From: Arcticibacter pallidicorallinus
GTDB taxonomy: Bacteria > Bacteroidota > Bacteroidia > Sphingobacteriales > Sphingobacteriaceae
Assembly: GCF_003002875.1 (NCBI RefSeq)
Contig: NZ_PVTH01000001.1
Location: forward strand, 1 to 64,000
Direction of reading: 5' to 3'
Length of the DNA: 64,000 bases
Position numbers and translations under genes: made by a program. Each line of letters opens with the position of its first letter. The first letter of the stretch is position 1. Below are positions 1 to 64,000 of the stretch, in pieces. The notes under the pieces are model-generated. The model was not told the DNA's origin. It saw only the letters and a list, made by a program, of their open reading frames with translations, and did not search any database.

Positions 1-43
1 CCGATGGTACTGCAGTAACATGTGGGAGAGTAGGTCGGTGCCA
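1..43 (+). rRNA. rrf: 5S ribosomal RNA, 3' end only
   Basis: The first bases read as the 3' part of a bacterial 5S rRNA: a GGGAGAGTAGGTCGGTGCCA-type ending followed directly by a rho-independent terminator. The rest of the gene, and presumably the 16S and 23S genes, lie left of the window. The exact 3' end is uncertain by a few bases. Confidence 0.8.
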
Positions 44-54
44 AATCTTAAATC

Positions 55-87
55 AGCCCGGTAGTTTCAGTACTACCGGGCTTTTTT
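55..87 (+). terminator. Rho-independent terminator of the rRNA operon
   Basis: A perfect 11-bp inverted repeat (AGCCCGGTAGT / ACTACCGGGCT) with a 6-nt loop is followed by six T residues. It lies just downstream of the 5S tail, where an rRNA operon terminator is expected. Confidence 0.93.
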
Positions 88-423
88 GTGCGTTATGCTT
101 TTTTGCTTAGGCGTTAAAACTCCGTACTAACCTACTATTTATTACAAGCAAAAAGCGTATTTGTATATTTTACCCAATCTTTTTATTTTAGTATAAGACG
201 GCTGTCGCGATTGTTCACCAGGTACGTTACTTCGCGAGATCGCAGGAGTGACTCTATACCTATAAAGGTTGAATATTCCCTTCAGGTGGGTTTCTCTTTT
301 GAGTTTCCTGACATTCCGCGTAACACCCGATGTTTTTTAGTAAGAAACTTAAATCGTCAACTCCTGTTATACACTGATAGGACGTCGGATAATTACTTTA
401 AACATCATATAATATCAATTCCC
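88..423 (+). other. Intergenic leader of the desaturase gene
   Basis: This stretch lies between the rRNA terminator and the acyl-ACP desaturase. It has a plausible promoter: TTTG at 160-163, a 20-nt spacer and TATTTTAG at 184-191, one mismatch from TAnnTTTG. That would give a 5' leader of about 220 nt. The desaturase frame stays open back to a TTG at 211, but the extra translation resembles no known N-terminus, so it is treated as untranslated. Confidence 0.4.
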
Positions 424-1407
424 ATGGAAATCAACGTAGGAGCAAGGAGAGAAGTTATGCAGCATATTGAAAAGTATATGCTGGACAATATGTTTAATTA
501 TCTCAAACCTGTTGAAACTATCTGGCAACCGGCCGACTTTCTGCCGGATTCAACTGCTGAGGATTTCTTTGAAAAAGTTAAGGAACTGCGTCAAAGTGCA
601 GAGGGTCTTCCTTATGATCTTATAGCAGTTCTTATCGGTGATACCATTACGGAGGAGGCCCTGCCAACTTATGAGTCCTGGTTGTCTATGGTTGAAGGTG
701 TCTCTAAAGATGAGGAAGGCGGATGGATGAAGTGGTTAAGGCACTGGACCTCGGAGGAGAACAGGCACGGAGATCTTCTGAATAAGTACCTTTATCTTTC
801 CGGGCGTGTTAATATGAAACAACTCGAGATATCTACCCAATATTTACTCGCCGATGGGTTTGATATTGGCACCGACCAGGATCCATATCGCAACTTTATA
901 TACACGAGTTTCCAAGAGCTGGCCACGAATGTTTCTCATAGACGGGTTGCGTCGCAGGCTAAGAAGAATGGGGATACCCTGCTTTCTAAAATGTGCGGAG
1001 TAATTGCAGCTGATGAGGCGCGCCATGCTAGAGCCTATACGGATTTTATATACCAGATCATAAAGGTTGATCCTAACGAGGTGATGATCGCGTTTGAAGA
1101 TATGATGCGTAAAAAGATAGTCATGCCAGCGCATTTCCTTCGCGAATTAGGCAAGAAGGCAGGCGAAACGTTCACTCATTTTGCTGATGCCGCTCAGCGC
1201 CTGGGTGTGTACACGGCAATAGACTATGTTGATATACTGAAGCAACTCACCGCAGAGTGGGATTTAGCAGGTTTGAAAGATCTGAATGAGCAGGGTGAGA
1301 AAGCAAGGGACTATGTAATGAAATTACCCGATCGCCTGATACGGATCGCCGACCGAATGAAGAACCCTTCATTGGATTACAAGTTTAGCTGGATTCATTC
1401 GGCATAA
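424..1407 (+). CDS. Acyl-ACP desaturase (stearoyl-ACP 9-desaturase family)
   Basis: This is a soluble diiron enzyme that introduces a cis double bond into acyl chains bound to acyl carrier protein, using oxygen and reduced ferredoxin. Two diiron ligand motifs are visible counted from the 424 start: EENRH at about 111-115 and DEARH at about 198-201. A further glutamate lies in FQEL at about 165. The length of 327 residues fits the bacterial form of the family. The ATG at 424 was chosen because the family typically begins just before the REVMxHIEK helix; ATG 457, after a purine-rich AGGAGCAAGGAGAG stretch, is the alternative. The gene stands alone between the rRNA operon and a convergent transglutaminase-like gene. 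Its likely role is membrane fluidity through unsaturated fatty acid synthesis. Confidence 0.9.
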   Translation: MEINVGARREVMQHIEKYMLDNMFNYLKPVETIWQPADFLPDSTAEDFFEKVKELRQSAEGLPYDLIAVLIGDTITEEALPTYESWLSMVEGVSKDEEGGWMKWLRHWTSEENRHGDLLNKYLYLSGRVNMKQLEISTQYLLADGFDIGTDQDPYRNFIYTSFQELATNVSHRRVASQAKKNGDTLLSKMCGVIAADEARHARAYTDFIYQIIKVDPNEVMIAFEDMMRKKIVMPAHFLRELGKKAGETFTHFADAAQRLGVYTAIDYVDILKQLTAEWDLAGLKDLNEQGEKARDYVMKLPDRLIRIADRMKNPSLDYKFSWIHSA

Positions 1408-1459
1408 CGGATAAAGCCATCGTCTCATGTGCGTTGTATGGATTGTTAAGGATATGAAG

Positions 1460-2416
1460 CTATTGCTGTTGCTGCTGCATTTCTTCGTATCGGCGGTAGC
1501 TATTATCAGATATGTCTTCAGTCGCTTTTTCAATTACAATATTAGGTAGTTCCTGCAAATAGTCTTCGTCATCCTCGTATGACACACTAACGGAGACCTC
1601 CAGTTTATGCTGCGGCAATCCTTTGTAGACTCCTTTTACCGGAGAGCAATCACTGAAATTTCTTCCCACAGCGAGTCTGACATGTGTTTCGTTTGCTATA
1701 CAATTATTCGTTGGATCGAGTCCCAGCCATCCATAATCTGGAATATAGGCTTCGACCCAGGCATGTGTAGCGCCTTCGCCCCGCATACCGTTCTTATGGG
1801 GGCAGATGTATCCGCTAACGTAACGGGCAGGGATACTTGCCAATCTCAACATGACAAGCAGAATATGTGCAAAGTCCTGACATACTCCGGCTTTCAGCTG
1901 CCAGATAACGTCCGTCGTAGTTTCCACCGTGGTAATCCCCGGGATGTAACTGAAGTTTTCGTAAACATACTTGCAGTACCTTAGGGCAAGTTGATAGGGA
2001 CTGTTTTGCGTCTGGTTCTCGTTGCTGAGAATGGATTGCAGAGCCTCCATGCCCTCGATATGCTCTCTATGGAGGAAGTCGATGAAGCCGATGTCACGTT
2101 TCAGTGCCTGAAGCTTATTCCATTGAATTTCCAGTGGCATATCATCTACGGGAAGCGGCTTACTGCGTGTATCAACAACTATTGTTGAGAGAATGACCAA
2201 CTCGGTGTGTGGGCTGCTATAGCTGAAGTTACCTACTTCGTTGCCATAATAGTCCTTGGAAACATACACTACTGGATCCCCGCTTATAGAAAGATCGTGC
2301 ATCTGCACGGTTTGATAGTCATCGTTTATTGGAAACAAAATAATTTGATTCGCGCTGTCTCTTACCGGTTTCTGGTAGGTATACTGCGTTAGATGCTTTA
2401 TCTTAAATTCTGGCAT
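1460..2416 (-). CDS. Transglutaminase-like cysteine protease-fold protein
   Basis: The N-terminal part (about 1-95) resembles the beta-rich bacterial transglutaminase-like N-terminal domain. The following papain-like core has a complete catalytic triad: Cys179 in GVCQDF, His218 in THAW and Asp234 in GLDP. The protein of 318 residues ends in a short glutamine run. It has no signal peptide. It is the last gene of a tight minus-strand operon with an alpha-E protein and an ATP-grasp protein (gaps of 15 and 17 nt). This association is widespread in bacteria and is predicted, not shown here, to make or break peptide or isopeptide bonds. The substrate is unknown. Confidence 0.85.
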   Translation of the reverse strand: MPEFKIKHLTQYTYQKPVRDSANQIILFPINDDYQTVQMHDLSISGDPVVYVSKDYYGNEVGNFSYSSPHTELVILSTIVVDTRSKPLPVDDMPLEIQWNKLQALKRDIGFIDFLHREHIEGMEALQSILSNENQTQNSPYQLALRYCKYVYENFSYIPGITTVETTTDVIWQLKAGVCQDFAHILLVMLRLASIPARYVSGYICPHKNGMRGEGATHAWVEAYIPDYGWLGLDPTNNCIANETHVRLAVGRNFSDCSPVKGVYKGLPQHKLEVSVSVSYEDDEDYLQELPNIVIEKATEDISDNSYRRYEEMQQQQQ

Positions 2417-2433
2417 TTTGAGGCTTGCTAATG

Positions 2434-3369
2434 TTATGCGTAGGCAAAATAGTTCAGGTTGAGCGCATTGCCTATTCCATACAAATCTTTCTTAATCTGA
2501 CCCAGGTAGGCATGAAGTCCTTGATGGGTAATGGATTCTACTGTACTATATTTGATTGTGCTCTGGAGCTTTCCTATCATAAAGGAGAGCTCTTTTGATT
2601 CTACTATATCGTTGTTCTGCTTCAGGCGTTCAAAATAGCGAAAAATGTTGTTTACCGAGTATAACACCGAACGCGGAAAGTCATTATTCAGAACAACAAG
2701 TTCAAGAACGTTTTCCGGATCAAATCCTTGCCTGTACGTCTTCAAATACAGATCATACGCTCCTAAGGAGAGCAAGAGATAGCGCAGGTATGTAGTGCCC
2801 CTTAACAGGTCGGGATCACTGTTTGCTTTATTGAATTTGATATCCAGAATATCGGTTGATTGAATGCTTCGTTCCAGGTATTTGCCGATATTCATGAAGC
2901 TGCGGCCTTCCCCTCTCTCCATGGTGACTTCGCCAATGCCGTAATACAACATAACTTGCTTGATGAGTTCATCCAGAACAGAAACCGGGTCTCCTTTCTT
3001 TAACGAAGAGATAAGACGTTTATCGTTGACGAGATGGTAATACTCGTTGAGGCATTGCCACAAGTCTTTGGTCAGGTGGTCTTGCACACTCCTTGCGTTT
3101 TCGCGTGCGAGGGTAATGATATTGATTATCGAGTTGGGATTGCTTTTTCCGGTGATCATATATTGAAGCACATCCCTGCTTTTAAATTCAATGTCTCGTA
3201 TTATGGCTTCTTCCGGAGAATCGTAAATCCGTATTACCGGGCGCCAGGAGAATTCGTTCAAGGCGTCTTGAGAAGATGCATAGTTAATTTTCAGGATGCG
3301 TAGTATTCCGTCGCTTCTTTCCATATAGCGACTCAACCAATATAAGTTTGAAGCAACTCTGCTTAGCAT
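2434..3369 (-). CDS. Alpha-E domain protein (DUF403 family)
   Basis: This all-helical protein of 311 residues starts MLSRVASNLYWLSRYMER, the typical N-terminal signature of the alpha-E (DUF403) family. The SRYMER motif is conserved in these proteins. No signal peptide or membrane segment is seen. It lies between the ATP-grasp gene and the transglutaminase-like gene in one operon. In some bacteria alpha-E is fused to the ATP-grasp partner, so a stable complex is likely. The molecular function of the family is not established. Confidence 0.87.
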   Translation of the reverse strand: MLSRVASNLYWLSRYMERSDGILRILKINYASSQDALNEFSWRPVIRIYDSPEEAIIRDIEFKSRDVLQYMITGKSNPNSIINIITLARENARSVQDHLTKDLWQCLNEYYHLVNDKRLISSLKKGDPVSVLDELIKQVMLYYGIGEVTMERGEGRSFMNIGKYLERSIQSTDILDIKFNKANSDPDLLRGTTYLRYLLLSLGAYDLYLKTYRQGFDPENVLELVVLNNDFPRSVLYSVNNIFRYFERLKQNNDIVESKELSFMIGKLQSTIKYSTVESITHQGLHAYLGQIKKDLYGIGNALNLNYFAYA

Positions 3370-3384
3370 ATTTCGGATTTTAAA

Positions 3385-4836
3385 TTATGATGCCAGTACC
3401 CAGGTATCTTTGCTTCCGCCGCCCTGTGAACTGTTTACTACCAATGAACCTTCATTCAAGGCTACTCTTGTTAAGCCTCCCGGTACGATTTCGATACCAT
3501 CAGGCCCACATAGCGCGAAGGGGCGAAGGTCAATTCGTCGTGGATGCAGGGCTTTGTTGATGAAGCAAGGTGCTGCTGAAAGGCTGATCGTGGGCTGTGC
3601 TATAAATTGACGCGGATCGCTGTTTATTTCCTGCTTGTACTGATGGATTTCCTCGTCGGAAGCGACATGACCCATTAGCATACCATACCCGCCACTGCCG
3701 TTTGTTCGCTTCACTACCATCGAATTTATATTTGCGAATACATACTCCCGCTCATCTTTGTTGCCTAGTTGATAGGTAGGAACGTTTTTCAGCAAGGGTT
3801 CTTCATTCAGATAATATCTTATCATTTGAGGAACATAGGAATATATCGCTTTATCGTCTGCAACTCCGTTACCTACAGCGTTGACGATAGCGACGTTCCC
3901 TTTCTTGTATGCACTCATTATGCCTGCTACGCCTAAAATACTGTCGGGATTAAAGACAAGCGGATCAAGGTATTCGTCATCAACCCTGCGGTAAATAACG
4001 TCAACTTGCTGACGCCCGTTCGTCGTTTTCATGTATACCGTTTGATTCTCTACGAGCAGATCGCGCCCTTCAACGAGTTCCACACCCATAAGACGGGCGA
4101 GGGTGGTATGTTCAAAATAAGCCGAGTTGTAGCTCCCGGGACTTAACAACACGATGGTAGGGTTCGAAATCTGTCGGGGAGATATGGCTTTGAGGTTTTT
4201 ATAGAGAATCTCAGGATATTCGGTCACGCTTCTGACTTTGCACTGAGGCAGGAGGTCGGGAAAGAGGCGCTTGGTAATCTCTCTGTTCTCCAACATATAG
4301 CTAACTCCGGAGGGCGTTCGCAAATTGTCTTCGAGCACGTAAAACGTGCCGTCAAAGTCGCGAATCAGATCAATACCTGCAATGTGGACATATATATCGT
4401 AGGGTACTTTTACTTTGTACATCTCGCGCAGGAAGTGCGGACATGAATAGATGATGTCGGCGGGCACCACCCCGTCTTTCACGATAAACATGTTACTGTA
4501 GATGTCTTTTAGGAAGGTATTCAGCGCTTTTAGCCGCTGTTTAATTCCTTTTTCGATGAAGCTCCAGTCTTGAGCAGTAATGATGCGTGGAATAATGTCG
4601 AAGGGGAAAATCTTCTCAATGCCTTCGCCACTATTATAGACGGTAAAGGTTATACCCTGACTCATGAAAAGATTTTTTGCCAAATCTTCTTTTTTGGCTA
4701 AGCCGTCGGCAGATTCTGTCGACAGATATTCAATTACTTTTTGATAAGGAGGTCGAATATTGTTGTCTGAGCTGAACATTTCATCCCAGGTGTCGGGGGT
4801 TTGAGGATAATGATTTAAAAAGTCCAGTTCGCTCAT
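3385..4836 (-). CDS. Circularly permuted type 2 ATP-grasp protein (DUF404/DUF407)
   Basis: This 483-residue protein matches the circularly permuted ATP-grasp family linked to alpha-E proteins. Signature segments include DGTFYVLEDNLRTPSG at about 165-180, LLSPGSYNSAYFEH near 230-245, YRRVDDEYLDPL near 285-295, the nucleotide-loop-like VKRTNGSGGYGM near 378-390, and PRRIDLRPF near 445. ATP-grasp enzymes ligate a carboxylate to an amine through an acyl phosphate, so this is the likely bond-forming enzyme of the triad. It is the first gene of the operon. A Proteobacterial Anbu-type proteasome partner is not present nearby. Confidence 0.88.
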   Translation of the reverse strand: MSELDFLNHYPQTPDTWDEMFSSDNNIRPPYQKVIEYLSTESADGLAKKEDLAKNLFMSQGITFTVYNSGEGIEKIFPFDIIPRIITAQDWSFIEKGIKQRLKALNTFLKDIYSNMFIVKDGVVPADIIYSCPHFLREMYKVKVPYDIYVHIAGIDLIRDFDGTFYVLEDNLRTPSGVSYMLENREITKRLFPDLLPQCKVRSVTEYPEILYKNLKAISPRQISNPTIVLLSPGSYNSAYFEHTTLARLMGVELVEGRDLLVENQTVYMKTTNGRQQVDVIYRRVDDEYLDPLVFNPDSILGVAGIMSAYKKGNVAIVNAVGNGVADDKAIYSYVPQMIRYYLNEEPLLKNVPTYQLGNKDEREYVFANINSMVVKRTNGSGGYGMLMGHVASDEEIHQYKQEINSDPRQFIAQPTISLSAAPCFINKALHPRRIDLRPFALCGPDGIEIVPGGLTRVALNEGSLVVNSSQGGGSKDTWVLAS

Positions 4837-4940
4837 TCTTTATTCGTGGTTTTTTATAAAAATACCAAATTATTTGCGAAAATAACCGCCGGAAAATCAA
4901 TAAATGGGAAAAAATAGGAAGAAGAGTCGATAGATTGTTT

Positions 4941-6140
4941 TTATTTTGCTCTCATTTCATATTCTGTTAGTGCATTTTTGATGATATTACATGCACTAAT
5001 AATCTCGCGATGAGAAATTATCAGTGGAGGCGCAATACGAAGTGCAGTATCGCAATGCAGGAACCAGTCGACAATAACACCTTGGGCGATGCAAAGCTTA
5101 CTTACCTCCTCAACTTGTGCAAAGGAATCGAGCTGAATGCAAAGCATCAGTCCCTTTCCCCGCACTTCCTTGATAGCGGGATGGATAAGTTCGCTCCGAA
5201 GCAACGCTTCTTTCTCATCAATACCGGCCATCATGTCTTCCTCAATGATGGCTGACAGCGTTGCCAGCCCTGCCGCACAGCAAACCGGATGTCCACCGAA
5301 GGTAGTGATATGACCCAAAATCGGATTATCTGCTAACACACTCATCACATCGCGATTGGCGCAGAAAGCACCTATAGGCATTCCACCGCCGATTCCTTTC
5401 GCCAGAAGAAGGATATCTGGAACGATATCAAAGTGTTCAAAGGCAAAAAGTTTGCCTGTTCTGCCAAAGCCTGTCTGGATTTCGTCGAGTATCAACAGCG
5501 TACCCGTCTCGGTACAACGTTTTCTTAAGGCCTGCATATAAACCTGGTCGGGAACCCTAACGCCAGCTTCGCCCTGGATAGTTTCCATAATGACACAGGC
5601 AGTCTCCTCATCTATCTTTAGCAGGTCAGCCTCTTTGTTGAATTCGATAAATTCCACACCAGGAAGCAGAGGCTGATACGCGTCTTTATAATATTCGTTG
5701 CCCATCACGCTTAAAGCGCCATGAGTGCTTCCATGATAAGCTTTGTTGCAGGATAGAATCTTTTTCCTTCCGGTGTATCGTTTAGCCAGTTTCAACGCTC
5801 CTTCGGTAGCTTCGGCTCCTGAATTAACGAAATAAACCGAATTAATACTCTCGGGAAGTACGGAGGTTATTTTAGCAGCGTAAAGAACCTGGGGTGATTG
5901 TATGTATTCGCCATACACAGCAAGATGCATGTAGCGGTCTACCTGATCCTTGATTGCCTGGACTACCTTTGGATGGCGATGTCCGACGTTGCTTACTGCG
6001 AATCCTGAGACGAAATCAATATAGGATTTATTATCAGGACCATAAAGGTAGACACCCTCTGCCCGTTCGATATGGAGCATCCGCGGAGTGAAGGAAGTTT
6101 GAGCGTTATTTAGAAGGAATAGCTGTCGTAAACTTAACAT
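4941..6140 (-). CDS. Class III aminotransferase (aspartate / acetylornithine aminotransferase-like)
   Basis: This fold-type I PLP enzyme of 399 residues has the hallmarks of class III aminotransferases: NSGAEATEGALKLAK at about 106-120, the LDEIQTGFGRTG loop near 218-229 and the predicted Schiff-base lysine Lys248 in LLAKGIGGGMPIG. The substrate cannot be settled from sequence; acetylornithine/ornithine-type and other omega-amino donors are possible, and no arginine genes are adjacent. The ATG at 6140 is used rather than an in-frame TTG two codons upstream because MLSLRQLFLL fits related proteins. A TATTTTTG element ends only 3 nt before the ATG, so the transcript may be leaderless. Confidence 0.85.
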   Translation of the reverse strand: MLSLRQLFLLNNAQTSFTPRMLHIERAEGVYLYGPDNKSYIDFVSGFAVSNVGHRHPKVVQAIKDQVDRYMHLAVYGEYIQSPQVLYAAKITSVLPESINSVYFVNSGAEATEGALKLAKRYTGRKKILSCNKAYHGSTHGALSVMGNEYYKDAYQPLLPGVEFIEFNKEADLLKIDEETACVIMETIQGEAGVRVPDQVYMQALRKRCTETGTLLILDEIQTGFGRTGKLFAFEHFDIVPDILLLAKGIGGGMPIGAFCANRDVMSVLADNPILGHITTFGGHPVCCAAGLATLSAIIEEDMMAGIDEKEALLRSELIHPAIKEVRGKGLMLCIQLDSFAQVEEVSKLCIAQGVIVDWFLHCDTALRIAPPLIISHREIISACNIIKNALTEYEMRAK

Positions 6141-6143
6141 GTA

Positions 6144-6151
6144 CAAAAATA
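6144..6151 (-). promoter_or_regulatory. Possible -7 element of the aminotransferase gene
   Basis: On the minus strand TATTTTTG is a perfect TAnnTTTG match, but it ends three bases before the start codon. The -33 position would fall inside the upstream terminator hairpin and has no TTTG. If it works, the mRNA would have essentially no leader. Confidence 0.3.
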
Positions 6152-6154
6152 CAA

Positions 6155-6179
6155 AAGCCTGCGGCAGAACCGCAGGCTT
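6155..6179 (-). terminator. Rho-independent terminator after the 6208-7855 operon
   Basis: A perfect 10-bp stem (AAGCCTGCGG / CCGCAGGCTT) with a 5-nt loop is followed on the minus strand by TTGTATTTTT. It separates the sigma-factor operon from the aminotransferase gene. Confidence 0.9.
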
Positions 6180-6207
6180 AAACTATTATAAAAAATAAAA
6201 CTACTAA

Positions 6208-6636
6208 CTAATCTCGCTTTTCACGCCTTTCCTTGAGCTGATTGATCAGGTGTTCTCTGAACTCGCGTTCGGCAGGGTAGACCCGATCTGCTTTGCTTTT
6301 AGGCAGTACCTGATAGAACTGGCTGAGGTAACGTTTCTTTGTTTCCAACATACGCGTTTCAAAGTTCAGTCCGTTCACTGAAGAGGGGCTGCCTTCGTCT
6401 TTGGCGCGTTTCCGCGCTGCGTGCCTTTCCTTGAAGAGCTTATTCATCTCCTGTCGGTAAGTATTGTATACAGGCCAGAATCCCTGAGCTTCTTCCTTAT
6501 TCAGATCAAGGCTCTTTGTAAGGAATTCAGCATTTAATGCCTCTATCTTTTCAAACTTGGCGCGATCTCCCGGCTGTGCCATAACGGTTGCCGTTAAAGA
6601 AAGTCCAAATAGTATGGTGAATATTATGTGTTTCAT
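6208..6636 (-). CDS. Small secreted helical protein, Spy/CpxP-like in character
   Basis: This 142-residue protein has a signal peptide (MKHIIFTILFGLSLTATVMAQ, cleavage likely near AQPG). The mature part is highly charged and helical, rich in Lys, Arg and Glu, and ends in an RREKRD-like basic/acidic tail. Its size and composition recall periplasmic Spy/CpxP-type proteins, but I cannot assign that family firmly. It is the third gene of an operon with an ECF sigma factor and a membrane protein, with a 7-nt gap to the latter. It may be a periplasmic stress or sensor component of that sigma system. Confidence 0.75.
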   Translation of the reverse strand: MKHIIFTILFGLSLTATVMAQPGDRAKFEKIEALNAEFLTKSLDLNKEEAQGFWPVYNTYRQEMNKLFKERHAARKRAKDEGSPSSVNGLNFETRMLETKKRYLSQFYQVLPKSKADRVYPAEREFREHLINQLKERREKRD

Positions 6637-6643
6637 ATATGTG

Positions 6644-7270
6644 CTAAAGTGTAGTCTCTAAATACTGTTCAATCTCCTGGTCTGATAATTCCAGTTCCGA
6701 ACTGATGTCTGCTGTGTTATTTATATTATCAATAATAACGGGCATGTCTCCAGCATCGCTATTAACAAGAAGATAATCCACGATTGCTTCATCAGGGATG
6801 TAAGCAAGTTGCTTATCGATGGAGTCGGATTTCTGAAACAGGTAAAAACCTGCGCTTGCTGATATCATAATACATGCCGCCGCCGCATATTTAAGCCATG
6901 ATGGTACAAGCGTTCTGACTTTTGCGTCTTTGCTTTTCGCAAAGCCTGCTTTAAGTTTTATAGCATCATTCAGTGAATCGAAGTAACCTTCGGGAACAGT
7001 AAAGCCGCCGTCTTCAGCTGACTCTTTTAATTTCTCGACTCTGATGGAAGACATAATTTGATCTTCAAGCGTATCGAAGTAGCCTTCTGGTACGGTTAGG
7101 CTGCTTTTAGAGTCACTTGAGCTGACAGATTCGATAGCTATTCTGCTGGAAATCTGCTGTTGCATGCTATCAAAGTAACCATCGGGTACATTGAACGGAT
7201 TTTCTTTTCCAACTGCTCCAAGCAGCGGAAACTGCTTATCCCATCTCTCGTCCATGTTATTTGCATCCAT
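6644..7270 (-). CDS. Membrane-anchored putative anti-sigma protein with three tandem repeats
   Basis: This 208-residue protein has one predicted membrane segment near 128-146 (LKYAAAACIMISASAGFYLF). The N-terminal cytoplasmic part carries three copies of a motif of the form xVPxGYFDxxxxxI. The valines are at residues 28, 60 and 92, giving an exact period of 32 residues. The C-terminal part is acidic. Its place directly after the ECF sigma gene (33-nt gap) and the single-span topology suggest an anti-sigma factor or sigma regulator. No canonical zinc-type anti-sigma HxxxCxxC motif is present, so this is inference from context. Confidence 0.75.
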   Translation of the reverse strand: MDANNMDERWDKQFPLLGAVGKENPFNVPDGYFDSMQQQISSRIAIESVSSSDSKSSLTVPEGYFDTLEDQIMSSIRVEKLKESAEDGGFTVPEGYFDSLNDAIKLKAGFAKSKDAKVRTLVPSWLKYAAAACIMISASAGFYLFQKSDSIDKQLAYIPDEAIVDYLLVNSDAGDMPVIIDNINNTADISSELELSDQEIEQYLETTL

Positions 7271-7303
7271 AATACTTTTTAGATTAATTTCGCTTATGAA
7301 GGT

Positions 7304-7855
7304 TTAATCCTTGCTTAATAAAAAACTTTCTATCTTTTTCACTGCATGGTGAAAAGAAGCCTTTAGCCCCCCCACACTTGTGCCCAGTATTTCTGAAATC
7401 TCTTCGTACTTTAAGTCGTCAAAATATTTCATGTTAAACACCAGGCGCTGCTTCTCCGGAAGTGTTAAAAGTGCTTGCTGAAGCTTCAATTCTGCCTGAT
7501 TTCCGTTGAAATAGGATCCTTCCTTTAGCGACTCGGCAAGATCGTAGGACACCTCATCAAGTGGAATATTATTTTGTTGTTTCTTCTTGTTAAGAAAAGT
7601 CAGACATTCATTCGTCGCGATCCGGTAAATCCAGGTGTACAGCTGGGAATCGCTTCTGAAATTGCCGAGGTTCTTCCAGACTTTTATAAAAGCGTCTTGA
7701 ACGAGATCATCAGCATCGTCATGATTTAAGACGAGCCTTCTGACATGCCAGTATATTTTCTGTTGATACTTCTTCAACAGAAGCGTAAATGCCTCTTCTT
7801 TAGTACGCTCGTTCGCGAACTTTTCGAGTATTACCGCGTCTTCGATTTGTTGCAT
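7304..7855 (-). CDS. RNA polymerase sigma factor, ECF subfamily
   Basis: This 183-residue protein has the two-domain ECF layout. Region 2 includes HDDADDLVQDAFIKVWKNL and the TWIYRIATNECL core-binding and -10 segment. Region 4 includes LPEKQRLVFNMKYFDDLKYEEIS with a helix-turn-helix at the C-terminus. It directs RNA polymerase to a specific set of promoters. It heads an operon with a membrane protein and a secreted protein, as expected for envelope-signal sigma systems. The coding strand contains a run of seven G residues within the GTSVGGLK codons. Confidence 0.93.
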   Translation of the reverse strand: MQQIEDAVILEKFANERTKEEAFTLLLKKYQQKIYWHVRRLVLNHDDADDLVQDAFIKVWKNLGNFRSDSQLYTWIYRIATNECLTFLNKKKQQNNIPLDEVSYDLAESLKEGSYFNGNQAELKLQQALLTLPEKQRLVFNMKYFDDLKYEEISEILGTSVGGLKASFHHAVKKIESFLLSKD

Positions 7856-7956
7856 TTTTATTGCTTAGTGCTCTTGAAATTCGGTCGACATATTTGTTCG
7901 ACTCTAATTACGGTCTGATGGTTTAATCTGGACTGTCAAATCGCGAAGTATCACCA

Positions 7957-8781
7957 TTATTGTCTTATGAATGATAAGGTACTGTCGCAAGCCTGCTTTA
8001 AGGCTTCCGGCAGGAATTTATCGGTCCATGGGTGCCGTGCGTTGAAAACATGGTCGGCATTTTCCAGTACCATCAGATAACTTGTAGGGTGCTGACGCTT
8101 CAGCAGCTGAGCTTGTTTAATATCTACCACGTTGTCCTGGTCTCCATGAATAATGAGCCAGGGCTGTTTAAGAGACTGGGCTGCGGCAAGAAGGTCCAGC
8201 TTTTCAGCATTCTTTTCCAGGTCTGTCAACACATCCAGATAAAGAGGCATTTGCTGGTTTGTTCTTGAATTAGACATATATATTACACCTTCTTTTCTCC
8301 AATAAGATTCATAGTCCACATTCCATAGACCTCTGAAATTGCTGATAGAAGCCCAGGTAACCAGTTTGTCAACTCTTTCATCAACGTTTGTCTGCAAGAT
8401 ACTGATACCGCCACCGAGGCTGTGTCCGATGAGAATGATCTTATGTGGAGACGGGAAATCTTTACCGCTTTTAGCATAGGTAATCACCTCGTCGAGGTCA
8501 TTAAGTTCTTTACTGAACGTATTACGGGCGAATGTTTCCAGATCATCAAAAACATCAATACCGTCTTTCGTCATTCCGTTATGCGAGAAGTTGAATTTCA
8601 GGAAGCTAACGCCGTTATTAGCAAAGTATTCAGCTACCAAATAATGCGTGCCCCAATCTTTGAAGCCTTTAAATCCGTGGACGAAAATGACTAAAGGCGC
8701 ATTCGCGCTTTCGGATATTATATAGTCTATAAGTATCGGCTTTCTTTCAAAACCCGGTATCTGCGTTTTTTGTAAAATCAT
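7957..8781 (-). CDS. Alpha/beta hydrolase
   Basis: This 274-residue protein has an alpha/beta-hydrolase fold. The oxyanion region is VHGFKGFKDWG near 35-44 and the nucleophile elbow is GHSLGG with Ser121. The likely acid is Asp216 (or Asp214) in HGDQDNVV and the likely base is His244 in NADHVF. It has no signal peptide. The sequence resembles small esterase or acyl-transferring hydrolases of the peptidase S9/BAAT type, but the substrate cannot be told. It lies upstream of the ECF sigma gene on the same strand, with a 101-nt gap, and diverges from hemA. Confidence 0.85.
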   Translation of the reverse strand: MILQKTQIPGFERKPILIDYIISESANAPLVIFVHGFKGFKDWGTHYLVAEYFANNGVSFLKFNFSHNGMTKDGIDVFDDLETFARNTFSKELNDLDEVITYAKSGKDFPSPHKIILIGHSLGGGISILQTNVDERVDKLVTWASISNFRGLWNVDYESYWRKEGVIYMSNSRTNQQMPLYLDVLTDLEKNAEKLDLLAAAQSLKQPWLIIHGDQDNVVDIKQAQLLKRQHPTSYLMVLENADHVFNARHPWTDKFLPEALKQACDSTLSFIRQ

Positions 8782-8979
8782 GTGGATGCGCGTTTACTTA
8801 ACTGTAAGCTATATAACTTTATATAGTTTTCAAAATTTAAAATGATCGACTGCGTTGCTGATATTTGATACGCCTTTTTTGATATATTTATTTACAAATT
8901 AACACATTATATCTTATTTATATATAATCTAAATAATCCTGTTTGACAAAGGAATGACAGCGGTGCTTATGGGTATTGG

Positions 8980-8987
8980 TACCTTTG
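8980..8987 (+). promoter_or_regulatory. Candidate -7 promoter element for hemA
   Basis: TACCTTTG matches the Bacteroidota -7 consensus TAnnTTTG exactly and lies 30 nt before the hemA TTG start. No good TTTG is found at the expected -33 position, so recognition may need an activator or may be weak. Confidence 0.5.
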
Positions 8988-9017
8988 ATGAGGTTTTTTT
9001 TTTAAACATACTCAGAG

Positions 9018-10244
9018 TTGAAACAATTAAAAGTTTTAGCATTTACGCATCAGCAGATTGATCTTAAGGATTTAGGGAAATTGGTAATCTGTAATCAATC
9101 GTTGGTTGGCAGATTAAGTGCTGTTAAACAACAATTTGGTATTGCTGAAATCTTTTACGTCGGCACATGTAACAGGGTTGAATTCGTGTTCTGTGCGTCT
9201 CAGCAAATTACTCCTGCTTTTATAAAAGATTTTGTCCGCTCTCTCGATTTTTGTATCGAAGAAGATAAGCTGGATGATTTCGTTCATAAAGCAAAGTGGT
9301 ATGAAGATGAAGAAGCGCTAAACCATTTGCTTCGTATTTCATGTTCTTTGGAAAGTCTGGTTGTAGGAGAGAAAGAGATACTGGCACAAGTTCGCAAATC
9401 TTATGAAATATGCAGAGAAGCGGGCTTTACGGGCGACTATCTTAGAATGATCATGAATCAGGTGGTGAAGGCAGCGAAGCGGGTTTATACGGAGACGAGG
9501 ATCTCTAAAAATCCGGTATCCGTAGTTTCACTCGCTTACCGTAAGTTAAGAGAACTGAATATGTGCTCCAATTCCCGCATTCTTATCGTGGGCGCAGGAG
9601 AAACCAATAAGACCATTTCCAAATATCTTCAAAAACATAAGTACTCCAACTTTGCCGTCTTTAATCGTACGTTGTCTAAGGCGGAAGAACTTGCAAAAGA
9701 CTTGCGAGGGGAGGCTTATCCGCTTGAAGAGCTTAAAAATTATAAGAAAGGGTTTGATGTGATTGTGACTTGTACAAGTGCCACAGAGCCTTTGATAACG
9801 AATGATATCTACCAGTCGCTTCTGAACGGAGAGACCGATAAGAAGGTGATTGTGGATCTTGCGATTCCAAACGATACAGATGAAGCGGTGCTGGATAGTA
9901 ATCCGGTTCACTATATTGAGGTTAAAAGTCTTCAGGAGGTTGCAAACCGCAATATGCAGGAGAGATATCAGGAGCATGTTCATGCAGAAGTAATCATCGA
10001 GCAGACAATAGACGAATTCAGACCGCTTTTAAAGCAACGTCGTATTGAGCTGGCGATGCGTGAGGTTCCCCTGAAGATCAAGGAAATTAAGAGTACGGCG
10101 ATAAATTCTGTATTTGCCGCCGATATCGAGCAGTTGGACGACAACTCAAGGGAGGTTCTGGAGCGTGTTATTAACTACATGGAGAAGAAATATATCAGTG
10201 TTCCTATGGTCATGGCCAAGGAAATATTGGTTAACAATAGTTAA
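9018..10244 (+). CDS. hemA: Glutamyl-tRNA reductase
   Basis: This enzyme catalyses the first step of C5-pathway tetrapyrrole synthesis: NADPH reduction of glutamyl-tRNA(Glu) to glutamate-1-semialdehyde. The catalytic Cys51 is in the GTCNRVEF motif. The glycine-rich NADPH loop VGAGETN is at about 191-197, and a C-terminal helical dimerization domain follows. The length of 408 residues is normal. The start is TTG: no ATG fits, and KQLKVLAFTHQQI is the usual beginning in this phylum. It is the first gene of the heme cluster and is followed by a separate promoter before hemC. Confidence 0.96.
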   Translation: MKQLKVLAFTHQQIDLKDLGKLVICNQSLVGRLSAVKQQFGIAEIFYVGTCNRVEFVFCASQQITPAFIKDFVRSLDFCIEEDKLDDFVHKAKWYEDEEALNHLLRISCSLESLVVGEKEILAQVRKSYEICREAGFTGDYLRMIMNQVVKAAKRVYTETRISKNPVSVVSLAYRKLRELNMCSNSRILIVGAGETNKTISKYLQKHKYSNFAVFNRTLSKAEELAKDLRGEAYPLEELKNYKKGFDVIVTCTSATEPLITNDIYQSLLNGETDKKVIVDLAIPNDTDEAVLDSNPVHYIEVKSLQEVANRNMQERYQEHVHAEVIIEQTIDEFRPLLKQRRIELAMREVPLKIKEIKSTAINSVFAADIEQLDDNSREVLERVINYMEKKYISVPMVMAKEILVNNS

Positions 10245-10256
10245 TTTTCAAGTCTC

Positions 10257-10287
10257 TGTGCATCAGATGCGATATTCGTTATTTTTG
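10257..10287 (+). promoter_or_regulatory. Candidate promoter for hemC-hemD
   Basis: TATTTTTG at 10280-10287 is a perfect TAnnTTTG match. TGTG lies 19 nt upstream in place of TTTG. The start codon of the hemCD gene is 20 nt downstream. This suggests hemCD and the following genes can be transcribed apart from hemA. Confidence 0.55.
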
Positions 10288-10307
10288 CAAAAAGGCTATA
10301 TTTTATT

Positions 10308-11888
10308 TTGGATAGAAAACTTATTATTGGAACACGGGGGAGCGAACTTGCTCTCTGGCAAGCGAACTTCGTTAAAGACAGACTTTCGGAACTGGGTGTT
10401 GATGCAGATCTGAAAATTATAAAAACTCAGGGAGATAAAATTCTTAATCTCCGTTTAGACAAGCTGGAAGGTAAAGGGTTTTTTACCAAGGAATTAGAAG
10501 AGGGTTTACTCGATAATTCGATTGATATAGCTGTCCATTCACATAAAGACCTACCTACTCAACATCCTGAAGGATTGGTTATTGCGGCCGTCTCCGAGCG
10601 TGAAGATCCCCATGAACTTTTATTGATATTGAAAGACTGCGTGGATGTTAAACAAAAGCTATCCGTGAAGTTTGGTGGTATGGTGGGAACGTCTTCAAAC
10701 AGAAGAAGGTCTCAGCTGCTGGCTTTTCGTCCGGATTTTGAAATCGAAGATCTGCGCGGTAACGTGCTGACGCGTATTCAGAAGCTGCGGGACGAGGACT
10801 ATGATGCCATTATCCTGGCTAAGGCAGGTGTTGCACGATTAGGTCTTGACCTTAGCGAGTTTCATGTAGAAGAGCTTGAGCCAATAGAACTTATACCGGC
10901 ACCGGCACAGGGTGTTTTGGCTATACAGATTCGTGAAGGAAATCCTGATCTTTATAATCTGCTTCAGCGTATCCATAACAAGGACGTCGCAGAGGTTATA
11001 GCCGTTGAGAGAAAGGTTCTTAATCTTTTCAATGGTGGTTGTCATATGCCCTTAGGGTGTTATTGCCGCAAGGAGGATGGAAAGTTTCATGTTTGGACCG
11101 CTAAAGCTGATGAGGGAGATATGTTCCCGAGCAGACTTTATATGGAGGCAGATTCTACCGAGGGGTTGGCAGAGCGTGTTGTTGCCAAGTTCTCTAAAGA
11201 GCGTAGCTTCCCGTCCAAGGTCTTCATCACCCGTGAAATATCCGAGTCAAGTTATTTCTACAAAGCGATGGCAGCAAATGGTATCGCGATAGACGGGCGT
11301 TCTTTAATTCGCACGTTTCCGATCATCAATAAGCTTGATTCTTATATACTTCGTGATATTGACTGGATTTTCTTCAGCAGTAAGAACGCTATCGAGTACT
11401 TCTTTAATCTTGATCCGCAGATTGCAAAGCGCACCAAATTTGGTGTTCTTGGTCGTGCTTCTGAAGAGACGTTAAGGCGCTTCGGCAGGGTACCGGATTT
11501 TAGCGGGGAAGATGAGGGAATTGACACAACTGAGATCGCAAAAGAGTTTGCGAGTATCGCAAGCGGTACGAAGGTCTTGTTCCCTGGCGCAAAAGGCTCT
11601 TTACGCACGGTGCAACAGCTTCTGTCAGAGCAGACCAAGATCATTGATCTTCCGATATACGAAACTGTTCAGGAAACTAACGTCGAGCAATCTCATGCAG
11701 AAGTGCTTATTTTCACAAGCCCCTCAAATGTTGAAGCCTATTTCAACAGCAACTTGCTTGAACCCGGACAAAAGGTAATCTGTATCGGCAAATCTACCGG
11801 GAAAAAGTTTGACGAGATGGGTGTTCATTATTCGCTGCCTTACTCGCCCGACGAAATCGGTCTTGCGGAGGCGGTATACGGACTTTAA
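10308..11888 (+). CDS. hemC: Fused hydroxymethylbilane synthase / uroporphyrinogen-III synthase
   Basis: This 526-residue bifunctional protein has a porphobilinogen deaminase domain (about 1-300) and a uroporphyrinogen-III synthase domain (about 303-526). In the first, KLIIGTRGSELALWQA opens the domain, Asp81 lies in HSHKDLPT, and Cys245 in GGCHMPLG is the attachment site of the dipyrromethane cofactor. The second starts at SKVFITRE and contains FFSSKNAIEYF and the FTSPSNVEAYF motif typical of HemD. The fusion would pass the unstable hydroxymethylbilane directly between active sites. The start codon is TTG, with no suitable ATG. hemB follows 9 nt later. Confidence 0.94.
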   Translation: MDRKLIIGTRGSELALWQANFVKDRLSELGVDADLKIIKTQGDKILNLRLDKLEGKGFFTKELEEGLLDNSIDIAVHSHKDLPTQHPEGLVIAAVSEREDPHELLLILKDCVDVKQKLSVKFGGMVGTSSNRRRSQLLAFRPDFEIEDLRGNVLTRIQKLRDEDYDAIILAKAGVARLGLDLSEFHVEELEPIELIPAPAQGVLAIQIREGNPDLYNLLQRIHNKDVAEVIAVERKVLNLFNGGCHMPLGCYCRKEDGKFHVWTAKADEGDMFPSRLYMEADSTEGLAERVVAKFSKERSFPSKVFITREISESSYFYKAMAANGIAIDGRSLIRTFPIINKLDSYILRDIDWIFFSSKNAIEYFFNLDPQIAKRTKFGVLGRASEETLRRFGRVPDFSGEDEGIDTTEIAKEFASIASGTKVLFPGAKGSLRTVQQLLSEQTKIIDLPIYETVQETNVEQSHAEVLIFTSPSNVEAYFNSNLLEPGQKVICIGKSTGKKFDEMGVHYSLPYSPDEIGLAEAVYGL

Positions 11889-11897
11889 TCATTAAAA

Positions 11898-12869
11898 ATG
11901 CTACAAAGACCAAGAAGAAACAGAAAGAGTGAAGTGATTCGCCAGATGGTTAAAGAGACTCATTTGACGGCTGCTAATCTTATTTTTCCGCTTTTTATAG
12001 TAGACGGACAAAATCAGAAAACAGAGGTAAGTTCCATGCCTGGGATTTACCGTTATTCCATCGATAACTTACTAAGAGAAGTTGAGAGTTGTATGAATCT
12101 GGGTCTTAAGTCCTTTGACCTGTTTCCCTATATCGAAGAATCGTTAAAAGACAAATACGCTTCGGAAAGTTACCGTGAAGGCTCACTTTACCTTCGCGCT
12201 ATCGCAGAAGTGAAGCGTAATTTTCCTGAAGCTTGTGTCATTACCGATGTGGCGATGGATCCCTATAATTCTGACGGTCACGACGGGATTGTTGAAAACG
12301 GCGTTATCCTAAATGATGAAACCCTCGAAGTGTTGGGCAAAATGGCCCTGGCGCATGCCCGGATGGGTGCTGATATCATCGCTCCATCAGATATGATGGA
12401 TGGGCGAATCGGTTATATACGTCAGGTGCTGGACGATAATGATTTTCAGCATGTATCGTTGATGTCTTACTGCGCGAAATATGCAAGCGCCTTCTACGGT
12501 CCTTTCCGCGATGCTTTGGGCTCTGCTCCGAAGGCGGGGGATAAGAAGACCTATCAAATGGATCCTGCGAATCAGCGCGAGGCACTGATTGAAGCGTCGC
12601 TGGATGAGCAGGAGGGTGCCGATTTTCTGATGGTTAAACCAGCACTTGCTTATCTTGATGTTATCAAATTATTGAAGGACCACACTGATCTGCCCATAGC
12701 GGCATATAATGTAAGTGGAGAATACTCGATGATAAAGGCAGCGGCTCAAAAGGGCTGGCTTGATGAACAGCGCACTATTGCAGAGGTTCTTACCAGTATC
12801 CGCCGTGCAGGGGCTACTGCCATTCTATCATATCATTCGAAGGAAGTTCTGCTCAATAAGTGGATCTAA
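11898..12869 (+). CDS. hemB: Delta-aminolevulinic acid dehydratase (porphobilinogen synthase)
   Basis: This enzyme condenses two 5-aminolevulinate molecules to porphobilinogen. The two active-site lysines are Lys194 in SYCAKYAS and Lys247 in MVKPALAYLD. The metal-site region reads ITDVAMDPYNSDGHDG (about 115-130), with aspartates where zinc enzymes have cysteines. It therefore belongs to the magnesium-type variants. The length of 323 residues is normal. It sits 9 nt after hemCD and 33 nt before hemL in the heme operon. Confidence 0.96.
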   Translation: MLQRPRRNRKSEVIRQMVKETHLTAANLIFPLFIVDGQNQKTEVSSMPGIYRYSIDNLLREVESCMNLGLKSFDLFPYIEESLKDKYASESYREGSLYLRAIAEVKRNFPEACVITDVAMDPYNSDGHDGIVENGVILNDETLEVLGKMALAHARMGADIIAPSDMMDGRIGYIRQVLDDNDFQHVSLMSYCAKYASAFYGPFRDALGSAPKAGDKKTYQMDPANQREALIEASLDEQEGADFLMVKPALAYLDVIKLLKDHTDLPIAAYNVSGEYSMIKAAAQKGWLDEQRTIAEVLTSIRRAGATAILSYHSKEVLLNKWI

Positions 12870-12902
12870 GCCTTTTTACTTGGAAAATAAGTTATTTCAG
12901 AC

Positions 12903-14252
12903 ATGTCAAAACCCAGTATAGCATCAATCAATACCGTTAAATCGCCGGATATCAGCAGGGAAAAATCGTCTGCTCTCTATGAAACAGCGAAAGGATATTT
13001 TCCGGGAGGCGTGAACTCACCTGTGAGGGCATTTAAATCTGTTTTCGGATCTCCCCTGTTTATCGAAAAGGGCGACGGATGTTTTGTCTGGGATGCAGAT
13101 GGAAACAAGTTTATCGATTTCTGCTGTTCCTGGGGGCCGCTGATTTTAGGTCATAATAATCCGGTGGTTAAAGAGCATGTATTGAAGGCTATTGATAACG
13201 GAATGAGCTTTGGTGCGCCAACCGCACTGGAGAATGATCTTGCATCACTTATCTTGAGCAATAACAAAAAGATCGAAAAGATTCGGTTTGTGAGTTCAGG
13301 TACGGAGGCCGTAATGTCGGCAATCCGCCTGGCGAGAGGATATACCAAACGCGATAAAATTCTGAAGTTTGACGGTTGCTACCACGGGCATGTTGACTCT
13401 TTGCTCGTTAAGGCAGGCTCAGGCCTCGTTACTTTTGGAGAAACTTCCTCAGCGGGAGTTCCGCAAAGTTTTGCTGAAGAGACGGTCGTTATACCCTTGA
13501 ACGATAAAGATGCAGTAAGAGCAGCATTTGAGCAGTTTAAGGATCAGATAGCAGCAATCATTATAGAAGGAATTCCAGCGAATAACGGTTTGCTAATTCA
13601 GGACAAGGACTTTGTTCATTTCTTGCGTGACATAACCAAAGAAAATGGGTCGCTCCTGATCTTCGACGAAGTCATTACCGGCTTTCGGCTGGGTTTTGAA
13701 GGAGCTGCGGCTTATTATGACGTTAACCCCGATATCATTACCTACGGCAAGATCATAGGCGGTGGTATGCCTGTTGGTGCTTATGGCGCTTCAGCAGAAA
13801 TAATGGGAAATATATCGCCTGAAGGCTCTGTTTATCAGGCAGGGACTTTATCGGGAAATCCGGTAGCGATGTCTGCCGGCATTGGTCAGCTTTCTCAATT
13901 GCTGAAGCCAGGGTTCTACGAGGAACTTCTGTCTAAAACAGCAGGCTTTGTTAGCGACATACAGGAATTTGCTGACCAGCGCGGATATGCGTTTAAGATA
14001 TTTACCATCGGCTCACTTTTCTGGTTCGCCTTTACTGACAAGGATATTAAAACTGCGGCAGCTATTGATGCGTCAAGTATGCAATATTTCAAAGTTTTTC
14101 ATCGTGAATTGCTGAATCGTGGAATCTACATAGGTCCTTCGGGCTATGAAGTAGGCTTCGTTTCTGCAGCGCATTCACAGGCAGAGCTCGAGAGTGCAAA
14201 AAAGGCTATCTTTGACAGTCTGGACATAGTGTTTTTGAAAGATCATGCGTAA
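12903..14252 (+). CDS. hemL: Glutamate-1-semialdehyde 2,1-aminomutase
   Basis: This class III PLP enzyme converts glutamate-1-semialdehyde to 5-aminolevulinate, the step after HemA. The predicted PLP lysine is Lys283 in TYGKIIGGGMPVG. The motifs FPGGVNSPVRAF near 33-45 and SSGTEAVMSAIRLAR near 131-145 are characteristic and separate it from other aminotransferases. It has 449 residues. Its last 8 nt overlap the start of the histidine kinase gene, so the two are translationally coupled. Confidence 0.96.
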   Translation: MSKPSIASINTVKSPDISREKSSALYETAKGYFPGGVNSPVRAFKSVFGSPLFIEKGDGCFVWDADGNKFIDFCCSWGPLILGHNNPVVKEHVLKAIDNGMSFGAPTALENDLASLILSNNKKIEKIRFVSSGTEAVMSAIRLARGYTKRDKILKFDGCYHGHVDSLLVKAGSGLVTFGETSSAGVPQSFAEETVVIPLNDKDAVRAAFEQFKDQIAAIIIEGIPANNGLLIQDKDFVHFLRDITKENGSLLIFDEVITGFRLGFEGAAAYYDVNPDIITYGKIIGGGMPVGAYGASAEIMGNISPEGSVYQAGTLSGNPVAMSAGIGQLSQLLKPGFYEELLSKTAGFVSDIQEFADQRGYAFKIFTIGSLFWFAFTDKDIKTAAAIDASSMQYFKVFHRELLNRGIYIGPSGYEVGFVSAAHSQAELESAKKAIFDSLDIVFLKDHA

Positions 14253-15120
14253 GTCTCTGGTTATATTTTATGCTTTGGTTGTATATGCTTTCGCCGAGCT
14301 TATCTGGTGGGGCATATTGCTTGTTGAGATTCAGCCTGAGCGTAGAACGATGATCCTTGGCGAAGGCGCTGTATTTATCCTGCTCTTTTTTACAGGAGCC
14401 TACCAACTGCAAAAGACGCTGCGTAAGGAGCAAAAACTCCACGAGCAGCAGAAAAACTTTCTTTTGTCGGTTACCCACGAGTTAAAGTCGCCCCTTGCAT
14501 CCATCAAGCTGTATCTGCAGACTATTCTCAAGAGGAATCTGGATAAAGAACAGATGCATTCTTTTCTGAATAATTCACTTAAAGATATTGAGCGCCTGGA
14601 TGATCTGGTCGAGAATATGCTCATCGCCACTCGCATAGATAATCATTCCTATAGCTTCCCCAAGGAAGAATTTAATCTCTCGGATCTTGTTGAAAGAGTC
14701 GCAAGCCGACTGCAAATACACACCTGTAGTTCGCAGATTATTAAGCTTGATCTGGAACCTGAGATATGTGTTACCGGAGACAAGTTTGCATTAACTCTGG
14801 TGATCTCGAACCTGATCGAAAACGCCGTTAAATATTCTCCGCCATGTGAAGAGATCGCTGTGGGACTGAAGAAAACAAGTAACGGAATTAGCTTCACGGT
14901 TGCTGATAAGGGAATCGGAATAAAGGACGAAGAAAAAGCTCGTATTTTTGATAAGTTTTATCGTGTGGGTAGTGAGGATACGCGAAAAACTAAAGGGACT
15001 GGACTGGGTTTATATATTGTCAAGCAGGTGCTTGACAAGCATCTTGCATTAATCAAAGTGAAAAACAACCGGCCTGCCGGGAGTATTTTCGAAGTAACAT
15101 TTAACTCAAATGGCCACTAA
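14245..15120 (+). CDS. Membrane sensor histidine kinase
   Basis: This 291-residue kinase has two membrane segments (about 4-26 and 40-52) with only a very short periplasmic loop. A dimerization domain follows with phospho-acceptor His78 in SVTHELKSPL. The ATPase domain has the N box NLIENAVKYSP, the G1 box DKGIGI, an F box near IFDKFYRV and the G2 box GTGLGLYIV. The small periplasmic loop suggests it senses the membrane itself or a partner, not a periplasmic ligand. It overlaps hemL by 8 nt and the response regulator by 11 nt. Confidence 0.92.
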   Translation: MRKSLVIFYALVVYAFAELIWWGILLVEIQPERRTMILGEGAVFILLFFTGAYQLQKTLRKEQKLHEQQKNFLLSVTHELKSPLASIKLYLQTILKRNLDKEQMHSFLNNSLKDIERLDDLVENMLIATRIDNHSYSFPKEEFNLSDLVERVASRLQIHTCSSQIIKLDLEPEICVTGDKFALTLVISNLIENAVKYSPPCEEIAVGLKKTSNGISFTVADKGIGIKDEEKARIFDKFYRVGSEDTRKTKGTGLGLYIVKQVLDKHLALIKVKNNRPAGSIFEVTFNSNGH

Positions 15121-15814
15121 ACAACGCATTTTATTAGTTGAAGATGAAGAACATCTTCTGGAAGCGATTAAGCTTAACCTGGAGCTGGAAGGTTACAAAG
15201 TAACAACAGCAAATGATGGTAAGAAAGCGCTTAAAGTATTCAAAGAGGAAAGGTTCAATTTGATCATTCTCGATGTAATGCTTCCGGAAATCGACGGCTT
15301 TCAGGTTGCAGAGACCATTCGTCTGGAAAACACGGAAGTTCCGATCATGTTTCTCACCGCCAAGAATACAAGCGAGGATAAGGTTACCGGACTTAAAAAA
15401 GGTGCTGATGACTATCTGGTGAAGCCATTTAATCTTGAAGAGCTTATACTTCGCGTAAATAACCTTGTGAAACGTGGTCTTTCGGGAGAAGAAAAGAAGG
15501 AGCTTAACACCTATAAAATAGGAGATAAGACCATTTATTTCAACTCGTTTGAATTAAGGAATGATGATGGCTCGGTAACACCGTTAACGAAAAAGGAGAC
15601 GATGCTTCTTAAGCTTCTTATTGAGAGAAGGAATGAAGCAGTGTCAAGAGAGCAGATCCTTGAAACGGTGTGGAATTACGATGTATATCCATCCACTCGA
15701 ACAATTGACAACTTCATCCTTACTTTTAGAAAATACTTCGAGCCAGATCAGAAGAATCCGGTATACTTCCACTCTATCCGCGGAGTAGGATATAAGTTTA
15801 CTGACAATCACTAA
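15110..15814 (+). CDS. OmpR/PhoB-family response regulator
   Basis: The receiver domain (about 4-120) has the acidic pair Glu11/Asp12, the phospho-acceptor Asp55 in ILDVMLPEIDG and the switch lysine Lys105 in YLVKPF. The C-terminal domain is a winged helix with the typical RTIDNFILTFRKYFE and GVGYKF motifs. It is the cognate partner of the overlapping kinase. Its position inside the heme operon suggests control of heme genes or of a heme-dependent process, but no binding site was identified. Confidence 0.94.
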   Translation: MATKQRILLVEDEEHLLEAIKLNLELEGYKVTTANDGKKALKVFKEERFNLIILDVMLPEIDGFQVAETIRLENTEVPIMFLTAKNTSEDKVTGLKKGADDYLVKPFNLEELILRVNNLVKRGLSGEEKKELNTYKIGDKTIYFNSFELRNDDGSVTPLTKKETMLLKLLIERRNEAVSREQILETVWNYDVYPSTRTIDNFILTFRKYFEPDQKNPVYFHSIRGVGYKFTDNH

Positions 15815-15816
15815 TT

Positions 15817-16332
15817 ATGTTAACACGCAATGTCCGCTTTGCGCTTATAGCGTTAGCTACCGTATTACTGGCCTGGACAGTCTCCAGGGAAGAGTATGAG
15901 CTAACGGCTTTAGTGGCACTGGGTATTGTGCTATTAGTTGTCAGTTATTTCCGTGATGGTACCGTTTTACTTGCGGCACGCTCGCTTCAGAGTAAGGATT
16001 ACGAAAAGACGGAACGCTTACTGAAAGAGATCAAGTATCCCGACCGTCTTCGTAAGAACAGACGTGGGTATTACGAGTTCATATACGGTAATATAGAACT
16101 GCAGCGTAAAAATTATGAAGAGGCGGAAACGCACTTTCAAATAGCAAGCCGCTTTCCGCTGAAGAATGAAAATGATAAAGCGCTTGTGTTCGTCCATCTG
16201 GCAAATCTCAATCTGAGGAAGAAAATGATGGACAGAGCAGAGGCTTATCTGGTCAAAGCACGCGAATTGAAGACAAGTGCCAGAGTCCAGAATATCATAT
16301 TAAAAATTGAAACAGAAATACAAAAAGCATAG
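15817..16332 (+). CDS. Membrane-anchored TPR-like protein
   Basis: This 171-residue protein has a pair of hydrophobic segments near residues 7-20 and 29-45. They are followed by a helical region with tetratricopeptide-like repeats, including KDYEKTERLLKEI, YGNIELQRKNYEEAETHF and LANLNLRKKMMDRAEAYL. It lies 2 nt after the response regulator, and its stop codon TAG shares its G with the GTG start of hemE. Such proteins usually act as scaffolds. A role in organising heme enzymes at the membrane, or in the adjacent signalling pair, is inference. Confidence 0.75.
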   Translation: MLTRNVRFALIALATVLLAWTVSREEYELTALVALGIVLLVVSYFRDGTVLLAARSLQSKDYEKTERLLKEIKYPDRLRKNRRGYYEFIYGNIELQRKNYEEAETHFQIASRFPLKNENDKALVFVHLANLNLRKKMMDRAEAYLVKARELKTSARVQNIILKIETEIQKA

Positions 16333-17375
16333 TGATTAACAACCAAAAAGATTCCTTGTTTATTAGAGCAGCGTTTTCGCAGCCAACCGAGCGCCCCCCT
16401 GTATGGATGATGCGTCAGGCAGGACGTTTTATGAAAGAATATTGGGAAATCAAGAACAAATATTCTTTTCTTGAGATGTGCAAAACTCCCGAGATTGCAG
16501 CTGATGTAACTATGTTACCTGTTGACTTGTTGGGTATCGACGCAGCTATTTTATTCTCTGATATCCTGGTTACAGGCGAGGCAATGGGAGGGGATTTGAG
16601 CTTCACTCAAGGGATCGGTCCGAAGTACGCGAACCCTGTCCGCACTCAACAGGATGTTGATAACCTTACTACTGATGTCGAGGAGAAGCTTCAGTATGTT
16701 CCTGACGCTATCAAGGTCATTCAGCAAAGGCTGAATGGGAAGACGCCTTTGATCGGTTTTGCAGGTGCTCCTTTTACCGTCATGAGCTACCTGGTAGAAG
16801 GCGGCTCTTCAAAGGACTTCAAGCTGACCAAGCTGATGATCCATAACCAGCCGGAACTTGCTCATCAGTTGCTGAACAAAATTGCCGATGTAACGATTAC
16901 CTACCTCAATATGCAGATAGATGCCGGGGTTAATGCCTTGCAGCTGTTTGATAGCTGGGCTTTAGCGCTTTCATGGGATGACTATAGGGAGTTCTCGCAT
17001 CAGTACAACACACGGATTATAGCCGGACTGAAACGACAAGACATACCCATCATATCATTCTGCAAGGGTAGCTCTGTGTTTGCACCTGTCATGGCAGAAG
17101 CAAAACCTGACGTTATATCAGTAGACTGGAATGCAGATCTTTTAAATATCAAAAAAAGCATCCCTGCCGGTATTGCCGTTCAGGGAAACCTGGACCCTCA
17201 TATCCTGTACGCCGATAAAAAGGTGATCAGAGAGCGTATCCTCAGGTTGCATGATCGTATGAAAGAAGAGAACGGCTTTATATTCAATCTGGGTCACGGG
17301 ATAATGCCTGATATTCCATTCGATAACGTAAAGTATGCCGTTCAGGTAATTCAAAATGAACTCGTTAACTCCTAA
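16332..17375 (+). CDS. hemE: Uroporphyrinogen decarboxylase
   Basis: This enzyme decarboxylates the four acetate side chains of uroporphyrinogen III to give coproporphyrinogen III. Signatures are PPVWMMRQAGR near 22-32, GFAGAPFTVMSYLVEGG near 143-159 and NLGHGIMPD near the C-terminus. The length of 347 residues is normal. The start is GTG, overlapping the preceding stop by one base, which indicates coupling to the TPR gene. hemJ follows after 11 nt. Confidence 0.96.
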   Translation: MINNQKDSLFIRAAFSQPTERPPVWMMRQAGRFMKEYWEIKNKYSFLEMCKTPEIAADVTMLPVDLLGIDAAILFSDILVTGEAMGGDLSFTQGIGPKYANPVRTQQDVDNLTTDVEEKLQYVPDAIKVIQQRLNGKTPLIGFAGAPFTVMSYLVEGGSSKDFKLTKLMIHNQPELAHQLLNKIADVTITYLNMQIDAGVNALQLFDSWALALSWDDYREFSHQYNTRIIAGLKRQDIPIISFCKGSSVFAPVMAEAKPDVISVDWNADLLNIKKSIPAGIAVQGNLDPHILYADKKVIRERILRLHDRMKEENGFIFNLGHGIMPDIPFDNVKYAVQVIQNELVNS

Positions 17376-17386
17376 CCGATAAGCCG

Positions 17387-17926
17387 TTGTTATACCTCTA
17401 CGTAAAAGCAATTCATATCATTTTCGTCATCTGCTGGATGGCAGGTCTTTTCTATATAGTGAGACTTTTCATTTACCATGTTGAAGCGAATGATAAATCA
17501 GAGGTAGAACGGAACATTTTGCATCCACAGTATGAACTGATGGAAAGCCGGTTATGGAATGTAATTACGACTCCCGCGATGGTGCTGAGCGTCCTCGCGG
17601 GGGCTTATATGTTTTACCTGAATCCCTATCTTTTGGAGATGAACTGGATGTGGGTCAAGATAGGATTCGTAATAGGATTGCTGGTTTATCATTTCATATG
17701 CCAGAGAATGATTCATCAGCTGAGAAAAGGTATCTTTAAGTGGACGTCTATGCAGTTGCGGATGTGGAATGAGGTCGCTACATTGCTGTTATTTGCGATC
17801 GTGTTTGTTGTTATCCTGAAAAGTGCGCTGAACTGGATCTACGGACTCGTCGGTTTGTTTCTCATCATGATCCTCCTGATGATCGGTATAAAGGCTTATA
17901 AGCGTTACCGGCTAAGGAAAGGATAA
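17387..17926 (+). CDS. hemJ: Protoporphyrinogen IX oxidase, HemJ type
   Basis: This is an integral membrane protein of 179 residues with about five hydrophobic segments. It has the HemJ signature near the N-terminus: His10 in KAIHIIFVICWMAGLFY followed by VRLFIYHVEA. A conserved lysine lies in MWVKIGF. HemJ oxidises protoporphyrinogen IX to protoporphyrin IX and replaces HemG or HemY. The start is TTG; no ATG is available upstream of the conserved histidine. It is the last heme gene of the cluster. Confidence 0.92.
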   Translation: MLYLYVKAIHIIFVICWMAGLFYIVRLFIYHVEANDKSEVERNILHPQYELMESRLWNVITTPAMVLSVLAGAYMFYLNPYLLEMNWMWVKIGFVIGLLVYHFICQRMIHQLRKGIFKWTSMQLRMWNEVATLLLFAIVFVVILKSALNWIYGLVGLFLIMILLMIGIKAYKRYRLRKG

Positions 17927-17952
17927 CCGCCATATAATTATACCATTCTTAA

Positions 17953-19080
17953 ATGAAAAAGATTATTCTGCTTGCCCTGCTCATAAATTTGCCGTGGTTA
18001 GTCAGTGCCCAGATAGCAAATGATAGTTTAGAGTATAGGATCCGTCCGGATAGTGCTAAAACAGGAGAACTTCATTTAAGCATCAATAATTTCAATTACC
18101 TCCGGAACTACGAGTTCTTTAGCAAGTTTCAGGATGGATATACCTTGTATGGTACCCAGCTGGAACCCCAGGTTGTTTATTACGCACATCCCCGTCTGGC
18201 CATTACCGCTGGTATTCACCTGCGAAAGGACTTTGGCGAAGAAGGGATATATAAAACCTACCCATTATTCAGTATCAAATATCAGCATAAGGGCCTGGCG
18301 CTAATTAATGGCGTGCTCGAAGGAAATATCCACCATCGCTTTATTGAGCCGGTGTTTGATATGGAAAGAAGGATCACCAATCCGGTCGAATATGGTACCC
18401 AGCTGCAAATTACAAAGCCGCGTCTTTTTGTAGACGCGTTCCTCAACTGGAATAAAATGATCTATAAGCCTTCTGCAGAACAAGAACAATTGTTCGCCGG
18501 AGGTTCCGCAGATATTACACTTTTTAAATCAGACAAAGCTATCCTGTCCATTCCCCTGCAGATACTGGCTTTCCATCAGGGAGGCCAGATTGACACAGTC
18601 GATGCGCCATTAAAAACCATCATCAACGGTGCAGCAGGATTCAAGCTCCAGTATTCGCTTGGCGGAACGTTCAGGTCGGTCTTTACGGAAAACTACCTCG
18701 TAGGATACACCGACAATTCCAGCACGCAACTGCAAACTTACGATAAAGGCAATGGCGTGTATCTTAATGCGGGACTTAAAAGCAAATATGGCGATTTGAT
18801 ATTCTCTTATTGGAATGCCGATTCGTACCTCTCTTCCGCCGGTATGCCTCTTTACCAATCTGTTTCTTATAAGATCGGCAATGAAGGATACAGCGAGAAG
18901 AACAGAGAACTTCTGATCGTCCGCTATGCCTATCAGAAAACGCTTATCCCCAACTTTTACCTCGACTTCCGGGTAGAACCCGTGTTCGACCTCGGTAGTA
19001 ATGCCTCCAAGTCTTTTGACTTCCATCACTCACTTTTCCTTGTTTATAAGCAAGAATTCAGGTTATTTAAAAGAAAATAG
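17953..19080 (+). CDS. Secreted, probable outer-membrane beta-barrel protein of unknown function
   Basis: This 375-residue protein has a clear signal peptide (MKKIILLALLINLPWLVSAQ). The mature part alternates polar and hydrophobic residues, with many aromatic residues at strand ends, and finishes in a strand near HHSLFLVYKQEFRLF. This is the pattern of an outer-membrane barrel. No named family was recognised. It follows hemJ by 26 nt on the same strand and may share the heme transcript, though nothing else links it to heme. Confidence 0.75.
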   Translation: MKKIILLALLINLPWLVSAQIANDSLEYRIRPDSAKTGELHLSINNFNYLRNYEFFSKFQDGYTLYGTQLEPQVVYYAHPRLAITAGIHLRKDFGEEGIYKTYPLFSIKYQHKGLALINGVLEGNIHHRFIEPVFDMERRITNPVEYGTQLQITKPRLFVDAFLNWNKMIYKPSAEQEQLFAGGSADITLFKSDKAILSIPLQILAFHQGGQIDTVDAPLKTIINGAAGFKLQYSLGGTFRSVFTENYLVGYTDNSSTQLQTYDKGNGVYLNAGLKSKYGDLIFSYWNADSYLSSAGMPLYQSVSYKIGNEGYSEKNRELLIVRYAYQKTLIPNFYLDFRVEPVFDLGSNASKSFDFHHSLFLVYKQEFRLFKRK

Positions 19081-19129
19081 ATTTTCATGCAACCTATGTT
19101 GCTAAAATTTCATCTACCTTCTGATTAAT

Positions 19130-19699
19130 ATGAATTCAAGTCGTAAAGTGCTCGTTGCCGATTTACTGGATGGATGCCGTAGGGGAGATTCTAAGACACA
19201 GGAACTTCTTTATAAGGTGCTTTCCAATAAGATGCTGGGTGTCTGTGCAAGATACGCCCGCAATAGCTACGAAGCAGAAGAAATGTTGCAGCTCGGATTC
19301 ATTAAAGTGTTCAGGAAAATAAACGACTTCAGAGAGGAAGGATCTTTTGAAGGATGGATACGGCGGGTCATGGTGAATACGGCAATAGAGGTTTACCGGA
19401 AAGAGCAGAAGTCGCTAGGCCTGGTTGACCTTAGTGATGTCCATGATGCTCCACAGCAGATGTTCGCTATGGACAGTCTCGAAGTGAAAGACCTGCTCGC
19501 CATGGTTCAGGAATTATCGGTCGGATATCGTCTGGTATTCAACCTGTATGCCATAGAGGGATATTCGCACAAGGAAATAGCGCAGCAATTGGGTATAACA
19601 GAAGGAGCATCAAAATCTCAACTGTCGAGAGCGCGTGCTGTACTGAGAGAAAAGTTATCAAGAATGGAGGCTAAGAAGTATGAAAGCAATGTCAGATGA
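19130..19699 (+). CDS. RNA polymerase sigma factor, ECF subfamily
   Basis: This 189-residue ECF sigma has region 2 with YARNSYEAEEMLQLGFIKVF and the GSFEGWIRRVMVNTAIEVYR segment. Region 4 has GYRLVFNLYAIEGYSHKEIAQQLGITEG, a clear helix-turn-helix. It is a different subgroup from the sigma factor at 7304-7855. It overlaps the next gene by 20 nt and is followed by a membrane protein and an outer-membrane-type protein, the same gene order as the first sigma cluster. Confidence 0.92.
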   Translation: MNSSRKVLVADLLDGCRRGDSKTQELLYKVLSNKMLGVCARYARNSYEAEEMLQLGFIKVFRKINDFREEGSFEGWIRRVMVNTAIEVYRKEQKSLGLVDLSDVHDAPQQMFAMDSLEVKDLLAMVQELSVGYRLVFNLYAIEGYSHKEIAQQLGITEGASKSQLSRARAVLREKLSRMEAKKYESNVR

Positions 19700-20435
19700 A
19701 GAAATAGATGAAATGTTCCGTCAGAAGCTGCGGTCGTATGAAGATACGCCTTCGGTTCAGGTGTGGAAGAATATCTCGGCTGAACTGAACCCAAAAAAGC
19801 AGAGCAACAGCGGCACTCCCCGCATTTGGATGGCAGCGGCAAGTTTTATTCTGCTTGCTTCTCTTGCACTGCTTTTATCACCCGGAAAGCCACCCGTAAA
19901 GCTACAGGCATCAAGGTCTATAGAGCCTAAGCCCCTTGAACATAAAGAAACCCCCAGAGCAGAGACGACTAAGTCCCACGAACCTAAAGGCATATTGTTT
20001 CTTGAACGTCTCGCATCGATGAAAATTGAGGGGGATAAGCAGGTGCAGGAGTATAAAAAAAGGGGCAGGGCAATTTCTGAAAATATCGCTCATATTAACG
20101 AAGTTCAGCAAACAGAAAGGGAGGTAGTAAGCGTCGCAGCAGCGCTCAGCCAGGTGGATGCACCTCAGATTCCTATAACTGAGGAGGTAAGCGTTGAGAA
20201 AGCATCGCCAGCCGTGGTTTTAGCTTTAGCCAAACAGGAAGAGGAAGACCCCGTAGCCCATAAAGGAAAAATAAAGTCACTGGGAGATATTGTCAACTTT
20301 GTGGTACGGCAGGTTGATCCCCGCAAGGAAAAGATAATTGAATTTACTAACCATGACGAAGGAAGCTCGGTTTCTTCCATAAATCTTGGCGTTCTTAAGA
20401 TAAAGACAAAACAAAACGAAGCTAAATTGAATTAA
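19680..20435 (+). CDS. Single-span membrane protein, putative anti-sigma partner
   Basis: This 251-residue protein has a cytoplasmic N-terminus starting MSDEEIDEMFRQKLRSYE, a single membrane segment near 47-66 (IWMAAASFILLASLALLL) and a long polar periplasmic part rich in Glu, Lys and Pro. The topology and its 20-nt overlap with the sigma gene suggest an anti-sigma factor or regulator. The N-terminal helix, with its FRQKL and VWKNIS segments, is a common element of Bacteroidota sigma-linked proteins. No zinc anti-sigma motif is seen. Confidence 0.72.
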   Translation: MKAMSDEEIDEMFRQKLRSYEDTPSVQVWKNISAELNPKKQSNSGTPRIWMAAASFILLASLALLLSPGKPPVKLQASRSIEPKPLEHKETPRAETTKSHEPKGILFLERLASMKIEGDKQVQEYKKRGRAISENIAHINEVQQTEREVVSVAAALSQVDAPQIPITEEVSVEKASPAVVLALAKQEEEDPVAHKGKIKSLGDIVNFVVRQVDPRKEKIIEFTNHDEGSSVSSINLGVLKIKTKQNEAKLN

Positions 20436-20447
20436 GGATACGATATT

Positions 20448-21269
20448 ATGAAGCAATTAATTTTCTCTCTCATCCTGATGGCGGGTTTTCAGTTTACCCA
20501 GGCTGCGGTCAACACCGATACATCGGCAGTATCCCCGGAAGCCGACTCCGCCGGCTCGGCTAAGAATAAAAGGACAAACGTCACCTTAACCTGGGGCAAG
20601 AATGAAAGGACCTCCAGTGATACCATTCGCACAAAGTCTAAAGCGCCGGGTGTGTCATTTGGCCTAACCTTGTCGCGCTTTGACCTGGGCTTTTCCAAGC
20701 TCGTCGACAATGGAAGTTTCACCTTATCCGATCAGAACAGCTTTCTGGACTACCACGGCTGGAAAACCAGCACCGTAGGCTTCGACGTTGTGCAGTTTGG
20801 ATATCGTTTTAATAGTAGCTTCAAGATATACTTGTCAGGGGGCTTTGACTGGACGCATATCCGTCTGCGGAGAGACATAACCATCCGTCAGGATGCTCCC
20901 GTTCTCCAATATGACGAGTCGGATATCGATTTTGACAAAAACAGATTCTCTTCGACGTATATACGCTTGCCTCTTTCCTTTGAATGGCGTTCTAAAGACA
21001 ATGATCGCGGCAAGAAGTTCCGGATTATCGCAGGACCTGACTTTGGCTTCCTGCTGAACGGTAAAGTGAAGCAGAAGAGTGATGAGAATGGAAAACAGAA
21101 ATTTAATGATAATTACCACTTTACCAAGTTCCGCTATGGAGGCTTCGCCCGTCTTGGATATGGTTCAACAGGTATCTTTGCCAAGTACTATCTCAATGAT
21201 ATGTTTGAGAATAGCCCGGCACAGGAGGGACTTCAGAATATGTCCTTCGGCGTAACCTTCGGGTTTTAA
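20448..21269 (+). CDS. Outer-membrane beta-barrel protein (PorT-like character)
   Basis: This 273-residue protein has a signal peptide (MKQLIFSLILMAGFQFTQA). A low-complexity Ser/Thr/Ala linker follows, then a beta-rich domain with strand-like segments such as FKIYLSGGFDWTHIRLR and FGGF-like ends. It finishes in NMSFGVTFGF, with the C-terminal aromatic typical of outer-membrane barrels. It is 12 nt behind the putative anti-sigma gene and closes this operon before a terminator. It may be the envelope sensor or the main target of the sigma system. Confidence 0.78.
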   Translation: MKQLIFSLILMAGFQFTQAAVNTDTSAVSPEADSAGSAKNKRTNVTLTWGKNERTSSDTIRTKSKAPGVSFGLTLSRFDLGFSKLVDNGSFTLSDQNSFLDYHGWKTSTVGFDVVQFGYRFNSSFKIYLSGGFDWTHIRLRRDITIRQDAPVLQYDESDIDFDKNRFSSTYIRLPLSFEWRSKDNDRGKKFRIIAGPDFGFLLNGKVKQKSDENGKQKFNDNYHFTKFRYGGFARLGYGSTGIFAKYYLNDMFENSPAQEGLQNMSFGVTFGF

Positions 21270-21329
21270 TACCGTACGCTCTTAATTTGTTATCTATTAA
21301 TTACACACTAGATAAATTCCGGTTAACCT

Positions 21330-21368
21330 AACCCTGCTTTCCGTAATATGGAACTGCAGGGTTTTTTA
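21330..21368 (+). terminator. Rho-independent terminator after the second sigma cluster
   Basis: An 8-bp stem (AACCCTGC / GCAGGGTT) with an 18-nt loop is followed by TTTTTATTT. It lies between the beta-barrel gene and the ABC ATPase gene. Confidence 0.75.
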
Positions 21369-21381
21369 TTTAATATTGTGC

Positions 21382-22371
21382 ATGAACAACCTGCCTGCTA
21401 TAGAACTAGAGCAAGTAACGAAGATATATCAGACTCAACCGCGTTCCGGGGTGGAATCAGTGAGCTTAAGCATTGAGAAAGGTACCATAAACGTAATTGC
21501 GGGCGCGAGTGGAAGTGGTAAGAGTACGCTGTTGAAACTTATAGCCGGACTGCTCACTCCTGACTCAGGAGAAATCAGATATCTGGGGAAACGGGTGCTT
21601 GGCCCAACCGAGAAGCTTATCCCCGGACATGAAGCCATGAAGGTTGTGGCCCAGGATTTTAATCTGAACATCTACGCCAAGGTCTACGATAACATCGCAG
21701 GACTTCTTTCCAATACCGATCTCAAAGGCAAACAGCGCAAGACGCTCGAGGTAATGGAGTTTCTCCGAATTGATCACCTCGCACAGAAGCGTGCTGTCGA
21801 TCTAAGCGGAGGCGAACAGCAACGGGTAGCGATTGCAAGGGCAATTATCACCGGACCCGAAGTACTGTTGCTTGATGAGCCCTTTAGTCAGGTAGACGCT
21901 ATGTTTAAAAATGAACTGAGGGCCGATATCCGCCGTATGGCTACCTATCTGGGGATAACAGTCGTCCTCGTGTCGCACGATCCCGTAGACGGTCTTTCTA
22001 TGGCCGATAAGATGATGATCATTAAAGATGGTAACCTGGTAGAGGAGGGGAGTCCGCATTCTCTCTATAACCGTCCAAAAGAATTGTATACGGCTACACT
22101 ACTCACTAACTGCAATGTATTAAGTGCAGATGAAGCCCGGGTCATTGGTATTCATACAAACAAGGATCAAGTGGTCATATATCCTGAATGGATCGATCTG
22201 GCTGAAGGCGGACAAGAATGGCGTGTAAAAGAGCGTCTTTTTAAGGGCTTCTATGAGGAAATTTTATTGGAGTACGAAGGAGTGGAGTTACGGGCATTGA
22301 ACACAGAGCCAGGCCTCTATAAGACTGATTCGATTATCAACTCCGGGATCCGCAAGTTCCGGGAATACTAG
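21382..22371 (+). CDS. ABC transporter ATP-binding protein
   Basis: This 329-residue ATPase has Walker A GASGSGKST at 41-49, a Q-loop in VVAQDFNL, the signature LSGGEQQRVAIARA from 141, Walker B VLLLDEPF with Asp165/Glu166, and the H-loop in VLVSHDP. About 90 residues after the ATPase core form an accessory TOBE-like domain, as in importers of the PotA/FbpC type. No permease or binding protein is adjacent, so the substrate is unknown. The ATG at 21382 is used; an in-frame TTG two codons earlier is unlikely. Confidence 0.9.
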   Translation: MNNLPAIELEQVTKIYQTQPRSGVESVSLSIEKGTINVIAGASGSGKSTLLKLIAGLLTPDSGEIRYLGKRVLGPTEKLIPGHEAMKVVAQDFNLNIYAKVYDNIAGLLSNTDLKGKQRKTLEVMEFLRIDHLAQKRAVDLSGGEQQRVAIARAIITGPEVLLLDEPFSQVDAMFKNELRADIRRMATYLGITVVLVSHDPVDGLSMADKMMIIKDGNLVEEGSPHSLYNRPKELYTATLLTNCNVLSADEARVIGIHTNKDQVVIYPEWIDLAEGGQEWRVKERLFKGFYEEILLEYEGVELRALNTEPGLYKTDSIINSGIRKFREY

Positions 22372-22380
22372 CTCCCGGAA
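22357..22380. other. Hairpin spanning the ABC gene stop codon
   Basis: A perfect 8-bp inverted repeat (TTCCGGGA / TCCCGGAA) has the TAG stop codon of the ABC gene inside its 8-nt loop. There is no T run on either side. It lies between convergent genes and may stabilise or end either transcript. Confidence 0.5.
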
Positions 22381-22436
22381 TTAGCAGTAGGCCCGAGCCA
22401 TACCCATACATCCGGGAAATCATGTACCATACCCAG

Positions 22437-23684
22437 CTATACCAGGTATTCAAATAACGTTTTATCCCGGTTAATCTCCTTATAGTCGAAGCGGTGCGCC
22501 TCCATCCGCTGTATCAAAGACGCATAATCATCGGCAGATTTTAATTCGATACCTACCAATGCCGGTCCGTACTCCCGCTGCGTTTTCTTGATAAACTCAA
22601 ATCGGGTGATATCATCAGTAGGGCCCAGTACGTTGTTGACGAACATTTTCAGAGCACCCGGACGCTGAGGAAAGCGCACAACAAAATAATGTTTTAAATT
22701 TTCATATAACAGCGACAACTCCTTGATCTCCTGCATACGTTCAATATCATTATTGCCCCCACTGATCACGCAGACTACTTTCTTACCCTTTATCTGTTCC
22801 TTACAGAAGTCGAGAGCCGCTACTGACAGCGCTCCTGCCGGCTCAGCAACAATGGCTTCCTGATTATACATCTGGAGGATGGTCGTGCATACTTTCCCTT
22901 CGGGAACCAGCAAAACCTGATCCACGGTATCCTTGCAAATGGCAAATGTTAATTCACCCATACGCTTTACAGCTGCACCATCTATGAACGAATTAACGGT
23001 TTCAAGAGTAACGGGACCTCCATTCTCGAGCGCTCTTGTCATAGAGGGTGCACCCAGAGGCTCAACACCAATGACGTTCAAGTCCGGACGCGCCTGCTTC
23101 AAATAACTGCCGGCACCGGCCGCCAATCCTCCTCCACCCATCGGAAAGAGCACAACCTCCACATCTTCCAGATCCTCGAGTATCTCCACACCAACCGTCC
23201 CCTGTCCCTCAATAATATGCCCATTATCGAAAGGAGGAATGAAGGTCATGTCATTAGCCTCCGTATACAAAAGTGCTTCCCGCAGGCAGTCGTCAAATGT
23301 GTCGCCCACCAAAATGATCTCCACCATCCCATCACCAAACATCCTCGTCTGATCAATCTTCTGTTTAGGCGTGATCTCCGGCATAAAGATCACTCCGCGC
23401 GTATTCAACTTGCGGCATGAAAATGCAACACCCTGAGCATGATTCCCTGCACTTGCACACACTACGCCCCGCGATAGTTGAGCAGCATTCAGCTGGACAA
23501 TCATGTTATACGCACCACGGAGCTTATATGAACGCACTACCTGCAAGTCCTCCCGCTTCAGGTAGATCTCAGCATCATATTTTGCAGAAAGCCGCGGGTT
23601 GAACTGTAAAGGTGTACGGTTGATAACTGACCTTAAACGTTCAGCAGCAGCCTTTGGATGGAGGGTGTAATCAGAATAAGACAT
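22437..23684 (-). CDS. ilvA: Threonine ammonia-lyase (threonine dehydratase)
   Basis: This PLP enzyme deaminates threonine to 2-oxobutyrate, the first committed step of isoleucine synthesis. The PLP lysine is Lys54 in SYKLRGAYN, and the phosphate-binding loop is near PMGGGGLAAG. The C-terminal part (from about 325) is a single ACT-like domain containing VVRFPQRPGALKMF. The one-domain form, 415 residues long, is shorter than the E. coli enzyme with two such domains. It lies downstream of the leu operon terminator and has its own promoter. Confidence 0.95.
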   Translation of the reverse strand: MSYSDYTLHPKAAAERLRSVINRTPLQFNPRLSAKYDAEIYLKREDLQVVRSYKLRGAYNMIVQLNAAQLSRGVVCASAGNHAQGVAFSCRKLNTRGVIFMPEITPKQKIDQTRMFGDGMVEIILVGDTFDDCLREALLYTEANDMTFIPPFDNGHIIEGQGTVGVEILEDLEDVEVVLFPMGGGGLAAGAGSYLKQARPDLNVIGVEPLGAPSMTRALENGGPVTLETVNSFIDGAAVKRMGELTFAICKDTVDQVLLVPEGKVCTTILQMYNQEAIVAEPAGALSVAALDFCKEQIKGKKVVCVISGGNNDIERMQEIKELSLLYENLKHYFVVRFPQRPGALKMFVNNVLGPTDDITRFEFIKKTQREYGPALVGIELKSADDYASLIQRMEAHRFDYKEINRDKTLFEYLV

Positions 23685-23709
23685 GGATCATCAAATAAGA
23701 GGGTCATTA

Positions 23710-23740
23710 CAAATCTAAGATTCTAAGTCTGATAAAAAAA
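23710..23740 (-). promoter_or_regulatory. Promoter of ilvA
   Basis: On the minus strand TAGATTTG (23710-23717) matches TAnnTTTG exactly, and TTTT lies 19 nt upstream (23737-23740). Transcription would start near 23704, giving a leader of about 20 nt for ilvA. The -33 region overlaps the T run of the upstream leu operon terminator. Confidence 0.65.
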
Positions 23741-23744
23741 GAAA

Positions 23745-23772
23745 GGCCGCTATCATATATCATGATGCGGCC
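23745..23772 (-). terminator. Rho-independent terminator of the ilv-leu operon
   Basis: On the minus strand a GGCCGC / GCGGCC stem continues through ATCAT / ATGAT around one bulged base and a 5-nt loop. It is followed by TTTCTTTTTTT. It ends the long ilvD-to-leuB transcript. Confidence 0.9.
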
Positions 23773-23859
23773 CCTCCCGAAATTTTAATATGTATCTCCA
23801 GATACCTTAATTGAAATCGCAATATTCGGATTGCGAAATATCAGGCAGTAAACAACAGC

Positions 23860-24921
23860 CTAGATATTTGCAGCCAACCAATCGCCTACTTCACTGGTTT
23901 TGTATGCCTTTTTATCTTTTCCGGAAAGATCTTCAGTAACTATACCTTCTGCCAATGATTTGTTGACAACAGATCTAATCAGCTCAGCCTCTTCTTTTAA
24001 ACCGAAGCCATCCTCAAACATCATCGCTGCAGATAGAACAGTCGCCAATGGATTCGCGATATCTTTGCCGGCAGCCTGTGGATAAGAACCGTGAATCGGC
24101 TCAAACAAAGAAGTATGCAGACCGATAGAAGACGAAGGCATCAGACCCATAGAACCTGAAATCACAGAAGCCTCATCAGTAAGAATATCACCGAATAAGT
24201 TCTCCGTAATAATCACGTCATATGAGCTTGGCCACTGTACCAAACGCATCGCAACAGCGTCGACAAACTCATAGCTTACCTCTACTTCTGGATAATCCTT
24301 TTCCATGTCCTGAACGGTTTCTCTCCATAGACGTGAAGACTCCAGGACATTTGCTTTATCCACACAGCAAAGCTTTTTGCTGCGGCTCATTGCCATTTCA
24401 AAACCAAGTTTTGCCAGTCTTTGAATCTCAGCTCTGGTATACGTACAGGTATCAAAAGCCGTGTTTCCATCGTCTTTCCGTCCTCTTTCTCCAAAGTAGA
24501 TACCACCTGTCAGCTCACGAAGAATAACCAGGTCGGTGCCTTCGATACGCTCTCTTTTCAACGGAGAGTTGTCAATCAAAGAAGGGAAGGTAAATGTAGG
24601 GCGAACATTGGCGAATAGGCCTAGCTTTTGGCGCATCTTCAAGAGTCCCTGCTCCGGACGTACCTTAGCCTTAGGATCATTGTCAAATCGCGGATGTCCG
24701 ATAGCACCGAACAGCACCGCGTCAGCAGCCATACATACTTCATGGGTCTCGTCAGGATAAGGTTCGCCAACAGCGTCAATCGCGGCAGCACCGGTAAGAG
24801 CCGATGTCCAGTTTACCTCATGATTAAATTTATTTGCAACGGCGTTCACAACTTTAACAGCCTGGTCTATGACCTCCGGACCTATTCCATCTCCTGCTAG
24901 AAGAGCGATATTTAATTTCAT
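23860..24921 (-). CDS. leuB: 3-isopropylmalate dehydrogenase
   Basis: This NAD-dependent enzyme oxidatively decarboxylates 3-isopropylmalate in leucine synthesis. It can also act on erythro-3-methylmalate in the citramalate route. Typical segments are ALLAGDGIGPEV at the N-terminus, RELTGGIYFGERG near 135-147, and the metal-binding ITENLFGDILTDEAS near 240-255. The length of 353 residues is normal. It is the last gene before the operon terminator and lies 37 nt after cimA. Confidence 0.96.
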   Translation of the reverse strand: MKLNIALLAGDGIGPEVIDQAVKVVNAVANKFNHEVNWTSALTGAAAIDAVGEPYPDETHEVCMAADAVLFGAIGHPRFDNDPKAKVRPEQGLLKMRQKLGLFANVRPTFTFPSLIDNSPLKRERIEGTDLVILRELTGGIYFGERGRKDDGNTAFDTCTYTRAEIQRLAKLGFEMAMSRSKKLCCVDKANVLESSRLWRETVQDMEKDYPEVEVSYEFVDAVAMRLVQWPSSYDVIITENLFGDILTDEASVISGSMGLMPSSSIGLHTSLFEPIHGSYPQAAGKDIANPLATVLSAAMMFEDGFGLKEEAELIRSVVNKSLAEGIVTEDLSGKDKKAYKTSEVGDWLAANI

Positions 24922-24958
24922 GCTTTTAGTACTATGTTTTGTTTGAATGATTATATGA

Positions 24959-26476
24959 TCAGATAATATTTAACATCTTTTGTGTTGCCTTGATCGCGCA
25001 AACGGTTTGATCAGAGTCCAAACCTCTGGTGATGAAAGTTTTATGAGAGGTCTCCCAGGTGATGATGGTTTCGCACAAGGCGTCTGAGTTACTACCAGGA
25101 GCGATCCTCACCGCGTAGTCAACCAAAGTAGGCAGAGTGAGATCCTTTGACTCATATACCTTCGCCAGTGCGTTCATAAACGCATCAAACTGTCCGTCTC
25201 CCTGAGCATGCTCCTCAAAGCTCTCGCCCTCTATGCGCACGGAGATCGTCGCCGAGGGTCTCAGTCCCTTTGAGTGCGTGAGCACATACGATTCCACTAT
25301 GACCTTATCTTCATACGTGTTACTATCCAGTACATCCGATATGATATACGGAAGATCCTCCGTAGTCACGGTTTCCTTTTTATCGCCCAGCTCAATAACA
25401 CGTTGAGTCACCTTTTTCAGATCCTCATCGTTCAGCTTCAGACCCAGCTCCTGCAGGTTTTTCGCAATGTTAGCTTTGCCGGAAGTCTTCCCAAGCGCAT
25501 ACTTCCGCTTTCTGCCGAAGCGCTCTGGTACCAGATCACTGCAATACAGGTTGTTCTTGTTGTCACCATCCGCATGTATTCCTGCGGTTTGTGTGAAAAC
25601 ATTCTCGCCAATGATCGGCTTATTCGCGGGGATTCTGATTCCGGAGAAGGTTTCTACCAGCTTGCTTACTTTATAGATGGAAGCTTCCTCGATTGACGTT
25701 TCAATGCCCGGAAGGAAGTCTTTGATCACCGCCACGGCGCTCGCAATTGACGCGTTTCCTGCCCTCTCGCCCATACCATTTACGGTCAGGTGCAAACCAT
25801 CCGCCCCGGCTTTTAATGCCTCGAGGATATTTGCATTTCCCAGGTCATAATCGTTATGAGCATGGAAGTCGAAATGAAACTGTGGGTACCGCACACGCAA
25901 CTCCGAAATGTAGCTGTAAGACTCAGTAGGAGAGAGTATACCCAGCGTATCAGGCAGCAGCACTCTTTTGATATTCTGAGTAGAGAGGAAGTCTAGAAAC
26001 TGCAGTACATATTCTCTGGAATTGCGCATCCCGTTGCTCCAATCCTCCAGATAAACATTGGTAATGATATTATGCTCCAGGCCCAGCTCAATCACCTCAT
26101 GGATATCATTAAAATGCTGTTCCGGAGTTTTCTTTAGCTGATAGGTGAGGTGGTTCAGAGAGCCTTTCGTAAGCAGGTTCTGCACGCAAACGCCGGCTTC
26201 AAGCATCCATTTGATCGATGCTCCCTTGTCCACAAAGGTCAAAACCTCAACTTTATCAATATAATTATTGGTTTTAGCCCAGGTCGATATCGCCTTCACT
26301 GCATCCAGTTCACCTGCTGATACGCGGGCCGAGGCTACCTCCACCCGGTCCACAGCGAGTTCTTCCAGCAAGAGCTGACAGATCGTAAGTTTTTCTGAAG
26401 TAGAAAAAGACACACCCGAGGTTTGTTCGCCATCCCGCAGCGTGGTGTCCATTATTTCTATTTTCCTTTTTTCCAT
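24959..26476 (-). CDS. cimA: (R)-citramalate synthase (CimA-like, LeuA superfamily)
   Basis: This TIM-barrel Claisen-condensing enzyme has the HMGL-like signature [10 protein letters not shown] near the start and the metal-binding HAHNDYD. A C-terminal LeuA-type regulatory domain follows, which binds a feedback effector. It differs strongly from the canonical LeuA two genes upstream. Segments such as VEVASARVS, NLLTKGSL, VYLEDWSNGMRNS and FTQTAGIHADGD match, from memory, the Leptospira citramalate synthase. That enzyme condenses pyruvate with acetyl-CoA and, with LeuCD and LeuB, yields 2-oxobutyrate. The ATG at 26476 is used because MEKRKIEIMDTTLRDG fits the family. The upstream TTG-started extension runs through an inverted repeat. 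A second isopropylmalate synthase is the alternative. Confidence 0.78.
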   Translation of the reverse strand: MEKRKIEIMDTTLRDGEQTSGVSFSTSEKLTICQLLLEELAVDRVEVASARVSAGELDAVKAISTWAKTNNYIDKVEVLTFVDKGASIKWMLEAGVCVQNLLTKGSLNHLTYQLKKTPEQHFNDIHEVIELGLEHNIITNVYLEDWSNGMRNSREYVLQFLDFLSTQNIKRVLLPDTLGILSPTESYSYISELRVRYPQFHFDFHAHNDYDLGNANILEALKAGADGLHLTVNGMGERAGNASIASAVAVIKDFLPGIETSIEEASIYKVSKLVETFSGIRIPANKPIIGENVFTQTAGIHADGDNKNNLYCSDLVPERFGRKRKYALGKTSGKANIAKNLQELGLKLNDEDLKKVTQRVIELGDKKETVTTEDLPYIISDVLDSNTYEDKVIVESYVLTHSKGLRPSATISVRIEGESFEEHAQGDGQFDAFMNALAKVYESKDLTLPTLVDYAVRIAPGSNSDALCETIITWETSHKTFITRGLDSDQTVCAIKATQKMLNII

Positions 26477-26514
26477 GTGATAGCTCGTTCGGTGGTCTAC
26501 ACCTTTGAATGCAT

Positions 26515-26548
26515 AAAAGCGTTTCGGCAAAGAATGCGAAACGCTTTT
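26515..26548 (-). promoter_or_regulatory. Perfect hairpin between leuD and cimA
   Basis: A perfect 12-bp inverted repeat (AAAAGCGTTTCG / CGAAACGCTTTT) has a 10-nt loop. On the coding strand it is followed by ATGCATTC, not a T run. It lies 28 nt after the leuD stop and 38 nt before the cimA start. It may be an mRNA-processing or stability element, or a weak terminator that lowers expression of the distal genes. Confidence 0.6.
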
Positions 26549-26576
26549 AAACTATGTATGATTTCTGCGTATCGTA

Positions 26577-27173
26577 TTATAAAGGAAGCTGCAAAGCAAA
26601 CTCCTGAATTTCTGATTTTATGTTTTGAAGATAATCAATATCATCAAAACCGTTTATCATATTGTCCTTTTTATAGCTGCTGATGTCAAAGCTTTCTTTA
26701 TCTCCGGTAGCAAGCAGCGTGATCGTCTGCTCAGGAAGGTTTACTTCGAGCTGCGTGTTAGGATCAGCGAAAACGGCTGCAAAGATCTTTTCTAAAAACT
26801 CAGGACTTACCTGAACTGGCAGCACGCCAATGTTCAGACAGTTGTTTCTAAAGATATCAGCGAAGAAACTCGAAACCACGCATCTGAATCCATAGTCATA
26901 CACTGCCCATGCAGCATGCTCCCTGGATGATCCTGATCCGAAGTTTTTTCCGCCAACTAAGATTTTTCCACTATAAACGGGGTTGTTTAAAACGAAGTCT
27001 GCCTTAGGCGTATTGTCCGGATTGTATCTCCAGTCCCGGAACAAATTGTCTCCGAATCCGACCCGCTCAGTGGCCTTCAAAAAACGTGCAGGTATAAGCT
27101 GATCTGTATCCACGTTCTCAATAGGAAGAGGAACTGCGGTACTGGTTAATATGTTAAATTTATCGTATGCCAT
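26577..27173 (-). CDS. leuD: 3-isopropylmalate dehydratase small subunit
   Basis: With LeuC this forms isopropylmalate isomerase, which moves the hydroxyl group between C2 and C3. Signatures are VDTDQLIPARFLK near 20-32 and NFGSGSSREHAAWA near 77-90, the swivel-domain substrate loop. The length of 198 residues is normal. It lies 40 nt after leuC. Confidence 0.96.
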   Translation of the reverse strand: MAYDKFNILTSTAVPLPIENVDTDQLIPARFLKATERVGFGDNLFRDWRYNPDNTPKADFVLNNPVYSGKILVGGKNFGSGSSREHAAWAVYDYGFRCVVSSFFADIFRNNCLNIGVLPVQVSPEFLEKIFAAVFADPNTQLEVNLPEQTITLLATGDKESFDISSYKKDNMINGFDDIDYLQNIKSEIQEFALQLPL

Positions 27174-27213
27174 TTGTTGTAAATCTGAATAATGAAGAAA
27201 CTGTTAAATTCCC

Positions 27214-28611
27214 TTACTGTATTAAAGTCCTTGGGTCGGTTACCACACCAGTAACGGCCGCCGCTGCCGCAACAAGAGGGCTCGCAAGCATTGTTCTTGC
27301 ACCAGGACCCTGACGACCTTCAAAGTTTCTGTTAGATGTACTAACAGCGTACTTGCCGGCAGGGATCTTGTCATCATTCATCGCCAGACATGCAGAGCAT
27401 CCAGGCTGACGCAGCGTAAAACCGGCTTCGTTGAAAATATCCAATAGCCCTTCCTCTTTGATCTGCGCTTCAACAATATGTGATCCGGGAACCAACCAGG
27501 CGGTTACGTTTTCCGCTTTCTTCTTGCCTTTCACTATCGATGCAAATGCACGGAAGTCTTCGATACGCCCATTGGTACAGCTACCAACAAACACGTAGTC
27601 TACTTTCTTGCCTACCATGGTCTGACCTTCAGAGAAGCCCATATACTTCAGCGACTTTTCGTAAGTTGCCACACCACCTTCTACCTGCTCAGCATCAGGA
27701 ATCGGGTTAGAGATACCCATACCCATACCCGGGTTAGTTCCGTAGGTGATCATTGGCTCGATGCTCGACCCGTCAAATGTCAGTTCCTTGTCGAATACCG
27801 CATCCTCATCAGTCTTCAGCGTCTTCCAGTATTCCATTGCTCTGTCCCAGGCTTCGCCTTTCGGACTGAATTCGCGGCCTTTCACGTAATTGATAGTGGT
27901 CTCGTCAGGAGCAATCATGCCACCACGAGCACCCATTTCAATACTCAGGTTACAAACCGTCATACGGCCTTCCATACTCATTTTTTCAAACACTTCACCT
28001 GCGTACTCCACGAAGTACCCTGTAGCTCCCGAAGTGGTCAGCTTAGAAATGATGAACAGTGCAACATCCTTAGGCGTAACACCTCTTCCGAGAGAACCCG
28101 TAACATTGATTCTCATCTTCTTTGGCTTAGGCTGCATGATACACTGTGTAGAAAGAACCATTTCAACCTCAGAAGTACCGATACCAAAGGCTATAGCACC
28201 GAACGCACCATGTGTAGACGTATGTGAGTCACCACATACAATCGTTGATCCCGGTTGGGTAATTCCGTATTCCGGACCAACTACGTGCACGATACCATTC
28301 TTCTGATGCCCCAGGCCCCAGTGGCTGATGCCATACTCATTGGAGTTCGTTTCCAGTGCCTTCAGCTGATTTGCTGAAAGTGGATCAGAAACCGGCAAGT
28401 GCTGGTTGATGGTAGGAGTATTATGATCTGCCGTAGCGAATGTACGCTCCGGATATAAAACTTTAATTCCCCGGCTTTTGAGTCCCAGGAAAGCTACCGG
28501 GCTGGTAACTTCGTGGATCAAATGGCGGTCTATAAAAAGTACATCCGGCCCGCCTTCTATCTTGCGCACTACGTGGGCATCCCACACCTTGTCAAATAAT
28601 GTCTTACTCAT
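27214..28611 (-). CDS. leuC: 3-isopropylmalate dehydratase large subunit
   Basis: This aconitase-superfamily subunit carries the 4Fe-4S cluster. Cluster cysteines are in [14 protein letters not shown] and in [24 protein letters not shown] is the conserved substrate region. The length of 465 residues is normal. It lies 74 nt after leuA. A small GGGC/GCCC hairpin is present in that gap. Confidence 0.96.
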
Positions 28612-28685
28612 CTTTTTGATATTATTATACTCTTGTTAACCCTCCGAAAAGGTTGCTATATCTTTGGGGCCAGAGCCCATAATTA

Positions 28686-30194
28686 TTATACAAATTTGTT
28701 TAGGGCATCCAGATATGCATTCGCTGATGCTCTCACGATGTCGGTACTGAAGCCATATCCCATATACGATTTGTCCTCATAAATCACCCTCATGTCTACC
28801 TTGCTCACATCGTCGCTGCCACCATGGATAGAATGAATGTTGAATTCCTTAATATCCACCGGCTTGGTGATGATGCGCTGAATCGCATTGATTGTTGCAC
28901 TCACCGGCCCGTTTCCGTTGGCCGTAGCGTGATGATCTTCCCCTTTATAATTCAGATGAATGGATGCAGAAGGATCTTTTTCGTCGCCGCATATCACTTC
29001 GAGGGAATTAATGGTAACACCATTGATAAAATTGGTGTCCGCCTCGTTCCCCATCAGCAGGAGCAAATCATCATCCTTGATCTCTTTTTTAGCGTCAGCC
29101 AGCGTCAGGAAGCGCTCATATACATGGTCTAAATCCAGACGCTCGTCAGCATAGCCTAAACGAGCCAGGTGATGCTTAAGTGCGTGACGGCCACTGCGTG
29201 CAGTCAAAATGATCTCCGACTGATCGATACCCACATCCTCAGGGTTAATAATCTCGTAGTTCTCGCGATGCTTCAGAACACCGTCCTGGTGAATACCGGA
29301 ACTGTGGGCAAAAGCATTTCTTCCTACGATGGCTTTATTTGGCTGAACCGGCATGCGCATCATGCGGCTTACCATACCGCTCAGCTCGTATATGTGTTTG
29401 GTGTTGATATTATTGTGGAAGCCAAGAGAATGGTGTGTCTTCAGGATCATCACAACTTCTTCCAGAGAAGTATTACCTGCACGTTCACCTATACCGTTAA
29501 TGGTACACTCCACCTGGCGTGCGCCGTTTTGAAGTCCGGCAATAGAGTTTGCTGTTGCCAGCCCCAGATCATTGTGGCAATGTACCGAGATAATGGCCTG
29601 GTCAATATTTTTTACGTTTTCTTTCAGATAAAGGATCTTAGCTCCGTATTGCTCGGGAAGGCAATATCCGTTTGTATCCGGGATATTAACTACTGTTGCA
29701 CCTGCCGCGATTACCGCTTCGATCATCTGAGCCAGGAACTGATTGTCAGCCCTGCCCGCATCTTCTGCGTAGAATTCAATGTCTTCAACAGATTTCTTAG
29801 CATATTTTACCGCTTCAACCGCACGCTCAATGATTGCCTCACGTGTACTGTTGAATTTGTATTTAATATGCATATCTGATGCGCCAATACCGGTATGTAT
29901 ACGCGGATGCTTGGCATACTTCAATGCCTCCACTGCACAGTCAATATCCCCCTTATTTGCACGTGTCAACGCGCAAATGATAGGTTCGCGAACGGCCTTG
30001 GAAAGTTCTACCACACTTTGAAAGTCACCAGGACTTGAAATAGGGAAGCCTGCTTCTATAACGTCAACACCCAGAGACTGTAGGGCCTCACCGATAATGA
30101 TCTTTTCAGGAGTTGTCAACTGTGAACCGGGTACCTGTTCTCCATCACGAAGCGTGGTGTCAAAAATAAATATGCGGTTAGGATCGTGTAACAT
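28686..30194 (-). CDS. leuA: 2-isopropylmalate synthase
   Basis: This enzyme condenses 2-oxoisovalerate with acetyl-CoA, the committed step of leucine synthesis. The barrel has [12 protein letters not shown] near 12-23, the metal-binding VHCHNDLG and [22 protein letters not shown] is a classic LeuA motif. The C-terminal allosteric domain follows from about residue 370. The length of 502 residues is normal. It is preceded by a hairpin after ilvC. Confidence 0.96.
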
Positions 30195-30259
30195 TTGTTT
30201 TGCTTTATTGCCAGTATTATGCCGGCTTTGAATGCTGTGTAAGTTGTGTGTGTATGAAG

Positions 30260-30294
30260 AGCATTAGCTGCTCCTAAAAGAAACAGCTAATGCT
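30260..30294 (-). promoter_or_regulatory. Hairpin between ilvC and leuA
   Basis: An 11-bp inverted repeat (AGCATTAGCTG / CAGCTAATGCT) with a 13-nt loop lies 15 nt after the ilvC stop. The sequence after it on the coding strand is CTTCATAC, without a strong T run. It could be a partial terminator or a processing site separating the ilv and leu halves of the operon. Confidence 0.6.
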
Positions 30295-30308
30295 TTAAGA
30301 TAATATAA

Positions 30309-31367
30309 TTATGCTTCTACCGACTGGTTCTCAGGACGCAGACTTCTAACAGTCTTGCCTGCCTGCCATAATTCACTTTCGCGAAGTTCAGCAAGTTCAG
30401 CATCAAGTTTAACACGGTAGTCAGGCTGGCTGTTCAGGTCAATAGAACGCTGAGACTCTTTTCCTGTAGCTACGCTGTTATATAGTTCTTCGAATACTGG
30501 TTTGGTAGCATCTCTGAATTTTTTCCACCAGTCAAGCGCACCACGCTGAGCGGTTGTAGAACAATTTGCATACATCCAGTCCATTCCGTTCTCTGCAACC
30601 AACGGCATAAGAGACTGAGTTAATTCTTCAACAGTTTCGTTGAATGCTTCAGAAGGGCTATGACCATTGCTTCTCAATACTTCGTACTGAGCAGCGAAGA
30701 TACCCTGGATACATCCCATCAAAGTACCACGCTCACCTGTAAGGTCACTGAATACTTCTTTTTTGAAATCTGTTTCAAACAGGTAACCGCTACCCACCGC
30801 GATACCTAAAGCTACAACACGCTCGAACGCTTTTCCTGTAGCATCCTGGAAGATAGCATAGCTCGAGTTCAAGCCACGACCTTCAAGGAACATTCTGCGA
30901 AGAGATGTACCTGAACCTTTAGGTGCAACCAGGAATACGTCTACGTCAGCAGGAGGGATGATGCCGGTCTGCTCGTTGAAAGTAATACCGAAACCATGAG
31001 AGAAGTATAAAGCCTTACCTGGAGTAAGATTTTTCTTAACAGTTGGCCAAAGCTCGATTTGAGCAGCATCACTTAACAGGTAGCAAATGATCGTACCTTT
31101 TTCAAGTGCTTCTTCAATTTCGAAAAGCGTTTCTCCCGGTACGAAACCATCGCTTACCGCTTTATCCCAAGATTTAGAATTCTTACGTTGACCAACGATA
31201 ACGTTAATACCGTTGTCTTTTTGGTTAAGTGCTTGTCCCGGACCTTGTACTCCGTAACCGATTACAGCTACAGTTTCATTTGCGAGTACTTCCTGTGCTT
31301 TAGATAATGGGAACTCTTCGCGGGTTACGACATTTTCTTCTACACCGCCGAAATTTAATTTTGCCAT
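30309..31367 (-). CDS. ilvC: Ketol-acid reductoisomerase
   Basis: This enzyme isomerises and reduces acetolactate or acetohydroxybutyrate to the dihydroxy acid. The nucleotide-binding loop is AVIGYGVQGPGQ, and the following VGQRKNSKSW contains Arg and Ser residues expected for NADPH use. Metal and substrate residues lie in SDLTGERGTL. The length of 352 residues and a C-terminus ending LRPENQ match the Bacteroidota type. It lies between ilvN and leuA. Confidence 0.96.
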   Translation of the reverse strand: MAKLNFGGVEENVVTREEFPLSKAQEVLANETVAVIGYGVQGPGQALNQKDNGINVIVGQRKNSKSWDKAVSDGFVPGETLFEIEEALEKGTIICYLLSDAAQIELWPTVKKNLTPGKALYFSHGFGITFNEQTGIIPPADVDVFLVAPKGSGTSLRRMFLEGRGLNSSYAIFQDATGKAFERVVALGIAVGSGYLFETDFKKEVFSDLTGERGTLMGCIQGIFAAQYEVLRSNGHSPSEAFNETVEELTQSLMPLVAENGMDWMYANCSTTAQRGALDWWKKFRDATKPVFEELYNSVATGKESQRSIDLNSQPDYRVKLDAELAELRESELWQAGKTVRSLRPENQSVEA

Positions 31368-31425
31368 GATTTTGTTTTTTAGCTAAAAGCTTATTATTTG
31401 AAAAGTGATTGTTAATTAACCTGTC

Positions 31426-32046
31426 TTACATACTGAAAACTTTCTCTCTGTCATTCAGAAACTCGTTTTCGGCCGGATCTTGTCCCGGTTCTATACGCTC
31501 AAACTCTCTTAGTTTGCGGTTGAAGCCATCGCTGTCTTTAATAATAGCGATACGTGCACTTCTGACGAATTCGATCAGGCCGAAAGGCTGAAGTGCTGCG
31601 ATCAGGCTGTCGGTTTCCGAACGGTGACCTGTAGTTTCAAACACTGTATAATCCTTGCGGATCAATACCGCACGTGCTCCATTTTCTCTCAGCAGTCTTT
31701 CAACCAATGCTTTTTCAGCGATAGCATCCGTAGGTACCTTATACAGGGCCATTTCCTGCCAAACCACATCTTCGTTAGTGTGGTAATATACTTTCAGTAC
31801 CTCAACCTGTTTCTCGATCTGACGGGTAACTTTTCTTACCACATCTTCCGTTTCATTAATAACAATGTTGAAACGATGGATGCTGTCAATCTCCGAAGGG
31901 GAGGTGTTCAAGCTGTCTATATTGATCTTTCTGCGTGTAAAAATAATCGCAATACGACTTAGAAGACCAATCTGGTTCTCCGTATAAACAGTAATGTTGT
32001 ATTCCTGCTTTTCGGGCGTTGTTTCTTTTTGATTCTGATTACTCAT
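31426..32046 (-). CDS. ilvN: Acetolactate synthase small (regulatory) subunit
   Basis: This 206-residue subunit has an N-terminal ACT domain starting NITVYTENQIGLLSRIAIIFTR and a C-terminal domain. It activates IlvB and gives feedback inhibition by valine or related amino acids. It follows ilvB by 18 nt and precedes ilvC. Confidence 0.94.
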   Translation of the reverse strand: MSNQNQKETTPEKQEYNITVYTENQIGLLSRIAIIFTRRKINIDSLNTSPSEIDSIHRFNIVINETEDVVRKVTRQIEKQVEVLKVYYHTNEDVVWQEMALYKVPTDAIAEKALVERLLRENGARAVLIRKDYTVFETTGHRSETDSLIAALQPFGLIEFVRSARIAIIKDSDGFNRKLREFERIEPGQDPAENEFLNDREKVFSM

Positions 32047-32064
32047 GATTCAATGCTTTACTAT

Positions 32065-33804
32065 TTATTTAAGTCTGATTTCACTTACGCTGCATCCTTG
32101 TGGTACCATCGGGAATACGTTATTTTCCTTCGTAACCATTACTTCAAGGAAGTATGAGCCCTTGGTGTCAAGCATTGCTTGTATCGCATTGCGGAGATCT
32201 TCTCTTTTTGATACTGAACTTCCCGGGATGCCGTACGCTTCTGCAACTTTTACAAAGTTCGGACTGGTGATATCCACGAAAGAATATCTGCGCTCATTGA
32301 AAAGCTCCTGCCATTGGCGAACCATTCCGAGGAACTGGTTATTTAGAACAATGATCTTTACATCCACGTCGAACTGCATGATCGTTCCAAGTTCCTGGAT
32401 CGTCATCTGTACGCCACCATCACCAATAATCGCTACTACTGTTCTGTCAAGCGCACCGTATTTCGCTCCGATAGCTGCCGGAAGTGCAAATCCCATTGTT
32501 CCCAATCCGCCGCTCGTTACGTTGCTACGCGTCTTGTTGAACTTCGCATAACGGCAGGTTACCATCTGATGCTGACCTACGTCAGTTACCATCACCGCTT
32601 CGCCATTCGTGATTTCATTCAGAATCTGGATAACCTCACCCATTGTCAGCTCGTCGCTTGTCGGGAAGATCTCGTCCTGGATAACCTGCAGCTGCTCTTC
32701 TTTTTCGTAGCTTCTGAACTTGGCAAGCCATTCTGTGTGTTGCTTGGCATCGCACAGTTCCGTCAGTAGCGGTAAAGTTTCCTTGCAGTCGCCCCAAACC
32801 GGAACGGTAGTTTGCACATTCTTGTCGATCTCAGCAGGGTCGATATCCAGATGGACCACCTTAGCCTGCTTGGCATATTTATCCAAACGTCCTGTTACGC
32901 GGTCATCGAAACGCATACCGATAGCGATAAGCACATCGCAATCGTTGGTCAGTACATTCGGTCCGTAATTTCCGTGCATACCCAGCATTCCTACATTCAG
33001 CTCATGATCACTCTCAATTGCTCCCGCACCCAGGATAGTCCATGCCGCCGGTATACCGGTTTTTTCAATGAATGCTCTGAATTCCTGTTCGGCGCTACCC
33101 AGTAAAACACCTTGTCCCCAAAGCACAAATGGTTTCTTAGCAGCGTTGATCAGTTCTGCAGCTTGTTCAATATATTCTTTTCTGACAATTGGCTTCGGTC
33201 TGTAGCTTCTTATGTGATTGCAAGCCTGGTATCCTTTGAAGTCAAACTTCTGAATTTGTGCGTTCTTGGTAATGTCAATCAGCACAGGCCCCGGTCTGCC
33301 ACTGCGGGCAATATAGAAAGCCTTAGCCAAAATTTCAGGAATCTCCGTAGCATCAGTGATCTGATAATTCCACTTGGTAACCGGAGACGTAATGTTGATC
33401 ACGTCAATTTCCTGGAATGCATCAGTTCCCAATAAGTGGGCAAATACCTGACCGGTAATACATACCAGGGGAGTACTGTCAATCTGCGCATCTGCCAGTC
33501 CGGTAACCAGGTTAGTAGCACCCGGACCGCTTGTTGCAAACACAACACCAACCTTGCCCGAAGTACGGGCATATCCCTGACCAGCATGAATTCCACCCTG
33601 CTCATGACGGACCAGGATATGATTCAACTTCTCTTTATAATCGTAAAGGGCATCATAAATAGGCATGATAGCACCTCCCGGATAACCAAAGATGGTATCT
33701 ACTCCTTCTGCAAGAAGGCCTTCAAGTAAAGCAGCTGATCCCGTCATTTCAATTCCCGAGCTAACTTCCTGCTCGGTCAATACTTCCTGTTGTGCTGTTT
33801 CCAT
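32065..33804 (-). CDS. ilvB: Acetolactate synthase large (catalytic) subunit
   Basis: This thiamine diphosphate enzyme condenses two pyruvates, or pyruvate with 2-oxobutyrate. The N-terminal domain has GYPGGAIMPIYDAL and the catalytic glutamate in RHEQGGIHAGQGYAR. The ThDP-Mg motif runs from IGDGGVQM to VLNNQ near the C-terminus. The length of 579 residues is normal. The 61-nt gap from ilvD contains an 11-base palindrome GTCCTAAGGAC and a GAAAGGA ribosome-binding-like sequence. Confidence 0.96.
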   Translation of the reverse strand: METAQQEVLTEQEVSSGIEMTGSAALLEGLLAEGVDTIFGYPGGAIMPIYDALYDYKEKLNHILVRHEQGGIHAGQGYARTSGKVGVVFATSGPGATNLVTGLADAQIDSTPLVCITGQVFAHLLGTDAFQEIDVINITSPVTKWNYQITDATEIPEILAKAFYIARSGRPGPVLIDITKNAQIQKFDFKGYQACNHIRSYRPKPIVRKEYIEQAAELINAAKKPFVLWGQGVLLGSAEQEFRAFIEKTGIPAAWTILGAGAIESDHELNVGMLGMHGNYGPNVLTNDCDVLIAIGMRFDDRVTGRLDKYAKQAKVVHLDIDPAEIDKNVQTTVPVWGDCKETLPLLTELCDAKQHTEWLAKFRSYEKEEQLQVIQDEIFPTSDELTMGEVIQILNEITNGEAVMVTDVGQHQMVTCRYAKFNKTRSNVTSGGLGTMGFALPAAIGAKYGALDRTVVAIIGDGGVQMTIQELGTIMQFDVDVKIIVLNNQFLGMVRQWQELFNERRYSFVDITSPNFVKVAEAYGIPGSSVSKREDLRNAIQAMLDTKGSYFLEVMVTKENNVFPMVPQGCSVSEIRLK

Positions 33805-33865
33805 AGTTAAATCCTTTCAGGTCCTTAGGACATTTCAGTGTTGTTAATTATCTTTTTTTGCTTGC

Positions 33866-35584
33866 TTATAGATCGGTTACGCATCCCTCAGCAGCATTGC
33901 TTACCTGTTTTGCGTATTTATATAACAAGCCTTTTTTAACGCGTAGTTCTGGCTGCGTCCAGGCTGCCTTTCTTTTGGCAATCTCCTCTTCAGATACCTT
34001 CAGCGTGATGCTGTTGGTAATAGCACTCACCTCAATGGTGTCATTATCCTGTACCAAGCCGATCAGGCCGCCTTCGAAGGCTTCCGGAGTGATATGGCCT
34101 ACTACGAATCCATGCGTACCACCGCTAAAGCGTCCATCTGTAATCAGTGCGATAGATTTCCCTAAGCCTGCGCCGATTAGTGCCGACGTTGGCTTCAACA
34201 TCTCCGGCATGCCCGGAGCACCCTTTGGACCAACGTTGCGAATTACCACCACGTCGCCATGCTGTACCCGTCCGGAGCTGATACCGGCAATCAGTTCAAA
34301 CTCCCCGTCGAATACACGAGCAGGTCCTTCAAAACGCTCACCTTCCTTACCGCTGATCTTGGCAACGCTACCACCTTCAGCAAGATTTCCGTATAGGATC
34401 TGTAAGTGACCGGTTGCTTTAACAGGGGACTCCGCAGGGAGAATAACTTTTTGAGTGTCAAAATCCAGGGAAGGAACGTCAGCCAGGTTTTCGGCAAGTG
34501 TTTTGCCGGTACAAGTAAGGCAGTCGCCGTGCAACCAGCCTTTTTCCAGTAAATATTTCATCACCGCAGGAACACCTCCGATATTGTGCAGGTCTTCCAT
34601 CATGTAACGTCCGCTTGGCTTCATGTCAGCCAACACCGGAATTCTGTTACTTACCGCCTGGAAATCATCCTGCGTAAGTTCCACATCTACACTCTTCGCC
34701 ATAGCGATAAGGTGCAGTACAGCGTTGGTAGATCCACCCAAAACCATCAACGTAACGATCGCATTTTCAAATGCTTCTTTCGTCATGATGTCCTTAGGCT
34801 TGATATCTCTTTCCAGCAAAAGCTTGATAGCCTTACCAGCATCCATACATTCCTGGTTCTTCGCCTCGCTCAACGCGGGGTTTGAAGAAGAGTAAGGCAA
34901 GCTCATTCCCAAAGCTTCAATAGCTGCAGCCATGGTGTTTGCCGTATATATACCGCCGCATGCTCCCGCAGAAGGGCAGGCATTTTTTATAATTTCTTTG
35001 AAGTCGATTTCGTCAATCTGGCCGGCGATCTTTTTGCCAAGGGCCTCGAATGCCGAAACGATGTTCAGGTCTTCACCTTTATAATGGCCCGGATGAATTG
35101 TTCCGCCATATACCATTATCGCCGGTCTGTTCAAACGACCCATGGCCATAACGGATCCAGGCATGTTTTTATCGCAGCCCGGAAGAGCGATTAGTCCATC
35201 ATAGTACTGAGCGCCACATACAGCTTCGATAGAATCTGCAATAACGTCACGGCTCACGAGCGAATAACGCATCCCTTCTGTACCGTTGCTCATCCCGTCA
35301 CTTACCCCGATGGTGTGGAAGATCAAACCTACAAGGTCTTCTTTCCATACGCCTTCTTTCACGACGGCAGCCAGACCATTCAGGTGCATATTACAAGTAT
35401 TGCCATCATAACCCATGCTCACTATACCGACCTGCGCTTTTTCCATGTCCTCGTCTGTAAGTCCGATTCCATAAAGCATCGCCTGTGCTGCAGGCTGAGT
35501 TGGATCCTGCGTAAGAGTCTTACTGTAGCGGTTTAATTCTGCAGTCTCGGTTGCGTTCTCAGTTGTATTTGATAATGTTGTCAT
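33866..35584 (-). CDS. ilvD: Dihydroxyacid dehydratase
   Basis: This iron-sulfur enzyme dehydrates dihydroxy acids to 2-oxoisovalerate and 2-oxo-3-methylvalerate. Cluster and metal motifs include [15 protein letters not shown] near 125-139 and [16 protein letters not shown] near 200-215. The C-terminal [16 protein letters not shown] is diagnostic. The length of 572 residues is normal. It is the first gene of the ilv-leu operon. Confidence 0.96.
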
Positions 35585-35656
35585 AATTTTTTTTCAATTC
35601 AGAGCAATCGGAATCCATCTCAGGTCCCCGTACAATTTCCTGAATAATAATATTTC

Positions 35657-35687
35657 TTAAGGTATGAACAACTTGGTTGATAGTCAA
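35657..35687 (-). promoter_or_regulatory. Possible promoter of the ilv-leu operon
   Basis: On the minus strand TTGAC (35683-35687) is separated from TACCTTAA (35657-35664) by about 20 nt. The second element matches six of eight positions of TAnnTTTG. It would give a leader of about 65 nt before ilvD. No leader peptide rich in Leu, Ile or Val codons was found in that leader. Confidence 0.35.
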
Positions 35688-36366
35688 TAGGGTCGAGTTA
35701 GATTTTAAAATAAGAATAAAATAATGCAGAATGTATTTTTTAGAAATTAAATATTGCTATATACGGAATGTTGCTTACATTAATTTGGAAGCCATATACC
35801 AAAACTGTTTTCGGTATACGGTTTTCGGTCTTGGGGCCGCTTCTGAAATTGCTTGATTTCTTCCTGAAAATAGGTTTTTGGTCAAAAAAGCTGTTGAAAA
35901 AGGTAGCGGAAAAAACATATCCCAGAGAGATGTATTGGCCTTAAAAACTGAATTTTGAAAGCCTTTATTTTCCCTTAGCGATTTGTTTCTTTTCTCTTCC
36001 GGAACGGGATCGTCGGGCTTGGCCCTTGCATCTTCTGGTCTGCCCTTTGAACACGTGCTTACTGATAAGATTATCAAATATACGCCGCTTTTATAAAATC
36101 AAGATGGACTATTATATCTTACCCATAAAAGCCGGGCAACATGCCGTGATATGTCCGACTGTAGCAGCTTAAAGTCGGACGTATTACCGCATTTCAGCTG
36201 CACATATAGCTCTTCATATAAAGAAGGTCGAAGCTCAGTCTCTGCGATGCTTGACTGCTTTTGAGGTACGGAATTTTAAAAAATCCATAAAATTTTGTCG
36301 ATTTTGGCTAAAAAATCGTCGCGCCTTCTCTGCCGCGCTACCTTGCCCTCTAAAACAAACAACGTT
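35688..36366. other. Intergenic region between ilvD and the DUF6266-like gene
   Basis: No convincing gene was found. A 100-codon open frame on the minus strand (35775-36077) has no recognisable features and was rejected. The right part holds an 8-bp inverted repeat GTCCGACT / AGTCGGAC at 36153-36160 and 36173-36180. An AT-rich stretch at 36280-36320 may contain the promoter of the next gene. No exact TAnnTTTG was seen. Confidence 0.5.
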
Positions 36367-37341
36367 ATGGCAAAAGTAGACAAGAAAGGAATCGTTCGCG
36401 GCAAAGCAGGTTCCGTCATCTATCGCGGGTACCGCGAATTGAACATCATCCAGGGGAAACCCCGCAAATTCGAACAGACCAGTGCCAGCATCCGGGCCTC
36501 CACGGAGTTTGGTCTCTCCAGTACGACGGCGGCAGTGATCCGTCAGGCCTTTGAGCCGGCTTATGTGCACCGGGATGGAGAGGCGGTGAGCCGCAGTACA
36601 CAGCTGGTGTACCGGGGTCTTCGGGATAGCCTCACAGGAAGCCAAGGTCAGCGTGATTTGCATGATGCAGACCTGAACAGTATCATCGGAATGGACTTCA
36701 ATATCAAAAGCCGGCTGAGCGAAGTGCTGCAGGTCAGTCAGCGAGTGGAGCGGGATGAAGAGGGGCGCCTAAGCGTGTTCATGGGGGCTTTGAACGCCAA
36801 AACCGACCTGAGGGTGCCGCTAAGCATCAGTAAACCAGTGAGTAAGTACCGGATCCGGTTCAGTCTGATCGGCTTTAACTTTCGCAAGGAGTATTATGAA
36901 TATCTGGAAGTGAAAGATCTGGAGTTCCGTTGGCAGGGAAAGCTCGAAGCCCAAGAAATCCGCTTTGAAACCCTGCCGGAACCCGATCAGTTGCTGATGC
37001 TCAGCGTATCGCTTTTGGCTTATAGTGAAACCCGGATGGAAGAAGGCTATGTATTGCTCAACAGCAAGGAGTTCAGTCCATGTTCGATTATCGCTGCTTT
37101 CCACGCCGAAGAAGCGGGAGGATACCCTGCGCGTCCTGTGAATATGGAACTTAATGAGGCGCAGCAACTAAGGGGAGCATCTATATACAACATGTGTTAT
37201 GAAGGTAACAGGCTGCTAAGGGATCAGGAACGAAGGAAAGAGAAAATAACAACGAAGACATCCGCGGAGAAACGTTCGAAAGAAAATGAAAGAGTAACGC
37301 ATCTCCAGCCAGGGAAGCGGGTGTCGTTTTCTTTCAGGTAA
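36367..37341 (+). CDS. DUF6266-like protein of unknown function
   Basis: This 324-residue protein has no signal peptide or membrane segment. The N-terminus (KGIVRGKAGSVIYRGYREL) and a later conserved block (FNFRKEYYEYLEVKDLEF) resemble the DUF6266 family, which I recall as common and multi-copy in Sphingobacteriaceae. The C-terminal 50 residues are very basic and probably disordered. The family function is unknown. The gene is on the strand opposite to both flanking operons, and its codons look richer in G and C than its neighbours. That fits an accessory or mobile origin. The ATG at 36367 is chosen; the upstream extension overlaps the AT-rich leader. Confidence 0.72.
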   Translation: MAKVDKKGIVRGKAGSVIYRGYRELNIIQGKPRKFEQTSASIRASTEFGLSSTTAAVIRQAFEPAYVHRDGEAVSRSTQLVYRGLRDSLTGSQGQRDLHDADLNSIIGMDFNIKSRLSEVLQVSQRVERDEEGRLSVFMGALNAKTDLRVPLSISKPVSKYRIRFSLIGFNFRKEYYEYLEVKDLEFRWQGKLEAQEIRFETLPEPDQLLMLSVSLLAYSETRMEEGYVLLNSKEFSPCSIIAAFHAEEAGGYPARPVNMELNEAQQLRGASIYNMCYEGNRLLRDQERRKEKITTKTSAEKRSKENERVTHLQPGKRVSFSFR

Positions 37342-37398
37342 TGAATACTCCGTGATGAAAGGAGACTGTGAAGCTTTTATGTACGTTTGTAAAGGGCC

Positions 37399-37438
37399 AA
37401 AAAAAGAGGCTGTACCCAGTATTACCTGAGACAGCCTC
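37399..37438 (-). terminator. Rho-independent terminator after atpC
   Basis: An 8-bp stem (GAGGCTGT / ACAGCCTC) with a 17-nt loop is followed on the minus strand by TTTTTTTGG. It lies just after the atpC stop codon and between convergent genes. Confidence 0.9.
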
Positions 37439-37464
37439 CCTTAAAATTATTTTATGAAGAAAAC

Positions 37465-37710
37465 TTAGCTAACCACTCCTTCAGCCAGAACGGTGATCTT
37501 GTTGTTAAGAACTTCGACCACTCCGCCTTTAATCTGAATGCTTTCTTCTGCCTTTCCATTGCGGATAATTACCTTTCCATCATCAAGAATGGATATGATG
37601 GGAGCGTGATTGTTCAGTACTTCGAAAGAACCAAGCACGCCTGGTACGGTTACAGATGTAACTTCTCCCTGGAATACGGCTTTGTCGGGTGTTAAGATTT
37701 CTAAAGTCAT
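37465..37710 (-). CDS. atpC: ATP synthase F1 epsilon subunit, N-terminal domain form
   Basis: This 81-residue protein is the beta-sandwich part of the epsilon subunit (MTLEILTPDKAVFQGEV to the C-terminus). It lacks the C-terminal helical hairpin that many bacteria use to inhibit ATP hydrolysis. This short form is usual in Bacteroidota. It joins the gamma subunit to the c-ring. The ATG at 37710 is used; an in-frame TTG two codons earlier is less likely. It follows atpD by 6 nt. Confidence 0.93.
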   Translation of the reverse strand: MTLEILTPDKAVFQGEVTSVTVPGVLGSFEVLNNHAPIISILDDGKVIIRNGKAEESIQIKGGVVEVLNNKITVLAEGVVS

Positions 37711-37716
37711 TTGCAA

Positions 37717-39243
<1,527 letters not shown>

Positions 39244-39281
39244 TTATTAATCAATGTTTAAGCCCCTTTTTAGGTCACTTT

Positions 39282-39312
39282 TTTGGGTCTGCAATAATAC
39301 GCTTTATCTTTG
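39282..39312 (+). promoter_or_regulatory. Strong Bacteroidota promoter upstream of the small membrane protein
   Basis: TTTG (39282-39285), a spacer of exactly 19 nt and TATCTTTG (39305-39312) match the vegetative consensus perfectly. Transcription would start near 39318, about 110 nt before the chosen start of the next gene. Confidence 0.8.
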
Positions 39313-39426
39313 AAAAAAAAATGTCTTAATTCAAAAGATTTTCAATAAAATAACATATAAATTTTATCTTGTTAAAACTAAAGTAACCTGAGGATGTTAA
39401 AGGATCAGTGCGAAATTGTCCGCTTA

Positions 39427-39690
39427 ATGAAAATAAAAGATGTTTTAAGAGACAAGTCATTCCGATTGATTGCTTGTTTCTATGTGTTTTTAGGGATCCT
39501 TATCTTTCACCTGGAAGCATACGCTCAGTCAGCTCAAAGTGATTATGGGCTGATGACCCCAAGGAATGATCATTGGTATAGCCAGCCCTGGATATTTGCT
39601 GTTCTCACCGCGGTGCTGATTTTGCTTGTTGCCATCAATGGCCGTATTGAGAAGCCCTCGGGCGTAAAGAGTAAAATCCGACAGTTCTAA
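39427..39690 (+). CDS. Small membrane protein of unknown function
   Basis: This protein of about 87 residues has a hydrophobic N-terminal segment (LIACFYVFLGILIFHLEAYAQ), either a signal peptide or a membrane anchor. A polar loop contains tryptophan and tyrosine, and a second membrane segment (IFAVLTAVLILLVAI) precedes a basic tail. The family was not recognised. The start at 39427 gives a natural basic-then-hydrophobic N-terminus; ATG 39394 would add 11 residues. It lies behind a consensus promoter and before the peroxiredoxin gene. Confidence 0.65.
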   Translation: MKIKDVLRDKSFRLIACFYVFLGILIFHLEAYAQSAQSDYGLMTPRNDHWYSQPWIFAVLTAVLILLVAINGRIEKPSGVKSKIRQF

Positions 39691-39805
39691 GTCAACTCCT
39701 TTCTTATTGTATCTTTTCAGACAGATTGCTGAATTTAGATATCCTCGTCCATAATATTACCTATATTAGCCAGTGATCCTAAATTATTAACATCACGAAT
39801 CACAT

Positions 39806-40267
39806 ATGGCTTTAATACCAGGACAGAAAGCACCCGATTTTACTCTTTATAGTTCTGAGTTGAAAGAGGTGTCACTGAGCGACTTCAAATCGAGGAAGCT
39901 CATTATTCATTTTTTTCCGATGGCTTTTACCGTTGTGTGCACCGACCAGCTGTGCACTATGCGCGATTCTTTCGGCTTTTACGAGGGATTGAATGCTGAT
40001 GTTGTGGGAATATCAGTGGATTCCCCTTTCACTCTAGCTAAGTTCAAGGAGGAAAATCACTATCCTTTTCCTCTGTTGTCAGACTTTAACAAGGAAGTTT
40101 CTCAGGCATACGGTGCCTTCTACGAGGATTTTGTCTTTGGAATGAAAGGCGTTTCGAAACGAGCAGCTTTTGTCATTGATGAAGAACAGCGTGTAATATA
40201 TGCTGAAGTATTAGAAGCAGCCTCTGATCTCCCGGACTTTGATGCAATTCAAAACAGTTTAATATAA
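39806..40267 (+). CDS. Peroxiredoxin (AhpE/AhpC-TSA type)
   Basis: This 153-residue thioredoxin-fold peroxidase reduces hydrogen peroxide and organic peroxides. The active site FPMAFTVVCTDQLC has peroxidatic Cys45, with a second cysteine at position 50. The spacing resembles AhpE-like peroxiredoxins. The partner reductant is unknown. The protein is cytoplasmic. floA follows after 10 nt, so the two are probably cotranscribed. Confidence 0.9.
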   Translation: MALIPGQKAPDFTLYSSELKEVSLSDFKSRKLIIHFFPMAFTVVCTDQLCTMRDSFGFYEGLNADVVGISVDSPFTLAKFKEENHYPFPLLSDFNKEVSQAYGAFYEDFVFGMKGVSKRAAFVIDEEQRVIYAEVLEAASDLPDFDAIQNSLI

Positions 40268-40277
40268 TAATTAACGA

Positions 40278-41261
40278 ATGGATAGTAATGTTCAATTAAT
40301 CATGATTGTAGTAGGTGCGATTGTCGCCCTATTCTTTTTTCTCTACTTGTTGCCTGTCAACTTGTGGTTTACCGCTCAACTCTCGGGAGTAAAGATCTCC
40401 CTGCTGAATTTATTTCTGATGCGTCTTCGTAAAGTACCACCGTCTTTGGTTACCAATGCCATGATCACTTCTACGAAGGCAGGATTAAATATCACATCCA
40501 ATGATATTGAAACGCACTTTCTGGCAGGAGGGAATGTAAATAACGTTATCAAAGCGCTCATATCGGCCGATAAGGCGAATATCCCGCTGACATTTAAGCT
40601 GGCCACAGCGATAGATCTTGCCGGGCGTGATGTGTTCGACGCGGTTCAGCTGTCCGTTAACCCGCGGGTGATCAATACGCCTCCGGTTGCTGCAGTAGCG
40701 AAGGACGGTATTCAGCTGATTGCAAAAGCAAGGGTAACGGTTCGTGCAAACATCAACCAGTTGGTGGGTGGTGCCGGTGAGGAAACGATCCTGGCCCGTG
40801 TAGGTGAAGGTATTGTGACCACGATCGGTTCTGCAGTAAACCATAAAGAGGTACTTGAGAATCCCGACCGGATATCCAAGACAGTTCTGGGCAAAGGCCT
40901 TGACAGCGGAACGGCTTTCGAAATATTATCCATTGATATCGCGGATATCGATATCGGCGAGAACATCGGTGCTAAGCTTCAAACCGACCAGGCAGAGGCC
41001 GATTTGAAGGTTGCTAACGCGAGAGCGGAAGAAAGACGGGCGATGGCTGTTGCTTCTGAGCAGGAGATGAGATCAAAGGCTCAGGAAGCGCGCGCTAAAG
41101 TTATTGAAGCGGAGGCACAGCTTCCTCTGGCTATGGCTGAAGCGTTCCGTTCCGGAAACCTTGGAATAATGGATTACTACAAAATGGAGAACCTGAAATC
41201 GGATACGGATATGAGAGAATCAATATCCAGACCGGGTAAGGGAACACCGAATACGCCATAG
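40278..41261 (+). CDS. floA: Flotillin-like protein FloA
   Basis: This 327-residue protein has a single N-terminal membrane segment (about 6-30), an SPFH-like domain and a C-terminal Ala/Glu-rich coiled coil (about 240-290). It matches the FloA (UPF0365) family throughout, with blocks such as [17 protein letters not shown] and [13 protein letters not shown]. FloA organises membrane microdomains. It is 10 nt downstream of a peroxiredoxin gene. Confidence 0.93.
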
Positions 41262-41356
41262 GCGGCAATGGAATGTAAAGCGGAGTTTTTAATTTGTTGA
41301 TAATTAATTAAATAGACGTTTAGATTAATTTTAAGCCCTATTTTTTCAAAATTATT

Positions 41357-41386
41357 TAGAAAATGTAGAAAGAACTTCTATCTTTG
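41357..41386 (+). promoter_or_regulatory. Promoter of tRNA-Arg
   Basis: TATCTTTG (41379-41386) is a perfect -7 element. A near-consensus TTTAG at -33 (41355-41359) is separated from it by 19 nt. The tRNA starts 17 nt downstream of the -7 element. Confidence 0.75.
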
Positions 41387-41402
41387 CATTCCATTAGCGA
41401 AG

Positions 41403-41479
41403 GGACTTATAGCTTAATTGGATAGAGCACCTGACTACGGATCAGGAGGTTGGGGGTTCGACTCCCTCTAAGTCCACCA
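41403..41479 (+). tRNA. tRNA-Arg (anticodon ACG)
   Basis: The acceptor stem GGACTTA / TAAGTCC is perfect, and the anticodon stem CCTGA / TCAGG encloses the loop CTACGGA with anticodon ACG. The T arm is GGGGGTTCGACTCCC-like. The 3' CCA is encoded. The A at position 34 would be deaminated to inosine. It is followed by a terminator. Confidence 0.96.
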
Positions 41480-41484
41480 TCTTA

Positions 41485-41519
41485 AAAAGCCTTTTCGACA
41501 AACGGAAAGGCTTTTAAAA
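41485..41519 (+). terminator. Terminator after tRNA-Arg
   Basis: A 10-bp stem (AAAAGCCTTT / AAAGGCTTTT) with an 11-nt loop ends in TTTT. It lies 5 nt after the tRNA and 16 nt before adk. Confidence 0.75.
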
Positions 41520-41535
41520 TTTTAAAATCACCCAG

Positions 41536-42114
41536 ATGCTAAATCTCGTTCTATTTGGCCCTCCGGGAGCCGGTAAAGGGACCCAATCCCAAAAGCTAAT
41601 TGAAAAATATAAGCTTGTACACCTCTCCACAGGAGATATTCTCAGAAGTGAAATTTCAAATGGTACCGAACTAGGAACAGAAGCAAAGAAGCTTATGGAT
41701 CAGGGACTGCTTGTGCCTGATGCTGTTGTTATTGGTATGATCAGCAACAAGCTGGATTCTAATAAGGACGCAAATGGCTTTATCTTTGATGGTTTCCCGC
41801 GTACGGTTGCTCAGGCAGAGGCTTTAGATAGCTTGCTGGAGTCAAAAAATACCGCCATCTCCGGAATGATTGCATTGATCGTTGATAACGACGAGCTGCA
41901 GAAGCGCTTGTTGTTAAGAGGCAAGGATTCTGGCAGACCTGATGATGCGAACCCTGAAATTATCAGCAAACGTATTCAGGAATATAATGACAAAACTGCG
42001 CCTGTAGCTAATTTCTACAAAGCTCAGAATAAATATCAAAGCGTTAACGGTATCGGCAGCATAGAAGACATTTTCGCTTCTATCACCCAGGTAACGGAGA
42101 GCTTTAGCAAATAA
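41536..42114 (+). CDS. adk: Adenylate kinase
   Basis: This enzyme interconverts ATP + AMP and 2 ADP. The P-loop GPPGAGKGT is at 8-16, the AMP-binding STGDILR near 30-36 and DGFPR near 85-89. The length of 192 residues shows the short-lid form; the lid region (RGKDSGRPDD) has no zinc cysteines. obgE follows 21 nt later. Confidence 0.96.
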   Translation: MLNLVLFGPPGAGKGTQSQKLIEKYKLVHLSTGDILRSEISNGTELGTEAKKLMDQGLLVPDAVVIGMISNKLDSNKDANGFIFDGFPRTVAQAEALDSLLESKNTAISGMIALIVDNDELQKRLLLRGKDSGRPDDANPEIISKRIQEYNDKTAPVANFYKAQNKYQSVNGIGSIEDIFASITQVTESFSK

Positions 42115-42135
42115 TTTTTTTTCAAATATTACGGT

Positions 42136-43131
42136 ATGTCCCAGGGTTCCAACTTTGTTGATTATGTGAAGATATGTTGTCGCTCTGGTCGTGGTGGTGC
42201 AGGTTCTGCGCACTTACACCGCGACATTCTGACCTCTAAAGGAGGTCCGGACGGTGGTGATGGCGGCAGAGGCGGACACGTTATCCTGAAGGGTAACAGT
42301 CAGCTCTGGACGATGCTTCATCTGAAATACCGTAAGCATGTGATTGCCGGCGACGGAGAATCTGGCGGAAGTTCGTTGAGAAGCGGGAAAACGGGAAGGG
42401 ACGAATTTCTGGAGGTGCCTCTTGGTACCATTGCGAAAGATGCGGAGACCGGGGAGATCTTATTTGAAATTACGGCTGACGGCCAAACGGAGATATTGAC
42501 CAGCGGTGGTCGGGGAGGGCTGGGTAACTGGCATTTCAAATCTTCAACACAGCAAACTCCCAGGTTTGCACAGCCTGGTGAAACGGGGCAGGAGCAGTGG
42601 ATGATCCTGGAATTGAAGGTGCTTGCGGACGTTGGATTAGTAGGTTTTCCGAATGCAGGTAAATCAACTCTTTTGTCGGTCGTCTCTGCTGCTAAGCCCG
42701 AAATAGCGGATTACGCTTTTACTACACTCGTTCCGAATCTGGGGATCGTTTCTTATCGTGATAACCGATCCTTTGTAATGGCCGATATTCCGGGAATCAT
42801 CGAAGGTGCTTCTCAGGGTAAAGGATTGGGACTTCGGTTCCTTCGCCATATCGAGCGGAACTCGGTTCTGCTTTTCATGGTGCCTGCTGATACTAACAGA
42901 ACCATTGAGCAGGAGTATAGTATTCTGCTTTCAGAACTGGAAGATTATAATCCGGAGCTGATGCATAAACCGAGAATTCTGGCGATAAGTAAGTCGGACG
43001 TTCTGGATGAAGAACTGATGGAAGAAATGAAGCAGGAACTTCCTGCCGGAGTTCCTTATGTCTTTATATCTTCTGTAGCGCAAAAAGGCATACAGGAGTT
43101 GAAAGACCTTCTTTGGAAATCGATAGTATAA
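42136..43131 (+). CDS. obgE: GTPase Obg
   Basis: The N-terminal glycine-rich Obg domain (about 1-160) is followed by a G domain with GFPNAGKST, the DIPGIIEGA switch and a SKSD G4 motif. There is no C-terminal OCT domain, as is usual outside Gram-positives; the length is 331 residues. The protein acts in 50S ribosome assembly and the stringent response. It shares a strand and close spacing with adk and is followed by a terminator. Confidence 0.95.
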
Positions 43132-43189
43132 TCCGATAGAAGCGGGCGCAATTCAAATGTCGCTGCAGTCGATTTTACAAGTATACATG

Positions 43190-43221
43190 AGGGCTTCCTA
43201 ATAAGGAGCCCTTTATTTTTT
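43190..43221 (+). terminator. Terminator after obgE
   Basis: The stem AGGGCT(T)CCT / AGGAGCCCT has one bulge and a 4-nt loop. It is followed by TTATTTTTTT. Confidence 0.82.
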
Positions 43222-43251
43222 TAGCTTTTTTTTCTGACGCATTTTTGTTTA

Positions 43252-43259
43252 TATGTTTG
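43252..43259 (+). promoter_or_regulatory. -7 element for the helix-hairpin-helix gene
   Basis: TATGTTTG matches TAnnTTTG and lies 29 nt before the start codon. The -33 region is a T-rich tract without a clear TTTG. Confidence 0.5.
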
Positions 43260-43288
43260 GTCTGACATTGCGCTAACCTTATCATGTT

Positions 43289-44233
43289 ATGAACAAGTGG
43301 CTAAATGCAGTTTTCGGTTTCAGCAAGAAAGAGCAGAACGGACTGATTGTATTGTGTATCCTAATTCTATTGGTCCTTTTTATACCGGTAATATATAAGG
43401 CCGAATCCAAAGACGATGTGGCCGATCTGGAAGATCTTTCCTTTGAGCAGCATGTAACCAAGGGCGGAGGAATTGGGAGGCATTCTGAAGGCTTGGCTAA
43501 GGGAGATCGATTACGCAGCAGAAGCGGCGACAATGGCCGATTTCGGAAGCATGTAACCAAACAGCTGTTTCCTTTCAATCCTAACCATCTTCCTGCGGAG
43601 CAATGGCGAAAGCTTGGGCTAACCGACAGGCAAATCAAAGTCATTCACAATTATGAGAGCAAGGGCGGATCGTTCAGACGAAGGGAAGATCTGCGAAAAA
43701 TCTACTCCATTAGCGAAGTCTCTTATCGGGAGCTAGCACCCTATATCGAGATCCCGGAGGTTGAAAAATCATTTTTTACCAAAGCGAGTCCTTATCCGGA
43801 TCAAAAGGCCCGGGAAGGAAAGAAGGTAATCCGCATTATTGAGCTTAATTCAGCGGATTCAGCCGCTCTTGTTGAAGTAAGAGGCATAGGCCCCGTTCTT
43901 GCTTCCCGAATACTTCAATACCGAAACCGGCTAGGTGGATTCCGCGAAGTGGGTCAGCTCCGCGAGGTATTTGGTATTGATTCTGTTCGGTACGGAGAAA
44001 TTGTCGGTCAGTTGGCCGTCGACAGTTCAGCTTTACGGAAAATTTACATCAATCGGGTCGGGTTCGATGAGCTGAAGACGTTTCCCTATCTCAGGTATAA
44101 GCAGATGAATGCGATCATTCAGTACCGAAAACAACATGGGAAATACGTATCTATCAAAGACCTGACGAAGATCAATATCCTGGATGCTGAAATTTTGCGT
44201 AAAATTGCACCTTATTTGATTTTTGATGATTAG
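43289..44233 (+). CDS. Helix-hairpin-helix (ComEA-like) membrane protein
   Basis: This 314-residue protein has one N-terminal membrane segment (about 18-37, LIVLCILILLVLFIPVI). Three or four helix-hairpin-helix units follow. Examples are LNSADSAALVEVRGIGPVLA near 189-208 and INRVGFDELKTFPYLRYKQ near 253-271. Such repeats bind DNA without sequence preference, as in ComEA. A DNA-uptake role is possible, but no com genes are nearby. The end overlaps apt by 8 nt. Confidence 0.85.
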   Translation: MNKWLNAVFGFSKKEQNGLIVLCILILLVLFIPVIYKAESKDDVADLEDLSFEQHVTKGGGIGRHSEGLAKGDRLRSRSGDNGRFRKHVTKQLFPFNPNHLPAEQWRKLGLTDRQIKVIHNYESKGGSFRRREDLRKIYSISEVSYRELAPYIEIPEVEKSFFTKASPYPDQKAREGKKVIRIIELNSADSAALVEVRGIGPVLASRILQYRNRLGGFREVGQLREVFGIDSVRYGEIVGQLAVDSSALRKIYINRVGFDELKTFPYLRYKQMNAIIQYRKQHGKYVSIKDLTKINILDAEILRKIAPYLIFDD

Positions 44234-44753
44234 CACGAAGATACAGTCTGTAATAAGAGATATACACGATTTTCCGAAGCCCGGAATTGTTTTTAAGGAT
44301 GTTACTCCGATTTTTAAGGATGCCGGATTATGTTTGGAGATCGTAGATGCCTTTGCTGATCAGCTCTCGGGCTTAGAAATTGATGTAGTTGCGGGAGTGG
44401 AGAGCCGGGGATTTCTGTTCGGACTGATGCTTGCTGCGAAGTTAAACGTTCCTTTTGTGCCAGTGAGGAAGCCCGGCAAGTTACCCTTTAGCATTGTGAA
44501 GAAGTCGTATGAGCTGGAGTATGGGTCGGCTACTATTGAAATGCATACGGATGCCATCGAACCGGGAAACAGGGTGTTGGTGCACGATGATCTGCTGGCG
44601 ACAGGCGGAACAGCAGTTGCTGCATCGGAGCTGATCCAGGAGCTTGGGGGTGTTGTAGCAGGTTATGCTTTTGTGATTAACCTTGACTTTTTGAAAGGGA
44701 GTGAGAGATTAAGGGAGTTCTCTCCGAATATTGTGAGTTTGGCAAGTTATTAA
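44226..44753 (+). CDS. apt: Adenine phosphoribosyltransferase
   Basis: This purine-salvage enzyme makes AMP from adenine and PRPP. Motifs are DFPKPGIVFKDVTP near 14-27, AGVESRGFLFG near 56-66 and the PRPP loop VLVHDDLLATGGTA near 117-130. The length is 175 residues. The ATG at 44226 is used; the preceding in-frame TTG is unlikely. It overlaps the end of the helix-hairpin-helix gene. Confidence 0.95.
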   Translation: MISTKIQSVIRDIHDFPKPGIVFKDVTPIFKDAGLCLEIVDAFADQLSGLEIDVVAGVESRGFLFGLMLAAKLNVPFVPVRKPGKLPFSIVKKSYELEYGSATIEMHTDAIEPGNRVLVHDDLLATGGTAVAASELIQELGGVVAGYAFVINLDFLKGSERLREFSPNIVSLASY

Positions 44754-44865
44754 GCCATTCAATTGTTTCTTCCAACAGGCTCGTATCCGGCCTGGTCGCT
44801 GTCATAAAGTTGTATTCTTTAGTGCTACAAATATCTTTCATTTGTATTGAAAGAAACGTTCAATT

Positions 44866-44997
44866 ATGATAGGGCAGGATACAATCGCATCAGTGATCAA
44901 TTCACAGCGAGACACTTTCATTAAAGAGAGATATGGGTTTTCAGCGCGACGTATTGGAAAAAATACCTTTTCAGATTCGTATCTTCACAAAAGATAA
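44866..44997 (+). pseudogene. Possible remnant of a longer gene (43-codon open frame)
   Basis: An ATG-started frame encodes 43 residues beginning MIGQDTIASVINSQRD, which reads like the N-terminus of a real protein. It loosely recalls the start of Bacteroidota DUF4143-type AAA ATPases. The frame then breaks. Further right, short protein-like stretches such as LQGWFNDLLKAY followed by a stop (about 45055-45094) appear in another frame. This suggests a decayed gene, but no homology can be proved from sequence alone. Confidence 0.25.
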
Positions 44998-45094
44998 CCT
45001 TTTGTCCATATGGTCCCTGCCCATGAATTTTTAGTGCGATAAGAGGAGCAACGCCTTGCAGGGGTGGTTTAATGATCTATTGAAAGCGTATTAA

Positions 45095-45216
45095 AAAGGA
45101 AAGCCGCTACTGTGCAGTATCGGCCCCTTATCAACAAACTCAAACTCAAAACAAACTTTTTCTCTTATACTCAGATTGCTGGCTGAAGTATAAGCTTTTA
45201 ATCCTCTCAATGATTA
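45095..45216 (-). ncRNA. Candidate small structured RNA
   Basis: On the minus strand, an exact -7 element (45222-45229) is followed by about 120 nt with no usable reading frame. It contains an 11-bp hairpin with one bulge (45164-45174 with 45183-45194), then a linker with repeated GTTTGAGTTT units, then a GC-rich hairpin at 45103-45124 followed by TTTCCTTTTT. Promoter, stem-loop and terminator in this order are the layout of a bacterial small RNA. A decayed mRNA leader is the alternative. No known RNA family was recognised. Confidence 0.45.
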
Positions 45217-45221
45217 TACAA

Positions 45222-45229
45222 CAAAGGTA
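45222..45229 (-). promoter_or_regulatory. -7 promoter element of the candidate small RNA
   Basis: Read on the minus strand, TACCTTTG matches TAnnTTTG exactly. The expected -33 position has no TTTG; a palindromic operator begins 22 nt upstream of the -7 element instead. This is the arrangement of an activator-dependent promoter. Confidence 0.5.
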
Positions 45230-45250
45230 ATGCCGGCGCGGTGTAAGCGG

Positions 45251-45266
45251 AATGACCGGGGTCATT
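45251..45266. promoter_or_regulatory. Perfect palindromic operator-like site
   Basis: AATGACCGGGGTCATT is a 7-2-7 perfect inverted repeat. On the minus strand it is centred about 44 nt upstream of the predicted small-RNA start. It is about 84 nt upstream of the rpsU promoter -33 element on the other strand. It probably binds a dimeric regulator. Confidence 0.55.
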
Positions 45267-45342
45267 TATGACTGAGATTGAAATCATATTTCGTAAGATT
45301 AGCGGAGATGAATTTCGACGTCTGATTATTTGCAGATCAATG

Positions 45343-45372
45343 TTTTAGTTTCAGAAAAATTCCTTACTTTTG
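45343..45372 (+). promoter_or_regulatory. Promoter of rpsU
   Basis: TACTTTTG (45365-45372) matches TAnnTTTG, with TTTT 19 nt upstream. The rpsU ATG is 36 nt downstream, behind AAAGGAGG, an unusually good Shine-Dalgarno sequence for this phylum. Confidence 0.75.
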
Positions 45373-45408
45373 CAGTCCTTTAAAAAGCGAAAGGAGGTAT
45401 ATTAGCAG

Positions 45409-45600
45409 ATGATTATTATCAACGTAAAAGATGGCGAGTCTTTAGATAAAGCCCTTAAACGATTCAAGAAGAAATTTGAGAAAACCGGAGTATTAAGAGA
45501 ACTACGTAGCCGTCAGGCATACGAGAAGAAATCAATTACCCGCCGTACTACCGTTAAACGTGCAGTATACAAACAAACCCTTAACCAGGATGTAGTTTAA
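45409..45600 (+). CDS. rpsU: 30S ribosomal protein bS21
   Basis: This small basic protein of 63 residues matches bS21 throughout (MIIINVKDGESLDKALKRF start, RRTTVKRAV near the end). bS21 lies near the anti-Shine-Dalgarno end of 16S rRNA. The gene has a strong AAAGGAGG ribosome-binding site 10 nt before the ATG, whereas most genes in this window have none. In Bacteroidota, bS21 and related factors occlude the anti-SD sequence, and rpsU escapes by its strong site. It heads an operon with a recombinase and HPF. Confidence 0.95.
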   Translation: MIIINVKDGESLDKALKRFKKKFEKTGVLRELRSRQAYEKKSITRRTTVKRAVYKQTLNQDVV

Positions 45601-45668
45601 TTTCTTTATAAATTTTAACCCGAAAACTATTTGTATATTGCATTTTTGTAATACGCAAATAGTTTTTG

Positions 45669-46547
45669 ATGTTTATAACCAGGTTTAGCCATCATATTGA
45701 GTTTGAAAAGCGGTTTTCGAAGCATACGATCTCGGCTTATTTGCAGGACCTGAGTCAGTTCGAATCTTTCCTATCTTCGAATGAGCTGGACTTCGATTCG
45801 GTTACACATCGGGATATCAGAACCTGGCTGGTTGGCCTCATGGCAGATTCCGGACCACGGACTGTAAACAGAAAGCTCTCCTCTCTGCGGGCTTTTTATA
45901 AATTCCTAAATAGGGAAGGTCTCTCTACGGCCAATCCCCTAGTTCAAATCAAAGCCTTAAAGACTCCCAAGCGTTTGCCTGTGGCCTTGCATCAGAATGA
46001 TCTGAACCAGCTTCTAGATCATCATGATTATTTTTCACAGGATTTCGGGGGGCTACGGGACAGGCTCGTTATTGAGTTTCTGTTTGGTACCGGAATCAGG
46101 CTTGCCGAGCTGCTTGGCGTGCGGGAGAGTGACATTAATTTTTATGAACAGACGGTGCTTGTAAATGGAAAGCGTAATAAACAACGTATTATTCCGTTGA
46201 ACAAGACATTGATTGAGTTAATAACTCATTATATTAAGGAAAAACATACGCAGGGTTTCAGTTGTTGCTCTGATGTGTTGATCTTAACTGATAAGGGGAA
46301 AGCAGCGTATTCCGGGCTAATTTATAGGATCGTAACGAAGCATTTATCCTATATCACGAGTAAGGAGAAGAAGAGTCCGCATATTTTACGCCACTCATTT
46401 GCTACCAACCTGCTTGATAATGGAGCCGATCTTAATTCGGTAAAGGAGTTGCTCGGACATTCAAGTCTCGCGTCGACGCAGGTCTATACCCATACAACAG
46501 TTGAGAAGTTGAAAACAATTTATAAACAAGCCCATCCAAAGGCTTAA
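45669..46547 (+). CDS. xerC: Tyrosine recombinase XerC/XerD family
   Basis: This 292-residue protein has an N-terminal SAM-like DNA-binding domain (about 1-85) and a catalytic domain with the full active site: Arg144 in GTGIRLAEL, Lys168, His238 and Arg241 in HILRHSF, His264 in LLGHSS and the nucleophile Tyr273 in VYTH. It resolves chromosome dimers at dif with a partner. Assignment to XerC over XerD is not certain. It lies between rpsU and hpf in an operon, an arrangement common in the phylum, so a phage integrase is unlikely. Confidence 0.88.
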   Translation: MFITRFSHHIEFEKRFSKHTISAYLQDLSQFESFLSSNELDFDSVTHRDIRTWLVGLMADSGPRTVNRKLSSLRAFYKFLNREGLSTANPLVQIKALKTPKRLPVALHQNDLNQLLDHHDYFSQDFGGLRDRLVIEFLFGTGIRLAELLGVRESDINFYEQTVLVNGKRNKQRIIPLNKTLIELITHYIKEKHTQGFSCCSDVLILTDKGKAAYSGLIYRIVTKHLSYITSKEKKSPHILRHSFATNLLDNGADLNSVKELLGHSSLASTQVYTHTTVEKLKTIYKQAHPKA

Positions 46548-46560
46548 AAAAGGAGGTCAA

Positions 46561-46908
46561 ATGAAAATCAGTATCCAGTCAATCCATTTCACTGCAGACA
46601 AAAAATTGTTGGCATTTATTCAGAAGAAAGCAGATAAACTAGATCAGATGTCGGATCAGATCATAAGCGGGGAGATTTATCTAAAGCTGGAGAACACGGT
46701 TAATGAGGAGAATAAAATCACCGAGATTAAGATTATCATGCCGGGAACTCAGTTATTCGCTAAGGAGCAGTGTAAAACCTTTGAGGAAGCAACGGATCTG
46801 GCTATCGAGTCATTAAAGCGCCAGATTGACAAGCATAAAGTAAGGTCGAAACCACATTTGAGTAACCATAAAGTGGACCGGGAGATCTTAGAGATAGAAG
46901 AGGATTAG
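46561..46908 (+). CDS. hpf: Ribosome hibernation-promoting factor, HPF/YfiA family
   Basis: This 115-residue protein is the short form of the family, with the beta-alpha-beta-beta-beta-alpha core (MKISIQSIHFTADKKLLAFI, later AIESLKRQIDKHK) and a short acidic tail. It binds the decoding centre and silences ribosomes in stationary phase. An AAAGGAGG sequence precedes the ATG. It ends the rpsU operon before a strong terminator. Confidence 0.93.
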   Translation: MKISIQSIHFTADKKLLAFIQKKADKLDQMSDQIISGEIYLKLENTVNEENKITEIKIIMPGTQLFAKEQCKTFEEATDLAIESLKRQIDKHKVRSKPHLSNHKVDREILEIEED

Positions 46909-46934
46909 GCTAAGTCAGAGCTAAATTCGTAAGT

Positions 46935-46968
46935 ATCCGGCAGTTACAAAACTGCCGGATTTTTTTTT
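46935..46968 (+). terminator. Terminator of the rpsU-xerC-hpf operon
   Basis: A perfect 11-bp stem (ATCCGGCAGTT / AACTGCCGGAT) with a 4-nt loop is followed by a run of T residues. Confidence 0.95.
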
Positions 46969-46976
46969 CAAAAAAA

Positions 46977-47007
46977 TTTTGACGGATGTGTATTTTATGT
47001 AGATTTG
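46977..47007 (+). promoter_or_regulatory. Promoter P1 of the tRNA-tuf operon
   Basis: TTTTG at 46977-46981, an 18-nt spacer and TAGATTTG at 47000-47007 form a near-perfect promoter. It lies about 155 nt before the first tRNA, upstream of a second promoter. Confidence 0.65.
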
Positions 47008-47080
47008 CAAACCCTTTCAAAGAGGCTCTAAACGTAGAGAATCACACAGAAAAGGTAGTTCTTTAAAAGTTGAAATTTTA

Positions 47081-47111
47081 TTTTTGAATTTAAAAAGTAT
47101 TCATATCTTTG
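47081..47111 (+). promoter_or_regulatory. Promoter P2 of the tRNA-tuf operon
   Basis: TTTTTG at 47081-47086 and TATCTTTG at 47104-47111 are separated by 17 nt. Tandem promoters suit the high demand for tRNAs and elongation factor Tu. A TTCTTTAAAAGTTGAAA stretch between P1 and P2 resembles rRNA leader sequences of the phylum. Confidence 0.75.
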
Positions 47112-47161
47112 CAGCCCATTAACGATTAAGTTAATGCTTGTGAAGAACGAGAATAAAATAA

Positions 47162-47237
<76 letters not shown>

Positions 47238-47269
47238 GGTTGGAGATTATAATGATCGACAATCAGGCT

Positions 47270-47350
47270 GGGGGGATACCAGAGCGGTCAAATGGGACGG
47301 ACTGTAAATCCGTTGCTTCGGCTACGAAGGTTCGAATCCTTCTCCCCCCA
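47270..47350 (+). tRNA. tRNA-Tyr (anticodon GTA)
   Basis: Acceptor stem GGGGGGA / TCCCCCC, anticodon stem ACGGA / TCCGT with loop CTGTAAA and anticodon GTA. It has a long variable arm, as in class II tRNAs. The CCA is not encoded (the sequence continues CCG), so the CCA-adding enzyme is needed. Confidence 0.96.
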
Positions 47351-47438
47351 CCGAAATCTTAGATTTTGAAGTTTGCGTTTCTCCAGGGAATCGGAACTTT
47401 AAAATCCGGGAGGGAAAATTTGGAAAGAATTAAAATAA

Positions 47439-47514
47439 GCGGAAGTAGCTCAGTTGGTAGAGCGATAGCCTTCCAAGCTATAGGTCGCGAGTTCGAACCT
47501 CGTCTTCCGCTCCA
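47439..47514 (+). tRNA. tRNA-Gly (anticodon TCC)
   Basis: Acceptor stem GCGGAAG / CTTCCGC, anticodon stem ATAGC / GCTAT with loop CTTCCAA and anticodon TCC. The 3' CCA is encoded. Confidence 0.97.
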
Positions 47515-47527
47515 TTTTAACAATAAG

Positions 47528-47590
47528 CAGTCGGCAGTATGCCGTTTGCAGTTTTGTGTTTCAGGGTTATGGGAAACGAACTGCGGACTG
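47528..47590. repeat. Imperfect inverted repeat between tRNA-Gly and tRNA-Thr
   Basis: CAGTCGGCAGT at 47528-47538 and ACTGCGGACTG at 47580-47590 are inverted copies with one mismatch. The interval between them is rich in GTTTGCAGTTTTG-type sequence. It looks like a small intergenic repeat element inserted between the tRNA genes; copies elsewhere cannot be checked here. Confidence 0.45.
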
Positions 47591-47598
47591 ACTGATAA

Positions 47599-47670
<72 letters not shown>

Positions 47671-47732
47671 CGGTTAAGGTATATAATCAAATACAATAAA
47701 AATAAAATTAACCTACTAATTAGTATAAAAAA

Positions 47733-48920
47733 ATGGCAAAAGAAAAATTTGACCGCAGCAAGCCGCACTTAAATATCGGTACAATCGGTCACGTTGACCA
47801 CGGTAAAACTACTCTTACTGCAGCTATCACTAAAGTATTAGCTGATGCTGGTTTGTCTGAGGTCCGTTCATTTGATTCAATTGACTCTGCTCCTGAAGAG
47901 AAAGAGAGAGGTATCACTATCAATACATCACACGTTGAGTATTCAACAGCAAACCGTCACTACGCACACGTTGACTGTCCAGGTCACGCGGATTACGTAA
48001 AGAACATGGTTACTGGTGCTGCTCAGATGGACGGTGCAATCCTTGTGGTTGCTTCTACTGATGGTCCTATGCCACAAACTCGTGAGCACATCCTGTTGGC
48101 TCGCCAGGTAGGTGTACCAGCTCTTGTTGTTTTCATGAACAAGGTTGACATGGTAGATGATCCTGAGTTGTTAGAATTAGTTGAAATGGAAATCCGTGAA
48201 CTATTATCTTTCTACGATTTCCCTGGTGATGATATTCCAGTTATCCAAGGATCTGCTTTAGGTGGATTGAACGGAGATGACAAATGGGTTGGTAAGATCA
48301 TGGAGTTAATGGACGCTGTAGATAACTACATCCCAATTCCTCCACGTTTGACAGAACTTCCTTTCCTTATGCCTGTTGAGGACGTATTCTCGATCACTGG
48401 TCGTGGTACTGTTGCAACTGGTCGTATCGAGAGAGGTGTAATCAACTCCGGTGAGCCTGTTGAAATCTTAGGTATGGGTGCAGAAAATCTTAAATCAACT
48501 GTAACAGGTGTTGAGATGTTCCGTAAGATCCTTGACAGAGGTGAAGCTGGTGACAACGTAGGTTTATTGCTACGTGGTATTGAGAAAACTGATATCCGTC
48601 GTGGTATGGTTATCTGTAAGCCAGGTTCAGTAACTCCTCACACAGATTTCAAAGCTGAGGTTTACGTATTATCAAAGGCTGAAGGTGGACGTCACACTCC
48701 TTTCTTCAACAAATACCGTCCTCAGTTCTACTTCCGTACAACAGACGTAACTGGTGAGATTTCACTAGGAGAAGGTGTTGAAATGGTTATGCCTGGTGAT
48801 AACGTTACAATCACTGTACAGTTAATCAACGCTATCGCAATGGAAAAAGGACTTCGTTTCGCTATCCGTGAAGGTGGTAGAACAGTAGGTGCTGGTCAGG
48901 TAACTGAAATCTTAAAATAA
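47733..48920 (+). CDS. tuf: Elongation factor Tu
   Basis: This GTPase delivers aminoacyl-tRNA to the ribosome. G1 is GHVDHGKT, G3 is DCPGHADYV and G4 is NKVD. Domains 2 and 3 are complete, ending VTEILK. The length of 395 residues is normal. Its codon use is visibly biased, as expected for a highly expressed gene. It lies after four tRNA genes and before a terminator and tRNA-Trp. Confidence 0.98.
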
Positions 48921-48959
48921 TCAGAACAGGCTTTAGGGCTTATTCAGAGAAATAAAAAG

Positions 48960-48992
48960 CAAAATACTCAGGTTCTCCTGAGTATTTTGTTC
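48960..48992 (+). terminator. Terminator after tuf
   Basis: A 13-bp inverted repeat (CAAAATACTCAGG / CCTGAGTATTTTG) with a 4-nt TTCT loop is followed by TTCT. The weak T run suggests partial termination that lowers tRNA-Trp to rpoC relative to tuf. Confidence 0.75.
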
Positions 48993-49022
48993 TAAAAAGT
49001 CAACTGCTTAATCAGTTGTTAT

Positions 49023-49093
49023 ACGGGCATAGTTCAATGGTAGAATAGAGGTCTCCAAAACCTTTGATCAGGGTTCGAATCCTTGTGCCCGTG
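49023..49093 (+). tRNA. tRNA-Trp (anticodon CCA)
   Basis: Acceptor stem ACGGGCA / TGCCCGT, anticodon stem GAGGT / ACCTT with loop CTCCAAA and anticodon CCA. The 3' CCA is not encoded. It lies directly before secE, the usual position. Confidence 0.96.
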
Positions 49094-49108
49094 CTAAAGT
49101 TTGCAAAT

Positions 49109-49306
49109 ATGGCTAACGTAGTTGAGTTTCTTAAAGATTCATATGAGGAAATGACCCAAAGGGTGTCATGGCCGACATGGGCTGAGCTGCAGAATTCTGC
49201 AGTGATCGTCCTGGTTGCCTCAGTTATTATCGCTCTTTTAGTTTTGGCGATGGATGAATCGGTAGGTAACTTATTGAAGTTATTTTATAGATCAGTTGCT
49301 AACTAA
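49109..49306 (+). CDS. secE: Preprotein translocase subunit SecE
   Basis: This 65-residue protein is the small essential SecYEG subunit, with one membrane segment (VIVLVASVIIALLVLAM). The conserved cytoplasmic motif RVSWPTWAEL precedes it. The ATG at 49109 is used because an upstream TTG start would overlap the tRNA-Trp gene. nusG follows directly. Confidence 0.93.
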   Translation: MANVVEFLKDSYEEMTQRVSWPTWAELQNSAVIVLVASVIIALLVLAMDESVGNLLKLFYRSVAN

Positions 49307-49861
49307 ATGAGTGCTATTATGAGTGATCAGCTGAAGTGGTATGTTGTACGTGCAGTTAGTGGCAAAGAAAAAAAGGTAAAGCAGTATCTTGAAGCCGAGA
49401 TTAACCGTCTTGGTATTTCTCATTTATTACCTCAGGTGTTGATCCCTATGGAGAAATACTATCAGATGAGGGATGGAAAAAAAATAGCTAAAGAACGTAA
49501 TTATTACCCAGGATATGTTTTGATTGAAGCCGTGTTGGACGGTGAATTGGAACATATTATTAAAAATATAAACAGTGTTATCGGTTTCCTTGGAGACAAG
49601 GGTGGTAATGCTGTTCCAATGCGCCCTGCAGAGGTGAACCGGATACTTGGTAAGGTAGACGAGATGACTCAGCAGAGTGAAACAATGAATGTTCCTTATT
49701 ACGTTGGTGAAAACGTCAAGGTAATGGATGGTCCATTCAATGGGTTTACAGGTGTTATTGAAGAAGTTAATGAAGAGAAGAAGAAGCTTAAGGTCATGGT
49801 TAAGATCTTTGGTCGCCGTACTCCTCTCGAACTTAACTACATGCAGGTAGAGAAAGAATAA
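49307..49861 (+). CDS. nusG: Transcription termination/antitermination factor NusG
   Basis: The NGN domain ([16 protein letters not shown] near the N-terminus) binds RNA polymerase. The C-terminal KOW domain contains [18 protein letters not shown]. The length of 184 residues from ATG 49307 touches the secE stop codon. ATG 49319, four codons later, gives the more usual MSDQLKWYV beginning and is the better biological start. Confidence 0.95.
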
Positions 49862-49931
49862 TTATTCTATAAGAACTTAAATGTTACAGCTTCCAACTTA
49901 CTAACATTGAGTAATAAATAAATAAACAAAA

Positions 49932-50375
49932 ATGGCAAAAGAGGTCAGTGCGTTAGTAAAATTACAGATCAAAGGTGGCGCCGCAAATCCATCACCTCCA
50001 GTAGGACCTGCATTGGGTGCTAAGGGTGTGAATATCATGGAGTTTTGCAAGCAATTCAATGCTCGTACCCAAGATAAGCCAGGTAAAGTATTACCGGTTG
50101 TAATTACAGTCTATGCTGATAAGTCATTTGATTTTATCATTAAAACTCCTCCGGTAGCAATCCAGTTGATGGAAGCTACAGGTTTAAAGAGTGGTTCGGC
50201 AGAATCAAACCGTAAAAAGGTTGCTTCTGTAACCTGGGAACAGGTAGCGACTATTGCTAATGATAAAATGCCTGACTTAAACGCCTTCACTGTAGAGTCT
50301 GCTATGAGAATGGTGGCCGGTACAGCACGTAGTATGGGAATTACCGTTTCTGGTAATGCACCCTGGAACAGTTAA
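49932..50375 (+). CDS. rplK: 50S ribosomal protein uL11
   Basis: This 147-residue protein matches uL11: [21 protein letters not shown] near the start and the GTARSMGI segment near the end. It forms the GTPase-associated centre base and is needed for RelA activation. It lies 70 nt after nusG and 20 nt before rplA. Confidence 0.97.
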
Positions 50376-50395
50376 TTAATTAAATCAGTTAAGAA

Positions 50396-51094
50396 GTGGC
50401 TAGATTATCAAAAAATCAAAAGAAGGCACTCTCCAAAATTGAGGTTGGAAAGGCGTATTCTTTACAAGATGCTTCGGCACTTGTTAAGGAAATCACGACG
50501 ACCAAATTTGATGCTTCAGTAGATATCGACGTTCGTTTAGGCGTAGATCCTCGTAAAGCAAATCAGATGGTTCGTGGTATCGCGACCCTTCCTCATGGTA
50601 CAGGTAAGACTGTTCGTGTTTTGGCTTTAGTAACTCCTGATAAGGAAGAAGAAGCTAAGGCAGCCGGAGCAGACTTTGTGGGTCTGGACGAGTATATTTC
50701 TAAAATAGAGGGTGGATGGACCGACGTGGATATCATCATCACCATGCCTAGTGTTATGGCAAAAGTAGGTAGACTTGGACGTATTTTAGGTCCGCGTAAC
50801 CTGATGCCGAACCCTAAGTCTGGAACTGTAACTACCGAAGTTGGTAAAGCAGTAACAGATGTAAAGGCTGGTAAGATCGATTTCAAAGTTGACAAAACCG
50901 GTATCATCCATACGTCAATAGGAAAGGCATCTTTCAGTGCTGATAAGATCTACGATAATGCTTTAGAAGTAATTCAGACATTGTCAAGATTAAAACCGTC
51001 AGCAGCTAAAGGAACATATTTCAAGAGTATTCATATCTCTTCAACTATGTCTCCTGGAATCCAGGTTGAAACTAAATCAGTAGGGGGAATCTAA
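50396..51094 (+). CDS. rplA: 50S ribosomal protein uL1
   Basis: This 232-residue protein matches uL1 ([16 protein letters not shown]-type block near 41-55 and [15 protein letters not shown] near 131-145). It forms the L1 stalk and often represses the L11-L1 operon. The start codon is GTG. rplJ follows after 2 nt. Confidence 0.97.
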
Positions 51095-51096
51095 TC

Positions 51097-51615
51097 ATGA
51101 GAAAAGAAGAGAAACAAGAAATTGTTCAGTCCCTTACCGAACAGATTAAAGAATACGGTAATTTCTACATCACCGATACTTCAAATCTTTCAGTAGCTAA
51201 AGTAAATGCGATTCGTCGTAAGTTTTTTGATAGCGGAATTTCGATTCAGGTTGCAAAGAACACGCTGATCCGTAAAGCGATGGAAGGTGCAGGAGTAGAT
51301 GCTGCTGAATTTGTCGATGTGTTAAAAGGTTCTTCTACCATCATCTTCACAAGCGTAGCAAATGCGCCTGCGAAATTGATCAAGGAATTAAGAAGAACTG
51401 GTGATAAGCCGCTTATTAAGGGTGCTTACATAGACAGTGCCGTATTTGTCGGTGACAATCAGTTAGACGCACTTGCAACGCTTAAATCGAAAGAAGAGCT
51501 TGTTGGTGAGATTATCGGATTACTGCAGTCTCCTGCGAAGAATGTTATCTCCGGACTTAAGTCTGGTGGTGCTACGATCGCCGGATTAGTTAAAACATTA
51601 CAAGAAAGAGGTTAA
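51097..51615 (+). CDS. rplJ: 50S ribosomal protein uL10
   Basis: This 172-residue protein anchors bL12 dimers to the ribosome stalk. The N-terminal rRNA-binding domain contains KNTLIRKAM, and the C-terminal helix binds bL12. It is 57 nt before rplL. Confidence 0.97.
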   Translation: MRKEEKQEIVQSLTEQIKEYGNFYITDTSNLSVAKVNAIRRKFFDSGISIQVAKNTLIRKAMEGAGVDAAEFVDVLKGSSTIIFTSVANAPAKLIKELRRTGDKPLIKGAYIDSAVFVGDNQLDALATLKSKEELVGEIIGLLQSPAKNVISGLKSGGATIAGLVKTLQERG

Positions 51616-51672
51616 GTAGGACACCTGTAAGTTCTTACACATAAAAAAGTATTATATTAAAATTTAAATACA

Positions 51673-52050
51673 ATGGCAGATTTAAAAGCGTTTGCTGAAC
51701 AATTAGTAAACTTAACTGTAAAAGAAGTTAACGAATTAGCTCAGATCCTAAAAGATGAATATGGTATAGAGCCTGCTGCTGCTGCAGTAGCAGTTGCTGC
51801 TCCTGCTGCTGGTGATGGACCTGCTGCTGCTGAAGAAAAAACAGCGTTCGACGTGATCCTTAAAGAAGCTGGTGGTCAGAAATTAGCTGTTGTTAAATTG
51901 GTAAAAGACCTTACTGGTCTTGGTCTGAAAGAAGCTAAAGACTTAGTTGACGGTGCACCAAAAGAATTGAAAACTGGTGTTACTAAAGACGAAGCTGAAG
52001 CTCTTAAGAAACAATTAGAAGAAGCAGGAGCTGTAGTTGAGGTTAAATAA
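51673..52050 (+). CDS. rplL: 50S ribosomal protein bL12
   Basis: This 125-residue acidic stalk protein has an N-terminal dimerization domain, an Ala-rich hinge (about 38-55) and a C-terminal factor-binding domain with [12 protein letters not shown] hairpin lies between it and rpoB. Confidence 0.97.
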
Positions 52051-52078
52051 TTTCTCAACTCAATAATTTTATACTTTA

Positions 52079-52110
52079 GACTCCGGTTTTCGCCGGGGTC
52101 TATTGTTGTT
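52079..52110 (+). terminator. Attenuator-like hairpin between rplL and rpoB
   Basis: The stem GACTCCGG / CCGGGGTC (one G-T pair) with a 6-nt loop is followed by TATTGTTGTTTGT. A partial terminator at this junction is common in bacteria and reduces rpoBC relative to ribosomal protein genes. Confidence 0.7.
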
Positions 52111-52196
52111 TGTATTATACCCAAGTTGTCCGACTTGCAACAAGGGCATAGATGCCTAAAGAAGTCACAGTTTTGATAAACTAAAATCGTAATCCA

Positions 52197-55100
52197 TTGG
52201 CAACCAAAAATCAAAGCGAAAGAATAAACTTTGCAACCAGCAGACACGTAATCGATTATCCCGATTTCCTGGATGTTCAACTGCAATCTTTCAGGGAGTT
52301 TTTTCAGCTCGAAACTACTTCTGACAACCGTCACCAGGAAGGATTGTTTAAGGTTTTTGCTGAGAACTTTCCGATCTCTGACTCAAGAAACATCTTCGTT
52401 TTGGAGTTTCTTGATTATTTCATAGATCCGCCCCGTTATGACATACAGGAATGTATTGAGCGTGGTTTAACTTATAGCGTTCCTTTAAAAGCCAAATTGC
52501 GCTTATCATGTAACGATGAAGAGCATGAGGATTTTGAAACAATAGTACAGGATGTTTATTTGGGTACCATCCCATATATGACACCTAAAGGTACTTTTGT
52601 TATCAATGGTGCAGAGCGTGTAATTGTATCTCAGCTGCACAGATCCCCGGGTGTGTTCTTCGGCCAGAGCCGTCACACGAACGGAAGTAAGTTATACTCC
52701 GCCCGTGTAATACCTTTTAAAGGTTCCTGGATCGAGTTTGCGACTGACGTAAACAACGTCATGTATGCTTACATCGACCGTAAGAAAAAGTTCCCTGTAA
52801 CTACATTGCTTCGTGCAATTGGTTATGATTCGGATAAAGATATTCTTGAGTTATTTGAGCTTGCTGATGAGGTTAAGGTTAGTAAATCAGGCTTAAAGAA
52901 ATTTATTGGCCGCAGACTTGCTGCAAGGGTTCTTAAGAAGTGGGTAGAAGACTTTGTGGATGAGGATACTGGTGAGGTTGTTTCTATCGACCGAAATGAG
53001 ATCATCCTTGAGCGCGAGACTGTTCTCGATGAAAACCACATCGATATGATCATTGATGCGGGTGTTAAGAGTGTAATCCTGACGAAGGAAGATGCTTCTA
53101 ATAACGCGGATTATTCGATTATCTACAATACTCTGCAGAAAGATACTTCCAATTCGGAAAAAGAAGCGGTAGAGCATATCTATCGTCAGCTTCGTAATGC
53201 AGAACCACCTGATGAAGAAACAGCGCGTGGTATTATTGACCGCCTTTTCTTCTCAGATAAGAGATATGATCTGGGTGATGTTGGTCGTTACCGCATCAAC
53301 CGTAAGCTTAAACTTAGTACATCGGAAGAAACTAAGGTGCTTACAAAGGATGATATCATTGCTATCGTTAAATACCTGATCAAACTGATCAACTCTAAAG
53401 CTGAGGTGGATGATATTGACCACTTATCAAACCGTCGCGTACGTACGGTAGGTGAGCAGTTATATGCCCAGTTTGGTGTTGGTTTGGCGCGTATGGCGAG
53501 AACAATCCGTGAGCGTATGAACATTCGTGATAACGAAGTATTCACGCCTACTGATCTGATCAACGCGCGTACGTTGTCATCGGTAATCAACTCTTTCTTT
53601 GGTACCAACCAGTTGTCTCAGTTTATGGATCAAACCAATCCACTTGCTGAGATCACCCATAAGCGCCGTTTGTCGGCCTTAGGTCCCGGTGGTCTTTCCA
53701 GAGAGCGTGCTGGTTTCGAGGTTCGTGACGTTCACTATACTCACTATGGTCGTCTTTGTACTATTGAAACTCCGGAAGGTCCGAATATCGGTCTGATTTC
53801 GTCTCTTTGTGTACATGCGAAGATCAACAATTTAGGATTCATTGAAACTCCTTACCGTAAGGTTGACAATGGCCGGGTTGTAGTGGAAGAACCTGTTATC
53901 TATTTGTCGGCTGAAGATGAGGATGGTAAAACCATCGCTCAGGCTAATGCTCACTATAATGGAGAGGGTATCTTCGAAACTCCAAAAGTTAAGGCTCGTT
54001 TTGAAGGTGACTTCCCGGTAATTGAGCCGGAAAGACTTGATCTGATCGACGTTGCTCCTAACCAGATCACGTCTATCGCGGCTTCATTGATTCCGTTCCT
54101 TGAGCATGATGATGCTAACCGTGCCCTGATGGGTTCGAACATGCAGCGTCAGGCAGTACCGTTACTTCGTCCGGAAGCTCCTGTAGTAGGTACAGGTCTT
54201 GAAGGAAGGGTTGCGCGTGACTCCCGTACGCTTATCAACGCTGAAGGTCCCGGTGTGGTTGAGTACGTAGACGCAAATGAGATCCGTATTATCTATGATC
54301 GTAATGATGACGATAGATTGGTTTCATTTGACGGAGAATCTAAATCATACAGCTTAATTAAATTTAAGAAAACCAACCAGAGCACTTGTATCAACCTGAA
54401 GCCTATCGTAAAGAAAGGTCAGCGTGTTGATAAAGGCCAGGTACTTTGTGAGGGATATGCAACTCAGGATGGAGAATTAGCATTGGGTAGAAACTTGAAA
54501 GTGGCTTTCATGCCTTGGCAGGGTTTCAACTTTGAGGATGCGATTGTTATCTCTGAGCGTGTTGTTTCTCAGGATATATTCACTTCACTTCACATTGAAG
54601 AGTTCGAGCTTGAGGTTCGTGACACGAAGCGTGGAGAGGAAGAACTGACTCCGGATATTCCTAACGTTTCGGAAGAAGCAACTAAGGACCTTGACGAGAA
54701 TGGTATCATTCGCGTAGGTGCTGAGGTTAAGGAAGGTGATATCCTGATCGGTAAGATTACACCTAAGGGTGAGTCTGATCCTTCACCGGAAGAAAAACTT
54801 CTTCGTGCAATCTTTGGTGACAAGGCAGGTGATGTAAAAGATGCTTCATTGAAAACTCCTCCTTCTATTAAGGGTGTTGTTATCGATACCAAGCTTTTCT
54901 CACGTGCTAAGAAAACATCGAAAGCAGAAGAGAAGGCTCAACTTGAGAAATTAGATAATTCTCATAACAGGGCTGTTAAAAGTCTGAAGGAAAGCCTTAT
55001 CGACAAGTTGTTTACTATTGTGAATGGCAAGACTTCTCAGGGAGTGTTCAATGTTTACAAAGAGCTTCTTGTACCTAAGGGCGCGAAGTTTACTCAGAAG

Positions 55101-56003
55101 ATGCTGACAGAGCTTGAGTTTGCGAACATCAATCCTACGAAATGGACGACTGATGAGGACAAAAACGAACTGATTAAAGCATTACTGCACAACTACAATA
55201 TCAAACTTAACGAAGAGCTTGGTGCTTACAAGAGAGATAAGTTTGCGATTAGTGTAGGGGATGAGCTTCCTTCGGGAATCGTTCAGATGGCTAAAGTTTA
55301 TATCGCCAAAAAGCGTAAGCTTAAAGTTGGAGATAAAATGGCGGGTCGTCACGGAAACAAGGGTATTGTTGCGAGAATTGTTCGTGACGAAGACATGCCG
55401 TTCCTGGAAGACGGAACGCCGGTTGACATCGTTCTTAACCCATTAGGGGTACCTTCACGTATGAACCTTGGACAGATTTACGAGACTGTTCTTGGATGGG
55501 CAGGTAAGGAACTGGGACTTAAGTTTGCGACTCCAATCTTTGATGGTGCGAGCCATCACGAGGTTGAGGAGTGGATCTCTAAGGCTAAACTTCCGCCTTC
55601 TGGTCGTACATACTTATACAACGGATTAACAGGTGATCGTTTCGATCAGCCAACGACAGTAGGTATTATCTACATGCTGAAACTTGGACACATGGTTGAT
55701 GACAAGATGCACGCACGTTCAATTGGACCATACTCATTAATTACGCAACAGCCTTTGGGTGGTAAAGCTCAGTTCGGTGGTCAGCGTTTCGGTGAGATGG
55801 AGGTTTGGGCACTTGAGGCATTTGGTGCAGCGAACATTCTGCAAGAGATACTAACCGTTAAGTCGGATGATGTGGTAGGCCGTGCGAAAACTTATGAAGC
55901 GATTGTTAAGGGCGAAACCCTTCCAACTCCTTCAGTTCCTGAATCATTCAACGTATTGGTTCATGAGTTAAGAGGTTTAGGTTTAGATATCACGTTAGAT
56001 TAG
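52197..56003 (+). CDS. rpoB: RNA polymerase beta subunit
   Basis: This 1268-residue subunit contains the rifampicin region ([20 protein letters not shown] followed by [13 protein letters not shown]), which has no obvious resistance change. The C-terminal part has [10 protein letters not shown] and [20 protein letters not shown]. The start is TTG, giving the usual [12 protein letters not shown] beginning; no nearby ATG suits. rpoC follows 75 nt later across a long hairpin. Confidence 0.98.
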
Positions 56004-56065
56004 TTAAAAGTTTAAAGCTGGAAGCGGACTGATCTGCTTCCGGCCTTATACTTTACACTTTTAAC
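56003..56065 (+). promoter_or_regulatory. Nested hairpin in the rpoB-rpoC spacer
   Basis: Three stacked inverted repeats fold into one stem: GTTAAAAGT / ACTTTTAAC outside, TAAAG / CTTTA next and GGAAGC / GCTTCC inside. It starts at the rpoB stop codon and ends 13 nt before the rpoC start. No T run follows, so an RNA-processing site is more likely than a terminator. Confidence 0.6.
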
Positions 56066-56078
56066 TTTAATAAAAGCT

Positions 56079-59000
56079 ATGTCTTATAAAAAGGATAATA
56101 AAATAAAAAGCAATTTCACCTCGATTACGATTAGCCTGGCTTCTCCGGAATCTATCCTGGAGCGTTCAAGCGGTGAAGTTTTAAAGCCTGAGACGATTAA
56201 CTATCGTACCTACAAACCGGAGCGTGACGGTTTATTTTGTGAGCGTATATTCGGTCCGGTAAAGGATTACGAATGTCATTGCGGTAAATACAAGCGTATT
56301 CGTTATAAAGGTATTGTTTGCGACCGTTGCGGTGTTGAAGTAACTGAGAAGAAAGTACGTCGTGAGCGTATGGGCCACATCAACCTTGTTGTGCCTGTTG
56401 CGCATATCTGGTACTTCCGTTCTTTGCCTAATAAAATCGGTTACCTGTTAGGTCTTCCTACCAAGAAACTAGATTTAATCATTTATTACGAGCGTTATGT
56501 TGTTATTCAGCCAGGTGTTAAAGAGGCTGATGGCATCAACAAAATGGATTTCCTGACTGAAGAGGAATACTTGGATATCCTGGATACCCTTCCTAAGGAA
56601 AACCAGTACCTGGATGATAAGGATCCGCAGAAATTCGTTGCTAAGATGGGAGCTGAAGCTCTTGAGGAACTTCTTAAGCGTCTGGATCTTGATCAGCAGT
56701 CATACGACCTGCGTCACCAGGCTGCAAACGAAACCTCTCAGCAACGTAAAAATGAGGCGTTAAAGCGTCTTCATGTTGTGGAGTCTTTCCGTGGTGCACG
56801 TAAAAATATTGAAAACCGTCCTGAGTGGATGATCGTAAAGATCGTTCCTGTTATACCTCCTGAGCTGCGCCCGTTGGTACCTCTTGAAGGTGGACGTTTC
56901 GCGACATCAGATTTGAATGATCTTTACCGTCGTGTAATCATCCGTAATAACCGTCTGAAAAGACTTATCGAGATTAAAGCTCCTGAAGTAATCTTACGTA
57001 ATGAGAAGCGTATGTTACAGGAAGCTGTTGACTCTTTGTTTGACAATTCACGTAAGGTTAACGCGGTTAAAACGGAAGGTAACCGTGCTTTGAAATCTCT
57101 TTCGGATATTCTGAAAGGTAAACAAGGTCGTTTCCGTCAAAACTTATTAGGTAAACGTGTGGATTACTCTGCCCGTTCTGTAATTGTTGTAGGCCCTAGC
57201 CTGAAATTACATGAGTGTGGTTTACCAAAAGATATGGCTGCTGAGCTTTTCAAACCATTCATCATCCGCAAGATGATCGAAAGAGGTGTTGTTAAGACAG
57301 TAAAGTCTGCCAAGAAGATCGTAGATCGCAAGGATCCTATTGTTTGGGATATCCTGGAGAATGTGTTAAAGGGACACCCTGTGTTGCTTAACCGTGCTCC
57401 TACGCTACACAGATTGGGTATCCAGTCCTTCCAGCCTAAGCTGATTGAAGGAAAGGCTATTCAGCTTCACCCTCTTGTATGTACAGCATTCAACGCGGAT
57501 TTTGACGGTGACCAGATGGCTGTTCACTTACCGCTTGGCCACGCTGCAATTCTTGAGGCGCAGATCTTGATGCTTGCTTCTCATAACATTTTGAACCCTG
57601 CGAACGGTACTCCTATTACAGTTCCTTCTCAGGATATGGTTTTGGGTCTTTATTATATTACTAAAGGCCGTAAAACTGATGAGGGAAGAGTTGTTAAGGG
57701 ACAGGGACAAACTTTCTACTCGGCTGAAGAGGTTATCATCGCTTACAATGAGCGTAAAATAGATCTTCACGCATTTATCAAGATAAAAGCGAAGACGAAA
57801 GAGAAAGATGGCACTATCGTTAGCAAAATCATTGATACTACTGTAGGACGTGTTCTGTTTAATCAGATGGTTCCGGAAGAAGTAGGATTCATCAATCAGC
57901 TTTTAACCAAGAAATCACTTCGTGACATTATTGGAGAAGTTGTGAAAGTAACAGGTATGGCGCGTGCTGCCCAGTTCCTTGATGACATTAAGGAGCTAGG
58001 ATTCCAGATGGCATTCCACGGTGGACTATCTTTCAACCTTTTGGATATCAATATTCCTGATTCTAAGGTGACGTTGATTGAGCAGGCAACCAAGGAAGTT
58101 GATGAAGTAATGAATAACTACAACATGGGTTTCATTACCAACAACGAGCGTTATAATCAGATTATCGATATCTGGACCCGTATCAACAATCGATTAACCT
58201 CGAATGTAATGGATATTCTATCCAACGATAATCAAGGTTTCAATTCGGTATACATGATGCTTGATTCAGGAGCACGTGGTTCGAAGGAGCAGATTCGTCA
58301 GCTTGCCGGAATGCGTGGTCTGATGGCCAAGCCTCAGAAGTCTGGCTCAGGTGGTGAGATTATCGAAAACCCGATTCTTTCCAACTTTAAAGAAGGTCTT
58401 TCGGTTCTCGAGTACTTTATCTCTACTCACGGTGCGCGTAAAGGTCTTGCAGATACGGCACTTAAGACAGCGGATGCTGGTTACCTGACTCGTCGTTTAC
58501 ATGACGTTGCACAGGATATGATCGTTGGGGAAACGGACTGCGGTACTTTAAGAGGTATTTATACAACTGCTCTGAAAGATAACGAGGATGTAGTTGAGCC
58601 GTTATACGACAGAATACTTGGTAGAACATCATTACATGATGTTTACGATCCGATCAGCGGTGAACTTCTTGTTTCTGCGAATCAGGATATTACTGAGGAG
58701 GTTGCAGAAACGATTGAATCTTCTCCACTTGAAGGTATCGAGATCCGTTCTGTACTTACTTGCGAAAGCAAGAGAGGGGTTTGTGGACTTTGTTACGGCC
58801 GTAACCTTGCATCAGGTAAGCGTGTGCAGGCTGGTGAAGCTGTCGGTGTAATCGCTGCACAGTCTATCGGTGAGCCGGGAACGCAGTTAACACTTCGTAC
58901 ATTCCACGTTGGGGGTACTGCATCGAACATCGCTGCTGAATCTCAGATTGTGGCTAAGTTTGAAGGTGTGATTGAATTTGAGAACATCAGAACTGTACCT

Positions 59001-60365
59001 TACGAAACTGAGGAGGGACCTGTTGAAGTCGTTCTGGGTCGTTCTGGCGAGTTCCGTATCATCGAGCCGGGAACCGGCAGAATGATCATGTCAAATAATA
59101 TACCTTATGGTGCTTATTTGTACGTGAAAGAAGGACAGAAACTGGTTAAGGGTGACAGAATTTGTAGCTGGGATCCATATAACGCGGTGATCATTTCTGA
59201 GTATACTGGTAGGGTTACTTTTGAAGCGGTTATTGAGGGTGTTACCTTCCGTGAAGAGTCTGATGAGCAGACTGGCCACAGAGAAAAGGTAATTATTGAT
59301 ACGCGTGATAAGACAAAGAATCCGGTTATTCAGATTGCTGATGGCCAGGGACAGATTGTTAAGGGCTATAACATTCCGGTAGGTGCTCACATTGCGGTTG
59401 ATGAAGGTGCTAAGATTAAGATGGGTGAGGTTATTGCTAAGATTCCTCGTTCAACCGGAAAAACAAGGGATATTACGGGTGGTCTTCCACGTGTAACGGA
59501 GCTTTTTGAAGCACGTAATCCTTCTAACCCGGCAGTAGTAACGGAGATCGACGGTGTAGTAACCCTGGGTGGTGTTAAGCGTGGTAACAGAGAGATTTCT
59601 ATCGAGTCTAAAGATGGACAGCTTAAGAAATACCTTGTTCCGTTGTCTAAACACATCCTTGTACAGGATAATGACTTTGTGAAGGCTGGTATGCCGCTTT
59701 CTGATGGGTCTATTTCGCCTGCTGATATTCTATCTATCAAGGGTCCGGCTGCGGTTCAGGAATATCTTGTTAATGGTATTCAGGAAGTTTACCGTCTGCA
59801 GGGTGTGAAGATTAACGATAAGCATTTCGAGGTGATTGTTCACCAGATGATGCAGAAAGTTCAGATTGAGGATCCGGGTGATACTCGTTTCCTTGAGAGG
59901 GATGCTGTTGATCGTTGGGATTTTATGCTGGAGAACGATGATATCTACGACAAGAAGGTTGTTACAGACCCGGGAGATTCTTCAAATCTTAAAGCCGGAC
60001 AGATCATTTCTGTGCGTAAATTGAGAGATGAGAACTCTGTGTTGAAGCGTAAAGATCTTAAATTGGTAGAAGCTCGTGATGCTATTGCGGCAACCTCCAG
60101 TCCGGTTCTTCAGGGTATCACCCGTGCGTCATTGGGTACTAAGTCGTTTATCTCTGCAGCTTCCTTCCAGGAAACTACAAAGGTTTTGAACGAGGCGGCT
60201 ATAAGTGGTAAACGTGACAACCTGTTAGGTCTTAAAGAAAATGTAATTGTTGGTCACTTGATTCCGTCTGGTACGGGCTTACGTAGCTACGAGCGTATAA
60301 TCGTTGGTTCTCAGGAAGAATACGATAAGCTTATGGCTTCAAAGCTTGAAGAGACAGAAGCTTAG
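56079..60365 (+). CDS. rpoC: RNA polymerase beta' subunit
   Basis: This 1428-residue subunit has the N-terminal zinc site ([10 protein letters not shown] then CDRCGVEVT). The catalytic metal-binding loop is [12 protein letters not shown], and the second zinc site is built around CGTLRG and [14 protein letters not shown]. The bridge-helix region is complete. The length is typical for Bacteroidota. It is the last gene of the superoperon before a strong terminator. Confidence 0.98.
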
Positions 60366-60390
60366 ACTTCGACAATTAAATAATATTTGC

Positions 60391-60421
60391 AAGTCCCCCT
60401 ATTTTAGGGGGACTTTTTTAT
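60391..60421 (+). terminator. Terminator after rpoC
   Basis: A perfect 10-bp stem (AAGTCCCCCT / AGGGGGACTT) with a 5-nt loop is followed by TTTTTATTTTT. Confidence 0.95.
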
Positions 60422-60430
60422 TTTTACACC

Positions 60431-60742
60431 ATGGAAGAACAGAACAGAAACAACGAGTTAAATATAGAGCTCTCTGAGGAGGTCGCTGAAGGTATTTATT
60501 CCAATCTGGCTATCATCACGCACTCCAGTTCTGAGTTTGTGCTCGATTTCATACGTGTGATGCCAGGGGTACCAAAGGCAAGAGTGAAGTCGAGAATTAT
60601 TCTTACTCCTGAGCATGCCAAGCGTTTATTAGGTGCTCTTGCGGATAATGTAGAGAAGTTTGAGGAGCAGAATGGGAGAATTAAGATCCAGGAAGAGGCG
60701 GCGTTACCTTTGACTTTCGGAGGGCCCACAGCGCAAGCGTAA
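60431..60742 (+). CDS. DUF3467 family protein
   Basis: This 103-residue protein matches DUF3467, with IYSNLAIITHSSSEFVLDFI near 22-41 and RIILTPEHAKRLLGAL near 55-70. The family is small, cytoplasmic and of unknown function. It lies directly behind the rpoC terminator, whose AT-rich tail may carry its promoter, and converges with miaA. Confidence 0.88.
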   Translation: MEEQNRNNELNIELSEEVAEGIYSNLAIITHSSSEFVLDFIRVMPGVPKARVKSRIILTPEHAKRLLGALADNVEKFEEQNGRIKIQEEAALPLTFGGPTAQA

Positions 60743-60818
60743 ACATTCTGAAGCACTTGTGTTGGTTTTCGTGGGTGTATGACCCTTGAGGAAGCTAATT
60801 GCTGTTTAAACGATAGTT

Positions 60819-61736
60819 CTACCTGTTATCGTCCAGCCTGCTTTCCACAAATTCAAGGATAGATGAGTAATCTTGAGGGTCGAACCAAGCGATCTCGGGG
60901 TCTTTACGAAACCAGGTTAGTTGACGTTTAGCGAACCTTCTCGTGTTTTGTTTGATACGTTCTACAGCCCCGTCGAGACTCGATTTACCGTCGAGATAGT
61001 CAAATAATTCGGAATAACCTACGGTATTCAGCGCGTTCAGATTTCTGTATGGGAGAAGCTGTTCGACCTCTTTGAGTAACCCATGCTCCATCATTATATC
61101 AACGCGCCTATTTATACGTTCATAAAGCTGGAGACGGTCTATATTCAGTCCTATTTTTATCGATCGAAAGGGCCGGCTTTTGCAGATCCCCGTGTCCCTG
61201 AAGGAAGAATAAGGCCTCCCGGTTGTTAACGATACCTCCAAAGCTCTAATGATGCGCTGAGGATTCTCCAAATCGACCTGTGTAGCATAGGTCGGATCAA
61301 GGGTTTGTAGTTGTGATTGCAGGGGTTTAATCCCTTCAGTAGCATAAACTTTATTTAGATCCGCACGTACGGTGGGATCTGTTTCGGGAAACAGGTCAAA
61401 TCCTTCGGTGACAGCCTTAATAAAGAGGCCAGAGCCTCCCACCATTACGGCGACAGGATGAGACTCGAAAATTCCGTTTATTGTGGCTAAGGCCTCCGTT
61501 TCAAACTTCCCGGCGGAGTAGGTGTCCTGAATGGAAATAGAATCAACAAAGTGGTGAGGTACAATAGCAATTTCCGATTTCGTAGGCTTTGCCGTACCAA
61601 TGCTCATCTCTTTATAAAACTGCCTTGAATCGGCGGATACAATTTCAGTACCGTAATTCAAGGCAATTTTTATGGCAAGGTCTGTCTTGCCTATAGCTGT
61701 AGGGCCGGTAACGACGATCAGCGACTTAGAACTCAT
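60819..61736 (-). CDS. miaA: tRNA dimethylallyltransferase
   Basis: This enzyme adds a dimethylallyl group to A37 of tRNAs reading UNN codons. The P-loop is GPTAIGKTDLA near 11-21, followed by SADSRQFYKEMSIGTAKP and GGSGLFIKAV. The length of 305 residues is normal. It lies 15 nt downstream of the pRiA4b-like gene on the same strand. Confidence 0.96.
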   Translation of the reverse strand: MSSKSLIVVTGPTAIGKTDLAIKIALNYGTEIVSADSRQFYKEMSIGTAKPTKSEIAIVPHHFVDSISIQDTYSAGKFETEALATINGIFESHPVAVMVGGSGLFIKAVTEGFDLFPETDPTVRADLNKVYATEGIKPLQSQLQTLDPTYATQVDLENPQRIIRALEVSLTTGRPYSSFRDTGICKSRPFRSIKIGLNIDRLQLYERINRRVDIMMEHGLLKEVEQLLPYRNLNALNTVGYSELFDYLDGKSSLDGAVERIKQNTRRFAKRQLTWFRKDPEIAWFDPQDYSSILEFVESRLDDNR

Positions 61737-61751
61737 ATTTTAAAAAGGCGA

Positions 61752-62402
61752 TTAATAATCATCTTTGCTATTTGAATCGAAATCGTCAGCTTCATAGTTG
61801 TCGCTATCTGAGAATTCGTCCATAAATTCGTCTTTTTCCTCCTCTTCTTGTCCCACCGTTCCACTCAACTCATCAACCGAATCAACAGTATCCATATCTT
61901 CTGTCTCTTCTTCGTTGATTCCGTATTCTGTCTCGTTCAGGAAATCAAAGTCTTCATCGTCTTCGCCATCAACCGGGGGAACAGGAATGGATCCAGGCAT
62001 CTTTGGCGCTTCTCCAACGCTGCGTGAGAGGTGGGGATATTGTTTTCCTGCGTCCTCGTCCAGAATCTTAACCAATTCGACGTGAAAATCATAGGGACGT
62101 TCAAAATTATATGTGTAATAGAACTTCTGGTGAGGATCATCAATGAAGCGGCTTAACTTCGTGTTGCCCATTAAAGCGACGCCTCTTTCTATTTTCCTTT
62201 GGTTGGGTAAGTATGCTATCTCATCGCTTTTGATCCAGTAGTCGTTGCAGACAAAAAAGGACGACGACGTATCTGGTTTGTAACCGGTGCTTTTGTGTAT
62301 AGCGAGATGTAAGTCTTCAAATGTTTGAGTGGATTTGATATCAATTTCCCTGACAACATCATCGTAATCTTCAAAAGTTACCTTGAATCTGTAAATAGCC
62401 AT
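61752..62402 (-). CDS. pRiA4b ORF-3-like (IS1096 passenger TnpR-like) protein with acidic tail
   Basis: This 216-residue protein has an N-terminal domain (about 1-140) resembling the plasmid pRiA4b ORF-3 family: MAIYRFKVTFEDYDDVVREI, SFFVCNDYWIKSDEI and YNFERPYDFHVELV. The last 70 residues are extremely rich in Asp and Glu and probably disordered. The family has unknown function, and some members ride on transposons. Here it sits between cca and miaA with no transposase nearby, so it appears to be a resident gene. The context suggests, weakly, a link to tRNA metabolism. Confidence 0.78.
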   Translation of the reverse strand: MAIYRFKVTFEDYDDVVREIDIKSTQTFEDLHLAIHKSTGYKPDTSSSFFVCNDYWIKSDEIAYLPNQRKIERGVALMGNTKLSRFIDDPHQKFYYTYNFERPYDFHVELVKILDEDAGKQYPHLSRSVGEAPKMPGSIPVPPVDGEDDEDFDFLNETEYGINEEETEDMDTVDSVDELSGTVGQEEEEKDEFMDEFSDSDNYEADDFDSNSKDDY

Positions 62403-62479
62403 GACAAGTTTTGTGTTATATGCGTGTTAGAAATTGGCGTAACATTAACGCCGCCTTCTTCAATATGTTTCAAATTATT

Positions 62480-63892
62480 TTAATTACTACTTTGTATGGG
62501 TTGCAATCCCAATTCCTTTCCCCGGGCAACCATATAAGCAAGGCCTTCTTCGCGCGAGTTCCTTATTTCCCCTTCCAGGATGGCCTCCCGTATCTGGTTT
62601 TTTATTATGCCTACTTCACGACCGGCTTTTATACCAAAGGTTTCCATGATATCGAGGCCAGTGACAGGGGGTTGCCAGTTCCTGATCTGGTCGCGTTCCT
62701 CCACGTCCTTGAGCTTTTGTCTGACCAGCTCGAAGTTATTCCGGTATTTCTTCTTTTTATATTCGTTTTTAGTGGTGACGTCTGCATGGCAAAGCAACAT
62801 AAGCGCTTCGACATCTTCTCCGGCGTCGAACAATAGGCGTCTGACAGCTGAATCTGTAACAATATCCTGTGCGATGACAATTGGCCTCAAGTGAAGTTGT
62901 ACGAGCTTCTGTACAAATTTCATTTTTTCATTGAGTGGAAGCTTAAGCTGCGCAAATATCTTGGGAACCATTCTGGCTCCGCGATCTTCATGACCATGGA
63001 ACGTCCATCCGTGGTTCGCATCAAAGCGCTTTGTCGCCGGTTTGGCAATATCGTGAAGAATAGCGGCCCAGCGTAACCAAAGGTCATCACTGGTTTCGCA
63101 AATATTATCCAGGACTTCAAGAGTATGGTAGAAATTGTCTTTATGGCCTTTTCCATTTATATATTCGACGCCGAATAGTTCAGCCATTTGTGGAAAGATG
63201 AGCTGGAGTAATCCGGTATCAAACAGGTAATTGAAGCCTATGGAAGGCTTGGCAGACAAAATGATTTTGTTTAGCTCGTCCGTAATACGTTCCTTCGAAA
63301 CGATGCTGATACGCTCCTTAGAGGTCTTAATAGCCTCAATGGCGCGTTCTTCAATGGTAAATCCAAGCTGGGAAGCAAAGCGAACAGCTCGCATCATCCG
63401 CAGGGGATCGTCTGAAAACGTGTCCATCGGGTCTAACGGAGTGCGAATTATCTTGTCGTTGAGATCGGTAATGCCGTAGAACGGATCCACGAGCTCTCCG
63501 TAAGTTTCGGTATTGAGAGAAATAGCCATTGCGTTAATGCTGAAATCTCTGCGTTGCTGATCGTCTTCAAGGGTGCCATTCTCTACGATAGGCTTTCTGG
63601 AGTCAGATCGGTAAGATTCTTTGCGAGCTCCTACAAACTCCACCTCAAGGTCCTTATAGCGGAGCATCGCAGTTCCGAAGCTTTTAAATATGGAAACATT
63701 TGTCTTAAGTTCCGCAGCAGCTTTCTCTGCAAATTGGATTCCGTTTCCTATAACGAGTATATCGATATCTTTGGAAGCGCGCTTTAAAAAAATATCGCGT
63801 ACGAATCCACCTATTACGTAAGCATCCACGCCACATTCGTCGGCAAGACGACTGAGTTTCTTAAATAAAGGATTGTTCAGGTGTTGTTTCAT
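62480..63892 (-). CDS. cca: CCA tRNA nucleotidyltransferase with HD domain
   Basis: The N-terminal nucleotidyltransferase domain has GGFVRDIFLKR followed by the metal ligands Asp42 and Asp44 in KDIDILV. RRDFSINAMA and the RNA-binding region follow. An HD phosphohydrolase domain with ILHDIAKP is near residues 285-295. The length is 470 residues. The enzyme adds or repairs the 3' CCA of tRNAs; three tRNAs in this window lack an encoded CCA. A poly(A) polymerase activity cannot be excluded, since the families are close. Confidence 0.92.
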   Translation of the reverse strand: MKQHLNNPLFKKLSRLADECGVDAYVIGGFVRDIFLKRASKDIDILVIGNGIQFAEKAAAELKTNVSIFKSFGTAMLRYKDLEVEFVGARKESYRSDSRKPIVENGTLEDDQQRRDFSINAMAISLNTETYGELVDPFYGITDLNDKIIRTPLDPMDTFSDDPLRMMRAVRFASQLGFTIEERAIEAIKTSKERISIVSKERITDELNKIILSAKPSIGFNYLFDTGLLQLIFPQMAELFGVEYINGKGHKDNFYHTLEVLDNICETSDDLWLRWAAILHDIAKPATKRFDANHGWTFHGHEDRGARMVPKIFAQLKLPLNEKMKFVQKLVQLHLRPIVIAQDIVTDSAVRRLLFDAGEDVEALMLLCHADVTTKNEYKKKKYRNNFELVRQKLKDVEERDQIRNWQPPVTGLDIMETFGIKAGREVGIIKNQIREAILEGEIRNSREEGLAYMVARGKELGLQPIQSSN

Positions 63893-63945
63893 AAAAACAA
63901 GTTAGCCTTAACCTCTTCTGTGAAAAGGAGCACTTACAAGGATTG

Positions 63946-63953
63946 CAAAAATA
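63946..63953 (-). promoter_or_regulatory. -7 promoter element of cca
   Basis: Read on the minus strand, TATTTTTG matches TAnnTTTG exactly and lies 53 nt before the cca start. The -33 region is not a good match. The remaining bases to 64000 show no gene. Confidence 0.5.
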
Positions 63954-64000
63954 GTTTAATTTGAGTATTTAAGATTGTCTAATTTTAATTAGCCGTTCAG

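Follow-up and report, generated by a model that had tools for sequence, protein, structure and literature searches.

A candidate low-oxygen-induced small RNA gene next to apt in Arcticibacter, with FnrS-like logic

Enterobacteriaceae and Neisseria are known to have small RNAs (sRNAs) driven by FNR (PMC3032703). FnrS of E. coli and its relatives, together with its gonococcal analogue, is like the unit analysed here a small intergenic RNA behind a class II FNR-type site at about -41.5, and its regulon mates are likewise genes of anaerobic metabolism such as pflB (PMC3032703, PMC10993149, PMC3688515). Gonococcal FnrS also sets a precedent for the layout, i.e. a 5' stem, an unstructured middle, an intrinsic terminator and a class II FNR site (PMC3032703). 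According to PMC3688515, FNR sites at activated E. coli promoters mostly lie near -41.5 and have the consensus TTGATnnnnATCAA, and similar boxes are ascribed to members of the CRP/FNR family (PMC8510549). In Bacteroidota, GibS of Bacteroides thetaiotaomicron shares with the present unit the trans-encoded location, a single-stranded conserved seed and an intrinsic terminator, and it pairs at start codons (PMC7366714). Rfp18 and other Rfp RNAs of Flavobacterium psychrophilum are also intergenic Bacteroidota sRNAs, Rfp18 being widely conserved in its genus (PMC9723704). Finally, the FixL/FixK circuit of Alphaproteobacteria combines a haem-PAS kinase, a CRP-type activator and a TTGA-type palindrome, all of which have likenesses here (PMC4999443). 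Among the matches listed in the literature, with most subscription journals outside scope, there was no FNR- or FixK-driven sRNA in Bacteroidota.

The Arcticibacter sRNA differs from FnrS in having no Rfam match, a TAnnTTTG-type promoter, a second box at about -63.5 and a host from a different phylum; moreover, the regulator proposed for it is a receiver-CRP fusion partnered by a FixL-like kinase, and its targets are only putative. GibS is induced by certain sugars and carries its seed at the 5' end, while the core found here adjoins the terminator; this likeness is drawn from the published description (PMC7366714). The Rfp RNAs, also compared by description, belong to another genus, and the main text of their report does not name Fnr or Crp (PMC9723704). 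Unlike in FixL/FixK, receiver and CRP output are joined in one protein here, and boxes of this type also stand in front of an sRNA.

The transcription unit between apt and rpsU

The unit lies in a window of 64,000 nt, the whole stretch of Arcticibacter pallidicorallinus DNA that was analysed. A sequence-only reading had placed a complete sRNA transcription unit in the gap between apt and rpsU, and its figure of 655 nt from the apt stop to the rpsU start proved correct. The features are as follows.

45093..45217, minus strand: sRNA gene with a transcript predicted at about 125 nt; unit present in all six genus genomes
45222..45229, minus strand: -7 element TACCTTTG of the Bacteroidota TAnnTTTG type, from sequence
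45253..45264, minus strand: proximal CRP/FNR-type box TGACCCCGGTCA, TGA-N6-TCA, spacing 36-37 in 6 of 6 genomes
45275..45286, minus strand: distal box-like element TGATTTCAATCT, an imperfect palindrome 22 nt from the proximal box in all six genomes
45164..45194, minus strand: 5' hairpin of 11 bp with one bulged base, -8.8 kcal/mol; helix not kept in all genomes
45127..45156, minus strand: G/U-rich core/linker GTTTGTTTTGAGTTTGAGTTTGTTGATAAG with GTTTTGAGTTTGAGTTTG within; proposed seed, from conservation
45103..45124, minus strand: terminator hairpin GCCG-A-TACT-GCAC-AGTA-G-CGGC; covarying inner pairs
45093..45102, minus strand: T-rich terminator tail TTTCCTTTTT, from sequence

Read along the minus strand, TGATTTCAATCT is followed by TGACCCCGGTCA, TACCTTTG, a predicted start at about 45217 (+/- 2, reckoned from the position of the -7 element), the bulged hairpin, the linker, the GC hairpin and TTTCCTTTTT. 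The -7 element, the 11-bp bulged hairpin, the repeat-bearing linker and the GC hairpin with its T tail were all found on this strand as previously claimed. The gene is convergent with apt, i.e. antisense and downstream of it, in all six genus genomes. An antisense role towards apt was considered and dropped; the 3' end of the sRNA falls about 340 nt short of the apt stop in the window. Between 44866 and 45034, two short overlapping frames lie 3' of apt (MIGQDTIASVINSQRDTFIKERYGF.. and ..RDVLEKIPFQIRIFTKDN), which by reading look like what is left of the N-terminal part of a larger, decayed gene, perhaps for an AAA ATPase.

Each element taken singly is weak evidence. When the gap was dinucleotide-shuffled 20,000 times, 31% of the shuffles carried a minus-strand TAnnTTTG, and the box WTGAYCNNNGTCAW alone occurs at 19 places in the window's own genome, 13 of them inside an ORF, so that the box by itself is mostly background. 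The fold of the whole RNA from this genome was hardly distinctive (z = -1.22; 29 of 200 shuffles equally stable), and a generic terminator scan returned 0 sites at the locus, probably due to the internal mismatch in the stem. Box and -7 element as a pair were found on the minus strand in 2 of 20,000 gap shuffles, and it is the rarity of this pair together with conservation in all six genus genomes that lifts the case above chance.

The upstream boxes, which the sequence-only reading had missed, say most about function. In every genome of the genus, 36-37 nt separate the centre of TGA-N6-TCA from the end of the -7 element (37 nt in the window); counted from the inferred start site, this puts the proximal box at about -41.5, the predicted class II position, so that all six have the site characteristic of an FNR-type activated sRNA. 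A second, imperfect box, TGA(T/C)N4ATCT, is located 22 nt upstream of the proximal one, again in all six, and by the same reckoning it would occupy a class I position at about -63.5. We regard it as highly likely that the sRNA is under an activator of the CRP/FNR type. Elsewhere in the same genome, an intergenic palindrome ATGACATGGGTCAT precedes a gene that by reading encodes a UspA-like universal stress protein (L083 1501-1514, G000:C11).

Conservation in the genus and distribution beyond it

Six genus genomes were compared, G000 (the window's own) to G005. BLAST with the region gave matches in three of the six, those in two relatives covering core and terminator only. When apt was located in all six genomes and its far side was read, the sRNA unit was present in each of them. 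The predicted transcripts are about 100-145 nt long and consist of a variable 5' part, a G/U-rich core directly 5' of the terminator, and the intrinsic terminator itself. The core reads TTTGAGTTTGAGTTTGTTGATAAG in G000, G002 and G004 and TTTTGAGTTAGTTTGGTTGATGA in G001, G003 and G005, and the -7 element is TACTTTTG in G002 and G004 and CATTTTTG, off by one base, in G001, G003 and G005.

Identity was profiled per 25 nt for the close pairs G001/G005 and G002/G004. Core and terminator were the most alike (0.96-1.0), followed by boxes and promoter (0.76-0.96); one stretch of the 5' part fell to 0.60, and sequence outside the unit gave 0.40-0.65. When G000 was compared with G002 or G005, the core alone stood out (0.92 and 0.70, respectively); support for the window thus comes from core, boxes and layout rather than from overall identity. 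The terminator hairpin pairs in all six genomes. In both G000 and G002/G004 an outer GC stem is separated by one mismatch from an inner stem of 4 bp, which is closed by a 4-nt loop. Each of the four inner pairs has different bases on both sides between G000 and G002/G004, with complementarity kept; in the other clade, G003 and G005 differ by one double-sided change and one G-U. As for the 5' part, chosen segments were more stable than shuffles in G000 (z -1.9), G004 (-2.6) and G005 (-3.4), and those chosen from G001, G002 and G003 were no more stable than shuffles. Compensatory changes, which the sequence-only reading had named as a sign of support for both stems, were therefore seen in the terminator stem, while no common 5' stem was found.

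In G002 and G004, rpsU is located on other contigs and another gene follows, but boxes and sRNA still adjoin apt. This indicates that the boxes belong with the sRNA and not with rpsU, and a role of the box in serving rpsU was dropped accordingly.

No Rfam family reached its gathering score with the sRNA. FnrS is a family in Rfam, and it was not among the four chance-level matches returned at E up to 10. A profile built from the six copies and run against 251 family genomes matched strongly six times (E <= 9.4e-24) and weakly 26 times. None of the 24 weak loci inspected had box, -7 element and core together, but two (L104, L111) held a partial core string and two others (L098, L103) a box with a -7 element at 37, leading by reading into protein genes. 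Across one genome per species from 84,980 species, the core pattern was found in 32 stretches, four of which had box and -7 element; these four are apparently G004, G002, G003 and G001. In the 980 nt downstream of apt from 24 genomes outside the genus (41 genomes were searched, 10 of them having no apt match at the cut-off), neither a box/TAnnTTTG pair nor a core string was present, a survey blind to units located elsewhere or with altered -7 and core. Hence, within reach of the six-copy profile, the sRNA was found in one genus only and not across Sphingobacteriaceae, where the earlier proposal had suggested searching.

Overall, synteny, promoter, conserved core and covarying terminator agree on the predicted transcript, which bears out the previously claimed complete unit. 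A stand-alone small-RNA transcription unit between apt and rpsU is well supported by these sequence comparisons: it has the marks of an intergenic sRNA, i.e. a predicted promoter of its own, no conserved ORF, a putative terminator and conservation as RNA. We are thus nearly certain that it is a real sRNA gene limited to the genus.

The box-promoter regulon and its candidate regulators

The strict pattern TGAYN4RTCA-N23-TAnnTTTG matched 37 times in the six genus genomes, compared with 3 matches of the reversed pattern used as control. The window's own sRNA copy is the only one to fit the strict pattern; the others have N22 or CATTTTTG. Thirty of the 37 loci were read. For the family scans a single copy of each gene was used; for pflB and the transporter, it was taken from G000 and cut to its first 200 residues. 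A box-promoter unit precedes pflB, encoding pyruvate formate-lyase, in all six genomes, a lactate/formate-type MFS transporter (OFA/L-lactate-type) in five, and hypA followed by hypB in G003. Five of the six also have the box in front of a gene for a cysteine-rich protein of 64-66 aa with two Cys-pair motifs (L180, L163, L172, L174, L176), for which the one copy scanned (L180) gave no Pfam match. One site in G000 leads into a cytochrome c gene; less telling loci comprise, by reading, Rpn-like ORFs, a YoaK-like membrane protein, a TolC-like protein, a response regulator and an exonuclease-like ORF. Since pflB, the transporter and hypA stand under like units, the signal of the sRNA promoter is likely to be low oxygen.

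A second short terminator-ended sRNA unit was detected in G000, G002 and G004 (L073, L152 and L173). In L073 it spans 1502-1602, i.e. G000:C2:313482-313582, on the plus strand. Its TGAYN4RTCA lies 37 nt from the end of TAnnTTTG, and the transcript of about 55-65 nt would contain the common TTGAAAGGAA and a GC hairpin with a T run, before any ORF.

In 31 family genomes the strict pattern gave 79 matches and the control 7. Scanned examples include hemH (ferrochelatase) and heavy-metal P-ATPases, CcoI-like by reading. Of 26 loci read outside the genus, one (L248) had a terminator before an ORF, and it was unconvincing.

In the window's own genome, the Crp HTH family matched at four places. L205 is a receiver-cNMP-HTH (receiver-CRP) fusion, L206 and L207 are described below and as a further Crp-type protein, respectively, and L208 is by reading a different kind of protein. 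The fusion L205 lies in a row consisting of a PAS histidine kinase, L205, a 158-aa ORF and hemN (L355 2319-6492, G000:C2), with ccoG and fixH, genes of cbb3-oxidase maturation, beyond hemN on the other strand; the proximity of cbb3 maturation genes to the kinase/fusion pair is a further likeness to the FixL/FixK circuit. The kinase has PAS, HisKA and HATPase_c domains. Its PAS domain matched FixL haem domains, presumably those of B. japonicum, at 1.2e-31 with the SRHD segment aligned, and we take the histidine of this segment to be the haem ligand in FixL. Against NCBIfam FixL the kinase scores 170, well short of the cut-off of 850, and we therefore call it FixL-like and not FixL proper. In alignment, the recognition helix of L205 reads ETVSR where E. 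coli FNR has ETISR. If this reading is right, kinase and L205 form a candidate oxygen-sensing pair in which the roles of FixJ and FixK would be united in one protein. The 158-aa ORF is 2-hydroxyacid-dehydrogenase-like, and in another genome (G029, L245) a box-promoter unit precedes an ORF that by reading resembles it. The L355 stretch itself contained one box only, no more than chance.

L206 has cysteines at 4, 8, 13 and 16 and the helix ETVFR; one of its cysteines aligns with an E. coli FNR cysteine, which we take to be that at position 122, and L205 has that cysteine too. L205 is our preferred candidate for the protein that binds the box, ahead of L206 and L207.

Mode of action and alternative explanations

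We propose that the locus encodes a low-oxygen-induced, trans-acting, base-pairing sRNA that follows FnrS-like logic without a sequence match, and we put the probability of this reading at roughly 0.7. A TAnnTTTG-type promoter is preceded by two boxes of the CRP/FNR type, one at about -41.5 and the other at about -63.5. At low oxygen, an activator of the CRP/FNR superfamily, most likely the receiver-CRP fusion with its FixL-like kinase, would bind these boxes and recruit RNA polymerase, as may also occur at pflB. This would lead to expression of the transcript of about 100-145 nt with its variable 5' part, G/U-rich core and terminator, and the core might then pair with A/C-rich sequence near the starts of mRNAs unneeded without oxygen and so block their translation. 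Bacteroidota mRNAs are described as lacking Shine-Dalgarno sequences (PMC6847099), so repression by an RNA covering the start region, as with GibS, would make sense.

Action by base pairing is the part of the proposal that we hold less firmly, though we still lean towards it. The core is unpaired when folded alone. At minimum energy, the G000 RNA as a whole lacks the 5' hairpin and its 5' part pairs with the linker/core, leaving the core partly paired, and the proposed seed would be hidden; in the centroid fold the 5' hairpin is retained and the core is open. The core complement AACTCAAAACAAA was not enriched (107 matches vs 106 in the control), and of the 107 distinct sites read, 13 were near a start codon by the reader's rule. 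Mean duplex energies of the real cores at start regions fell within the range of shuffled cores in three genomes with partial gene sets. The start region of icd (isocitrate dehydrogenase) has 12 consecutive bases complementary to the core in G000. It ranked first of 86 start regions there, where icd came from that very search, and its orthologues, followed by synteny, ranked 6th of 57 in G005 and 14th of 47 in G001, each set being part of a genome. As a target, icd is thus a lead only, not significant and no standout in the two relatives.

An RNA that pairs with no mRNA and instead titrates a protein, like the CsrA-titrating RNAs, or serves a structural role would account for the missing pairing signal in the target tests, and the repeated GUUUGAGUUUG in the core of G000, G002 and G004 could be its binding motif. 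G001, G003 and G005 have fewer repeats by reading, and no Rfam relative was found, so this explanation appears improbable to us; we know of no RNA-binding protein matching the repeated motif. It is scarcely credible that the locus instead makes a small peptide at low oxygen. The TTG-started 39-codon frame (45210-45091) which crosses the G000 unit could encode one, and G001 and G005 have in common a 12-residue open ATG frame that enters the terminator. Yet neither G000 nor G004 has an ATG in the unit, no frame is common to the six genomes, and core copies differ by frame-breaking indels. The previous description of the transcript as having no start codon that could open a useful frame stands for ATG but overlooks the TTG-started frame.

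The signal could also be other than oxygen, with a real sRNA under a CRP/FNR-family activator that responds, for example, to nitric oxide or nitrite (a DNR/HcpR-like protein or L206). The HcpR-type box TTGACnnnnGTCAA and the FNR/DNR box given above both fit TGAYnnnnRTCA (PMC1274295), and L206 is close to an ORF named by reading as Rieske NirD-like. Nevertheless, the recognised regulon comprises pflB, the transporter and hypA, no hcp- or nor-like gene was seen in the 30 of 37 loci read (part of them scanned), and it is L205 that combines an FNR-like recognition helix with a FixL-like partner; a non-oxygen signal is therefore unlikely, if the least implausible of these alternatives. Least probable of all, to a degree that we would practically discount it, is a chance layout of decayed intergenic sequence giving no transcript. 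Although every element alone is common or weak, such a layout is hard to reconcile with synteny in six of six genomes, a sharp-edged conserved block in the close pairs, a covarying terminator and a fixed box spacing.

A more far-reaching version of the low-oxygen sRNA proposal would see here an independently evolved low-oxygen RNA arm, in which the FixL-like kinase and the receiver-CRP protein drive both sRNAs as a Bacteroidota counterpart of FnrS and the core pairs with A/C-rich starts such as that of icd. We offer this version tentatively and consider it rather doubtful as a whole. If the low-oxygen sRNA is confirmed, the regulatory logic of FnrS would have a second origin, in a phylum whose promoter differs and where, according to PMC7366714, Hfq and ProQ are not obvious, at least in Bacteroides. 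A concrete RNA, promoter and regulator would then become testable in named strains.
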